In this document: piece after piece, positions 1 through 33,186 of the stretch
Position numbering within the stretch: position 1 is the stretch's first letter
Layout of the letters: each line of letters begins with the position of its first letter
NCBI GenBank assembly: GCA_945893365.1
Contig: CAMDED010000083.1
Span: 1 to 33,186, forward strand
Length of the DNA: 33,186 bases
From: Candidatus Sulfopaludibacter sp. SbA3
Lineage (GTDB): Bacteria > Acidobacteriota > Terriglobia > Bryobacterales > Bryobacteraceae
Direction of reading: 5' to 3'
Notes under the pieces: model-generated
The model's database searches: none
Told to the model about the DNA's origin: nothing
The model's input: only the letters and a program-made list of their open reading frames with translations
Made by a program: the position numbers and the translations under genes

Positions 1-2
1 CC

Positions 3-479
3 TACATCCGGCTACTGACGGAGTTCGTGTACTTGGCGGTGATCCTGGACGCCTACTCACGTCGGGTGATTGGCTGGGCGCTGGAGCAGAGCTTACAAGA
101 CGAACTCACCCAGGCGGCCCTGCGCATGGCGCTGGAGCAGCGAAATCCGGCGGCGGGTCTGGTGCATCATTCCGACCGCGGCAGCCAGTACGCTTCCAAG
201 GAGTACACGGGCCTGTTGAAGGACCGTGGCATCAAACCCAGCATGAGCCGCAAAGGGAATCCGTACGACAACGCGGCTTGCGAATCGTTCATGAAGACGC
301 TTAAATACGAAGAAGTGCACCGGCAGGAGTATCGGGACGCGGTGGAGGCGCGGGCCTCCATCGGGCATTTCCTGGAGCGGGTGTACAACGAGAAACGGCT
401 GCATTCGGCGCTCAGCTATCGACCGCCAGTGGAGTTCGAACGAGATCTGCGGACGCGGTCTTCAGAGGCACACGCATGA
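3..479 (+). CDS. IS3-family transposase OrfB, C-terminal part (5' end outside window)
   Basis: The reading frame is open from base 3 to the TGA at 477-479, so the gene begins before the window. The visible part is the DDE integrase core typical of IS3-family OrfB. It has the TYIRL/EFVYLAVILDAYSRR strand, the second catalytic Asp in HHSDRGSQYAS, and the Glu in NPYDNAACESFMKTLK about 35 residues later. The C-terminal YNEKRLHSALSYRPPVEFE box is also intact. The first catalytic Asp and OrfA lie upstream and cannot be judged. The protein would cut and join IS ends by the IS3 copy-out route. The visible part shows no frameshift, so the element may be active or recently so. Confidence 0.93.
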   Translation, partial: YIRLLTEFVYLAVILDAYSRRVIGWALEQSLQDELTQAALRMALEQRNPAAGLVHHSDRGSQYASKEYTGLLKDRGIKPSMSRKGNPYDNAACESFMKTLKYEEVHRQEYRDAVEARASIGHFLERVYNEKRLHSALSYRPPVEFERDLRTRSSEAHA

Positions 480-797
480 ACCCGAAGGTGCGTTTTCTAA
501 GGCATGGCGGAATCTATCGGTCCGATGAGATCTTTCGCACCTTCCCAAGCTGGGACCGGGTTACCGCCTCGGGTTGGTCGGCCCCGGGCCCAGCCACAGA
601 GCGCGACAGAAAGGCCGCGCCCTGCTGCTCGTCCGCGATGAGTTCCGGCCGGCTATTCCTCGATCGGGATGCTCGCCAGCATTGCCCGTCTCCGCTTCAC
701 CGGCAGGCCCATCCTAAAACCGTTCCGGGATCGGGCGCAAGAAATTTCCAGCGAACGGCGAACAGTGTCTTAACTCAGCGTCTCAGCAAAGGGGACA
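480..797. other. Non-coding 3' flank inside the IS element
   Basis: About 318 bases between the transposase stop and the NTPase remnant. Short open frames exist but change frame repeatedly and have no recognisable domain. I see no tRNA, promoter or repeat here. It is best read as the untranslated right arm of the IS. Confidence 0.45.
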
Positions 798-1275
798 ACC
801 CCACAGGGACTCCTAGATACCGCGCTAGCCACGATAGGAAACGCCGGGAGTCTTGACGCATATCGCCCACAGATCCTTCAGAGGTTTTCATGTGAATCCC
901 CTGGCACGATTGATCCATACCCGTCACCGTGGCCCGATGACGAAGCCTCGCAACGAGTGCGAAAGATCTTCGGATCCGCTTCCAAGAACCTGCTCCGTCG
1001 GCCACACGAAACCGATGGCCAATGATCGAGCGACCTGAACTCGGTCAACTCGAAGCCGCGATCACAACGACCGACGGACAGGCGGTCGCGCTACTCGGCC
1101 CACCGGGATCCGGAAAATCGGCCTCCTCGCCCGTCTCGGCTCGACGCTCTCTTCCCAAGGCCGCGTATTGCTTGCCATCAAGGCTGATATGCTGCCGCGT
1201 CACATCGCCTCGATCAGTGACTTGCCAGGATGTGAAGTAATTTTGGGTGGCTGCTTAGGCCCGCCTCTGGCGTAG
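798..1275 (+). pseudogene. Remnant of a STAND/P-loop NTPase gene, frameshifted twice
   Basis: Three consecutive frames join into one protein-like sequence. From 798 the frame (positions divisible by 3) reads TPQGLLDTALATIGNAG, then SLDAYRPQILQRF, then RVRKIFGSASKNLLRRPHET, and stops at 1023. A one-base deletion there would restore GQ-W-IERPEL, and the next frame (from 1022) runs through a Walker A, GPPGSGKS. A second one-base loss near 1122 moves the frame to LLARLGSTLSSQGRVLLAIKAD and DMLPRHIASISDLPG, ending at 1273-1275. The order (alpha-helical leader, ERPEL box, P-loop, strand with AIKAD) resembles N-termini of STAND-type ATPases, often defence or signalling proteins. The rest of the protein is absent because dinG starts at 1292. 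The 5' end is cut by the IS. Family assignment is tentative; the broken state is clear. Confidence 0.65.
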
Positions 1276-1291
1276 AATCAAGACTGACCCT

Positions 1292-3220
1292 ATGACAACC
1301 GAGGCCCGTGCGGGCGCCTCCCGGCAGTTCTTTGCGCGGCACGGCACACTGTCCCAATGGCATTCCAGTTTTGAGTTCCGGCGCGGCCAGCAGGAGATGG
1401 CCGAAGCGGTCGAGTCCGCGCTCGCCGATCGAAAACACCTCATCGTGGAAGCCGGTACAGGCACCGGCAAGACGCTCGCCTACCTCGTGCCCGCCATCCT
1501 CTCCGGCAAGCGCATCATCGTCTCGACCGGCACCAAGAACCTTCAGGAACAGTTGTTCTTCAAGGACATCCCGTTTCTTCAGCAGCACTTCGACCGTCCC
1601 ATCCGCGTCTCGTACATGAAGGGACGCGCCAACTACGCCTGCCGCCAGAAGATCTATGACGCGGAGAAGGAACCGATGCTCTCCGGTCTTGAGGGGGTCG
1701 CCGACTTTCAAGTCATCCAGGAATGGGAGAAGACGACTGAGATGGGCGACCGCGCCGAGATCAAGACGCTGCCCGAATCGAGCGCCACGTGGGCGAAGCT
1801 CGACGCGCGCGGCGACCTCTGCACCGGCCAGAAGTGCCCTCAGTTCGAGCGCTGCTTCATCACTACAATGCATCAGCGCGCGGCTGAAAGCGACATCATC
1901 ATCGTCAACCATCACCTGTTTTTCGCCGACCTGGCGCTGAAGGAGGGCGAGTACGGCGGAATTCTCCCCGACTACTCGGCAGTCGTCTTCGATGAAGCGC
2001 ACGAGCTCGAAGAAGTAGCGGGACAGTACTTCGGCGTGTCCGTGAGCTCCTATCGCGTGCAGGATTTGCGGCGCGACATTTCAGCCGTCGCGCGCGCGAA
2101 GAAATTCGGTTCGGCGGAACTCGACCGCGTACTGGATCGCCTGGAAAGCATAGCCCTCGAATTCTTCGGCCTCTTCGGCCAGGTCGAGGGCCGGACCGCG
2201 TTCACGGGGCGTCAGACCTTCGCTGAAGAGAACGAAGATTCCTATCATGGACTGCTCGGCATTTTGGAGCTCGCCGCGACGCAGCTCAAGCTCTTGAAGA
2301 ACCCGCCCGAGGAGGTCTTCCCGCTGTACCGCCGCGCGGCCGAGCTGGCCCGCGACCTGCAATTTCTTCTCGAAGGCGACGACCATTCGTTTGTCTACTG
2401 GATTGAACGGCGCGGGCGCGGGTGCTTTATCCAAGCTACGCCCATCGACGTCTCGGCTCTGCTGAGCCAGCGCCTGTTCGACAACGTGAATACGGCCGTG
2501 CTGACGTCGGCGACGATGGCCGTCGGCGGAGGCTTTGAATTTGCACAGAAGAGACTTGGACTGGCGCAGGCTCGCACGCTCATCGTCCAAGGCCACTTCG
2601 ACTACCGGAAGCAGGCGCTGCTTTACGTGGCGCAGCATTTGCCGGATCCGCGTGACGCCGCGTTCACGAAACTCGCGTCGGAGGAGGTAGTCCGGATCCT
2701 GAATCTGAGCAAGGGGCGGGCGTTCGTTCTGTTCACAAGCTATCAGCAGATGCGTCTGGTGTACGACCGGGTGTCGTTCGAGATCGAGTATCCGGCGCTG
2801 ATGCAAGGCACCGGCCCGCGAACGGCGCTGCTTGAGGAGTTTCAGAATACGGCGAACTGCGTGCTTTTCGCGACGTCGTCGTTCTGGCAGGGCGTCGACG
2901 TGCCGGGGGAGCGTTTAAGCTGCGTTATTATTGATAAGTTACCATTCGCGGTACCAAGCGACCCGGTGGTGGAGGCCCGGATCAGGAGCCTCCGCGAGCA
3001 AGGCGGGACGCCGTTTTACGACTACCAGATTCCGCAGGCGGCGATCGCGCTCAAGCAGGGTTTCGGCCGTCTGATTCGAAGCCGCACAGACCGGGGCGTT
3101 CTCGCGTTGCTGGACAACCGGATCACCAAGCAGCGCTACGGCCAAGTGTTTTTCGACAGCCTGCCCGATTACGGATTTACGACCAGTATCACGGACGTGG
3201 AGAAATTTTTCAATGTTTGA
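1292..3220 (+). CDS. dinG: ATP-dependent DNA helicase, DinG/XPD family
   Basis: 642 aa superfamily 2 iron-sulfur helicase that unwinds DNA 5' to 3' during repair and replication-conflict resolution. Walker A is AGTGTGKT (residues 54-61) and the Walker B DEAH is at about 234-237. Four cysteines (117, 177, 182, 188) lie between them, as needed for the 4Fe-4S cluster of XPD/DinG proteins. Motif VI, QGFGRLIRSRTDRG, is near 589-602. The ATG at 1292 follows closely on the pseudogene and has only a weak Shine-Dalgarno. The early EFRRGQQEMAEAV box is the Q-motif-like start of the family, which supports this start. The stop overlaps the queD start by 8 bases, so the two genes are probably co-transcribed. 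Confidence 0.95.
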   Translation: MTTEARAGASRQFFARHGTLSQWHSSFEFRRGQQEMAEAVESALADRKHLIVEAGTGTGKTLAYLVPAILSGKRIIVSTGTKNLQEQLFFKDIPFLQQHFDRPIRVSYMKGRANYACRQKIYDAEKEPMLSGLEGVADFQVIQEWEKTTEMGDRAEIKTLPESSATWAKLDARGDLCTGQKCPQFERCFITTMHQRAAESDIIIVNHHLFFADLALKEGEYGGILPDYSAVVFDEAHELEEVAGQYFGVSVSSYRVQDLRRDISAVARAKKFGSAELDRVLDRLESIALEFFGLFGQVEGRTAFTGRQTFAEENEDSYHGLLGILELAATQLKLLKNPPEEVFPLYRRAAELARDLQFLLEGDDHSFVYWIERRGRGCFIQATPIDVSALLSQRLFDNVNTAVLTSATMAVGGGFEFAQKRLGLAQARTLIVQGHFDYRKQALLYVAQHLPDPRDAAFTKLASEEVVRILNLSKGRAFVLFTSYQQMRLVYDRVSFEIEYPALMQGTGPRTALLEEFQNTANCVLFATSSFWQGVDVPGERLSCVIIDKLPFAVPSDPVVEARIRSLREQGGTPFYDYQIPQAAIALKQGFGRLIRSRTDRGVLALLDNRITKQRYGQVFFDSLPDYGFTTSITDVEKFFNV

Positions 3221-3584
3221 AGTTTGCGTGGAACATTCATTCGCCGCCGGACACGCGCTGCGCGGTTACAAGGGAAAGTGCGAGAACGTGCACGGGCATA
3301 ACTACAAGGTTCAAGTGACCGTGCAGGGATCGGAACTGGATTCCATCGGGCTGCTGGTGGACTTTGTCGAAGTGAAGCGGCTGCTGCACAGTGCGTCGGA
3401 GTATCTGGATCACAGGTTCATCAACGACCTGCCTCCGTTTGACGCGATCAATCCATCGGCGGAGAACATGGCGAAGTACTTCTACGACGGCATCAATGCG
3501 GGCTTGGACGCCGCGCGCGGCGTTCGGCTGAGTGAAGTGAAGGTCTGGGAAACCGAAATCACCTACGCCGCATACAGGCCGTAG
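3213..3584 (+). CDS. queD: 6-carboxy-5,6,7,8-tetrahydropterin synthase (QueD/PTPS family)
   Basis: 123 aa, the usual size for QueD, which converts 7,8-dihydroneopterin triphosphate to 6-carboxytetrahydropterin in queuosine/7-deazaguanine synthesis. The zinc histidines are His14 (FAAGHAL) and His27/His29 (VHGHNY). The catalytic Cys23 lies just before HGHNY (GKCENVHGHNY), which favours QueD over eukaryotic-type PTPS. The LDHRFIND segment (Asp66-His67) and Glu in WETE (about 113) complete the active site. It overlaps the end of dinG by 8 bases. No queC, queE or queF is visible in the window. Confidence 0.93.
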   Translation: MFEVCVEHSFAAGHALRGYKGKCENVHGHNYKVQVTVQGSELDSIGLLVDFVEVKRLLHSASEYLDHRFINDLPPFDAINPSAENMAKYFYDGINAGLDAARGVRLSEVKVWETEITYAAYRP

Positions 3585-3596
3585 CCGCGCTGCGGT

Positions 3597-4703
3597 TTAA
3601 CCGATCCGGTACTGTTCGATCTTCTCCGGACGCAGCACGAGCCCGAATCCGGGTTCCGTTCTAGGCTCGATGTAACCGTCTACGGGATAGATGGGGTTCT
3701 CCAGAATTTCGTCGAAGACCTTCACGTCCGAGCCGCGCACGAAATATTCAATAAACAGGCCGTTCGGAATCGTAGCCACAAGCTGGGTGTGGAAATCCCA
3801 ATTGTAGTGGGGGGCAATCGGCACATCGAACGCCGCAGCCATGTGCGCGACCTTGAGCCACTCTCCCACTCCGCCCACTACCGTGACGTCCGGCTGAAGG
3901 ATGTCCGCGGCTTTGCGTTCCAGCAGATCGGCGAAGGCCCAGCGAGTGGATTCCAGTTCGCCCGTCGCGACCGGCCAATCGAGGGCCTCCGCGATGCGCG
4001 CCATGGCCGCGACGTTATCGGCGCGCACCGGTTCTTCGATCCAATAAGGGCGGTAGTCCTCGAACCGTTTCAAAGCGGAGATGGCTGTGTTCGAGTCAGG
4101 CCAGCCGCCGTTCGCGTCAAGCAGGATTTCTACGCCGTCGCCCAGGTCCTTGCGAATGAAGCGCAGTCGCCGGGCATCTTCGGAGGCGGCGAGCTTGCCG
4201 ACTTTGAGCTTGATCGCCGAAAAGCCCTGCTCGACGTATCCCGCCATTTCCTTCACCAGCTCGTCGGGCGTCTGTCCTTCGCGATAGTAGCCGCCCGTAG
4301 CGTAGCAGCGCAGGTGCGTGGAATGAACGCCGAGCAGGTGCATGACCGGCATGCCCGCCGCCTTCCCGCGCAGGTCCCACAGCGCGATGTCGATGGCGCT
4401 GATGGTTCGGAGCGCCGCGCCGCGGCGTCCGGCCTGGATCGATTGGCGATACATCTCGTTCCAGAGGCCTTCGGAGTGGAGCGCGTTTGCGCCCTCCAGC
4501 ATGGGGCGGAAAATCTGATCGACCATCGCGACCATGGCCTTGCTGCCGTCGTAGCCGAGCGTGAATCCCTCGCCCACGATTCCATCCTCGGTCGTGATGC
4601 GGACGATCAGGTGGTCGCGATGCGTAATGCGGCGCACGGCGTCGGACACGGCGGCGCGAAGAGGGATCGAGATGGCGATGGCTTCTACTTTTTTGATCTT
4701 CAC
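3597..4703 (-). CDS. Enolase-superfamily enzyme, mandelate racemase/muconate lactonizing type
   Basis: 368 aa with a complete (beta/alpha)7-beta barrel signature. Lys165-x-Lys167 (AIKLKVGK) is the acid/base pair. Metal ligands are Asp196 in LLDANGGW, Glu223 or 224 in WIEEPV and Glu249 in TGELES. Asp272 and His299 (APHYNWDFH) form the second, His-containing half of a mandelate-racemase-group site. Such enzymes abstract the alpha proton of a carboxylate and dehydrate, racemise or epimerise it. The MR-group His suggests a sugar-acid dehydratase or related activity, but the substrate cannot be read from sequence. It lies 17 bases downstream of the secreted amidohydrolase on the same strand, so the two are probably one transcript. 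It converges with queD with only 12 bases between. Confidence 0.9.
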   Translation of the reverse strand: MKIKKVEAIAISIPLRAAVSDAVRRITHRDHLIVRITTEDGIVGEGFTLGYDGSKAMVAMVDQIFRPMLEGANALHSEGLWNEMYRQSIQAGRRGAALRTISAIDIALWDLRGKAAGMPVMHLLGVHSTHLRCYATGGYYREGQTPDELVKEMAGYVEQGFSAIKLKVGKLAASEDARRLRFIRKDLGDGVEILLDANGGWPDSNTAISALKRFEDYRPYWIEEPVRADNVAAMARIAEALDWPVATGELESTRWAFADLLERKAADILQPDVTVVGGVGEWLKVAHMAAAFDVPIAPHYNWDFHTQLVATIPNGLFIEYFVRGSDVKVFDEILENPIYPVDGYIEPRTEPGFGLVLRPEKIEQYRIG

Positions 4704-4720
4704 GTTTTGTTTATGACGGC

Positions 4721-6361
4721 TTACCGGCGAATCACCGCGCCCGGATGCGCGCGTGTGTGGCGGCCCTTATCGAGCACGGCCTGTCCGTTGACGAACACAT
4801 ATTCGACGCCGGTCGAGTACTGGTGCGGTTTGTCGAAGGTGGCGTGGTCGATGATGGTGTTGGCGTCGAAGACGGTCACGTCCGCCCACTGTCCCGGACG
4901 CAGCAAGCCACGGTCATAGATGCGGATCTTCGAGGAATTCGCCGACGTCATCTTGCGAACGGCCTCCTCGATCGAGATGATTTTTTCTTCGCGCACATAG
5001 CGGCCAAGCACTCGCGCGAACGTTCCGTAGTAACGCGGATGGGGGTTGCCGCGGGCAAGCGGCCCTTCGGTCTTGACTGCGGTACCGTCGGAGCCTATGG
5101 ACACGAACGGTTGCTTCAAGGCGAAGCGCATGTCGTCTTCGGAGTGGTGGAAGTATACCGTGCTAACGCCGCCGCCGTTTGCCTCGATAAGCTCAAACAG
5201 CACGTCGATGGGCTTTCCACCGAGCTCCTTGATTACTTCGTTCATTCGCTTGCCTTCAAAGCGCTTGTACTTGGGGTTCGAGAACGAGACCAGCAGCATG
5301 CCTTCCCAGCTTCCGGTGGCCGTGTAGTGGTTGTACCAGTTCGTGCCCGGAATGCCGTTGTTGATCTCATTCTCCAGACGCGCCCGGAGCGACGGATCTT
5401 TCAGCCGCTTCAGCATCGCTTGCGTTCCGCCCTCGTGCGCCCATGGCGGAATGATGCTCGAAAGATTGTTCTGGCCGGCGCGGTACGGGTACACGTGAGC
5501 CTCCACTTCCTGCCCGCGTGCGCGCGCGTTCGCGATTGAGGCAACCAGCTCCGGCATCTGGCCCCAGAGCTTGTGCTCCGCAATCTTGAGATGGATGATA
5601 TCCACCGGAACCTTGGCGCGCCGCCCGATGTCGATCGCTTCGGCGACAGACTCGAAGACGCCGTAGCCTTCCGTGCGCATGTGCGTCGAGTAGATGCCGC
5701 CGTAGCGCGAAGCGACCTCGCACATCGCGACCAGCGTTTCGGTGTCGATCCACGAACCCGGAGGGCCGCTGAGAGAACTGGCGACGCCGAGCGCTCCCTG
5801 CTCCATGGCCTTCTTGACTTCCTGGCGCATCTGGTCGAGCTCGGCGGGCGTGGGTGGTCCCGCCATCGGCCCGCGCACGTAGGTCCAAACCTGACTCGAC
5901 CCGACGTAGCTTCCGACGTTCGTCGAAACACCCTGTTTCAAGAGGCGATCGTAGTAGCCTTTGAAATCGGTCCAATCGGCGCGCGCATCTTCACCCGACC
6001 GGCGGCGGCCTTGTTTCCCGCCGATCGGCGCGACAGATCCGCCCTCGCCGAAGATCATCGAAGTGACGCCTTGGCGGACCATCGATTCGGCGTCGCCATC
6101 GGCGATCACGGTATAGTCCGAGTGATTATGGATATCGATGAAGCCGGGAGAAACGCTGAGTCCGCCGGCGTCGATAGTCCGCTTGGCGGTACGGCCGGCC
6201 AGCCTTCCGATGGCAGCGATTTTTCCATCGCGAATTCCCACGTCGCCCACATAGGAGGGGTTGCCGGTACCGTCGACCACGCGGCCGCCGCGGATGAGGA
6301 CATCGAAATCCTGCGCACCCAGGGGCGCGAGTAGAAGGGAGAAAAGTATGAAATACCGCAT
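4721..6361 (-). CDS. Secreted N-acyl-D-amino-acid deacylase-like amidohydrolase
   Basis: 546 aa. The N-terminus (MRYFILFSLLLAPLGAQ) is a signal peptide ending in an Ala-x-x cleavage region, so the enzyme should act in the periplasm or outside. It is followed by the amidohydrolase entry strand DFDVLIRGGRVVDGTG and the metal box DIHNHSD. Catalytic Asp is in SIGSDGTA. The C-terminus (EEAVRKMTSANSSKI, then LRPGQWADVTVFD) is typical of D-aminoacylase/DAN proteins. Classical D-aminoacylases have GNCG at the loop after the HxH box, where the Cys bridges metal. Here it reads FGEGGSVAP, with Glu in place of Cys. Function is hydrolysis of N-acylated (D-)amino acids or a related cyclic/acyl amide. It is the first gene of a two-gene minus-strand unit with the downstream enolase-family enzyme. 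Confidence 0.88.
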   Translation of the reverse strand: MRYFILFSLLLAPLGAQDFDVLIRGGRVVDGTGNPSYVGDVGIRDGKIAAIGRLAGRTAKRTIDAGGLSVSPGFIDIHNHSDYTVIADGDAESMVRQGVTSMIFGEGGSVAPIGGKQGRRRSGEDARADWTDFKGYYDRLLKQGVSTNVGSYVGSSQVWTYVRGPMAGPPTPAELDQMRQEVKKAMEQGALGVASSLSGPPGSWIDTETLVAMCEVASRYGGIYSTHMRTEGYGVFESVAEAIDIGRRAKVPVDIIHLKIAEHKLWGQMPELVASIANARARGQEVEAHVYPYRAGQNNLSSIIPPWAHEGGTQAMLKRLKDPSLRARLENEINNGIPGTNWYNHYTATGSWEGMLLVSFSNPKYKRFEGKRMNEVIKELGGKPIDVLFELIEANGGGVSTVYFHHSEDDMRFALKQPFVSIGSDGTAVKTEGPLARGNPHPRYYGTFARVLGRYVREEKIISIEEAVRKMTSANSSKIRIYDRGLLRPGQWADVTVFDANTIIDHATFDKPHQYSTGVEYVFVNGQAVLDKGRHTRAHPGAVIRR

Positions 6362-6410
6362 GTCCTGCTATGCTAGCATCCATCCGGCGGGTCTGTAGGT
6401 TTAGCAAAGC

Positions 6411-6998
6411 ATGGCGCATTCCCTAGGCATCTTTCCAGGCACGTTCAACCCGCCTACGCTTGCGCACGTGGAGCTGGCGCGCGCCGCTTTGACGATGGTT
6501 GATGAGGTTGCCTTCGTGCTGCCGCGAGAGTTCCCGCATAAGGGCTACGAGGGCGTAGGCTTCTCCGGCCGGCTCCGGATGGTGGAGGCGGCCATCGCCG
6601 GTCAGCCCAGGGTTTTCGCGCGAGCGGCGGATTCCGGGTTGTTCATCGACATCGCGCGGGAGTTCCGCAAAACGTATGGCCCGGACACGCGATTGGTGAT
6701 GCTGTGCGGACGCGACGCGGCGGAACGGATCGTGAACTGGGACTACGGGCGTCCGGAAGCTTTTCATCGGATGCTCGATGAATTCGAGATGCTGGTGGCG
6801 TCGCGCGGCGGAGGTTACGCGCCTCCGCCGGAAATGCGGCATCGTATCCACACGCTCGACTTCGCGCTCGACGAAGTCTCGGCGACCGGAGTTCGCGACA
6901 GAATCGCCCGAGGCGAAAGCTGGGAGCACTTGGTTCCGAAGGGCGCGGCGGCCCTTGTGCGGCAGTTGTACGGAGGCGGCCGGGGAGGGGAGAACTGA
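6411..6998 (+). CDS. Nicotinate-nucleotide adenylyltransferase-like cytidylyltransferase-fold protein
   Basis: 195 aa nucleotidyltransferase of the NadD/CoaD fold. The first motif is GIFPGTFNPPTLAHVELARAAL, the GxFxPxHxGH box with Leu-Ala-His at its end. The C-terminal SATGVRDRIARGE corresponds to the SSTxxR motif that binds the ATP phosphates. MLCGRDAAERIVNWDYG resembles the family's middle region (GxDx...W). NadD would adenylate nicotinate mononucleotide in NAD synthesis. However, homology is only partial and rsfS or proA neighbours, often found beside nadD, are missing. It may therefore be a paralog acting on another substrate. It is divergent from the amidohydrolase, whose start lies 49 bases away. 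Confidence 0.72.
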   Translation: MAHSLGIFPGTFNPPTLAHVELARAALTMVDEVAFVLPREFPHKGYEGVGFSGRLRMVEAAIAGQPRVFARAADSGLFIDIAREFRKTYGPDTRLVMLCGRDAAERIVNWDYGRPEAFHRMLDEFEMLVASRGGGYAPPPEMRHRIHTLDFALDEVSATGVRDRIARGESWEHLVPKGAAALVRQLYGGGRGGEN

Positions 6999-7492
6999 GA
7001 GGGGGATGGACGCGATCAGGCGGCTTTTGAGGCGTCACGCCCGCAGCCATCGCCAGCGTGACAGGCATGATATTGTTCTAGCTTATGCAACCTCGTACGC
7101 GACGCACCTTCATCATTAGTTGGATGGCCGGCACGCTTATCGTTCTTGGCTGTCAGATTGTCGCGTTGATGACGCCACCCGCCGCGCCAGGGAGTCAAAC
7201 TGTGGTGTTGATTGGGCCCACCACAGTAGTATTCGCCGCCCTCGCGGTCAACCTCCTAATTTTGTCGCTACTTTTCAGGGTAGGAGGTAAAACTGACGCC
7301 ACCTTCCGGGAGAAGTTCAATGGCCTTGGTGGATCCGCCAGAGTGGCGACAACGGGATTCCTGAGGTCATTTCTAACGATATTCGCTCTGACTAAAGAGC
7401 GGAAAAGCGCAGCGGAGAAGTTGACTTTCCCTGCCCCATGGTTGTACTATCCCGGAAGCCTGAGTCGATGCGTTCAATATAAGGAGATGTCC
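6999..7492. other. Gap with an in-frame hydrophobic ORF upstream of the aldolase gene
   Basis: About 494 bases. From an ATG at 7085 an open frame runs without stop into the downstream aldolase-fold gene. Its first ~70 codons encode two hydrophobic stretches (ISWMAGTLIVLGCQIVALM and TVVFAALAVNLLILSLLF). After these the sequence loses protein character and contains a sigma-70 promoter and a Shine-Dalgarno for the next gene. It could be a small membrane protein gene that lost its stop, or chance. I do not call it a gene. Confidence 0.35.
7421..7450 (+). promoter_or_regulatory. Sigma-70 type promoter for the aldolase-fold gene
   Basis: TTGACT (7421-7426) and TACTAT (7445-7450) are separated by 18 bases. 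A transcript would start near 7457, leaving a leader of about 36 bases before the ATG at 7493. This is one of the clearest promoter matches in the window. Predicted by eye only. Confidence 0.6.
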
Positions 7493-8350
7493 ATGTTCAT
7501 GAGGCGACTTGCCCTGTCCGCGGTGGTTTGCACGATGATTCCCTGGGTTGCCGCCGCGCAATCCGGGACGCCAAAGATTTACAACACGGTGAAGCTGAAG
7601 CTGAAGGAAGGCAAGCAGGTTGTGGGCGGCACGGTGTCCTCGCCCGACCCCGACGTGTATTGCGCCATGGCCAATTCAGGATTCGATTTCACCTGGATCG
7701 AGATGCAGCACAGTTCGCTCGGCTATCAGGACGTGGCCAGAATGATCCGCGCCTGCAAGGGCGCGGCCGCGATCCCGTTTATCCGCGTTCCCGACGCGGC
7801 CGAAGGCGATATCCAGAAGGCGGTCGACATCGGAGCTCTGGGAATTATCATTCCCATGGTTGAATCGGTTGACAAGGTCAAGAATGCAGTGAAGTTCGCC
7901 AAGTATCCGCCCATGGGAAAGAGGAGCTTGGGCGGCGGCCAGTACGGCGTGATGTGGGGCGCCGATTACCGCCAGACGGCGAACGATAACATCATGATCG
8001 TGGCGATGATCGAGTCGCCCGCGGGTGTCGATATCGCGAGCCAGATCGCCGACGTTCCCGGCGTCGATGTCGTTTTCGTGGCGAGCACGGATCTCGGCAG
8101 TTTTTCGGGATTCAAGCAGGGCGAGCCGCAATATGAAGCTCTAACCATGAGGGTCCACGACGCTACGCTGAAGGCCGGGTTGAAACTGGCGGGTCCGCTC
8201 GCGTGGAAGAACCGCCCCGGATACACGTTCTTTCAGGGCCCCGGTGAAACCGCGTTGATCCGTTCCGGAGCGCAAGCGGCGCTCACGCCCGCAGGTCCGC
8301 CGACACGCAAGAGCGGCGTCGCGCCGATTGAGGGATCAGAGCCGAAATAG
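7493..8350 (+). CDS. HpcH/HpaI aldolase-family protein with a signal peptide
   Basis: 285 aa from the ATG at 7493. This start is chosen because AAGGAG (7481-7486) lies 6 bases upstream and the first residues (MFMRRLALSAVVCTMIPWVAAAQS) form a signal peptide. ATGs at 7487 and 7499 are alternatives. The body follows the phosphoenolpyruvate/HpcH-HpaI barrel: WIEMQHSSLGYQD, IPFIRVPDA, DIGALGIIIPMVES and AKYPPMGKRSLGG. The metal-ligand positions are MIESPAGV (Glu) and ASTDLGSFSG (Asp). Cytoplasmic relatives cleave 4-hydroxy-2-oxo acids to pyruvate and an aldehyde. Export of such an enzyme is unusual but is seen in related soil bacteria's predicted proteomes as I remember them. The stop touches the GTG of msrA. 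Confidence 0.82.
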   Translation: MFMRRLALSAVVCTMIPWVAAAQSGTPKIYNTVKLKLKEGKQVVGGTVSSPDPDVYCAMANSGFDFTWIEMQHSSLGYQDVARMIRACKGAAAIPFIRVPDAAEGDIQKAVDIGALGIIIPMVESVDKVKNAVKFAKYPPMGKRSLGGGQYGVMWGADYRQTANDNIMIVAMIESPAGVDIASQIADVPGVDVVFVASTDLGSFSGFKQGEPQYEALTMRVHDATLKAGLKLAGPLAWKNRPGYTFFQGPGETALIRSGAQAALTPAGPPTRKSGVAPIEGSEPK

Positions 8351-8893
8351 GTGGCACAGACGGAGATTACGACCCTCGGCGGGGGCTGCTTCTGGTGTCT
8401 TGAAGCCGTCTTCGACGAGATGAAGGGCGTCGAGTCGGTCGAATCCGGCTACATGGGCGGCCGGATCGTGAACCCTACCTACCACCAGGTTTGCACGGGC
8501 CGTTCGGGACACGCGGAGGTGGTTCGGCTCGATTTCGATCCCTCCGTGGTCTCGTTCCGCGAAGTGCTCGAAGTGTTCTTTGCGATTCACGATCCGACGA
8601 CGCTGAACAAACAAGGCAACGACCAGGGGACGCAGTACCGGTCGGTGATTTTCCATGAGTCGGAATCGCAGCGGTCGACGGCGGAATCGGTCATCCGCGA
8701 GCTCGAGGCGGCAGGAGTTTTCCCCGACCCCATCGTCACGGAAGTCACGCCGGCGTCGGCGTATTACCCCGCTGAGGATTACCATCAGAACTATTTCGTG
8801 AATAATCCCGCGGCGTCCTATTGCACATTTATCGTCTCGCCGAAGCTTCAAAAGTTCCGGAAGAAGTTCGCGGACAAACGCAAGCCGGCGTGA
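8351..8893 (+). CDS. msrA: Peptide-methionine (S)-S-oxide reductase MsrA
   Basis: 180 aa; reduces methionine-S-sulfoxide in proteins and free methionine sulfoxide using thioredoxin. The active-site motif GGGCFWCLEAVF is at residues ~10-21, followed by GYMGG, YHQVCTGRSGHAEVVRLDFDP, and the DPTTLNKQGNDQGTQYRS block. YPAEDYHQNYF lies near the C-terminus. These are all family hallmarks. The catalytic residue is Cys, not selenocysteine. The start is a GTG at 8351 immediately after the stop of the preceding gene, pointing to translational coupling. No signal peptide, so cytoplasmic. msrB is not present nearby. Confidence 0.96.
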   Translation: MAQTEITTLGGGCFWCLEAVFDEMKGVESVESGYMGGRIVNPTYHQVCTGRSGHAEVVRLDFDPSVVSFREVLEVFFAIHDPTTLNKQGNDQGTQYRSVIFHESESQRSTAESVIRELEAAGVFPDPIVTEVTPASAYYPAEDYHQNYFVNNPAASYCTFIVSPKLQKFRKKFADKRKPA

Positions 8894-9078
8894 CGGACGG
8901 GCCGGTCGCCGTAGCGGAGGCCGGACCGCTCGCCGGATTGCAGATCCGCGGACCCGTCTTCCCCGGCTGAGGCCACCCGGTGACGGAGGCGTTATTCCGA
9001 ATTCCGCCGCCATCGACCGTTTGGAGCCCGTCGTGTCGTCCGGCAATCGCCGCCGAATCCGCTAAAATAAAAATTCCC

Positions 9079-10359
9079 ATGCAAGTCAAAATCTTCCCCG
9101 CCGGCGCGGTTACTGGCTCCATTTCTTTGCCCGGCGACAAGTCGATCTCGCACCGCTATGCAATGCTCGCGGCCATCGCCGAAGGCGTGACGGCGATCGA
9201 GAATTATTCCACAGGCGCCGACTGCCACTCCACCTTGGCTTGCGTCCGCGCCTTGGGAATTCCGGTCAAGGTGGACGGAACGCTCGTAAGAATTGAAGGC
9301 CGCGGAATGAACGGCCTCTTGGCGCCTGCCGGCTGCCTCGAGGCGGGTAACTCGGGCTCTACCATCCGCATGCTCTCCGGCATTCTCGCCGCTCAGCCGT
9401 TCGTGAGCCGCATCGCCGGCGACGAATCCCTTGCGCGCCGCCCCATGGCTCGCATCATGCGGCCGCTGGCTCAAATGGGCGCGTCGATTTCCGCCCGCGA
9501 GGGCCAGTTCCCGCCCCTCGAAATCCACGGCGCGAAGCTCGCCGGGATCGACTACACGCTGCCAGTCCCCAGCGCTCAGGTCAAAACTTCCATTCTTTTC
9601 GCCGGCCTCTATGCCGCGGGAGAAACCGTCGTTCGCGAGACCGTCCGCTCGCGAGACCATTCCGAGATTGCCTTGCGCCAGTTCGGCGCGAACATCTCGG
9701 TGGAACGCCGCGTCATCACGATCCAGGGCGGGTCCGAACTTAAGGGTTGCGAACTGGCCGCGCCCTCGGACCTGTCTTCGGCCGCGTTTTTTCTAGTGGC
9801 GGCGCTGCTGATTCCGGGTTCGCGAATTTCCATTCGCGGCGTGGGCCTGAACCCGACGCGCGCGACTCTTCTCGACGTTCTGGTTGGAATGGGCGCGAAC
9901 ATTCGTCTCGCCAATGTGGAGCAGAAGGGCGGGGAAATGATTGGTGAAATCATCGCGGAATACGCGCCCATCCGCGGCGGCGCAATTGAAAAGGACGTGA
10001 CCGCCGCGCTGATCGACGAAATTCCCGTGCTCGCCGTGCTGGGCGCTTCAAGCGAAGAGGGGCTCACCGTTCGGGACGCAGGCGAGCTTCGCATCAAGGA
10101 GACTGACCGCATTGCCACCATTGTCGACAACCTCCAACGTATGGGCATCGCCGCCGAAGCGCTCCACGACGGGCTCGTGATTCCAGGGAAGCAGAAATTC
10201 CGCGCCGCGGCCTTCGATTCCTTTGGCGATCACCGCATTGCCATGGCCTTCGCTGTTGCGGCGCTCGCCGCCGACGGCCCATCGACGATCGACAATGCGG
10301 AAGCTGCTTCCGTCTCCTTCCCCGAATTCTACGACACGCTAAAGCAGGTGGCCCAATGA
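9079..10359 (+). CDS. aroA: 3-phosphoshikimate 1-carboxyvinyltransferase (EPSP synthase)
   Basis: 426 aa. Transfers enolpyruvate from PEP to shikimate-3-phosphate in the chorismate pathway. The start ATG at 9079 gives MQVKIFPAG, followed directly by the first motif [20 protein letters not shown]. An upstream in-frame ATG (8980) would add a non-homologous arginine/proline stretch and is rejected. Other motifs are [14 protein letters not shown], the S3P-binding [39 protein letters not shown] and [16 protein letters not shown]. The GNSGSTIRM loop resembles Gram-positive (class II-like) enzymes rather than the E. coli GNAGTAMRP type. Its stop overlaps the tyrS start (ATGA). Confidence 0.96.
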
Positions 10360-11543
10360 CGATCGACGAACAGATGCTTCACCTGCGCAAGGGCCTCTCC
10401 GAGCTGATTCGCGAAGAGGAACTGCGTGAACGCCTGAATGAGGGCCGCCCGCTGCGCGTCAAGGCTGGTTTCGATCCAACGGCGCCCGACCTCCATCTGG
10501 GCCACATCGTACTGCTTCGGAAGATGAGGGACTTCCAGGATCTGGGCCACAAGGTCATCTTTCTGATCGGCGACATGACCGGCATGATTGGCGATCCCAC
10601 TGGACGCAATATCACCCGTCCGCCGATGACGCGCGAAGACATTGCCCGCAACGCCGAGACCTACAAGACTCAGGTCTTCAAGATTCTCGACCCCAAGGAA
10701 ACCGAGATCCGCTTCAACAGCGAATGGCTCGGAAGGATGGGCTTTGTCGATCTCGTCCGGCTCTGCTCGCGCTACACGGTGGCGCGCATTCTGGAGCGCG
10801 ACGACTTCTCGAAGCGTTACAAAGACGGCTCGCCCATATCTCTCCACGAGCTGCTTTACCCGGTTTCGCAGGGATATGATTCCGTGAAGCTACACTGCGA
10901 CGTCGAATTGGGTGGCACCGATCAGAAGTTTAATCTCCTCGTGGGCCGCGCGCTCCAAAAGGATTTCGGTCAGCCTCCTCAGATTGTCGCCACCACGCCG
11001 TTGCTCGAAGGCCTCGACGGCGTCAACAAGATGTCGAAGTCCCTTGGCAACTACATCGGAATCGCCGAGCCGCCCGAGATCATGTTTCGCAAGATCATGC
11101 AGATCAGCGACGATCTGATGTACCGCTACTACCTGCTGCTCACCGAGGAGAACGAAGTCTCGATCGACGGGCTAAAGCGCAGGCTTACCCCGATGGCGAT
11201 GAAGATGGGGTTGGGAAGGCTGCTGGTAACGCAGTTTCATTCCAAGGCCGACGCCGAAGCCGCAGAGCAACGCTTCGACCGTGAGGTACGCCACAAAGGA
11301 ACTCCCCAGGACATGATCGAGACTAAGCTGGAGGGCTCAGTACTGGCACAAGGAAGCCTGCGCGTGGACAAGTTGCTTGTGCAGGTGGGTCTCGCCGATT
11401 CCGTGAGCGACGCCGTCCGGAAGATTAAGGCGGGCTCGGTCCATATAAACCAAGCCAAAGTACTCGATCTGCTGCATGTCTACGAGGGAGGCGACATGTT
11501 GATCCGGGTCGGCAGAAACTGGCGGCGCATCAGAGAAGGGTAA
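10356..11543 (+). CDS. tyrS: Tyrosyl-tRNA synthetase (TyrS, class Ic)
   Basis: 395 aa; charges tRNA-Tyr. The HIGH motif appears as DLHLGH in [16 protein letters not shown], and KMSKS is exact in [15 protein letters not shown]. The tyrosine pocket is [17 protein letters not shown]. The spacing and the [12 protein letters not shown] context match the TyrZ/TyrRZ-like bacterial subgroup more than E. coli TyrS. A C-terminal S4 RNA-binding domain starts around [21 protein letters not shown] and ends in INQAKVLDL. The ATG overlaps the aroA stop by 4 bases, so aroA and tyrS are translationally coupled. It is followed after 3 bases by the first permease gene. Confidence 0.96.
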
Positions 11544-11546
11544 GCC

Positions 11547-12773
11547 ATGCTCGGATTCCGGGACAATCTTACCCTCTCGGCCCGCGCTCTCCGTGTGCAC
11601 AAACTTCGCGCGAGTCTGACGATTCTGGGTCTGACCATGGGCGTCGCGACGCTCATCACCGTAATGACGCTCGTCCAGGGCGCGAATCTCTATGTGGAAC
11701 AGAAAATCGCGAACCTTGGGACGAATGTGTTCGAGATCGCCCGTACCCCGTTCGTCGCTACCGATTTCGCGCTGATCGTGAAAGCGCTGCGCAACAAGCA
11801 CCTCACCCTCGACGATGTTCGCGCCATCGAGCACGGCTGCGCCGACTGCCGGCTTGTGGGCGCGAAGGCCAAGAGCACGTTGAGCGCGCGCTACCAGAAC
11901 AAGGAAGTGCAGGATACCAGTATCGCCGGCCACACGCCCAACATGAGCGAGATCGACACGCGTACCGTCGTGCTTGGCCGCTACTTCACGGAAACGGAAG
12001 ATCAGCATCGCGTTGCCGTCTGTCTGCTGGGAGACGCGCTTGTGCGGGAGTTCTTCACCGGACAGAATCCGCTCGGGAAGAGCGTCCGCTTGGGCAATGA
12101 GGAGTTCACTGTAATCGGGACGTTCGAGAAGATCGGATCCGTCCTTGGGCAGGATCAGGACAATTTCGCCGTCGTGCCGTTGAGCAGTTACTTTCGCTTT
12201 CGCGGCTCGCGCGTGAGTCTCACGCTCGAAGTAAGGGCATCGGGAGGACAGGACGTCTTTGACAGAGCGCAGGACGAAGCCCGGGTCGTCTTGCGCGCCA
12301 GGCGTCATCTTACGGGAGACCGCGAAGACGACTTTTTTATCGCCACTCCGCAAAGTTACATTGCTCTCTGGCAGAGCATCAGCGCGGCCTTTTTCGCGGT
12401 ATTCGTGATGGTAAGCTCGATTTCGGCGATCGTTGGCGGAATCGTCATCATGAACGTTATGCTGGTTAGCGTGACCGAGCGAACCAAGGAGATCGGCGTG
12501 CGCCGCGCCGTGGGAGCCACTCAACGCGACATACTGCGCCAGTTCCTCGCCGAGAGTGTTATGCAGTGTCTGGTGGGAGGGTCGGTGGGTGTGGCCATCG
12601 GCTTCGCCTGCGCCCTTGCCCTGCGAACGCTTACGGCGTTTCCGGCTTCGGTTCAAACGTGGGTGGCGATACTCGGGCTGGCGCTGAGCTCCGTGATCGG
12701 TCTGTTCTTCGGAATCTATCCCGCCACCAAAGCGGCCAAGCTCGATCCGGTCGCTGCGCTGCGGGCTGAGTAA
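11547..12773 (+). CDS. ABC transporter permease, MacB/FtsX type (first of a pair)
   Basis: 408 aa. Topology is typical of MacB-like permeases: one N-terminal membrane helix ([20 protein letters not shown]), a large periplasmic MacB_PCD domain (about residues 50-270), and three C-terminal helices of the FtsX fold. The latter include the conserved [31 protein letters not shown] block and end in [20 protein letters not shown]. These proteins drive mechanotransmission-type export or extraction of substrates across the envelope using a partner ATPase. No ATPase or membrane-fusion gene is present nearby. Separated from tyrS by 3 bases and from the next permease by 1 base, so these are probably one transcript. 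Confidence 0.93.
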   Translation: [408 protein letters not shown]

Positions 12774-12774
12774 G

Positions 12775-14028
12775 ATGATCCGCGCCGAACTCGTCGAAAA
12801 TCTTCGGGTCGCGCTCGACACGCTGCGAGCGCGAAAAGTACGCTCCGGCCTCACGGTGCTCGGCATCGTGATCGGCGTCACCTCGGTAATTTCAATCGCC
12901 TCCATCATCACCGGCCTTAACGGGTACATCAAGACGCGCGTCGAATCGATGGGATCGCGCACCTTCTTCGTGTCCCGCATCCCGTTCGGATTGGGGGGAC
13001 GCATGCCGGAGAAGATCCGCATCCGCAAATACCTCACCGATGCGGACGGTCCTTTCCTCCGGGAATCCTGCCCGTCGATCGCCTTCGCAACCACATTCGC
13101 CAGCCGCATCGATTTCACCCAGATGACCGACAACGTTCGCTACGGCAACGAGCATGTCGAGAAGCTGATCCTGCGCGGCGTGGAGCCCGACTACTCGCGC
13201 GCCATACCTCTCTTTTCGGTCGAGTACGGCCGCTTCGTCTCTCCGGACGATCTGGACCACAGCCGTTCCGTTGCGGTGATTGGCGCGGCCATCTCCGAAG
13301 CCCTGTTTCCACACACCGATCCTCTCGGGAAGACCATGCGCCTCAACGGCCGCCCGTATGAAGTGATCGGCGTCTTCGACCATGACCCTGGTATGTTCGG
13401 CGGCTTCGGCGTGGATCAGTTCGTCGTGATCCCCCTCACAAATTTCCGCAAGAACTATCCCGCAATCCGCGAGCGTTTCATCGCCGTTTCGGTTCGGGAG
13501 GACGCGGACATGAACGTTGGGCGCAACGAAGTGGTCGAGGCCATGCGGCGCAAGCGCCGGGTCTCGCACCATGGCGACAACGATTTCGAAATCGCCGACC
13601 CCGACTTTCTAAGTAACCTCTGGGACCAGCTCACCGGCGCGATGGTGTTGCTCACCGGCATCATCAGCTCCATCGGATTGCTGGTGGGCGGAATCGGAGT
13701 CATGAACATCATGCTGATATCCGTTACGGAGCGCACGCAGGAAATCGGAATCCGCAAGGCGATCGGCGCGCGCAAATCGGACATCCGCGTTCAATTCCTG
13801 CTTGAGGCCGTGACGCTTTCCGGTCTCGGAGGCGTAATCGGCATCCTGTTCGGCGCGGTCATCGCTTTCGCGGTGCGCACCCTCATCCCGTCGATTCCGG
13901 CGGCGCTTTCCGTGTTGTGGGTTGCGCTTGGCGTCGGAATATCCGTCAGCGTGGGCTTGTTCTTCGGCTACTACCCAGCCGACCGCGCCGCAAACCTCGA
14001 TCCCATCGTCTGCCTGAGATACGAATGA
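12775..14028 (+). CDS. ABC transporter permease, MacB/FtsX type (second of a pair)
   Basis: 417 aa, a diverged paralog of the preceding gene. It has an N-terminal helix ([21 protein letters not shown]), a periplasmic domain with [13 protein letters not shown] and [11 protein letters not shown], and a C-terminal FtsX block. That block contains [33 protein letters not shown] and [20 protein letters not shown]. This copy is closer to the MacB consensus ([25 protein letters not shown]) than the first one. The pair probably forms a heterodimeric permease. Its ATPase must be encoded elsewhere. Stop overlaps the next start (ATGA). Confidence 0.93.
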   Translation: [417 protein letters not shown]

Positions 14029-14849
14029 GTCTGAGTCGCGAAATGCCGCGGGTCCTTACTCCCTCCGACCTGGAAGCGGCCCTGAAGCTCAGCACGGCCG
14101 CCGGCTGGAATCAGGCGCCGGAGGATTGGCTGCGCGTCATGCGGCTCGCGCCCGAGGGATGTTTCGGCATTGACGCGGATGGCAGCCTGGCGGCAACCGC
14201 AACCGTGGTTTGCTACGGCGCGGATCTGGCCTGGATCGGCATGGTGCTGACGGACCCGGCCATGCGCGGCCGCGGCTTCGCGAGGCGTTTGATGGAGCAC
14301 GCGATCGCCGGCGTTTCGGTTTCGTGGATCAAACTCGATGCCACCGATATGGGCCTGCCGCTTTACCGGAAGCTCGGATTCGTGGACGAATGCGCGATCG
14401 AACGTTGGGCAGTCGAGGCGGCGCCGGGCTGCCTGGACGCGCACCCGTCTGGCCCGGCGGACGGCCGTACCTCGTCGGACGACCAGGCTCTTTTGGACGA
14501 CCGCGCGGCGCTCGGCGCCGACCGTTCCGCATTATTCGCTATCCTTGAAGAGGAAGGTCATTTGTCCGGGCGCCCTGGAGCAAGAGCGGCCTATTTCGGC
14601 CCTTGTGCAAGCGCTACCCTTGAAGGCGCAATGGCTCGGTTGTGCCCGTTCCTCGACCAGAACAAGGGGAAGCCGGTATATTGGGACTTGTTCCCGGACA
14701 ACCGGAACGCCGCCGGGCTTGCCGCGGAGTTCGGGTTCAAGCCGGTCCGGCGTCTGACGCGGATGGTGAGGCCGGGTATCGAAAACCCGAAAACCCTGGC
14801 GAGTGACCCCTCGCTGATATACGCCATCGCCGGCTTCGAATATGGTTAG
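14025..14849 (+). CDS. GNAT-family N-acyltransferase with a C-terminal YitH-like domain
   Basis: 274 aa from the ATG at 14025, which overlaps the permease stop in an ATGA. The acetyl-CoA-binding motif A is in MVLTDPAMRGRGFARRLMEHAI (RGxGxA type), and LPLYRKLGFVDECAIERW is the usual GNAT end of domain one. A linker rich in Asp and Ala (about residues 140-175) is followed by a second domain ending in YWDLFPDNRNAAGLAAEFGFKP and VRRLTRM. This resembles the Acetyltransf_18/YitH C-terminal fold. The gene overlaps the downstream racemase-like enolase gene by 8 bases. In Geobacillus a GNAT next to an N-succinylamino-acid racemase acts as a D-amino-acid N-succinyltransferase. That role here is an inference from context only. 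Confidence 0.85.
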   Translation: MSLSREMPRVLTPSDLEAALKLSTAAGWNQAPEDWLRVMRLAPEGCFGIDADGSLAATATVVCYGADLAWIGMVLTDPAMRGRGFARRLMEHAIAGVSVSWIKLDATDMGLPLYRKLGFVDECAIERWAVEAAPGCLDAHPSGPADGRTSSDDQALLDDRAALGADRSALFAILEEEGHLSGRPGARAAYFGPCASATLEGAMARLCPFLDQNKGKPVYWDLFPDNRNAAGLAAEFGFKPVRRLTRMVRPGIENPKTLASDPSLIYAIAGFEYG

Positions 14850-15900
14850 ACTCGATTGGGTACAGATTCCGCTTTACGAGCCGTTCCGCATCTCAAACGG
14901 AGCAATCTCCGTGAAAGATGCAATCGTCGTTTCGTACCGTAGCGGCGGCGTCACGGGTTACGGCGAAGCCTCCCCGATGGCCGGCAATTTTTATTCCGCG
15001 GAAACGCCGGAGTCCTCCTGGGCGGCTCTCGAAAAACTAGCCCCGGCTGTGCTGCGGGACGCGGGTGCGGACCTCGACGCCGTCGTCGACGGGGAAGCGT
15101 TCGCCAAGGCGGGCATTCGCGGAGCTTTGCTCGATCGTGAGCTGCGCGCCTCAAACACACCGCTATGGAAGTGGCTTGGCGGCGAAGATCGCCCGGTTCC
15201 CTCGGGAGTCGCTCTCGGCATTTTCGATACCATCGACGAGCTCCTGGAACGCGTCACGCGGTTCGTGATGGAAGGCTACCGGCGCGTGAAAGTGAAGATT
15301 CAGCCAGGCTGGGATGTGGACCCCGTATCCCGGGTCCGCGAGCGTTTCCCCACGCTGCCGCTGATGACGGATGCCAACGCCGCTTACACCATCCGCGACG
15401 TGGCGGTGTTCCAGGAGCTCGACCGCTTCAACCTCATGATGTATGAACAGCCGCTCGGCCGGAACGCTCTCGAAGACATGGCGGAGTTATCGCGGTCGGT
15501 TCGGACGCCGGTCTGCGCCGATGAGTCCGCCGAATCCCTCGCCATGCTCGAACGTCTGATCGAGCTTCGAGCCGCGAGCATCATCAACGTCAAGATTCAG
15601 CGGGTGGGCGGCATCCACAACGCAAAGCGCATGCACGACCGCGCTCTTGAAGCCGGACTTCCCTGTTGGGTAGGCACCATGCCGGAGCTTGGCATCGCTT
15701 CGGCCGAAGCCGTGCATCTGGGAACGCTCGCCAACTTCATCTTCCCCACCGACGTCGAAGCGTCGTCGCGCTGGTATCTGGACGACATTGTCGAGCCTCC
15801 CATCGAAATCGACGGCGCGGGATATCTCCATCCGCGGACCGTCCGGGTTTCAGAGGAAAAACTGGAGCGCTACGGCGTTCGCAGACTGGAGTTTTCTTGA
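14842..15900 (+). CDS. Enolase-superfamily OSBS / N-succinylamino-acid racemase-like enzyme
   Basis: 352 aa. The catalytic pair is Lys150-x-Lys152 in RVKVKIQPGWD, a form characteristic of o-succinylbenzoate synthase/N-acylamino-acid racemase (NSAR). Metal ligands are Asp177 (MTDANAAY), Glu202 (YEQPLG) and Asp227 (CADES), with Lys251 opposite (NVKIQRVGG). The GTMPELGIASAEAVHLG strand corresponds to the NSAR/OSBS GGMxESGIGRA loop, here with Met-Pro-Glu. No menaquinone genes (menA-F) occur in the window and the partner gene is a GNAT. An N-acylamino-acid racemase role is therefore preferred over MenC. The start overlaps the GNAT by 8 bases; the end overlaps the TTG of folP. Confidence 0.86.
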   Translation: MVRLDWVQIPLYEPFRISNGAISVKDAIVVSYRSGGVTGYGEASPMAGNFYSAETPESSWAALEKLAPAVLRDAGADLDAVVDGEAFAKAGIRGALLDRELRASNTPLWKWLGGEDRPVPSGVALGIFDTIDELLERVTRFVMEGYRRVKVKIQPGWDVDPVSRVRERFPTLPLMTDANAAYTIRDVAVFQELDRFNLMMYEQPLGRNALEDMAELSRSVRTPVCADESAESLAMLERLIELRAASIINVKIQRVGGIHNAKRMHDRALEAGLPCWVGTMPELGIASAEAVHLGTLANFIFPTDVEASSRWYLDDIVEPPIEIDGAGYLHPRTVRVSEEKLERYGVRRLEFS

Positions 15901-16859
15901 CCGCGCATCGCCGACTTTGCTACTGGAAGCTGAAGAACCGCGAGTTGCAGCTTGGCAACCGGACGCTGATTGCGGCCGTTCTGAACGTTACGCCCGACTC
16001 GTTTTCGGACGGTGGCAAGCACCTTGACCCCGACCGCGCCTTCGCCCGCGCGATCGAGCTTGAGGAGCAGGGAGCGGATATCATCGATATCGGCGCCGAG
16101 TCCACTCGTCCCGGCTCGAAACCCATCGAAGCGGCCGAAGAGCTGCGCCGTCTGGTCCCGGTGCTCAAGCGGCTGAAGAACAGCCTGGGTATTCCGATTT
16201 CCGTCGACACCTACAAGGCGGAAGTCGCGGAGAAAGCGCTCGAGCACGGCGCGGAAATCATTAACGACCCGAGCGGGCTCACGCTCGACCCTCAACTCGC
16301 GCGCACCGTGGCCAATCACAACGCCGGATTGATCCTGAATCACATGCGGGGGAGGCCGGAAACCTGGGCGAAGCTTCCGCCGCTGCCCGACGTGATGAAT
16401 ACGATCGTGCGGGACCTCGACGCTACCGCCCACAGGGCGCGCGGGGCGGGCGTGGAGCGGGCGCGAATCGTGGTCGATCCCGGCATTGGATTCGGCAAAC
16501 GCAAGGAACAGAACTCAGAGATTCTTGCGCGCCTCGACCAGCTGGGAAAACTGGAACTTCCGATATTCGTGGGTGTTTCGCGGAAGAGCTTCCTTGCGCA
16601 GAAGACGCCACTCGAAACTCAGTATGCGACGGCGGCCGCGGTGGCGGCGTCGATCCTTGGAGGCGCGCACATCGTTCGCGTGCATGATGTCGTCGAAATG
16701 CGCGCCGTGGCGGCGATGGCGGACGAGATCCTTCGCGGCGTCGCGCGCGAGGAGCCGGAAGAAGAGGAAGAGAAGAAGCCAAAGTTCGCGCCGCCCCGCG
16801 AACAGAGACCCGGTGGACCGCTTCAGCGCCCGCGCCCGAAGATCGGCCCTCCCGCGTAG
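15897..16859 (+). CDS. folP: Dihydropteroate synthase
   Basis: 320 aa if translation begins at the TTG at 15897, which overlaps the preceding stop (TTGA). Any upstream start would add ~77 residues of arginine-rich sequence that is a shadow of the racemase gene. The enzyme condenses pABA with dihydropterin pyrophosphate in folate synthesis. Motifs are LNVTPDSFSDGGK, DIIDIGAESTRPGS, SVDTYKAEVAEKAL, INDPSG, LNHMRG, VDPGIGFGKRKEQN, GVSRKSFL and ILGGAHIVRVHDV, all in the right order. After the barrel comes an unusual ~45-residue tail, first very acidic (EEPEEEEEKK) and then Pro/Arg rich (PPREQRPGGPLQRPRPK), which standard FolP lacks. Confidence 0.93.
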   Translation: MTAHRRLCYWKLKNRELQLGNRTLIAAVLNVTPDSFSDGGKHLDPDRAFARAIELEEQGADIIDIGAESTRPGSKPIEAAEELRRLVPVLKRLKNSLGIPISVDTYKAEVAEKALEHGAEIINDPSGLTLDPQLARTVANHNAGLILNHMRGRPETWAKLPPLPDVMNTIVRDLDATAHRARGAGVERARIVVDPGIGFGKRKEQNSEILARLDQLGKLELPIFVGVSRKSFLAQKTPLETQYATAAAVAASILGGAHIVRVHDVVEMRAVAAMADEILRGVAREEPEEEEEKKPKFAPPREQRPGGPLQRPRPKIGPPA

Positions 16860-17256
16860 AAGTTCAGTTGCTTGACGGCTGCCGGTCAAAGGATCGCTCG
16901 CGAGCGGCCGACTCTGGAAGTTGGATGGGCACGCTTGCCGGATTGGCGCTTCCGGGGCCTCCGTTCGGAGTTCAGCAGTCCAGTATCGGCTGCTTCGTAG
17001 GCCAGCCGCCGGACCGCTGCGAATCGTACGTTGATGGTCGCTGGTGCAACGTTGCCGAGTTTCGAATTGCATCCGATATCGGAGCGCCACGCAGCGATTG
17101 AGCGCGAGCCTGCTCCACATTCCGATTGCAGGATTTATCTTGATGGCTTGAGGTCTGCTATCCTACAAAAGCGCCTTTGACTAATAACGCCACCCGATAA
17201 CGTCTTCTTCGCGGCCCCCGCTCGCAGCCGAAGTGTGTCTTTCGAAGGAGAAGGAA
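16860..17256. other. Intergenic region without recognisable gene
   Basis: 397 bases between folP and the methyltransferase. A weak hairpin (TTGAC...GTCAA, 16872-16889) follows the folP stop and could help termination, but it has no T-run. Open frames on both strands lack motifs, start signals or plausible amino-acid composition. I see no RNA gene. Confidence 0.4.
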
Positions 17257-17994
17257 TTGAATCCCAAATGGCAAGTTGAGTTTTTCCGTGGAGTCGCGCT
17301 GGATTTTTGGCGCCTCGCCATGTCCCCGGAGCAGACGTGCTCCGAAGTCGATTTTCTGCAGCGCGTGCTTCAGGCGAGTGCGTCACCGCACCTGCTCGAC
17401 GTTCCGTGCGGGAACGGACGTCACTCGATCGAGTTGGCCAGACGGGGACACCGCGTCACCGGAGTCGACCTGAGCGAAGAGTTCATTGAGGAAGCCAGGA
17501 ACACCGGCGCCGGCCTCCCCGCGCAATGGGTATGCGGCGACATGCTCGACCTCCCGTGGCGGTGCGAGTTCGACGGCGCTTTCTGCTTTGGGAACAGCTT
17601 CGGCTACCTCGATTCCGATGGGGCCCGCCGTTTCCTGAAGGCCGTGGCCGGCACTCTCAAACCAGGGTCCCGCTTCCTGGTGGATACCGGAATGTCCGCG
17701 GAATCGATCCTGCCTGGGCTTCTACAGAAGCGCTGGCATAAGACTGGAGACATTTACGTGCTGAGCGAGAATCAGTACCATCCGCGGGAAGGCCGCCTCG
17801 ATATTCAATACACGTTCATTCGCGGCGGCCAGACGGAGACGCGGCCCACAAGCAGCTATGTTCTGACGGTCAACGAGATCTGCCGGATGCACGTGGAAGC
17901 GGGCCTCGAGCCGGTGGAACTGCTCAGCTCCATTGGCGGAGATCCGTACCAGCTTGGCTCGCCCAGGCTGATCGTGGTTTCCGAAAAGCGCTGA
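17257..17994 (+). CDS. Class I SAM-dependent methyltransferase
   Basis: 245 aa from a TTG at 17257. AAGGAG (17245-17250) is placed 6 bases before it, which is better than the GTG at 17233. The Rossmann motif I is LLDVPCGNGRHSIELARRG, and motif Post I is HRVTGVDLSEEFIEEAR (acidic Asp binding the ribose). Motif II is the CEFDGAFCFGNSFGYLD segment. The protein is a small soluble methyltransferase of the Methyltransf_25/11 type. The C-terminal half (ILPGLLQKRWHKTGDIYVLSEN) with WH and SEN boxes resembles a group often annotated simply as class I SAM methyltransferase. The substrate is unknown. It stands alone, with gaps on both sides. Confidence 0.87.
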   Translation: MNPKWQVEFFRGVALDFWRLAMSPEQTCSEVDFLQRVLQASASPHLLDVPCGNGRHSIELARRGHRVTGVDLSEEFIEEARNTGAGLPAQWVCGDMLDLPWRCEFDGAFCFGNSFGYLDSDGARRFLKAVAGTLKPGSRFLVDTGMSAESILPGLLQKRWHKTGDIYVLSENQYHPREGRLDIQYTFIRGGQTETRPTSSYVLTVNEICRMHVEAGLEPVELLSSIGGDPYQLGSPRLIVVSEKR

Positions 17995-18057
17995 CGAGCG
18001 AAGCCGCGGGGTTGTTGTCCAAAACGACGCCTGGCGATCGTGAGAAACTTAACGGCA

Positions 18058-19203
18058 ATGGGCCGATCACTTTTCGTCAGGCGTTGGTATTTCATTTTCG
18101 CGATTCTCCTTGCCGTTCTTGCTCCTTCGCTGCGGGCGTACTTCCCGCCTCGCGGCAAGTGGGAGAAGAAACCTCCAGCCGCGGTTGGGATGAATGCCGC
18201 GAAGCTCAAACAGGCGATAGACTACGCGCAATCGAACGGCAGCGCTTGGGACTTCGAAAAGGACCAGGTCCGCACCTTTGGCGCGGTTCTCGGACCGCTG
18301 CCGAACAAACGCGCCGGGACCAACGGCATCATTTTGCGGCACGGTTATGTGGTCGCGGAGTTCGGCGATACGAAGGCGAACGATCCGGTCTACAGCGTCG
18401 CGAAGAGCTTCCTTTCGACCGTGTGCAGCGCCGCCGTTGGGCGAGGGCTGATCAAGGACGTCAACGATCCGGTGGCGAAGTACATCCATGACGGCGGCTA
18501 CGATTCGCCGCACAACGCCAAGGTCACGTGGAAGCATCACCTCCAACAGACCAGCGAATGGGAAGGGGCGCTCTGGGGCAAGAACGCCGACTTCGTAGGC
18601 GCGGAGGCGTTCGGCAGGGGCGAACGCAAGCCGCGGGGGATTCAGGAGCCCGGATCGCTTTACGAATACAACGACGTCCGAATTAACCGGTTCTCGCTGT
18701 CGCTGCTGCGGTTGTTCGGCAAGGGCCTTCCCGAGGTTCTAAAGGCGGACATCATGGACCCGATCGGCGCATCGGCGGACTGGCGATGGGTCCCCTACAA
18801 CAATTCGAACGTCGAGATTGACGGACGCCAGGTAGGCAGCGTCAGCGGGGGCACGCGCTGGGGCGGCGGGCTTTGGATCAACTCGAAGGATCTGGCGCGC
18901 TTCGGTCTGCTGATTCTCAACGAGGGGAAGTGGGACACGCGGCAACTTGTTTCCGGGAAATGGTTGAAGGATGCCGTGACGCCCGGCGAACACGGTCCCG
19001 ATTATGGGTATCTTTGGTGGCTCAACACGAAGAAGACACACTGGCCGAGCGCGCCTGCCTCAAGTTTCGCCGCCTTGGGGAACGGATCGAACACCATCTG
19101 GATCGATCCCGAGCACGACATCGTCTTCGTCTGGCATTGGCACAAGGGTGAGGCGGTGGACGGCATGTTGCAGCGGATTCTCGCGGCTGTGAGCGGTGAG
19201 TAG
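18058..19203 (+). CDS. Secreted serine hydrolase of the beta-lactamase/penicillin-binding fold
   Basis: 381 aa from the ATG at 18058, which places a signal peptide at the N-terminus (RRWYFIFAILLAVLAPSLRA). The catalytic SxxK is Ser113-Val-Ala-Lys116 in VYSVAKSFLS. The Tyr motif is Tyr-Glu-Tyr-Asn at 202-205. The third motif region is ALGNGSNTIWIDPEHDIVFVWHW, replacing the KTG/HxG box. This pattern is that of class C-like esterases, 6-aminohexanoate-dimer hydrolases and D-aminopeptidases rather than true beta-lactamases. It probably hydrolyses an ester or amide in the periplasm. The frame starting at 18040 (GTG) would only add six residues. Confidence 0.88.
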   Translation: MGRSLFVRRWYFIFAILLAVLAPSLRAYFPPRGKWEKKPPAAVGMNAAKLKQAIDYAQSNGSAWDFEKDQVRTFGAVLGPLPNKRAGTNGIILRHGYVVAEFGDTKANDPVYSVAKSFLSTVCSAAVGRGLIKDVNDPVAKYIHDGGYDSPHNAKVTWKHHLQQTSEWEGALWGKNADFVGAEAFGRGERKPRGIQEPGSLYEYNDVRINRFSLSLLRLFGKGLPEVLKADIMDPIGASADWRWVPYNNSNVEIDGRQVGSVSGGTRWGGGLWINSKDLARFGLLILNEGKWDTRQLVSGKWLKDAVTPGEHGPDYGYLWWLNTKKTHWPSAPASSFAALGNGSNTIWIDPEHDIVFVWHWHKGEAVDGMLQRILAAVSGE

Positions 19204-19313
19204 CGCGGCCTTTCCGGTGTGAAACCTTATCTCCGCTCCAACGGGCGGCCGGGAATTGAGGAGAGCCAGACCTTCCTCTGAACTTTTCCTCCATCATTTA
19301 CGTTTCCCAAGCG

Positions 19314-20614
19314 ATGGAACCACGCAAGAGCGCCGTTCTATTTCTCCTGCTTGGTTCGGAGATCCTCCGCAGCCAGGCGGGGGGCGCGATAACGAATCGT
19401 TTGCCGTCTCCCACGGGCGCCGTCCGGATCGGGCGAGTGAGTTACCACTGGATCGATTCCGCGCGGCGGGAGCTACTCGCCAGCATGGTCCCCTCCTATC
19501 GGGAGCTGATGGTGGATGTGTGGTATCCAGCCGAAACGACCGCCGGCCACGCACCTGCTCCGTACCTCGTGGATTTGCCCGCGGTCGAGACGCTCGGCGG
19601 CCAAGCGAGCGCCAGAAAGCAGTTTGGCGCGGCGTACGAACGGATGATAGAGGGGAGCCTGCAGACTCATGCGCAGGAAGAGGCGGTATTTGCGCGCGGC
19701 GTGGCGTTGCGGCCCGTATTAGTCTTTTCCCATGGGCTCGGTGTTCTTAAGACGAGCTATACCGCGCTGCTTGAAGATCTGGCGAGCAACGGGTACGTGG
19801 TTGCCGCCATAGCTCACACCTACGACACCGCGCTTGTGACGTTCCCCAATGGGCGGGTGGTTCGACAGGAGCAGGAACGAAGGCGCGCGGCATCGGGCTC
19901 CGAACACGCAAGTATCCAATATGAGAACGGTCGAATGAAGGTTTGGGCGGCCGACGTCCGGTTCGTAGTCGATCAGCTCACGCGCTACGATCGCGAGGCG
20001 GAGTTTGGGGCGCCCTTTCAAGGCCATCTGGACCTCGCGCGTATTGGGACACTGGGGCACTCCTCCGGTGGCCGCGCCGCGGGGCTGGCGTGCCAGACAG
20101 CCAGACAGACCGGCGGGTGCGCGCATGTCTCAACATGGATGGGGTCGCCAGCAACTTGCCGTTCTATCGGGATGTGCAAGGCAAAACCATGGCACAGCCG
20201 TTTCTTTTGTTCGTCCGTAAGCGTAATAGCGCGCCGCCGAGCGATGAGGAACTCCGCGGCATGGGATTCAGCCGCGAGGAGTTGCCGAAGTTGATCCAAT
20301 CGGTGGACAGGAAGCAGGACGATCTTCTCCGAGGCATGCCTGGGGGTTGCTACCGCGTCACTCTTCAAACCGCGCGCGCGAATCTCATGAGTTTCAGCGA
20401 TTTGCCGCTGCTCGAAACCGACGGCGATGATGCCCCACGCGCCCACAGTCTTCGCAACATGGAAATCGTTCGCGACCACACGCGCGCCTTCTTTGACAAG
20501 ACCCTGCGCGGAAGAAACGACACGGTCCTCGACCGGGCATCGACGGCCGATGCGGAGGTGCGAGTCGAGTGGTTCCCACCCCCGGTGGAAGCGGGAGCGC
20601 ATTCAAACAGATAA
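19314..20614 (+). pseudogene. Secreted alpha/beta hydrolase (PAF-acetylhydrolase-like), frameshifted by an 8-bp duplication
   Basis: Two overlapping frames form one protein. The first (from 19314) has a signal peptide (SAVLFLLLGSEILRSQAGG), the oxyanion strand RPVLVFSHGLG, and the nucleophile elbow GTLGHSSGGRAAG. It then goes out of frame after ACQTA. The frame of 19943-20614 picks up exactly at QTDRRVRACLNMDGVASN and continues to IVRDHTRAFFDKTL, which supplies the catalytic His. The shift is explained by GCCAGACA occurring twice in tandem (20092-20099 and 20100-20107); removing one copy restores a continuous ~430-residue protein. The layout resembles platelet-activating-factor acetylhydrolase II/chlorophyllase-like secreted lipases. 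It may be a true pseudogene, a slippage-prone on/off switch, or an assembly error. Confidence 0.82.
20092..20107 (+). repeat. 8-bp tandem duplication causing the frameshift
   Basis: GCCAGACA is present in two perfect adjacent copies inside the hydrolase gene. The additional 8 bases shift the frame by +2. Deleting one copy joins the two homologous halves without changing any flanking residue. Confidence 0.85.
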
Positions 20615-20718
20615 CCCCGCATATGGCAACCAGCATCCATCTTGTGTTTACGAACCGTCCGGCTCGCGGGCGACACCTGTCCGAAGACCTGCAACACGAA
20701 TAAAGGAAGGAAATCGAT

Positions 20719-21393
20719 ATGAAGATCTTGACTCTCTGCACAATTCTCGGCTCCCTCTCGCGAATTCCCGCCGCGGAGGTCCCCGTATTGGATCTTTCAA
20801 CGTTTGAATTCAAAAACGCCAAGACGGAAGTCACAAACTGGCTCGGGGTCTCCGCGCTCAAGATGGTTGAGGCCGGCAGGTCTCCCGGCGAGGCGTTTGC
20901 CAGGATCAAAGGCCAAATATTTCACGACGGCACAATCGAGGTAGACGTTGCCGGCAAGCCGGGAATGAACGCGGGTCCACTCGCGCGGGGATTCATCGGC
21001 GTAGCCTTTCGAATACAAGCGGACGGCAAAAGAATGGAGAATATATACGTGCGTCCGGCAAACGGGCGCGCCCCCGATCAGGTGCGCCGGAATCACACCC
21101 TTCAATACGTCTCGGTACCCGACTGGCCGTGGGAGCGGCTGCGGAAGGAGTATCCGGAAATGTATGAATCCTATGCGGACATGGACTCCGGAGAATGGGT
21201 CCACTTGAGGATTGTGGTTCGTGGAACCGCTGCCTCTCTGTATGTGGGCGAAGCGAAACGGCCGAACCTCATCGTGAACGACCTGAAGCTTGGCGATTCG
21301 ACCGGCGGAGTGGCCTTGTGGATCGGACCGGGAACGGAGGGATACTTCCGGAACCTGCGCATCTCGGCGGAAGGCGCCAATGCTCCGAAATAG
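20719..21393 (+). CDS. Secreted hypothetical protein, probably LamG/DUF1080-like beta-sandwich
   Basis: 224 aa. A Shine-Dalgarno-like AAGGAAGG precedes the ATG. The N-terminus (MKILTLCTILGSLSRIPAAEV) is a short signal peptide. The rest is a string of beta strands: GQIFHDGTIEVDVAGKPG, FIGVAFRIQADGKRMENIYVRP, GEWVHLRIVVRGTAASLYV and STGGVALWIGPGTEGYFRNLRI. This is the pattern of concanavalin-like/3-keto-disaccharide hydrolase (DUF1080) domains, in which the last strand reads out a bound surface. No catalytic residue can be assigned. A carbohydrate-binding or sugar-modifying role outside the cell is a reasonable guess. The gene stands downstream of the broken hydrolase after ~105 bases. Confidence 0.78.
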   Translation: MKILTLCTILGSLSRIPAAEVPVLDLSTFEFKNAKTEVTNWLGVSALKMVEAGRSPGEAFARIKGQIFHDGTIEVDVAGKPGMNAGPLARGFIGVAFRIQADGKRMENIYVRPANGRAPDQVRRNHTLQYVSVPDWPWERLRKEYPEMYESYADMDSGEWVHLRIVVRGTAASLYVGEAKRPNLIVNDLKLGDSTGGVALWIGPGTEGYFRNLRISAEGANAPK

Positions 21394-21420
21394 GGCCCGA
21401 ACATGGCCACTGGACGACCT

Positions 21421-22560
21421 TCACAGGGGCAGCGAAGCCTTGAGCGTAATTTGCTTCCCCGCAGCGCGATCTTCGATGCGCAACTCGCCGCTCTCCATCT
21501 TCACGTCGTCCACCTTCGAAAACCCAGCCGGCGTGCGCGCATAGAAGATCAGGAAATCCGTCTCGATCTTCGACTTCGCCGGCAGCCAGCGGTAGGTGGG
21601 CACGCCAAACATCGACCCCGTTGAAATCACTTCGCGGCGCGGCAGATCGAAAGGCTGCGTACCGAACTCGAGGCCGCGCGCCATCTGATTGGGCGCCACA
21701 TAATTCTCCCAGGTCTGAAGCCACGGAGATTCCTCGCGCTTTATGACATAGCCCAGGAGCAGCCGTTTTCCGGGATGCAATGCGGTTACAAAGACAAGCT
21801 TTCGCGAAGGGTCGAGCGCGGTCGTCGTATGGTCGCCGGAATTCGGCGGAGCGGGCGCGGCGCGCAGGTCGATCTTGCCGCCAGCGATCCCCGGAGCCAT
21901 AGGCCACGTGAAATCTTCGAACGAAGTAAGACGGTGCGGCAGTCCGCCTCCCTTGCCTTCGTGCTTCCGCGTCTTCGAAGGACCCGCGGAAAAATCGACG
22001 ACCGTTACGCCCGCCTCGAGGAACGGCGAGCCGATGGTCGCATGCTCCGCCCAGTTGACGGGCCGGTCGAAACCCATCAGGTTCTCAAGTTCACTGTGAA
22101 CGTAGACAACGCTCTCCGAATCCACGATGCGGATGGTGCGCGTCAGGACCTCCTGCACGATGGGCAATTTCACGGACTGCGTCAGGACGGAAGTGCCGCC
22201 GTTCTTTGTATGGGCACGCGTTTCCCACGGCAGCGCGTGCGCCTCGCCGTGGCCCCTCAAGCCCGCGGCCTGCTCTTCCCTGGATACGGGACCAAAGCCG
22301 TCCACGCAAACAAAGTGACCGCGCGAATTTCCGAAACGCGCGGGTTTGCCGGCTTCACGGGCGATCCGCGCCGGATTCCAGAGCGGACTCAGCTTTGCCG
22401 GATCGTCGCGCAGGATAAGGTTCGCCAGCGCCCCGCCCTCCGCCATCACGGTGAGCTCCAGTTTGTCGTTTGAAACCACGAGCGCCGGAAGACCTTCAAA
22501 GACGCTCGTCGATTGCCCGAACGCGGAGCCAAGGACGGCAAGAAGCAATAAGACTCGCAT
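21421..22560 (-). CDS. Secreted hypothetical protein with galactose-mutarotase-like fold
   Basis: 379 aa with a signal peptide (MRVLLLLAVLGSAFGQS). Segments such as PALVVSNDKLELTVMAEGGALANLIL, VNWAEHATIGSPFLEAGVTVVD and TTALDPSRKLVFVTALHPGKRL resemble the beta-supersandwich of aldose-1-epimerase-like proteins. ESELENLMGFDRPVNWAEH includes a His where mutarotase-like proteins have a catalytic His. However, the typical GIGGHxYFN and second His motifs cannot be recognised. I therefore do not assign an enzyme. It may bind or remodel a sugar or sugar-acid. It converges with the preceding gene; upstream (minus strand) lies the MATE gene in the same direction after a gap of ~77 bases. Confidence 0.75.
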   Translation of the reverse strand: MRVLLLLAVLGSAFGQSTSVFEGLPALVVSNDKLELTVMAEGGALANLILRDDPAKLSPLWNPARIAREAGKPARFGNSRGHFVCVDGFGPVSREEQAAGLRGHGEAHALPWETRAHTKNGGTSVLTQSVKLPIVQEVLTRTIRIVDSESVVYVHSELENLMGFDRPVNWAEHATIGSPFLEAGVTVVDFSAGPSKTRKHEGKGGGLPHRLTSFEDFTWPMAPGIAGGKIDLRAAPAPPNSGDHTTTALDPSRKLVFVTALHPGKRLLLGYVIKREESPWLQTWENYVAPNQMARGLEFGTQPFDLPRREVISTGSMFGVPTYRWLPAKSKIETDFLIFYARTPAGFSKVDDVKMESGELRIEDRAAGKQITLKASLPL

Positions 22561-22637
22561 GGTCCGTTATTATTCCACATTCCCGTCATATGGAAAACGG
22601 CACGCCCCGAAAGGTGATCCGCGGGAAGCGCGAATGC

Positions 22638-23921
22638 CTAAATATGCTTCTTCTTCCAGTCTCCGCGGCGGAACAGAACGATAGCCACAACGGCCATTGT
22701 GGCCTCAGCTATGGGAATCGCGAGGAAGACGCCGCTCGGCCCCATGCTCCAAGCCACGGCGAGCGCGTACGCAAGCGGCAGTTGCCACATCCAGTAGCAG
22801 AAAACATTGATGATCGTCGGAGTCACTGTATCGCCCGCGCCGTTGAAGGCCTGCACCATCACCATTCCCCACGCGTAGGCGATATTGCCGTAACTGATCA
22901 GCCGCAGACACTGAACGGCGACTTGCACGGTGTCCGTGGAGGATGTGAACAGCCGTACGATCGGCTCCGCGAAGACGATGAACACAACGCCTTCCGCGCC
23001 GAGAAAGAGCATGTTGTAGAAGGCCGTCACCCAGACCGCGCGCTCGGCGCGTTCCGGCTTCTTTGCGCCAAGACACTGACCCACTAGCGTGGCGGCGGCG
23101 TTGCTGAGCCCCCACGAGGGCATGATCGCAAAGATGATAATGCGGATCGCGATCGTGTAGCCCGCCACGGCGGCGTCGCCGAAGGAGGCCACCATCCGGG
23201 CGAGGCCGATCCAGCTTGCGTGCGCGATGAGGAATTGCAGAATGCCGGTGAGCGATACGCGAATCAGCGTCATCATCACGCCGGCGTTCAGGCGGAGGTG
23301 TCTCGCGCGAATCTGAATACGGCCGTTACCCCGGAAGAGGATGTAGAACTGGTACAGGACTCCGATTCCGCGCCCGGTCGATGTCGCCACGGCCGCGCCC
23401 GTGACGCCGAGCTCCGGAAACGGGCCGAGTCCGAAGATCAGGCAAGGGTCGAGCACAAGGTTGATCAGGTTCGAGAGCCACAGCACACGCATGGCGATGG
23501 ATGCGTCGCCCGCGCCCCGGAAGATAGCGTTGTTGAGGAAGAGCAGCATCACGGCCCAATTGGAGCCGAACACGATCGCGGTGTAGCGGGAGCCCGTGGC
23601 GACGATCTGGTCCGACGCGCCCATCAGACCGAGCAAATGGGGCGCGAACCAGACGCCGGCGATTCCCACCGCGACCGCAACGGCGAGGCCGATCGCGATC
23701 GACTGAACGGCGGCGACGGCCGCGCCCTCACGGTCCTTTTCTCCGATGCGGCGCGCCACCATCGCCGTGGTCGACAGACTGAGCCCCAGGGCGATGGAGA
23801 ATACCAGCGTCAGCATCGACTCGGTGAGTCCGACAGTCGCGACTGCCGCCGATCCGAGACGCGCCACGAAAAACACATCCACAACGGCGAACAGGGACTC
23901 CATCACCATTTCGAGCACCAT
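22638..23921 (-). CDS. MATE-family multidrug/cation efflux transporter
   Basis: At least 427 aa with about 12 hydrophobic segments and two homologous halves. Recognisable boxes are EMVMESLFAVVDVFFVARLG near the start, LFLNNAIFRGAGDASIAMRVLWLSNLINLVLDP, AAATLVGQCLGAKKPERAERAV and MVMVQAFNGAGDTVTPTIINVFCYW. It exports drugs or cationic compounds using a proton or sodium gradient. The first ATG used here (23921) starts inside the first membrane helix. The conserved family leader GSLGRAITLLAIP is encoded upstream in frame (to about 23990 and beyond), yet no ATG, GTG or TTG is found there before the stop at ~24067. Only ATT (23990) or CTG are available. The true N-terminus is therefore uncertain. 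Confidence 0.9.
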   Translation of the reverse strand: MVLEMVMESLFAVVDVFFVARLGSAAVATVGLTESMLTLVFSIALGLSLSTTAMVARRIGEKDREGAAVAAVQSIAIGLAVAVAVGIAGVWFAPHLLGLMGASDQIVATGSRYTAIVFGSNWAVMLLFLNNAIFRGAGDASIAMRVLWLSNLINLVLDPCLIFGLGPFPELGVTGAAVATSTGRGIGVLYQFYILFRGNGRIQIRARHLRLNAGVMMTLIRVSLTGILQFLIAHASWIGLARMVASFGDAAVAGYTIAIRIIIFAIMPSWGLSNAAATLVGQCLGAKKPERAERAVWVTAFYNMLFLGAEGVVFIVFAEPIVRLFTSSTDTVQVAVQCLRLISYGNIAYAWGMVMVQAFNGAGDTVTPTIINVFCYWMWQLPLAYALAVAWSMGPSGVFLAIPIAEATMAVVAIVLFRRGDWKKKHI

Positions 23922-24078
23922 CGGGATGGCGAGCAGAGTTATAGCGCGGCCGAGGCTGCCCTCGGTGTAGTCGCGGTTCGAGCCGTGAATCGCCTCGCGG
24001 ATGGACGCAAGGATTCCCGGCTGCGCATTCGGGAATGGAGAAGCGGAATCGATTTCTAATCATAGCGCGCGGGGCTTA

Positions 24079-24084
24079 TATAAT
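24079..24084 (+). promoter_or_regulatory. Perfect -10 element for hemD, leaderless start likely
   Basis: TATAAT at 24079-24084 lies 7 bases before the ATG at 24092. Transcription would begin at or one base before the start codon, giving a leaderless mRNA. No good -35 is visible 17 bases upstream. The reverse complement contains TATTAT, so the same AT-rich island could serve the divergent MATE gene. Confidence 0.5.
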
Positions 24085-24091
24085 AGGCTCG

Positions 24092-24910
24092 ATGTCATTT
24101 GCCGGAATGAGAGTTCTCTCGCTTGAGAGCAGGCGCGCCGTGGAGATGGCGCAACTGATCCGCAACAGACACGGAGATCCGGTGGTTGCGCCTTCGATGA
24201 GGGAAGTCCCGCTTGATCGGAACGAGGAAGCTTTCGCATTCGCGGAGCGGCTGTTTGCGGGCGAGTTCGACATGATGATTCTGCTCACCGGAGTCGGCAC
24301 GCGGCTGCTGAACCAGGCTCTCGAGACCCGGTTTCCAGGAGGACGATTCATCGACGCGCTGCGGAAGCTACCCGTGGTTGCGCGCGGTCCGAAGCCTGCC
24401 GCCGTCTTGCGCGAGTGGCAAGTGCCTATGGCCGCACTAGCGCCCGAACCGAACACCTGGCGCGAGGTTCTGGCCGTGACAGAGGGCCGCGCGGAGCGGC
24501 GCATCGCGGTACAGGAATACGGAAAGCCGAGCGTGGAACTGCTGGACGGTTTGCGCGCGCGCGGCGTCGAGGTTACTTGCGTTCGCGTCTATCAATGGGA
24601 TCTGCCGGAGGACACTGCGCCGCTCCGCGAGGCCTGCGCGCGCCTCGCGGCGGGTACGCTTGACGTCGCGCTTTTCACGACGTCGATTCAGATCGCGCAT
24701 CTTTTGCGCATTGCCGCGGAGATGGGAATCGAACAGGCGGTAAAGGATGCGTTTTCGCGTATCGTGGTCGCCTCAATCGGACCCACGACGAGCGAAGCGC
24801 TCGAAGAGTATGGCATTCATGCGGACCTCGAACCGAGCCACCCAAAGATGGGGTTTCTGATTCAGGAGACCGCTGCGCGGGCAGGACAACTGCTGGGAGA
24901 AAAACGATGA
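24092..24910 (+). CDS. hemD: Uroporphyrinogen-III synthase family protein (HemD)
   Basis: 272 aa from the ATG at 24092. HemD cyclises hydroxymethylbilane to uroporphyrinogen III with ring D inversion. The sequence shows two alternating Rossmann-like domains: GMRVLSLESRRAVEMAQLIRN then FDMMILLTGVGTRLL, and ERRIAVQEYGKPSVELLDGLRARG then VEVTCVRVYQWDLP. A conserved terminal stretch, DVALFTTSIQIAHLL ... RIVVASIGPTTSEALEEYG, has the TS and SIGPTT boxes of the family. The earlier ATG at 24035 would fall before the TATAAT, so it is not used. The stop overlaps the next start (ATGA). Heme supply fits the downstream hexaheme cytochrome. Confidence 0.85.
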   Translation: MSFAGMRVLSLESRRAVEMAQLIRNRHGDPVVAPSMREVPLDRNEEAFAFAERLFAGEFDMMILLTGVGTRLLNQALETRFPGGRFIDALRKLPVVARGPKPAAVLREWQVPMAALAPEPNTWREVLAVTEGRAERRIAVQEYGKPSVELLDGLRARGVEVTCVRVYQWDLPEDTAPLREACARLAAGTLDVALFTTSIQIAHLLRIAAEMGIEQAVKDAFSRIVVASIGPTTSEALEEYGIHADLEPSHPKMGFLIQETAARAGQLLGEKR

Positions 24911-26052
24911 ATCGACGGGAAGCGTTTCGGGGATTGATGGGATTCGCGGCGGCTTCGCCGCTTTTCGGGCAATCGGCGGCGCAGCCGGGCGACGACGATC
25001 CGATGGGTCCGATCAACGTCCACGAATTCGAGGAGGTCGCAAAGCGGAAGCTCAATAAACTCGCCTACGACTTCATCGCCGGCGGCGTCGAGGATGAACT
25101 CACGCTGCGGGCGAACCGCGAAGGATACAAGCATTTCTACCTTGTGCCGCGAGTGATGACGGACGTCAGCAAGGTCAACACGTCGGGTGAGGTTCTGGGG
25201 GTCAAGATGAACGCCCCCATCCTGATTGCGCCGACGGGCGGTAAGAACCTGGTGTTTCCGAACGCCGAATCGGTGGTGGCGAAGGCGGCGCTGGCGAGCG
25301 GCACTCTATTTTGCACGGGTAGCGGCGTGGACATCGCAGTGGACGCCAAGGACACGCCAATGTGGTGGACCAATACGACTGGCCACGCGACGAAGGAAGC
25401 GGCGTCGAACTACGCGCGGCGCGTCGAGGACCGCGGCGCGCTGGGCATCACGGTTACGGTCGATAATCAGTATCAATCGAATCGCGACCGCAACAATCGC
25501 AATCGTTTCGACTACGGTTACATGCAGGGGGGCGTTCCGAAGCCCGGCGAGGTCCGCAAGCCGCGCAATCCGGCGCTGCCCGCGATGTGGCAGCCGCACA
25601 CGCCCGGCCTGACGTGGGATTACATCGACTGGCTAAGGGGCGCGACAAAGCTGCCGGTGATCCTGAAGGGGATACTGGCGCCCGAAGACGCGCGAATCGC
25701 CGTGAACCGTGGCGCGTCGGGCATCATCGTTTCGAATCACGGCGGCAGGCAGCTTGACGGCGCGATCGCGACCATCGACGCGCTTCCGGACGTGATCGAC
25801 GCGGTTGGCGGCGAGGTCCCGGTTCTGATGGATGGCGGTATCCGGCGCGGCAGCGACATTCTGAAAGCGCTCGCGCTGGGCGCGAAAGCCGTGCTCGTGG
25901 GAAGGGTGCCGCTTTGGGGGCTGGGAGCGTTCGGGCAGCCTGGCGTCGAGCGCGTCCTGTGGATGCTGGGAGCGGAATTGAAGCTTGCCATGGCTCTCGC
26001 GGGGAGGGCGGATCTGGCATCGATCGACCGGAAACTGGTCAAGCGTTTATGA
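24907..26052 (+). CDS. FMN-dependent alpha-hydroxy-acid oxidase/dehydrogenase (lactate oxidase family)
   Basis: 381 aa. The TIM-barrel flavin domain contains NAPILIAPTGG, TVDNQYQSNRDR (usually TVD.P..G.R), VILKGILAPEDA (substrate-anchoring Lys), SNHGGRQLDGA (catalytic His with Arg) and MDGGIRRGSDILKALALGAKAVLVGR (phosphate binding). These are hallmarks of glycolate/lactate oxidases and LldD. The N-terminus NRREAFRGLMGFAAASPLFGQSA looks like a Tat-type or Sec signal, with a twin Arg near the start, so it may act on the periplasmic side. It follows hemD with a 4-base overlap and is itself overlapped (ATGA) by the hexaheme cytochrome gene. Electrons from 2-hydroxyacid oxidation could therefore pass to that cytochrome; this is inferred from the arrangement. 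Confidence 0.9.
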   Translation: MNRREAFRGLMGFAAASPLFGQSAAQPGDDDPMGPINVHEFEEVAKRKLNKLAYDFIAGGVEDELTLRANREGYKHFYLVPRVMTDVSKVNTSGEVLGVKMNAPILIAPTGGKNLVFPNAESVVAKAALASGTLFCTGSGVDIAVDAKDTPMWWTNTTGHATKEAASNYARRVEDRGALGITVTVDNQYQSNRDRNNRNRFDYGYMQGGVPKPGEVRKPRNPALPAMWQPHTPGLTWDYIDWLRGATKLPVILKGILAPEDARIAVNRGASGIIVSNHGGRQLDGAIATIDALPDVIDAVGGEVPVLMDGGIRRGSDILKALALGAKAVLVGRVPLWGLGAFGQPGVERVLWMLGAELKLAMALAGRADLASIDRKLVKRL

Positions 26053-26546
26053 AGCTGTGGCTGTTGCTGTTGGCGGCGGTTCCGCTTTTCGCGGCGGAGA
26101 AAACACACGAAATCTGTTCCGCGTGCCACAGCGAACAAGTGGAGCAATTTTCCGCGCATACGCACTTCCGAAAGGGCATGAGTTGCGATGCCTGCCACGG
26201 GCCGAGCGTCGCGCACCGCACGGCAACCGGCGGAGTGGCGCCGGACCGCGTCTCGGCGCCCGATGAGGTGCCCGCTCTGTGCGGGTCCTGCCACCCGGCG
26301 CAGCGGAAGGAATTCACCGGTAGCAAGCATGGTCTGCTTGTGCTTGCGCGATCGAGGACGAAAGGGGCCAACTGCACCACGTGCCACGGGGTGCACAATT
26401 TGCGCACCGCCGTCCAGACCGAAGCGCAGTGCCGGAAGTGTCACGAAACGCTGCCTGCGTCCTGCAAGGCCGCGCCGGCGCGGAAAACGTCGGGCGTTTC
26501 CTGCGTGAATTGCCACGCGAAGCACGCCCTGACGGCGAAGCGGTAG
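26049..26546 (+). CDS. Periplasmic hexaheme c-type cytochrome
   Basis: 165 aa from the ATG at 26049, overlapping the oxidase stop by 4 bases. A signal peptide (MKLWLLLLAAVPLFAAE) is followed by six CxxCH heme-binding motifs at residues 23-27, 46-50, 78-82, 109-113, 128-132 and 152-156. Several extra His residues (HTHFRKG, SKHGLL, GVHNL, KHAL) can act as distal ligands. The size and spacing resemble short multiheme cytochromes (NapC/NrfA-like CxxCH-rich or doubled_CXXCH proteins) that shuttle electrons. No partner reductase is in view except the 2-hydroxyacid oxidase. The next gene (atpZ) begins only 3 bases later. Confidence 0.92.
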   Translation: MKLWLLLLAAVPLFAAEKTHEICSACHSEQVEQFSAHTHFRKGMSCDACHGPSVAHRTATGGVAPDRVSAPDEVPALCGSCHPAQRKEFTGSKHGLLVLARSRTKGANCTTCHGVHNLRTAVQTEAQCRKCHETLPASCKAAPARKTSGVSCVNCHAKHALTAKR

Positions 26547-26549
26547 CCG

Positions 26550-26765
26550 ATGAAACGCCCTTTCATTATTCTGGTGGGCGAATATACGTCGCTCGCCTTC
26601 CTGCTGCCGATTTCGACGGCTGTCGGCTACGGAATCGGATACATGCTCGACCGCAGCTTCGGGACGCGATTCCTGACGTGGGTCTTTCTGCTATTCGGAA
26701 TCGCCGGAGGCTTTATCCAACTCGTGCGGCAGATCCAAAAGGATACGAAAGACGATGGGGATTGA
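26550..26765 (+). CDS. atpZ: AtpZ/AtpI-family small membrane protein of the ATP synthase cluster
   Basis: 71 aa with two membrane helices (EYTSLAFLLPISTAVGYGIGYMLDR and TWVFLLFGIAGGFIQLVRQIQ) joined by a short charged loop. Presence of the GYxxGYxLDRxFG box is typical of AtpZ/AtpI-type proteins encoded before F-type ATP synthase Fo genes; they help assemble the c-ring or carry Mg2+. It starts 3 bases after the cytochrome gene and overlaps the next gene by 11 bases, which indicates co-transcription. Confidence 0.88.
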   Translation: MKRPFIILVGEYTSLAFLLPISTAVGYGIGYMLDRSFGTRFLTWVFLLFGIAGGFIQLVRQIQKDTKDDGD

Positions 26766-27126
26766 AGAGCGTGCCGCCGAGCGGATGCTCCGCTCGATCG
26801 CAGTGCTAGCGGCGGTGGGAGCGGCGGCGGGTTTCTTCTGGAAAGGCTGGACCTGGGGCGGCGGCTTCCTGATGGGGGCGCTCGCTTCCTACTTCAATTT
26901 CCGGTGGCTCAAGACCCTGACGGAATCGCTTGGAGACGCCGCCGCCGTGAAGCCTCCCCGCAAGAGGTTCGCTGTTTTTATGGGCCTGCGCTACCTGATC
27001 CTGGGCGCGGGGGCCTATGTTATATTGAACTATTCACCGCTGAATCTTACGGCGGCGTTGGCTGGTCTGTTCGTTTCAGTGGCCGCCGTTATCCTGGAAG
27101 CGCTTTTCGAACTTGTCTATGCATGA
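26755..27126 (+). CDS. atpI: ATP synthase subunit I-like protein
   Basis: 123 aa with about four hydrophobic segments (SIAVLAAVGAAAGFFW, GGGFLMGALASYFNFRW, RYLILGAGAYVILNY and AALAGLFVSVAAVILEALFE). The small GALASYFNFRWL box matches the ATP-synthase I family. It overlaps both neighbours: 11 bases with atpZ and 8 bases with atpB. Subunit I is thought to assist c-ring assembly and is not part of the final enzyme. Confidence 0.85.
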   Translation: MGIEERAAERMLRSIAVLAAVGAAAGFFWKGWTWGGGFLMGALASYFNFRWLKTLTESLGDAAAVKPPRKRFAVFMGLRYLILGAGAYVILNYSPLNLTAALAGLFVSVAAVILEALFELVYA

Positions 27127-27850
27127 AGAATTGTGGATCACCAAGCTGTTTAACGACTACCTGGGCGGCGTGGGCGCGGCCATACTTTCGCTGCTGAACA
27201 TCCATGCGCACGATCCGTCGCGGCCCTGGGCGAATTTCGTCACCCTGCAGTTGGTGGTGGTCCTGATTCTTGTGGTCGTGTTCGCGATCCTGCGGCCCAG
27301 GCTGTCCATGGATAAGCCGGGCAAACTTCAGCATACTTTTGAAATCATCTACGACTTTCTTAACGAACAGGCGCATGAGCAGATCAGCCACCACGCCGGC
27401 CGGTACGTGGCCTTGCTCGGCACGCTGTTTCTGTTCATCCTGTTCGCGAATCTGCTCGGAGTCGTTCCGGGGTTCGAGTCGCCGACCATGTTCCCGCAAG
27501 TGCCGCTTGGCTGCGCTCTGGTGGCGTTCGCTTATTACAACATCAGCGGCGTCAGAGAGAACGGTGTTGGCAAGTATCTGGCGCATTTCGCGGGTCCGAT
27601 GCCCGCGCTTGCGCCCCTGATGATTCCGATTGAACTCATCAGCCACCTGGCGCGTCCGCTTTCGCTCACCATCCGTCTTTACGCGAACATGTACGCGGGC
27701 GAGCAGGTGACGCTGGCTTTCCTCGGGCTCACCTATCTGGGAGCTTTTCCGTTTCTCGGGCTTCACGTTTTCGTGGCTTTCCTGCAGGCCTACGTTTTTA
27801 CCCTTCTGACCATGATCTACGTGGCGGGAGCGGTGGCGCACGATCATTAA
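27119..27850 (+). CDS. atpB: F-type ATP synthase subunit a
   Basis: 243 aa from the ATG at 27119; a TTG at 27113 would add two residues. Subunit a forms the ion half-channels of Fo. The essential Arg is Arg186 in SLTIRLYANMYAGEQ, the expected position in the penultimate helix, and the preceding PIELISHLARPLSL matches E. coli a-subunit helix 5. Five to six membrane helices are visible, including ALLGTLFLFILFANLLGVVPG. The stop is followed after 94 bases by atpE. A small palindrome (CGGCAT/ATGCCG, 27854-27866) and a CCACCTCC/GGGGG run lie between them and may affect relative expression. Confidence 0.95.
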   Translation: MHEELWITKLFNDYLGGVGAAILSLLNIHAHDPSRPWANFVTLQLVVVLILVVVFAILRPRLSMDKPGKLQHTFEIIYDFLNEQAHEQISHHAGRYVALLGTLFLFILFANLLGVVPGFESPTMFPQVPLGCALVAFAYYNISGVRENGVGKYLAHFAGPMPALAPLMIPIELISHLARPLSLTIRLYANMYAGEQVTLAFLGLTYLGAFPFLGLHVFVAFLQAYVFTLLTMIYVAGAVAHDH

Positions 27851-27944
27851 TATCGGCATTATGCCGCCCTCAGTGTGAGCCCGGCTGTAAGAGGATGACG
27901 GGAACCACCTCCTGGGGGCGAATCTTAACTGGGAGTAGAAACAA

Positions 27945-28235
27945 ATGAATACAAAGTTGTTCTTGCTGGTTCTCGCGCTGTTTGTCTTCGCGACCCCGAT
28001 TTTCGCCGCCGACGGTACGAACTGGGTGGCGATTACGTCGGGCTTCTCGATGGCGATCGCTTCGTCGGTTTGCGGTATGGCGCAGGCCAAGGCTGTGGCT
28101 GCCGCCGCGGAAGGAATGGCGCGCAATCCGGGCGCCTCGGCTTCGATCCGTTTCGCGCTGCTGCTCGGCCTGGTGCTCATTGAGTCGCTCGCGCTGTACA
28201 CGCTGGTCATCATTCTGTTGAAGGTCGTCAACTAG
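27945..28235 (+). CDS. atpE: F-type ATP synthase subunit c with N-terminal signal-like extension
   Basis: 96 aa, longer than the usual 75-82. The first ~22 residues (MNTKLFLLVLALFVFATPIFAADG) look like a cleavable signal peptide. The proteolipid hairpin follows: helix 1 has a Ser/Ala/Gly pattern (SGFSMAIASSVCGMAQA), the loop is the canonical RNPGAS, and helix 2 carries the ion-binding carboxylate Glu80 in GLVLIESLALYTLVI. Gln47, Glu80, Ser81 and Tyr85 line up with residues that bind Na+ in some c-rings, but the usual neighbouring Thr is Leu, so ion specificity is open. GGGAG precedes the ATG. It is the last gene before a strong hairpin. atpF, atpH and the F1 genes are elsewhere. Confidence 0.93.
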   Translation: MNTKLFLLVLALFVFATPIFAADGTNWVAITSGFSMAIASSVCGMAQAKAVAAAAEGMARNPGASASIRFALLLGLVLIESLALYTLVIILLKVVN

Positions 28236-28242
28236 TTTTCCA

Positions 28243-28266
28243 GGGGCCGCTCGCAAGAGCGGCCCC
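28243..28266 (+). terminator. Hairpin closing the atp gene cluster
   Basis: A perfect 10-bp inverted repeat (GGGGCCGCTC / GAGCGGCCCC) with a GCAA tetraloop lies 8 bases after the atpE stop. It has no T-run after it, so it may act as an RNA-stabilising barrier as much as an intrinsic terminator. Confidence 0.7.
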
Positions 28267-28300
28267 GCATGGCTGTAATGCTGTAATAAGGAGCCTCTCG

Positions 28301-28786
28301 ATGCCGGAAGTCGTTTATCGCTCTCGGGTCAGGATCGAGCGGGTAAAAGGCCCGGTTCGCAAGGCATATCTTCCCGCCGAACCCGAACCCGTCATATTCG
28401 GAGTCCACAGCGAGATCGCAGGCTATTACAAGGTCCCCGCGGGCGCTTTTCCTCCCCACGCAACCACCCTCGATTACATCGTCGCCAGCACCGCCGGTTG
28501 ACTCGCCGGAACCTTTGGAGGCGCGCTGGAGGCGCGTCAAATCAGCGCTTCGGAAGGCCGGCTCGTGGCCGAAGCCATCGGTGAGATTGAGACCGAGGAG
28601 GGCGTTCTGGTGATTCGCAGAATTCACGTGCGGCTGGTTCTGAAGGCGGCTCCGGAGCATCGGGCGACGGCGGAACGCGTGCATGGAATTTTTGCGGACC
28701 GGTGCCCGGTTTACCGCACGCTGAGGGCATCGATTGCCATCACGACAGAGCTCGTAGTGGATGAAAATCGTCCACTTGGTGGATGA
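28301..28786 (+). CDS. OsmC-family selenoprotein, Sec encoded by TGA at 28499-28501
   Basis: 161 aa when the internal TGA is read through. Ahead of the TGA is TTLDYIVASTAG; after it, in the same frame, comes LAGTFGGALEARQIS. OsmC/Ohr-like peroxidases have a catalytic Cys in exactly this place (ATAGCLxGTFGGALEAR), so codon 67 replaces the peroxidatic Cys with selenocysteine. The resolving Cys135 is intact in DRCPVYRTLRASIAITTEL, and the frame from 28502 to 28783 has no further stop. A well-formed hairpin 25 nt downstream of the TGA fits a bacterial SECIS. AAGGAG (28288-28293) lies 7 bases before the ATG. Sec-containing OsmC-like proteins are known from metagenome surveys. Such enzymes reduce organic hydroperoxides. 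Standard gene calling would give a false 66-residue protein and a fragment from 28565. A nonsense pseudogene is the alternative; selA/selB/selC/selD are not in the window. Confidence 0.82.
28514..28541 (+). promoter_or_regulatory. Candidate bSECIS element downstream of the Sec codon
   Basis: The RNA folds as a 6-bp upper stem, 28521-28526 (GCGCGC) with 28532-28537 (GCGCGU, one G-U pair). The apical loop is UGGAG (28527-28531), and two G residues sit at its second and third positions. A 4-bp lower stem (UUUG 28514-28517 with CAAA 28538-28541) and a 3-base bulge (GAG, 28518-28520) complete it. The loop starts 25 nt after the UGA, within the range used for bacterial SECIS prediction. Coding and structure coincide, as expected, because the bSECIS lies inside the gene. 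Confidence 0.72.
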
Positions 28787-28844
28787 AAATCATCCACTTG
28801 GTGGTTGAAAATCATCCACTTGGTGGTTGAAATTCATCCACTTG
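28757..28844 (+). repeat. Four contiguous 22-bp repeats, each an imperfect palindrome
   Basis: Units start at 28757, 28779, 28801 and 28823 with no spacers. Each is a near-palindrome of the form GTGGATGA-AAA-TCATCCAC followed by TTG; units 3 and 4 have GTGGTTGA in the left arm, and unit 4 has TT for the second central A. The first unit and part of the second are also the last codons and stop of the OsmC-like gene. The array ends 18 bases before the ATG of the DUF4143 ATPase at 28863. Spacing of 22 bp would place the four sites on the same face of the helix, so an operator or binding array for that gene is plausible. It is not a CRISPR because there are no spacers. Confidence 0.85.
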
Positions 28845-28862
28845 GCGTGGTAGATTCGGTTC

Positions 28863-30182
28863 ATGATCGTCCGCGCCCTAGCTGCAAACGTCCGCGAGGC
28901 GATGACCGATACGCCTGTCGTTTTGATCAACGGCGCGCGTCAAACGGGCAAGAGCACGCTCGCGCGAAGCATCGCCGGGGAGCGCGGCGTGTCCAATTAC
29001 TACACCTTCGACGACCAGGTGGCGCTCAAGGCGGCGCTCGACGATCCCGAGGGTTTCCTGTCCGGCCTGATGCGTCCCGTGGTTCTCGACGAGGTTCAGC
29101 GCACGCCGGATCTGTTCGTGGCGATCAAGGCGGCCGTTGACCGCGACCGCAAGCCCGGCAGCTTTCTGCTTACAGGCTCGGCCGATATCCTCCTGCTTCC
29201 GAGGCTCTCCGATTCCCTGGCCGGGCGCATGGAGATTATTACGCTGTGGCCGCTTTCCCAGAGTGAGATCGAGGGCGCGGCATTGGCGACACAGGCTCCA
29301 TCAATAATAGATGCGCTGTTCGACGGGCCGGTCCCCGCATTCGCGAATCCCGCGCCGCACCGGGAGGCCGTCATCCAGCGCATCCTCCGCGGCGGATACC
29401 CTACGCTGCTCGGCCGCCCCGCGGACGCACGCCGAAACGCCTGGTTCGACTCCTACATCACGACCATCGTGCAGCGCGACGTGCGGGACATGGCGGATAT
29501 CGACGGGCTGACCGAAATGCCGCGGCTTCTCGCCACGCTTGCCGCGAACGCGAGTTCTCTGCTGAATTTCGCCGGACTCTCGCGGGATCTCGGGATTCCT
29601 CAGACCACGCTGAGGCGCTATCTGACGATATTGCAGACCACATTTCTGGTCCAGCTTCTGCCCGCATGGTCCACGAACCTCACGAGCCGTATTGTAAAGG
29701 CGCCAAAGCTGGTTTTGGGCGATACGGGGCTGATTGCGTATCTGACCGGCATGAACGCCTCCGGCCTGGGCGGGGCCCTGCCCATCGGCTCGCTTGTGGA
29801 GAATTTCGCCGTGATGGAACTGCGCAAACTCGCGGCATGGAGCCGGACGCGGCCGAAGCTATTCCATTTCAGGCTCCATACGGGGCCGGAGGTGGATATC
29901 GTCCTCGAGGACCGCGCGGGGAATATTGTTGGCGTCGAGGTCAAAGCCAGCGCCAGCGTAGATGGTTCGGATTTCAAAGGTCTCCGCATCTTGGCGGAGG
30001 CTGCGGGACGGCGGTTCCGTCGCGGGGTCGTTCTGTATACGGGAGGGCAGACGGTGCCGTTCGCGGCGAACCTCCACGCCCTGCCGATGGAGGCGTTGTG
30101 GAGCGCTCCTCCGAGCGCCGGGAAACCGGTTTCCGTTTCGAAACCAAAGCGCGCCGCTTCCGCGGATCGCGCGAGGAAGTAA
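28863..30182 (+). CDS. ATP-binding protein with AAA_14 and DUF4143 domains
   Basis: 439 aa. Walker A is GARQTGKST (residues 24-32); Walker B is RPVVLDEVQRTPD (Asp76-Glu77). LLTGSADILLL follows as a sensor-like strand. The C-terminal DUF4143 part has the restriction-endonuclease-like pattern Asp345 ... Glu359-x-Lys361 in GPEVDIVLEDRAG and VGVEVKAS. Members of this family are abundant, often single genes acquired horizontally, and their function is not settled. The four palindromic repeats directly upstream are the only visible regulatory sequence; no Shine-Dalgarno of good quality is seen within 12 bases of the ATG. Base composition and codon use look like the surroundings. It is followed by a 150-base gap. 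Confidence 0.88.
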   Translation: MIVRALAANVREAMTDTPVVLINGARQTGKSTLARSIAGERGVSNYYTFDDQVALKAALDDPEGFLSGLMRPVVLDEVQRTPDLFVAIKAAVDRDRKPGSFLLTGSADILLLPRLSDSLAGRMEIITLWPLSQSEIEGAALATQAPSIIDALFDGPVPAFANPAPHREAVIQRILRGGYPTLLGRPADARRNAWFDSYITTIVQRDVRDMADIDGLTEMPRLLATLAANASSLLNFAGLSRDLGIPQTTLRRYLTILQTTFLVQLLPAWSTNLTSRIVKAPKLVLGDTGLIAYLTGMNASGLGGALPIGSLVENFAVMELRKLAAWSRTRPKLFHFRLHTGPEVDIVLEDRAGNIVGVEVKASASVDGSDFKGLRILAEAAGRRFRRGVVLYTGGQTVPFAANLHALPMEALWSAPPSAGKPVSVSKPKRAASADRARK

Positions 30183-30332
30183 GCCAACCGGGCTCAGGCC
30201 GAATTGAACGAGAAGGTTTCGAGCCGTCAACAATCGCGAGCGGCACCGCGCGCGCAGTCCGTGGACCGGGGCCGCCGGTCTTACAGCCCGGATTACGAAG
30301 TCCGAAGGACGAGAAAAACGGGCATCGCGGAC

Positions 30333-32027
30333 TCACGAATCGAATCGACGCAGGATCTCTGAAGCCGAATACAAGGCCAGCACCTTCTTCGCGCGCCGCA
30401 CCGCCGGCAGTCTCAACCATTTGAGATTCCAATATAGAGTACAGGCAAAGTAATGTATCCCCTTTGTGTCCTCAACCGAAACCTGCTTCGCCTTCTTCCT
30501 CACCATCCCAATCAGCCGATAGGCCCTCAAAATCGACTTATTCCCGGTTCCCAACCTATCGGCCGAATCGGGATCGAAATCCAGACCCTCGCCCAGCGCG
30601 TGAGACTCCACTCGACACCACTCCGGAATCTGAGATGAATCGATATCTCCGAATCCCGGATGGTCCGCTTCGGTCCCCATTAAGACCAGCTTGATATCGC
30701 ATTCCAACTGCGCCAGGTCGAAAACGAGGAGTCCGTCTTCGCGATAGTCTCCGCAATCGATAATGCGCACATTCGAGGGATCGCCTGGCGAGACTAGACA
30801 GTTCCTCGAGTTTGGGTCGCCATGAATGTGGCCTCTCGCCACTGGACAGTTACGTTTCAACCACGCAGGATATGCGTCGAGGAGGAGCGCCCGGATCCGA
30901 GCCTCCCGGTCGGGCCAAGGAGTCCGCGGGTCCTTCTCCCAAGTGGCGTTCGAACTAAGGTGGAGTCCATACCGCCTAAGATCGTCCAGCGCGTGCAAGA
31001 CGACCGAAGTGCGCCCGTCGTCCCGAAAGAAGTTCCGCTTGCCGCTGTCGGCAATAGGGGTAGTGTGCACCGGCGCGGATCCGTGATTCCCCCTGCCCAG
31101 AATGTTCAGAACCTCGCGGTAGGCCTCCCAAACAAATGAATCGCCCTTCGTTCGGTAGAGGGTCTTGAGGGTTTCCCGTGGACTCGCATAGTTGGAGGCG
31201 GACTCGTAGCAGATCGGATAGAGTGTGCGGTACGGAGCGCCTGGTCCCCCCGCTGGTTGGCGCAGAGCGCGCTGCGGAAACGCTTCCAGTTGAGCCGAAA
31301 GGCGCGGGCCCAGTCCGCCGACGGGTACAATGCCAACCGTGTGAGGATCGAGCCATCCCTTCGCGCGCAGATGAGCCTCGTACTCGTGCTCGAACTTTCC
31401 TCTATCGTCGAAGAATTTGAGGAAATAGTCATTGCTATCTCCATCAACCGACAAGCGGAACAAGGGAACGCCCGACCAGCCTTCGCCCAGGTATTCGATA
31501 GCCGTACCACTGGCGCCGGGAAAATACTTTTGAATGGTGAGCGGGAGTAGTTTCGGGTGCATCTCCCTCAGGATCTGCGCGCAAAGCACGTCTTTTGGGT
31601 CGGGCCGAAAGATATCGTCGTTCGGCTCCAGCAGGTGAACCCCCAACTGTTTCAGTACCTCCCCGACCTCCGAATCCTCAGCCAATTGCGCAAAGGTCCG
31701 TACCTGACATTCCTTATGCGCCTGGCGAAACTCCTCTATCGCTTCCCTGACCTCCGGGCCGGGAATCGTAATCAAGATCGGCAGGGACGCCCTTGCGCCG
31801 TGGGCCGTTTTGCAGATCGACTCGGCAGTCAAGGCGGTGTCCGGCGACCACTGCACTATCAGCGCATCCGCGGACGCGGTAGCAGATTGAAAGGTCTCGG
31901 CGCTGACGTAGGTCCATCGCGAAAGGGCCGTCTCAGTCCAAGCCCAGGCCGACCACTTTTCGAACCGCGGCCTCTGCCCGCCATCCGGGCTGCTATCGAC
32001 AAAGAGAATCCGCCGAATGTCAGCCAT
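30333..32027 (-). CDS. Receiver-like plus APH/kinase-like phosphotransferase protein
   Basis: 564 aa from the ATG at 32027, supported by GGAGG 5 bases upstream; an upstream in-frame ATG at 32048 also exists. Residues 1-115 resemble a degenerate response-regulator receiver domain (RRILFVDSSPDGG, SADALIVQWSP). After a linker (YLGEGWSGVPLFRLSVDG, a possible phosphate loop) comes an APH/choline-kinase-like catalytic centre: His402-Gly-Asp404-Pro-Asn-Ser-Arg-Asn409 and RIIDCGDYREDG, with the metal-binding Asp at about 424. A final ~100 residues (FACTLYWNLKWLRLPAVRRAKKVLALY) are helical. This layout recalls TCAD9-type phosphotransferases of bacterial ternary conflict systems, but that match is from memory. 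It overlaps the upstream sigma-54-type activator gene by 8 bases, so both are probably one transcript. The substrate is unknown. Confidence 0.72.
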   Translation of the reverse strand: MADIRRILFVDSSPDGGQRPRFEKWSAWAWTETALSRWTYVSAETFQSATASADALIVQWSPDTALTAESICKTAHGARASLPILITIPGPEVREAIEEFRQAHKECQVRTFAQLAEDSEVGEVLKQLGVHLLEPNDDIFRPDPKDVLCAQILREMHPKLLPLTIQKYFPGASGTAIEYLGEGWSGVPLFRLSVDGDSNDYFLKFFDDRGKFEHEYEAHLRAKGWLDPHTVGIVPVGGLGPRLSAQLEAFPQRALRQPAGGPGAPYRTLYPICYESASNYASPRETLKTLYRTKGDSFVWEAYREVLNILGRGNHGSAPVHTTPIADSGKRNFFRDDGRTSVVLHALDDLRRYGLHLSSNATWEKDPRTPWPDREARIRALLLDAYPAWLKRNCPVARGHIHGDPNSRNCLVSPGDPSNVRIIDCGDYREDGLLVFDLAQLECDIKLVLMGTEADHPGFGDIDSSQIPEWCRVESHALGEGLDFDPDSADRLGTGNKSILRAYRLIGMVRKKAKQVSVEDTKGIHYFACTLYWNLKWLRLPAVRRAKKVLALYSASEILRRFDS

Positions 32028-33075
32028 CTTCTCCTCCATCCCGCGCATTCTTGAGTCTGGTTGCGAATGTCTTTCGATCGATTTGGCCCTCGTCGGCCGC
32101 GCTCGATTGATTTCCGTTGTTCTTGATCAGAAGCTCTTCGAGGTAAATCTTGTCCACTGCGCGCAGCGCCGCTTCGCGGGCCCCGGCGTATCCAAGCTCG
32201 CCGGGGATCTCCAAACGAAGCAGCTTCTTTGCGGCCGGCCGCGTGATCTCGGCCGGCAGGTGCTTCGGCAGGATCATTGAGCCGGGATAACACGACGACA
32301 ATGCCGAGACGATGGCATTTTCCACCTGCCTCACGTTCATCGGATAATCGAAGCGCTCCAGCATTTCTCTCGCGCTAGGGCTCAAAGCCACCGCTCGTCC
32401 CCTCGAATGCTTATCCAGAAAGTGGCGTAGCAGGAGTAGAACGTCGCCAGGCCGGTCGCGCACGGCGGGCATCACGATGCGCAACTGATTGACGCGAGCC
32501 AACAGGTCCGGGCGAAATGCGTTGGAGGCGGCTGCGTCGTCGAGATCCACCGAGGTTGCGCACACCAGTCGTGCCCGCAAAGGAACGGCGACTGTCCCGC
32601 CGACGCGATAGAACTCACGCTGCTCGATCGCTCGCAGCAACTTCGCCTGGAGGGACAACGCCATGTCCCCAATCTCGTCGAGAAGAAGAGTTCCCGCCCC
32701 CACCGCCTCAAACTGGCCGTGATGTACGCGGTCGGCTCCGGTGAACGATCCCCTTTCGTGTCCGAAGAGTTCGTTCTCCAGACGGTTGCCGTCCAGGTTG
32801 GCGCAGTTCACTGCCACGAAGCGTTCCGAGGACCGATGACTAAGAGCGTGAACCGAGCGAGCTATCATCTCCTTCCCGGTACCCGTTTCTCCGAGGAGGA
32901 GCAGGTTAGCTTCCGACTGCGCCGCCTTGGTCAACTCATTGACGCAACGGACGAATCGCGCACTACCGCCCACCAGCGAAGTCTGCCGCAGTTCGGTGAA
33001 TCTAACGCGGTCGAGAAAGTCCCGCGCCGAAATTTCGCCTAACAGCCCGTGGTAGAAGTGGCAGGAAAAGAACAC
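32020..33075 (-). CDS. Sigma-54-type AAA+ transcriptional activator without receiver domain
   Basis: 351 aa. AAA+ motifs are Walker A GETGTGKE (62-69), the sigma-54-contact loop GSFTGA (109-114) in GHERGSFTGA, Walker B GTLLLDEIGDM (Asp133-Glu134), and the arginine-finger region FRPDLLARVNQLRI. DYPMNVRQVENAI matches the NVREL box. A basic C-terminal segment with NNGNQSSAADEGQIDRKTF is a Fis-like helix-turn-helix. Only about 35 residues precede the AAA+ domain, so there is no classical receiver, GAF or PAS input domain. Control might come from the receiver-like partner encoded next. The GTG at 33075 is the first in-frame start after a stop, so the start could be further downstream. The gene is divergent from the partial gene at 33119. 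Confidence 0.88.
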   Translation of the reverse strand: MFFSCHFYHGLLGEISARDFLDRVRFTELRQTSLVGGSARFVRCVNELTKAAQSEANLLLLGETGTGKEMIARSVHALSHRSSERFVAVNCANLDGNRLENELFGHERGSFTGADRVHHGQFEAVGAGTLLLDEIGDMALSLQAKLLRAIEQREFYRVGGTVAVPLRARLVCATSVDLDDAAASNAFRPDLLARVNQLRIVMPAVRDRPGDVLLLLRHFLDKHSRGRAVALSPSAREMLERFDYPMNVRQVENAIVSALSSCYPGSMILPKHLPAEITRPAAKKLLRLEIPGELGYAGAREAALRAVDKIYLEELLIKNNGNQSSAADEGQIDRKTFATRLKNARDGGEDG

Positions 33076-33118
33076 GGAAACATGTTACCTCTTGAATGTT
33101 TCAGGCGTCATAGAGGGT

Positions 33119-33186
33119 ATGGCGATGGGCAAGCGGAAAGCGAAGCAGGTGGTGCTGTTTTTCAGCACGCAAGAGATCCCCAAGGC
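33119..33186 (+). CDS. N-terminus of a gene, probably an IS transposase (truncated by window end)
   Basis: The frame starts with ATG at 33119 or 33125 and reads GKRKAKQVVLFFSTQEIPKA to the end of the window. The start, GKRKxKQ...STxxxPKA, resembles N-termini of IS1182/IS5-type transposases (typically followed by GHPFYxxLN), but only 20 residues are visible. No family can be asserted. It is divergent from the sigma-54 activator. Confidence 0.4.
   Translation, partial: MAMGKRKAKQVVLFFSTQEIPK

Follow-up and report, generated by a model that had tools for sequence, protein, structure and literature searches.

OsmC-like selenoproteins with the motif UxxT were described from three Sargasso Sea sequences (PMC1088965), and the corresponding GOS family contains five Sec and 161 Cys homologues with the same motif (PMC2398784); for most GOS selenoprotein families, the same source reports that Cys versions far outnumber the Sec ones. 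Two reviews (PMC9312934; PMC13188914, Table 1) list the OsmC-like selenoprotein as a single UxxT entry, and the second of these, from 2026, treats different Sec motifs within one domain architecture as separate subfamilies. For Ohr, Arg19 and Glu51 contact the thiolate of the peroxidatic Cys (Cp), a disulfide forms between Cp and the resolving Cys (Cr), and lipoylated proteins serve as the reductant (PMC5962072). In the literature accessible to us, in which subscription journals are little covered, we found no OsmC/Ohr selenoprotein beyond the UxxT entry.

Here we describe a gene, sec-osmC, which lies in a 33,186-nt stretch of DNA from Candidatus Sulfopaludibacter sp. SbA3 (the whole of which we call the window). 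We consider it very probable that sec-osmC encodes a genuine selenoprotein with Sec at codon 67, because the TGA is kept in relatives and the SECIS hairpin is constrained and covarying. The features of the locus are as follows.

28288..28293, forward strand: AAGGAG, a Shine-Dalgarno-like sequence 5′ of the ATG (from the sequence)
28301..28786, forward strand: sec-osmC, a predicted OsmC-fold selenoprotein gene with Sec67, stop TGA included (from the frame, PF02566 and an AlphaFold2 model)
28358..28360, forward strand: codon of Arg20, a candidate catalytic Arg of the Ohr/OsmC type (invariant in 54/54 rows of alignment A3; role by analogy with Ohr, PMC5962072)
28499..28501, forward strand: UGA predicted to encode Sec in place of the peroxidatic Cys, Cp (TGA in 80/80 loci; aligns with the first Cys of 1ukk)
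28520..28538, forward strand: SECIS hairpin of bacterial type, 8 bp, within the GALEAR codons (silent-site constraint, compensatory codon changes)
28703..28705, forward strand: TGC codon of the resolving Cys135 (invariant in 54/54 rows of alignment A3)
28757..28845, forward strand: four 22-bp repeat copies overlapping the 3′ end of sec-osmC (from sequence comparison)

The frame runs on the forward strand from the ATG at 28301 to the TGA at 28784-28786 and encodes 161 residues, with the TGA at 28499-28501 (codon 67) as its sole internal stop. The initial annotation had proposed this single-TGA frame, a Shine-Dalgarno sequence, an OsmC identity for the joined 161 residues, a TGA at the position of the peroxidatic Cys, and an intact resolving Cys135. 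The frame was borne out on re-reading and AAGGAG does precede the ATG, while Pfam, the predicted fold and the structural neighbours agree on OsmC; the UGA residue aligns with the first Cys of the OsmC structure 1ukk, and Cys135 with the second. The window protein scores 47 bits against the Pfam OsmC family (PF02566; gathering score 27.5), and the best match in PDB profile searches is OsmC of Thermus thermophilus, 1ukk (E 1e-4 with A1, 0.006 with A3). A model predicted by AlphaFold2 from 54 family sequences has a mean pLDDT of 96. Its best solved neighbours by Foldseek are OsmC/Ohr structures, with VIA Z values of 14.7 to 2onf, 13.3 to 1ukk and 12.9 to E. coli OsmC (1nye); the closest of these, 2onf, is an uncharacterised OsmC-like structure.

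The subfamily motif is U-x-x-G-T, and the resolving Cys is part of a C-P pair in nearly all members. Five further residues (Arg20, His36, Tyr43, Thr56 and Asp58) are invariant in all rows of alignment A3, which holds 54 of the usable sequences. Of these, Arg20 is a candidate for the Arg19 of Ohr, and Asp58, nine residues before Sec67, is a candidate for its Glu51, both correspondences being proposed by analogy with Ohr.

The TGA recurs at the same codon in a wide set of relatives. Matches by tblastn occur in 23 of 61 genomes (the host and 60 relatives), and TGA is kept in 20 of the 23, in relatives that reach down to 32% identity; two genomes (G038, G040) show two TGAs, the second of which is the gene's own stop. 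The three matching genomes with no stop at the site are G011, which is described below, and G049 and G059, whose matches were judged from their translations to be other OsmC-type proteins and not family members. Searching 396 genomes of the host's phylum, host included, with a family profile (A1) yields 34 matches at E<1e-18, spread over 33 genomes; 33 of these matches carry exactly one TGA, and the remaining one (G137) is a contig-edge fragment that begins after the site. In the phylum of a Chloroflexi bin (L140), with 301 genomes counting that of L140 itself, one TGA is present in each of the 29 matches at E<1e-30. Weaker matches in the two scans are the 22 listed for the host's phylum (E 3e-9 or worse), none of which has a stop, and 12 for the L140 phylum, with TGA in one (a fragment of G719) and none in 11; we take those without TGA, 22 and 11 respectively, to belong to other OsmC families or to be fragmentary or broken copies.

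Profile A2 was built from the region 3′ of the UGA alone and run over named genomes; because it excludes the Sec site, this search pattern could not favour TGA. It counted 369 relatives, and the codon is TGA in 80/80 named loci when the best 80 of the 369 are considered, these being the most like a Sec query and the other 289 lying outside the count. All of these TGA-conservation samples consist of the closest relatives of a Sec query, and so are biased towards close relatives. In the alignment of relatives, the protein is conserved on both sides of codon 67. The suggestion that the TGA is no chance mutation agrees with its persistence down to 32% identity and in the 80 named loci, and the search for Sec homologues in related genomes, which had been recommended, finds TGA at the same codon in many of them. 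Among viral contigs, 80 stretches match a pattern and none of them encodes a relative; tblastn of plasmids with the window protein (P0001) gave no match.

A separate observation concerns genome G587, which is outside the 29 TGA matches of the L140-phylum scan. Here, copies on two contigs (L198, L199) are broken just upstream of the TGA by one shared sequence. The insert is about 2 kb in the one contig showing both ends, with GTAGTGGGT/ACCCACTAC at the insert ends, and, read by eye, it resembles an insertion element that has entered a Sec gene.

Downstream of the UGA, the window contains the hairpin GGCGCGCT-GGA-GGCGCGTC (28520-28538), with eight pairs and a GGA loop that starts 26 nt after the UGA. 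The bacterial SECIS model given in PMC13188914 accommodates this distance, and the hairpin (8 bp, loop GGA, 26 nt) fits the published model. Since the hairpin overlaps codons for G-A-L-E-A-R, its conservation as RNA has to be distinguished from that of the protein. In the 80 distinct sequences, the hairpin codons are GGC or GGT for Gly, GCG for the first Ala and CTG for Leu in 80/80 cases each, and the second Ala codon is GCG in 78/80, the other two being GCC and Val GTG. Outside the hairpin in the same genes, GCG makes up 37.7% of Ala codons (likewise 38% as background for the second Ala) and CTG 41.1% of Leu codons. The hairpin Arg codon is CGC in 50 of the 80, CGT in 27 and CGA, which breaks a pair, in 3; CGG occurs in none, against a background of 33.7% of Arg codons.

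A wider SECIS set comprises 130 distinct genes from 132 entries, which share ancestry, so that counts within it are not independent events. The loop position of the main register is G in 130/130, and at least seven of the eight pairs form in that register in 118/130. In seven genes an Ala GCA of the 5′ arm faces a Val GTG of the 3′ arm, and in three the two codons have changed places, with Val GTG 5′ and Ala GCA 3′; pairing is restored in both configurations. In three others, Val GTG in the 3′ arm faces a 5′ GCG and a G-U is kept. Three more GCA..GTG genes are found beyond the 130-gene set. Thus the RNA pairing is repaired where the protein sequence encoded by the hairpin changes. Loci L080, L081, L082, L195 and L196 are not among the 130 genes; taken separately, each of them carries the TGA and a 7-8 bp hairpin.

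Folding energy by itself discriminates little. The window hairpin has a z of -0.87, with 20% of synonymous versions equally stable, and the median z across genes is -1.09, with 96% below zero; in DNA as rich in GC as this, energy is not a reliable guide. Because of these weak z-scores, we added a synonymous-codon hairpin test, in which any register fitting the published model as coded was allowed and synonymous versions were drawn with the codon usage of the family. An uninterrupted stem of at least seven pairs is present in 127/130 genes versus 22% of synonymous versions, one of at least five pairs in 130/130 versus 75%, and one of at least eight pairs in 63/130 versus 7%.

In a distant group (L017, L018, L020, L025, L026 and L028), the main hairpin is lost and a substitute hairpin occurs instead. 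That of L017 is CTGTCAGG-GGC-CCTGGCAG, whose loop starts 20 nt downstream of the UGA. The SECIS of this group is therefore 6 nt nearer to the UGA and in other codons, which basically depicts a natural migration of a SECIS within a gene.

The components for which a search of the host genome had been recommended (selA, selB, selD and tRNA-Sec) are all present in it (7.88 Mb, 299 contigs, 96.65% complete). Neither of the findings that had been named as speaking against Sec was made: selB and selC are not absent, and close relatives with TGT/TGC did not occur together with other damage in this copy. There is one tRNA-Sec(UCA), at 71.2 bits, which ARAGORN calls SeC(tca); the other RF01852 matches of the host reach at most 50.5 bits, and ARAGORN identifies the highest-scoring one as a tRNA-Ser. 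SelA scores 492 bits, SelB 381 bits (cut-off 242) and SelD 370 bits. The explanation of the TGA as a Sec codon, as given in the initial annotation, is thus supported by the machinery together with the conservation of the TGA and the silent-site constraint on the SECIS. The host SelD gene (L049, G000:C81:892-1815) has an in-frame TGA of its own (AAGUASKLGP), followed by an 8-bp SECIS-like hairpin with a GGT loop 20 nt downstream, so that the host probably produces one or more further selenoproteins.

At a cut-off of E 1e-10 or better, tRNA-Sec is found in 236/396 genomes of the phylum, namely in 31/33 with a family member versus 205/363 without one (Fisher p = 8e-6); the two member genomes in which it was not confidently found are G176 and G312. 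Of the 20 TGA genomes among the 61, 19 have a tRNA-Sec of at least 69 bits, the exception being G037 (81% complete), and in a set of 15 named genomes it scores at least 59.9 bits in 14, with none confident in G466 (L086). Assembly gaps are a possible cause of the missing tRNA-Sec in these four genomes.

Based on record titles and tree grouping, members of the subfamily occur in Acidobacteriota, Chloroflexota, Gemmatimonadota, Myxococcota, Thermodesulfobacteriota and Poribacteria, and further in Actinomycetota, Nitrospirota, Nitrospinota and Thermomicrobiota, plus one KSB1 bin. Nearly all of them come from metagenome bins, so odd single placements may reflect mis-binning. The nearest named orthologues of sec-osmC are in bins titled Acidobacteria and Bryobacterales, in keeping with a host that is an uncultured acidobacterium. 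The tree contains 84 rows; L106, in which the frame is broken 27 codons past the UGA, and L131, which has no stop, runs to 705 residues and is taken for a chance open frame, were left out of both the protein alignment and the tree. L131 is the TGA copy in a record titled Anaeromyxobacter soli strain SG29, whose genome (G454) has a tRNA-Sec.

The sole Cys member found is G011, from the host family, which has TGT at the Sec site and is missing a portion of its N-terminal region. The tree places G011 inside a 22-row clade (starred in the tree) whose other rows are Sec (support 100/95), although its branch is long (1.88) and the placement is therefore unsure. Its codon in the SECIS loop is CTC, versus CTG in 130/130 Sec genes. 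A gene that had exchanged Sec for Cys, and whose SECIS had then decayed, would look like this, although it is a single case. The Cys homologues aligned at the UGA are G011, with TGT, and OsmC 1ukk, with Cys. Sec is probably ancestral in the subfamily and has rarely been replaced by Cys.

The 3′ end of sec-osmC has a feature that the initial annotation overlooked, a 22-bp tandem repeat: the last nine codons and the stop come from four tandem copies of GTGGATGAAAATCATCCACTTG (28757-28845). This repeat pattern is unique to the site in the host genome at up to 3 mismatches, and a congener (G001/L083) has a diverged set of 22-bp repeats at the same place. Directly after the repeats is an AAA_14/DUF4143 ATPase gene (28863-30182), and the same gene starts after the L083 repeats. 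Further along, on the reverse strand at 30333-32045, is a gene whose 570-residue product weakly matches TCAD9 (39 bits versus a cut-off of 40) and APH phosphotransferase; it adjoins a gene for a protein with a sigma-54 activator domain. Upstream, sec-osmC comes after genes for ATP-synthase I, a and c, which have little bearing on function.

We also surveyed neighbours by clustering ORFs of at least 80 residues around 81 loci. No neighbour is conserved across the 81, and the largest ORF cluster spans 7 loci. A gene with AhpC/TSA and DsbD_N domains (Pfam on L090 only) lies upstream in 7/81 loci, at most 53 nt away in six of them and always in bins titled Acidobacteria or Bryobacterales; it lends weak support to a peroxidase role. 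Another neighbour cluster, which comes chiefly from loci of Chloroflexi, encodes an ABC permease.

The function that we consider likeliest for sec-osmC, and probably correct, is the reduction of organic hydroperoxides, with the peroxidase step argued by analogy from the fold and two residues. From sequence and comparison, UGA 67 is very probably decoded as selenocysteine by tRNA-Sec and SelB, guided by the hairpin 26 nt downstream. The following steps are modelled on the Cys-based Ohr/OsmC mechanism. The selenolate of Sec67 would most likely attack an organic hydroperoxide to give a selenenic acid, which Cys135 would resolve to a selenenyl sulfide, and this would then be reduced by a thiol donor, e.g., a lipoylated protein or thioredoxin. 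Arg20, and perhaps Asp58, would take the roles of the Ohr Arg and Glu. Compared with a Cys at the Cp position, Sec67 may be faster and less prone to over-oxidation.

Four other explanations bear on different parts of this picture. The TGA could be a nonsense mutation or sequencing error at the catalytic Cys codon of an otherwise normal OsmC, as might be expected from a single stop in a draft genome of 299 contigs, in a gene whose 3′ end has been altered by tandem repeats. This is almost certainly not so, given that TGA is found in 80/80 named loci, and also in relatives only 32% identical, that the protein is conserved on both sides of codon 67, and that the one Cys copy, G011, is on a long branch inside a Sec clade. 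It is also very improbable that UGA 67 is read as another residue, such as Trp or Cys, by a near-cognate or suppressor tRNA. An open frame does not by itself identify the residue, and tRNA-Sec was not detected in 2/33 member genomes of the phylum, but it is present in the other 31, the UGA is at the catalytic chalcogen position, and a SECIS-type hairpin is under selection; in addition, TGA also terminates sec-osmC and so is not a sense codon throughout, which counts against such a readthrough. A less remote alternative, though still an unlikely one, is a selenoprotein with no peroxidase role, for instance in thiol/selenol transfer or persulfide handling on an OsmC fold. OsmC-fold proteins are functionally diverse, the predicted model is closest to the uncharacterised 2onf, and the gene has no widely conserved neighbour. 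Against this, both redox positions and the invariant N-terminal Arg are kept, and an AhpC/TSA + DsbD_N gene lies upstream in 7/81 loci.

The remaining alternative concerns classification: sec-osmC might be a plain member of the published OsmC-like selenoprotein family (Sargasso Sea UxxT; NF041052), with which it shares the Pfam domain and Sec at the peroxidatic position. We consider this quite unlikely. The NCBIfam model NF041052 (OsmC-related (seleno)protein) has a cut-off of 95 bits; at E 0.01 the window protein is not among its matches, and scores of 17.0 and 18.3 bits were obtained for two other Sec members. The score of the window protein against TIGR03562 (OsmC family peroxiredoxin) is 16.4 bits, below the cut-off of 85.8, and the members tested reach no model in NCBIfam release 20. 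Gly at +3 and Thr at +4 after Sec are found in 80/80 distinct sequences, in contrast to the U-L-L-T of the NF041052 member L163. Both kinds coexist in one genome (G435), which holds L163 (NF041052, 169.6 bits, TGA, FULLT) and L054, of the present subfamily (U-L-T-G-T). From L163 (ULLT) as the one member, we infer that NF041052 corresponds to the published UxxT family. By the rule of PMC13188914, U-x-x-G-T versus UxxT makes a second OsmC subfamily. We therefore think it likely that the sec-osmC subfamily, set apart by the described motif and the NF041052 model, is separate from the catalogued UxxT one. It is probably also uncatalogued, being absent from the 2026 review table and reaching, in the members tested, no NCBIfam 20 model. 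The initial annotation had referred the gene to a known but rare OsmC-like class; the OsmC-like selenoprotein part of this stands, and the rare UxxT part gives way to what is, as far as tested, apparently a separate and widespread subfamily.

Taken as a whole, the picture that we favour, with some reserve, is of a subfamily of OsmC selenoproteins that is absent from the catalogues and reaches across about ten bacterial phyla. Sec would be ancestral in it and in effect obligatory; codon changes would have rebuilt the SECIS and, in one group, shifted it by 6 nt within the coding sequence with Sec staying in place, and the product would be a Sec-dependent organic-hydroperoxide reductase. If this is true, the subfamily would rank among the commoner bacterial selenoenzymes. 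Since ordinary gene callers are expected to truncate or divide the gene, and the tested members reach no NCBIfam 20 model, it has probably been missed or truncated in many environmental genomes, with 369 relatives counted in the named-genome scan. The near absence of Cys versions among the relatives found raises the question of why selenium cannot be given up, and the sec-osmC genes constitute a natural series for the evolution of a SECIS inside coding sequence.

Compared with the known systems, sec-osmC is similar to the Sargasso/GOS UxxT kind and NF041052 in its OsmC domain, Sec at the peroxidatic position, a bacterial SECIS (as reported for that kind) and a predicted role as a redox enzyme. 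The UxxT kind is mostly Cys in GOS, whereas the sec-osmC subfamily has UxxGT and is nearly always Sec among the relatives found. With OsmC (E. coli 1nye, T. thermophilus 1ukk), sec-osmC shares the predicted fold and the two redox positions, but OsmC has Cys rather than Sec as Cp, and the identity is 12-15%. The likeness to Ohr consists of the predicted fold (Z up to 13.4), Cp and Cr, and an invariant N-terminal Arg; where Ohr has a Cp Cys and Glu51, sec-osmC has Sec and, as a candidate for the Glu, Asp58.
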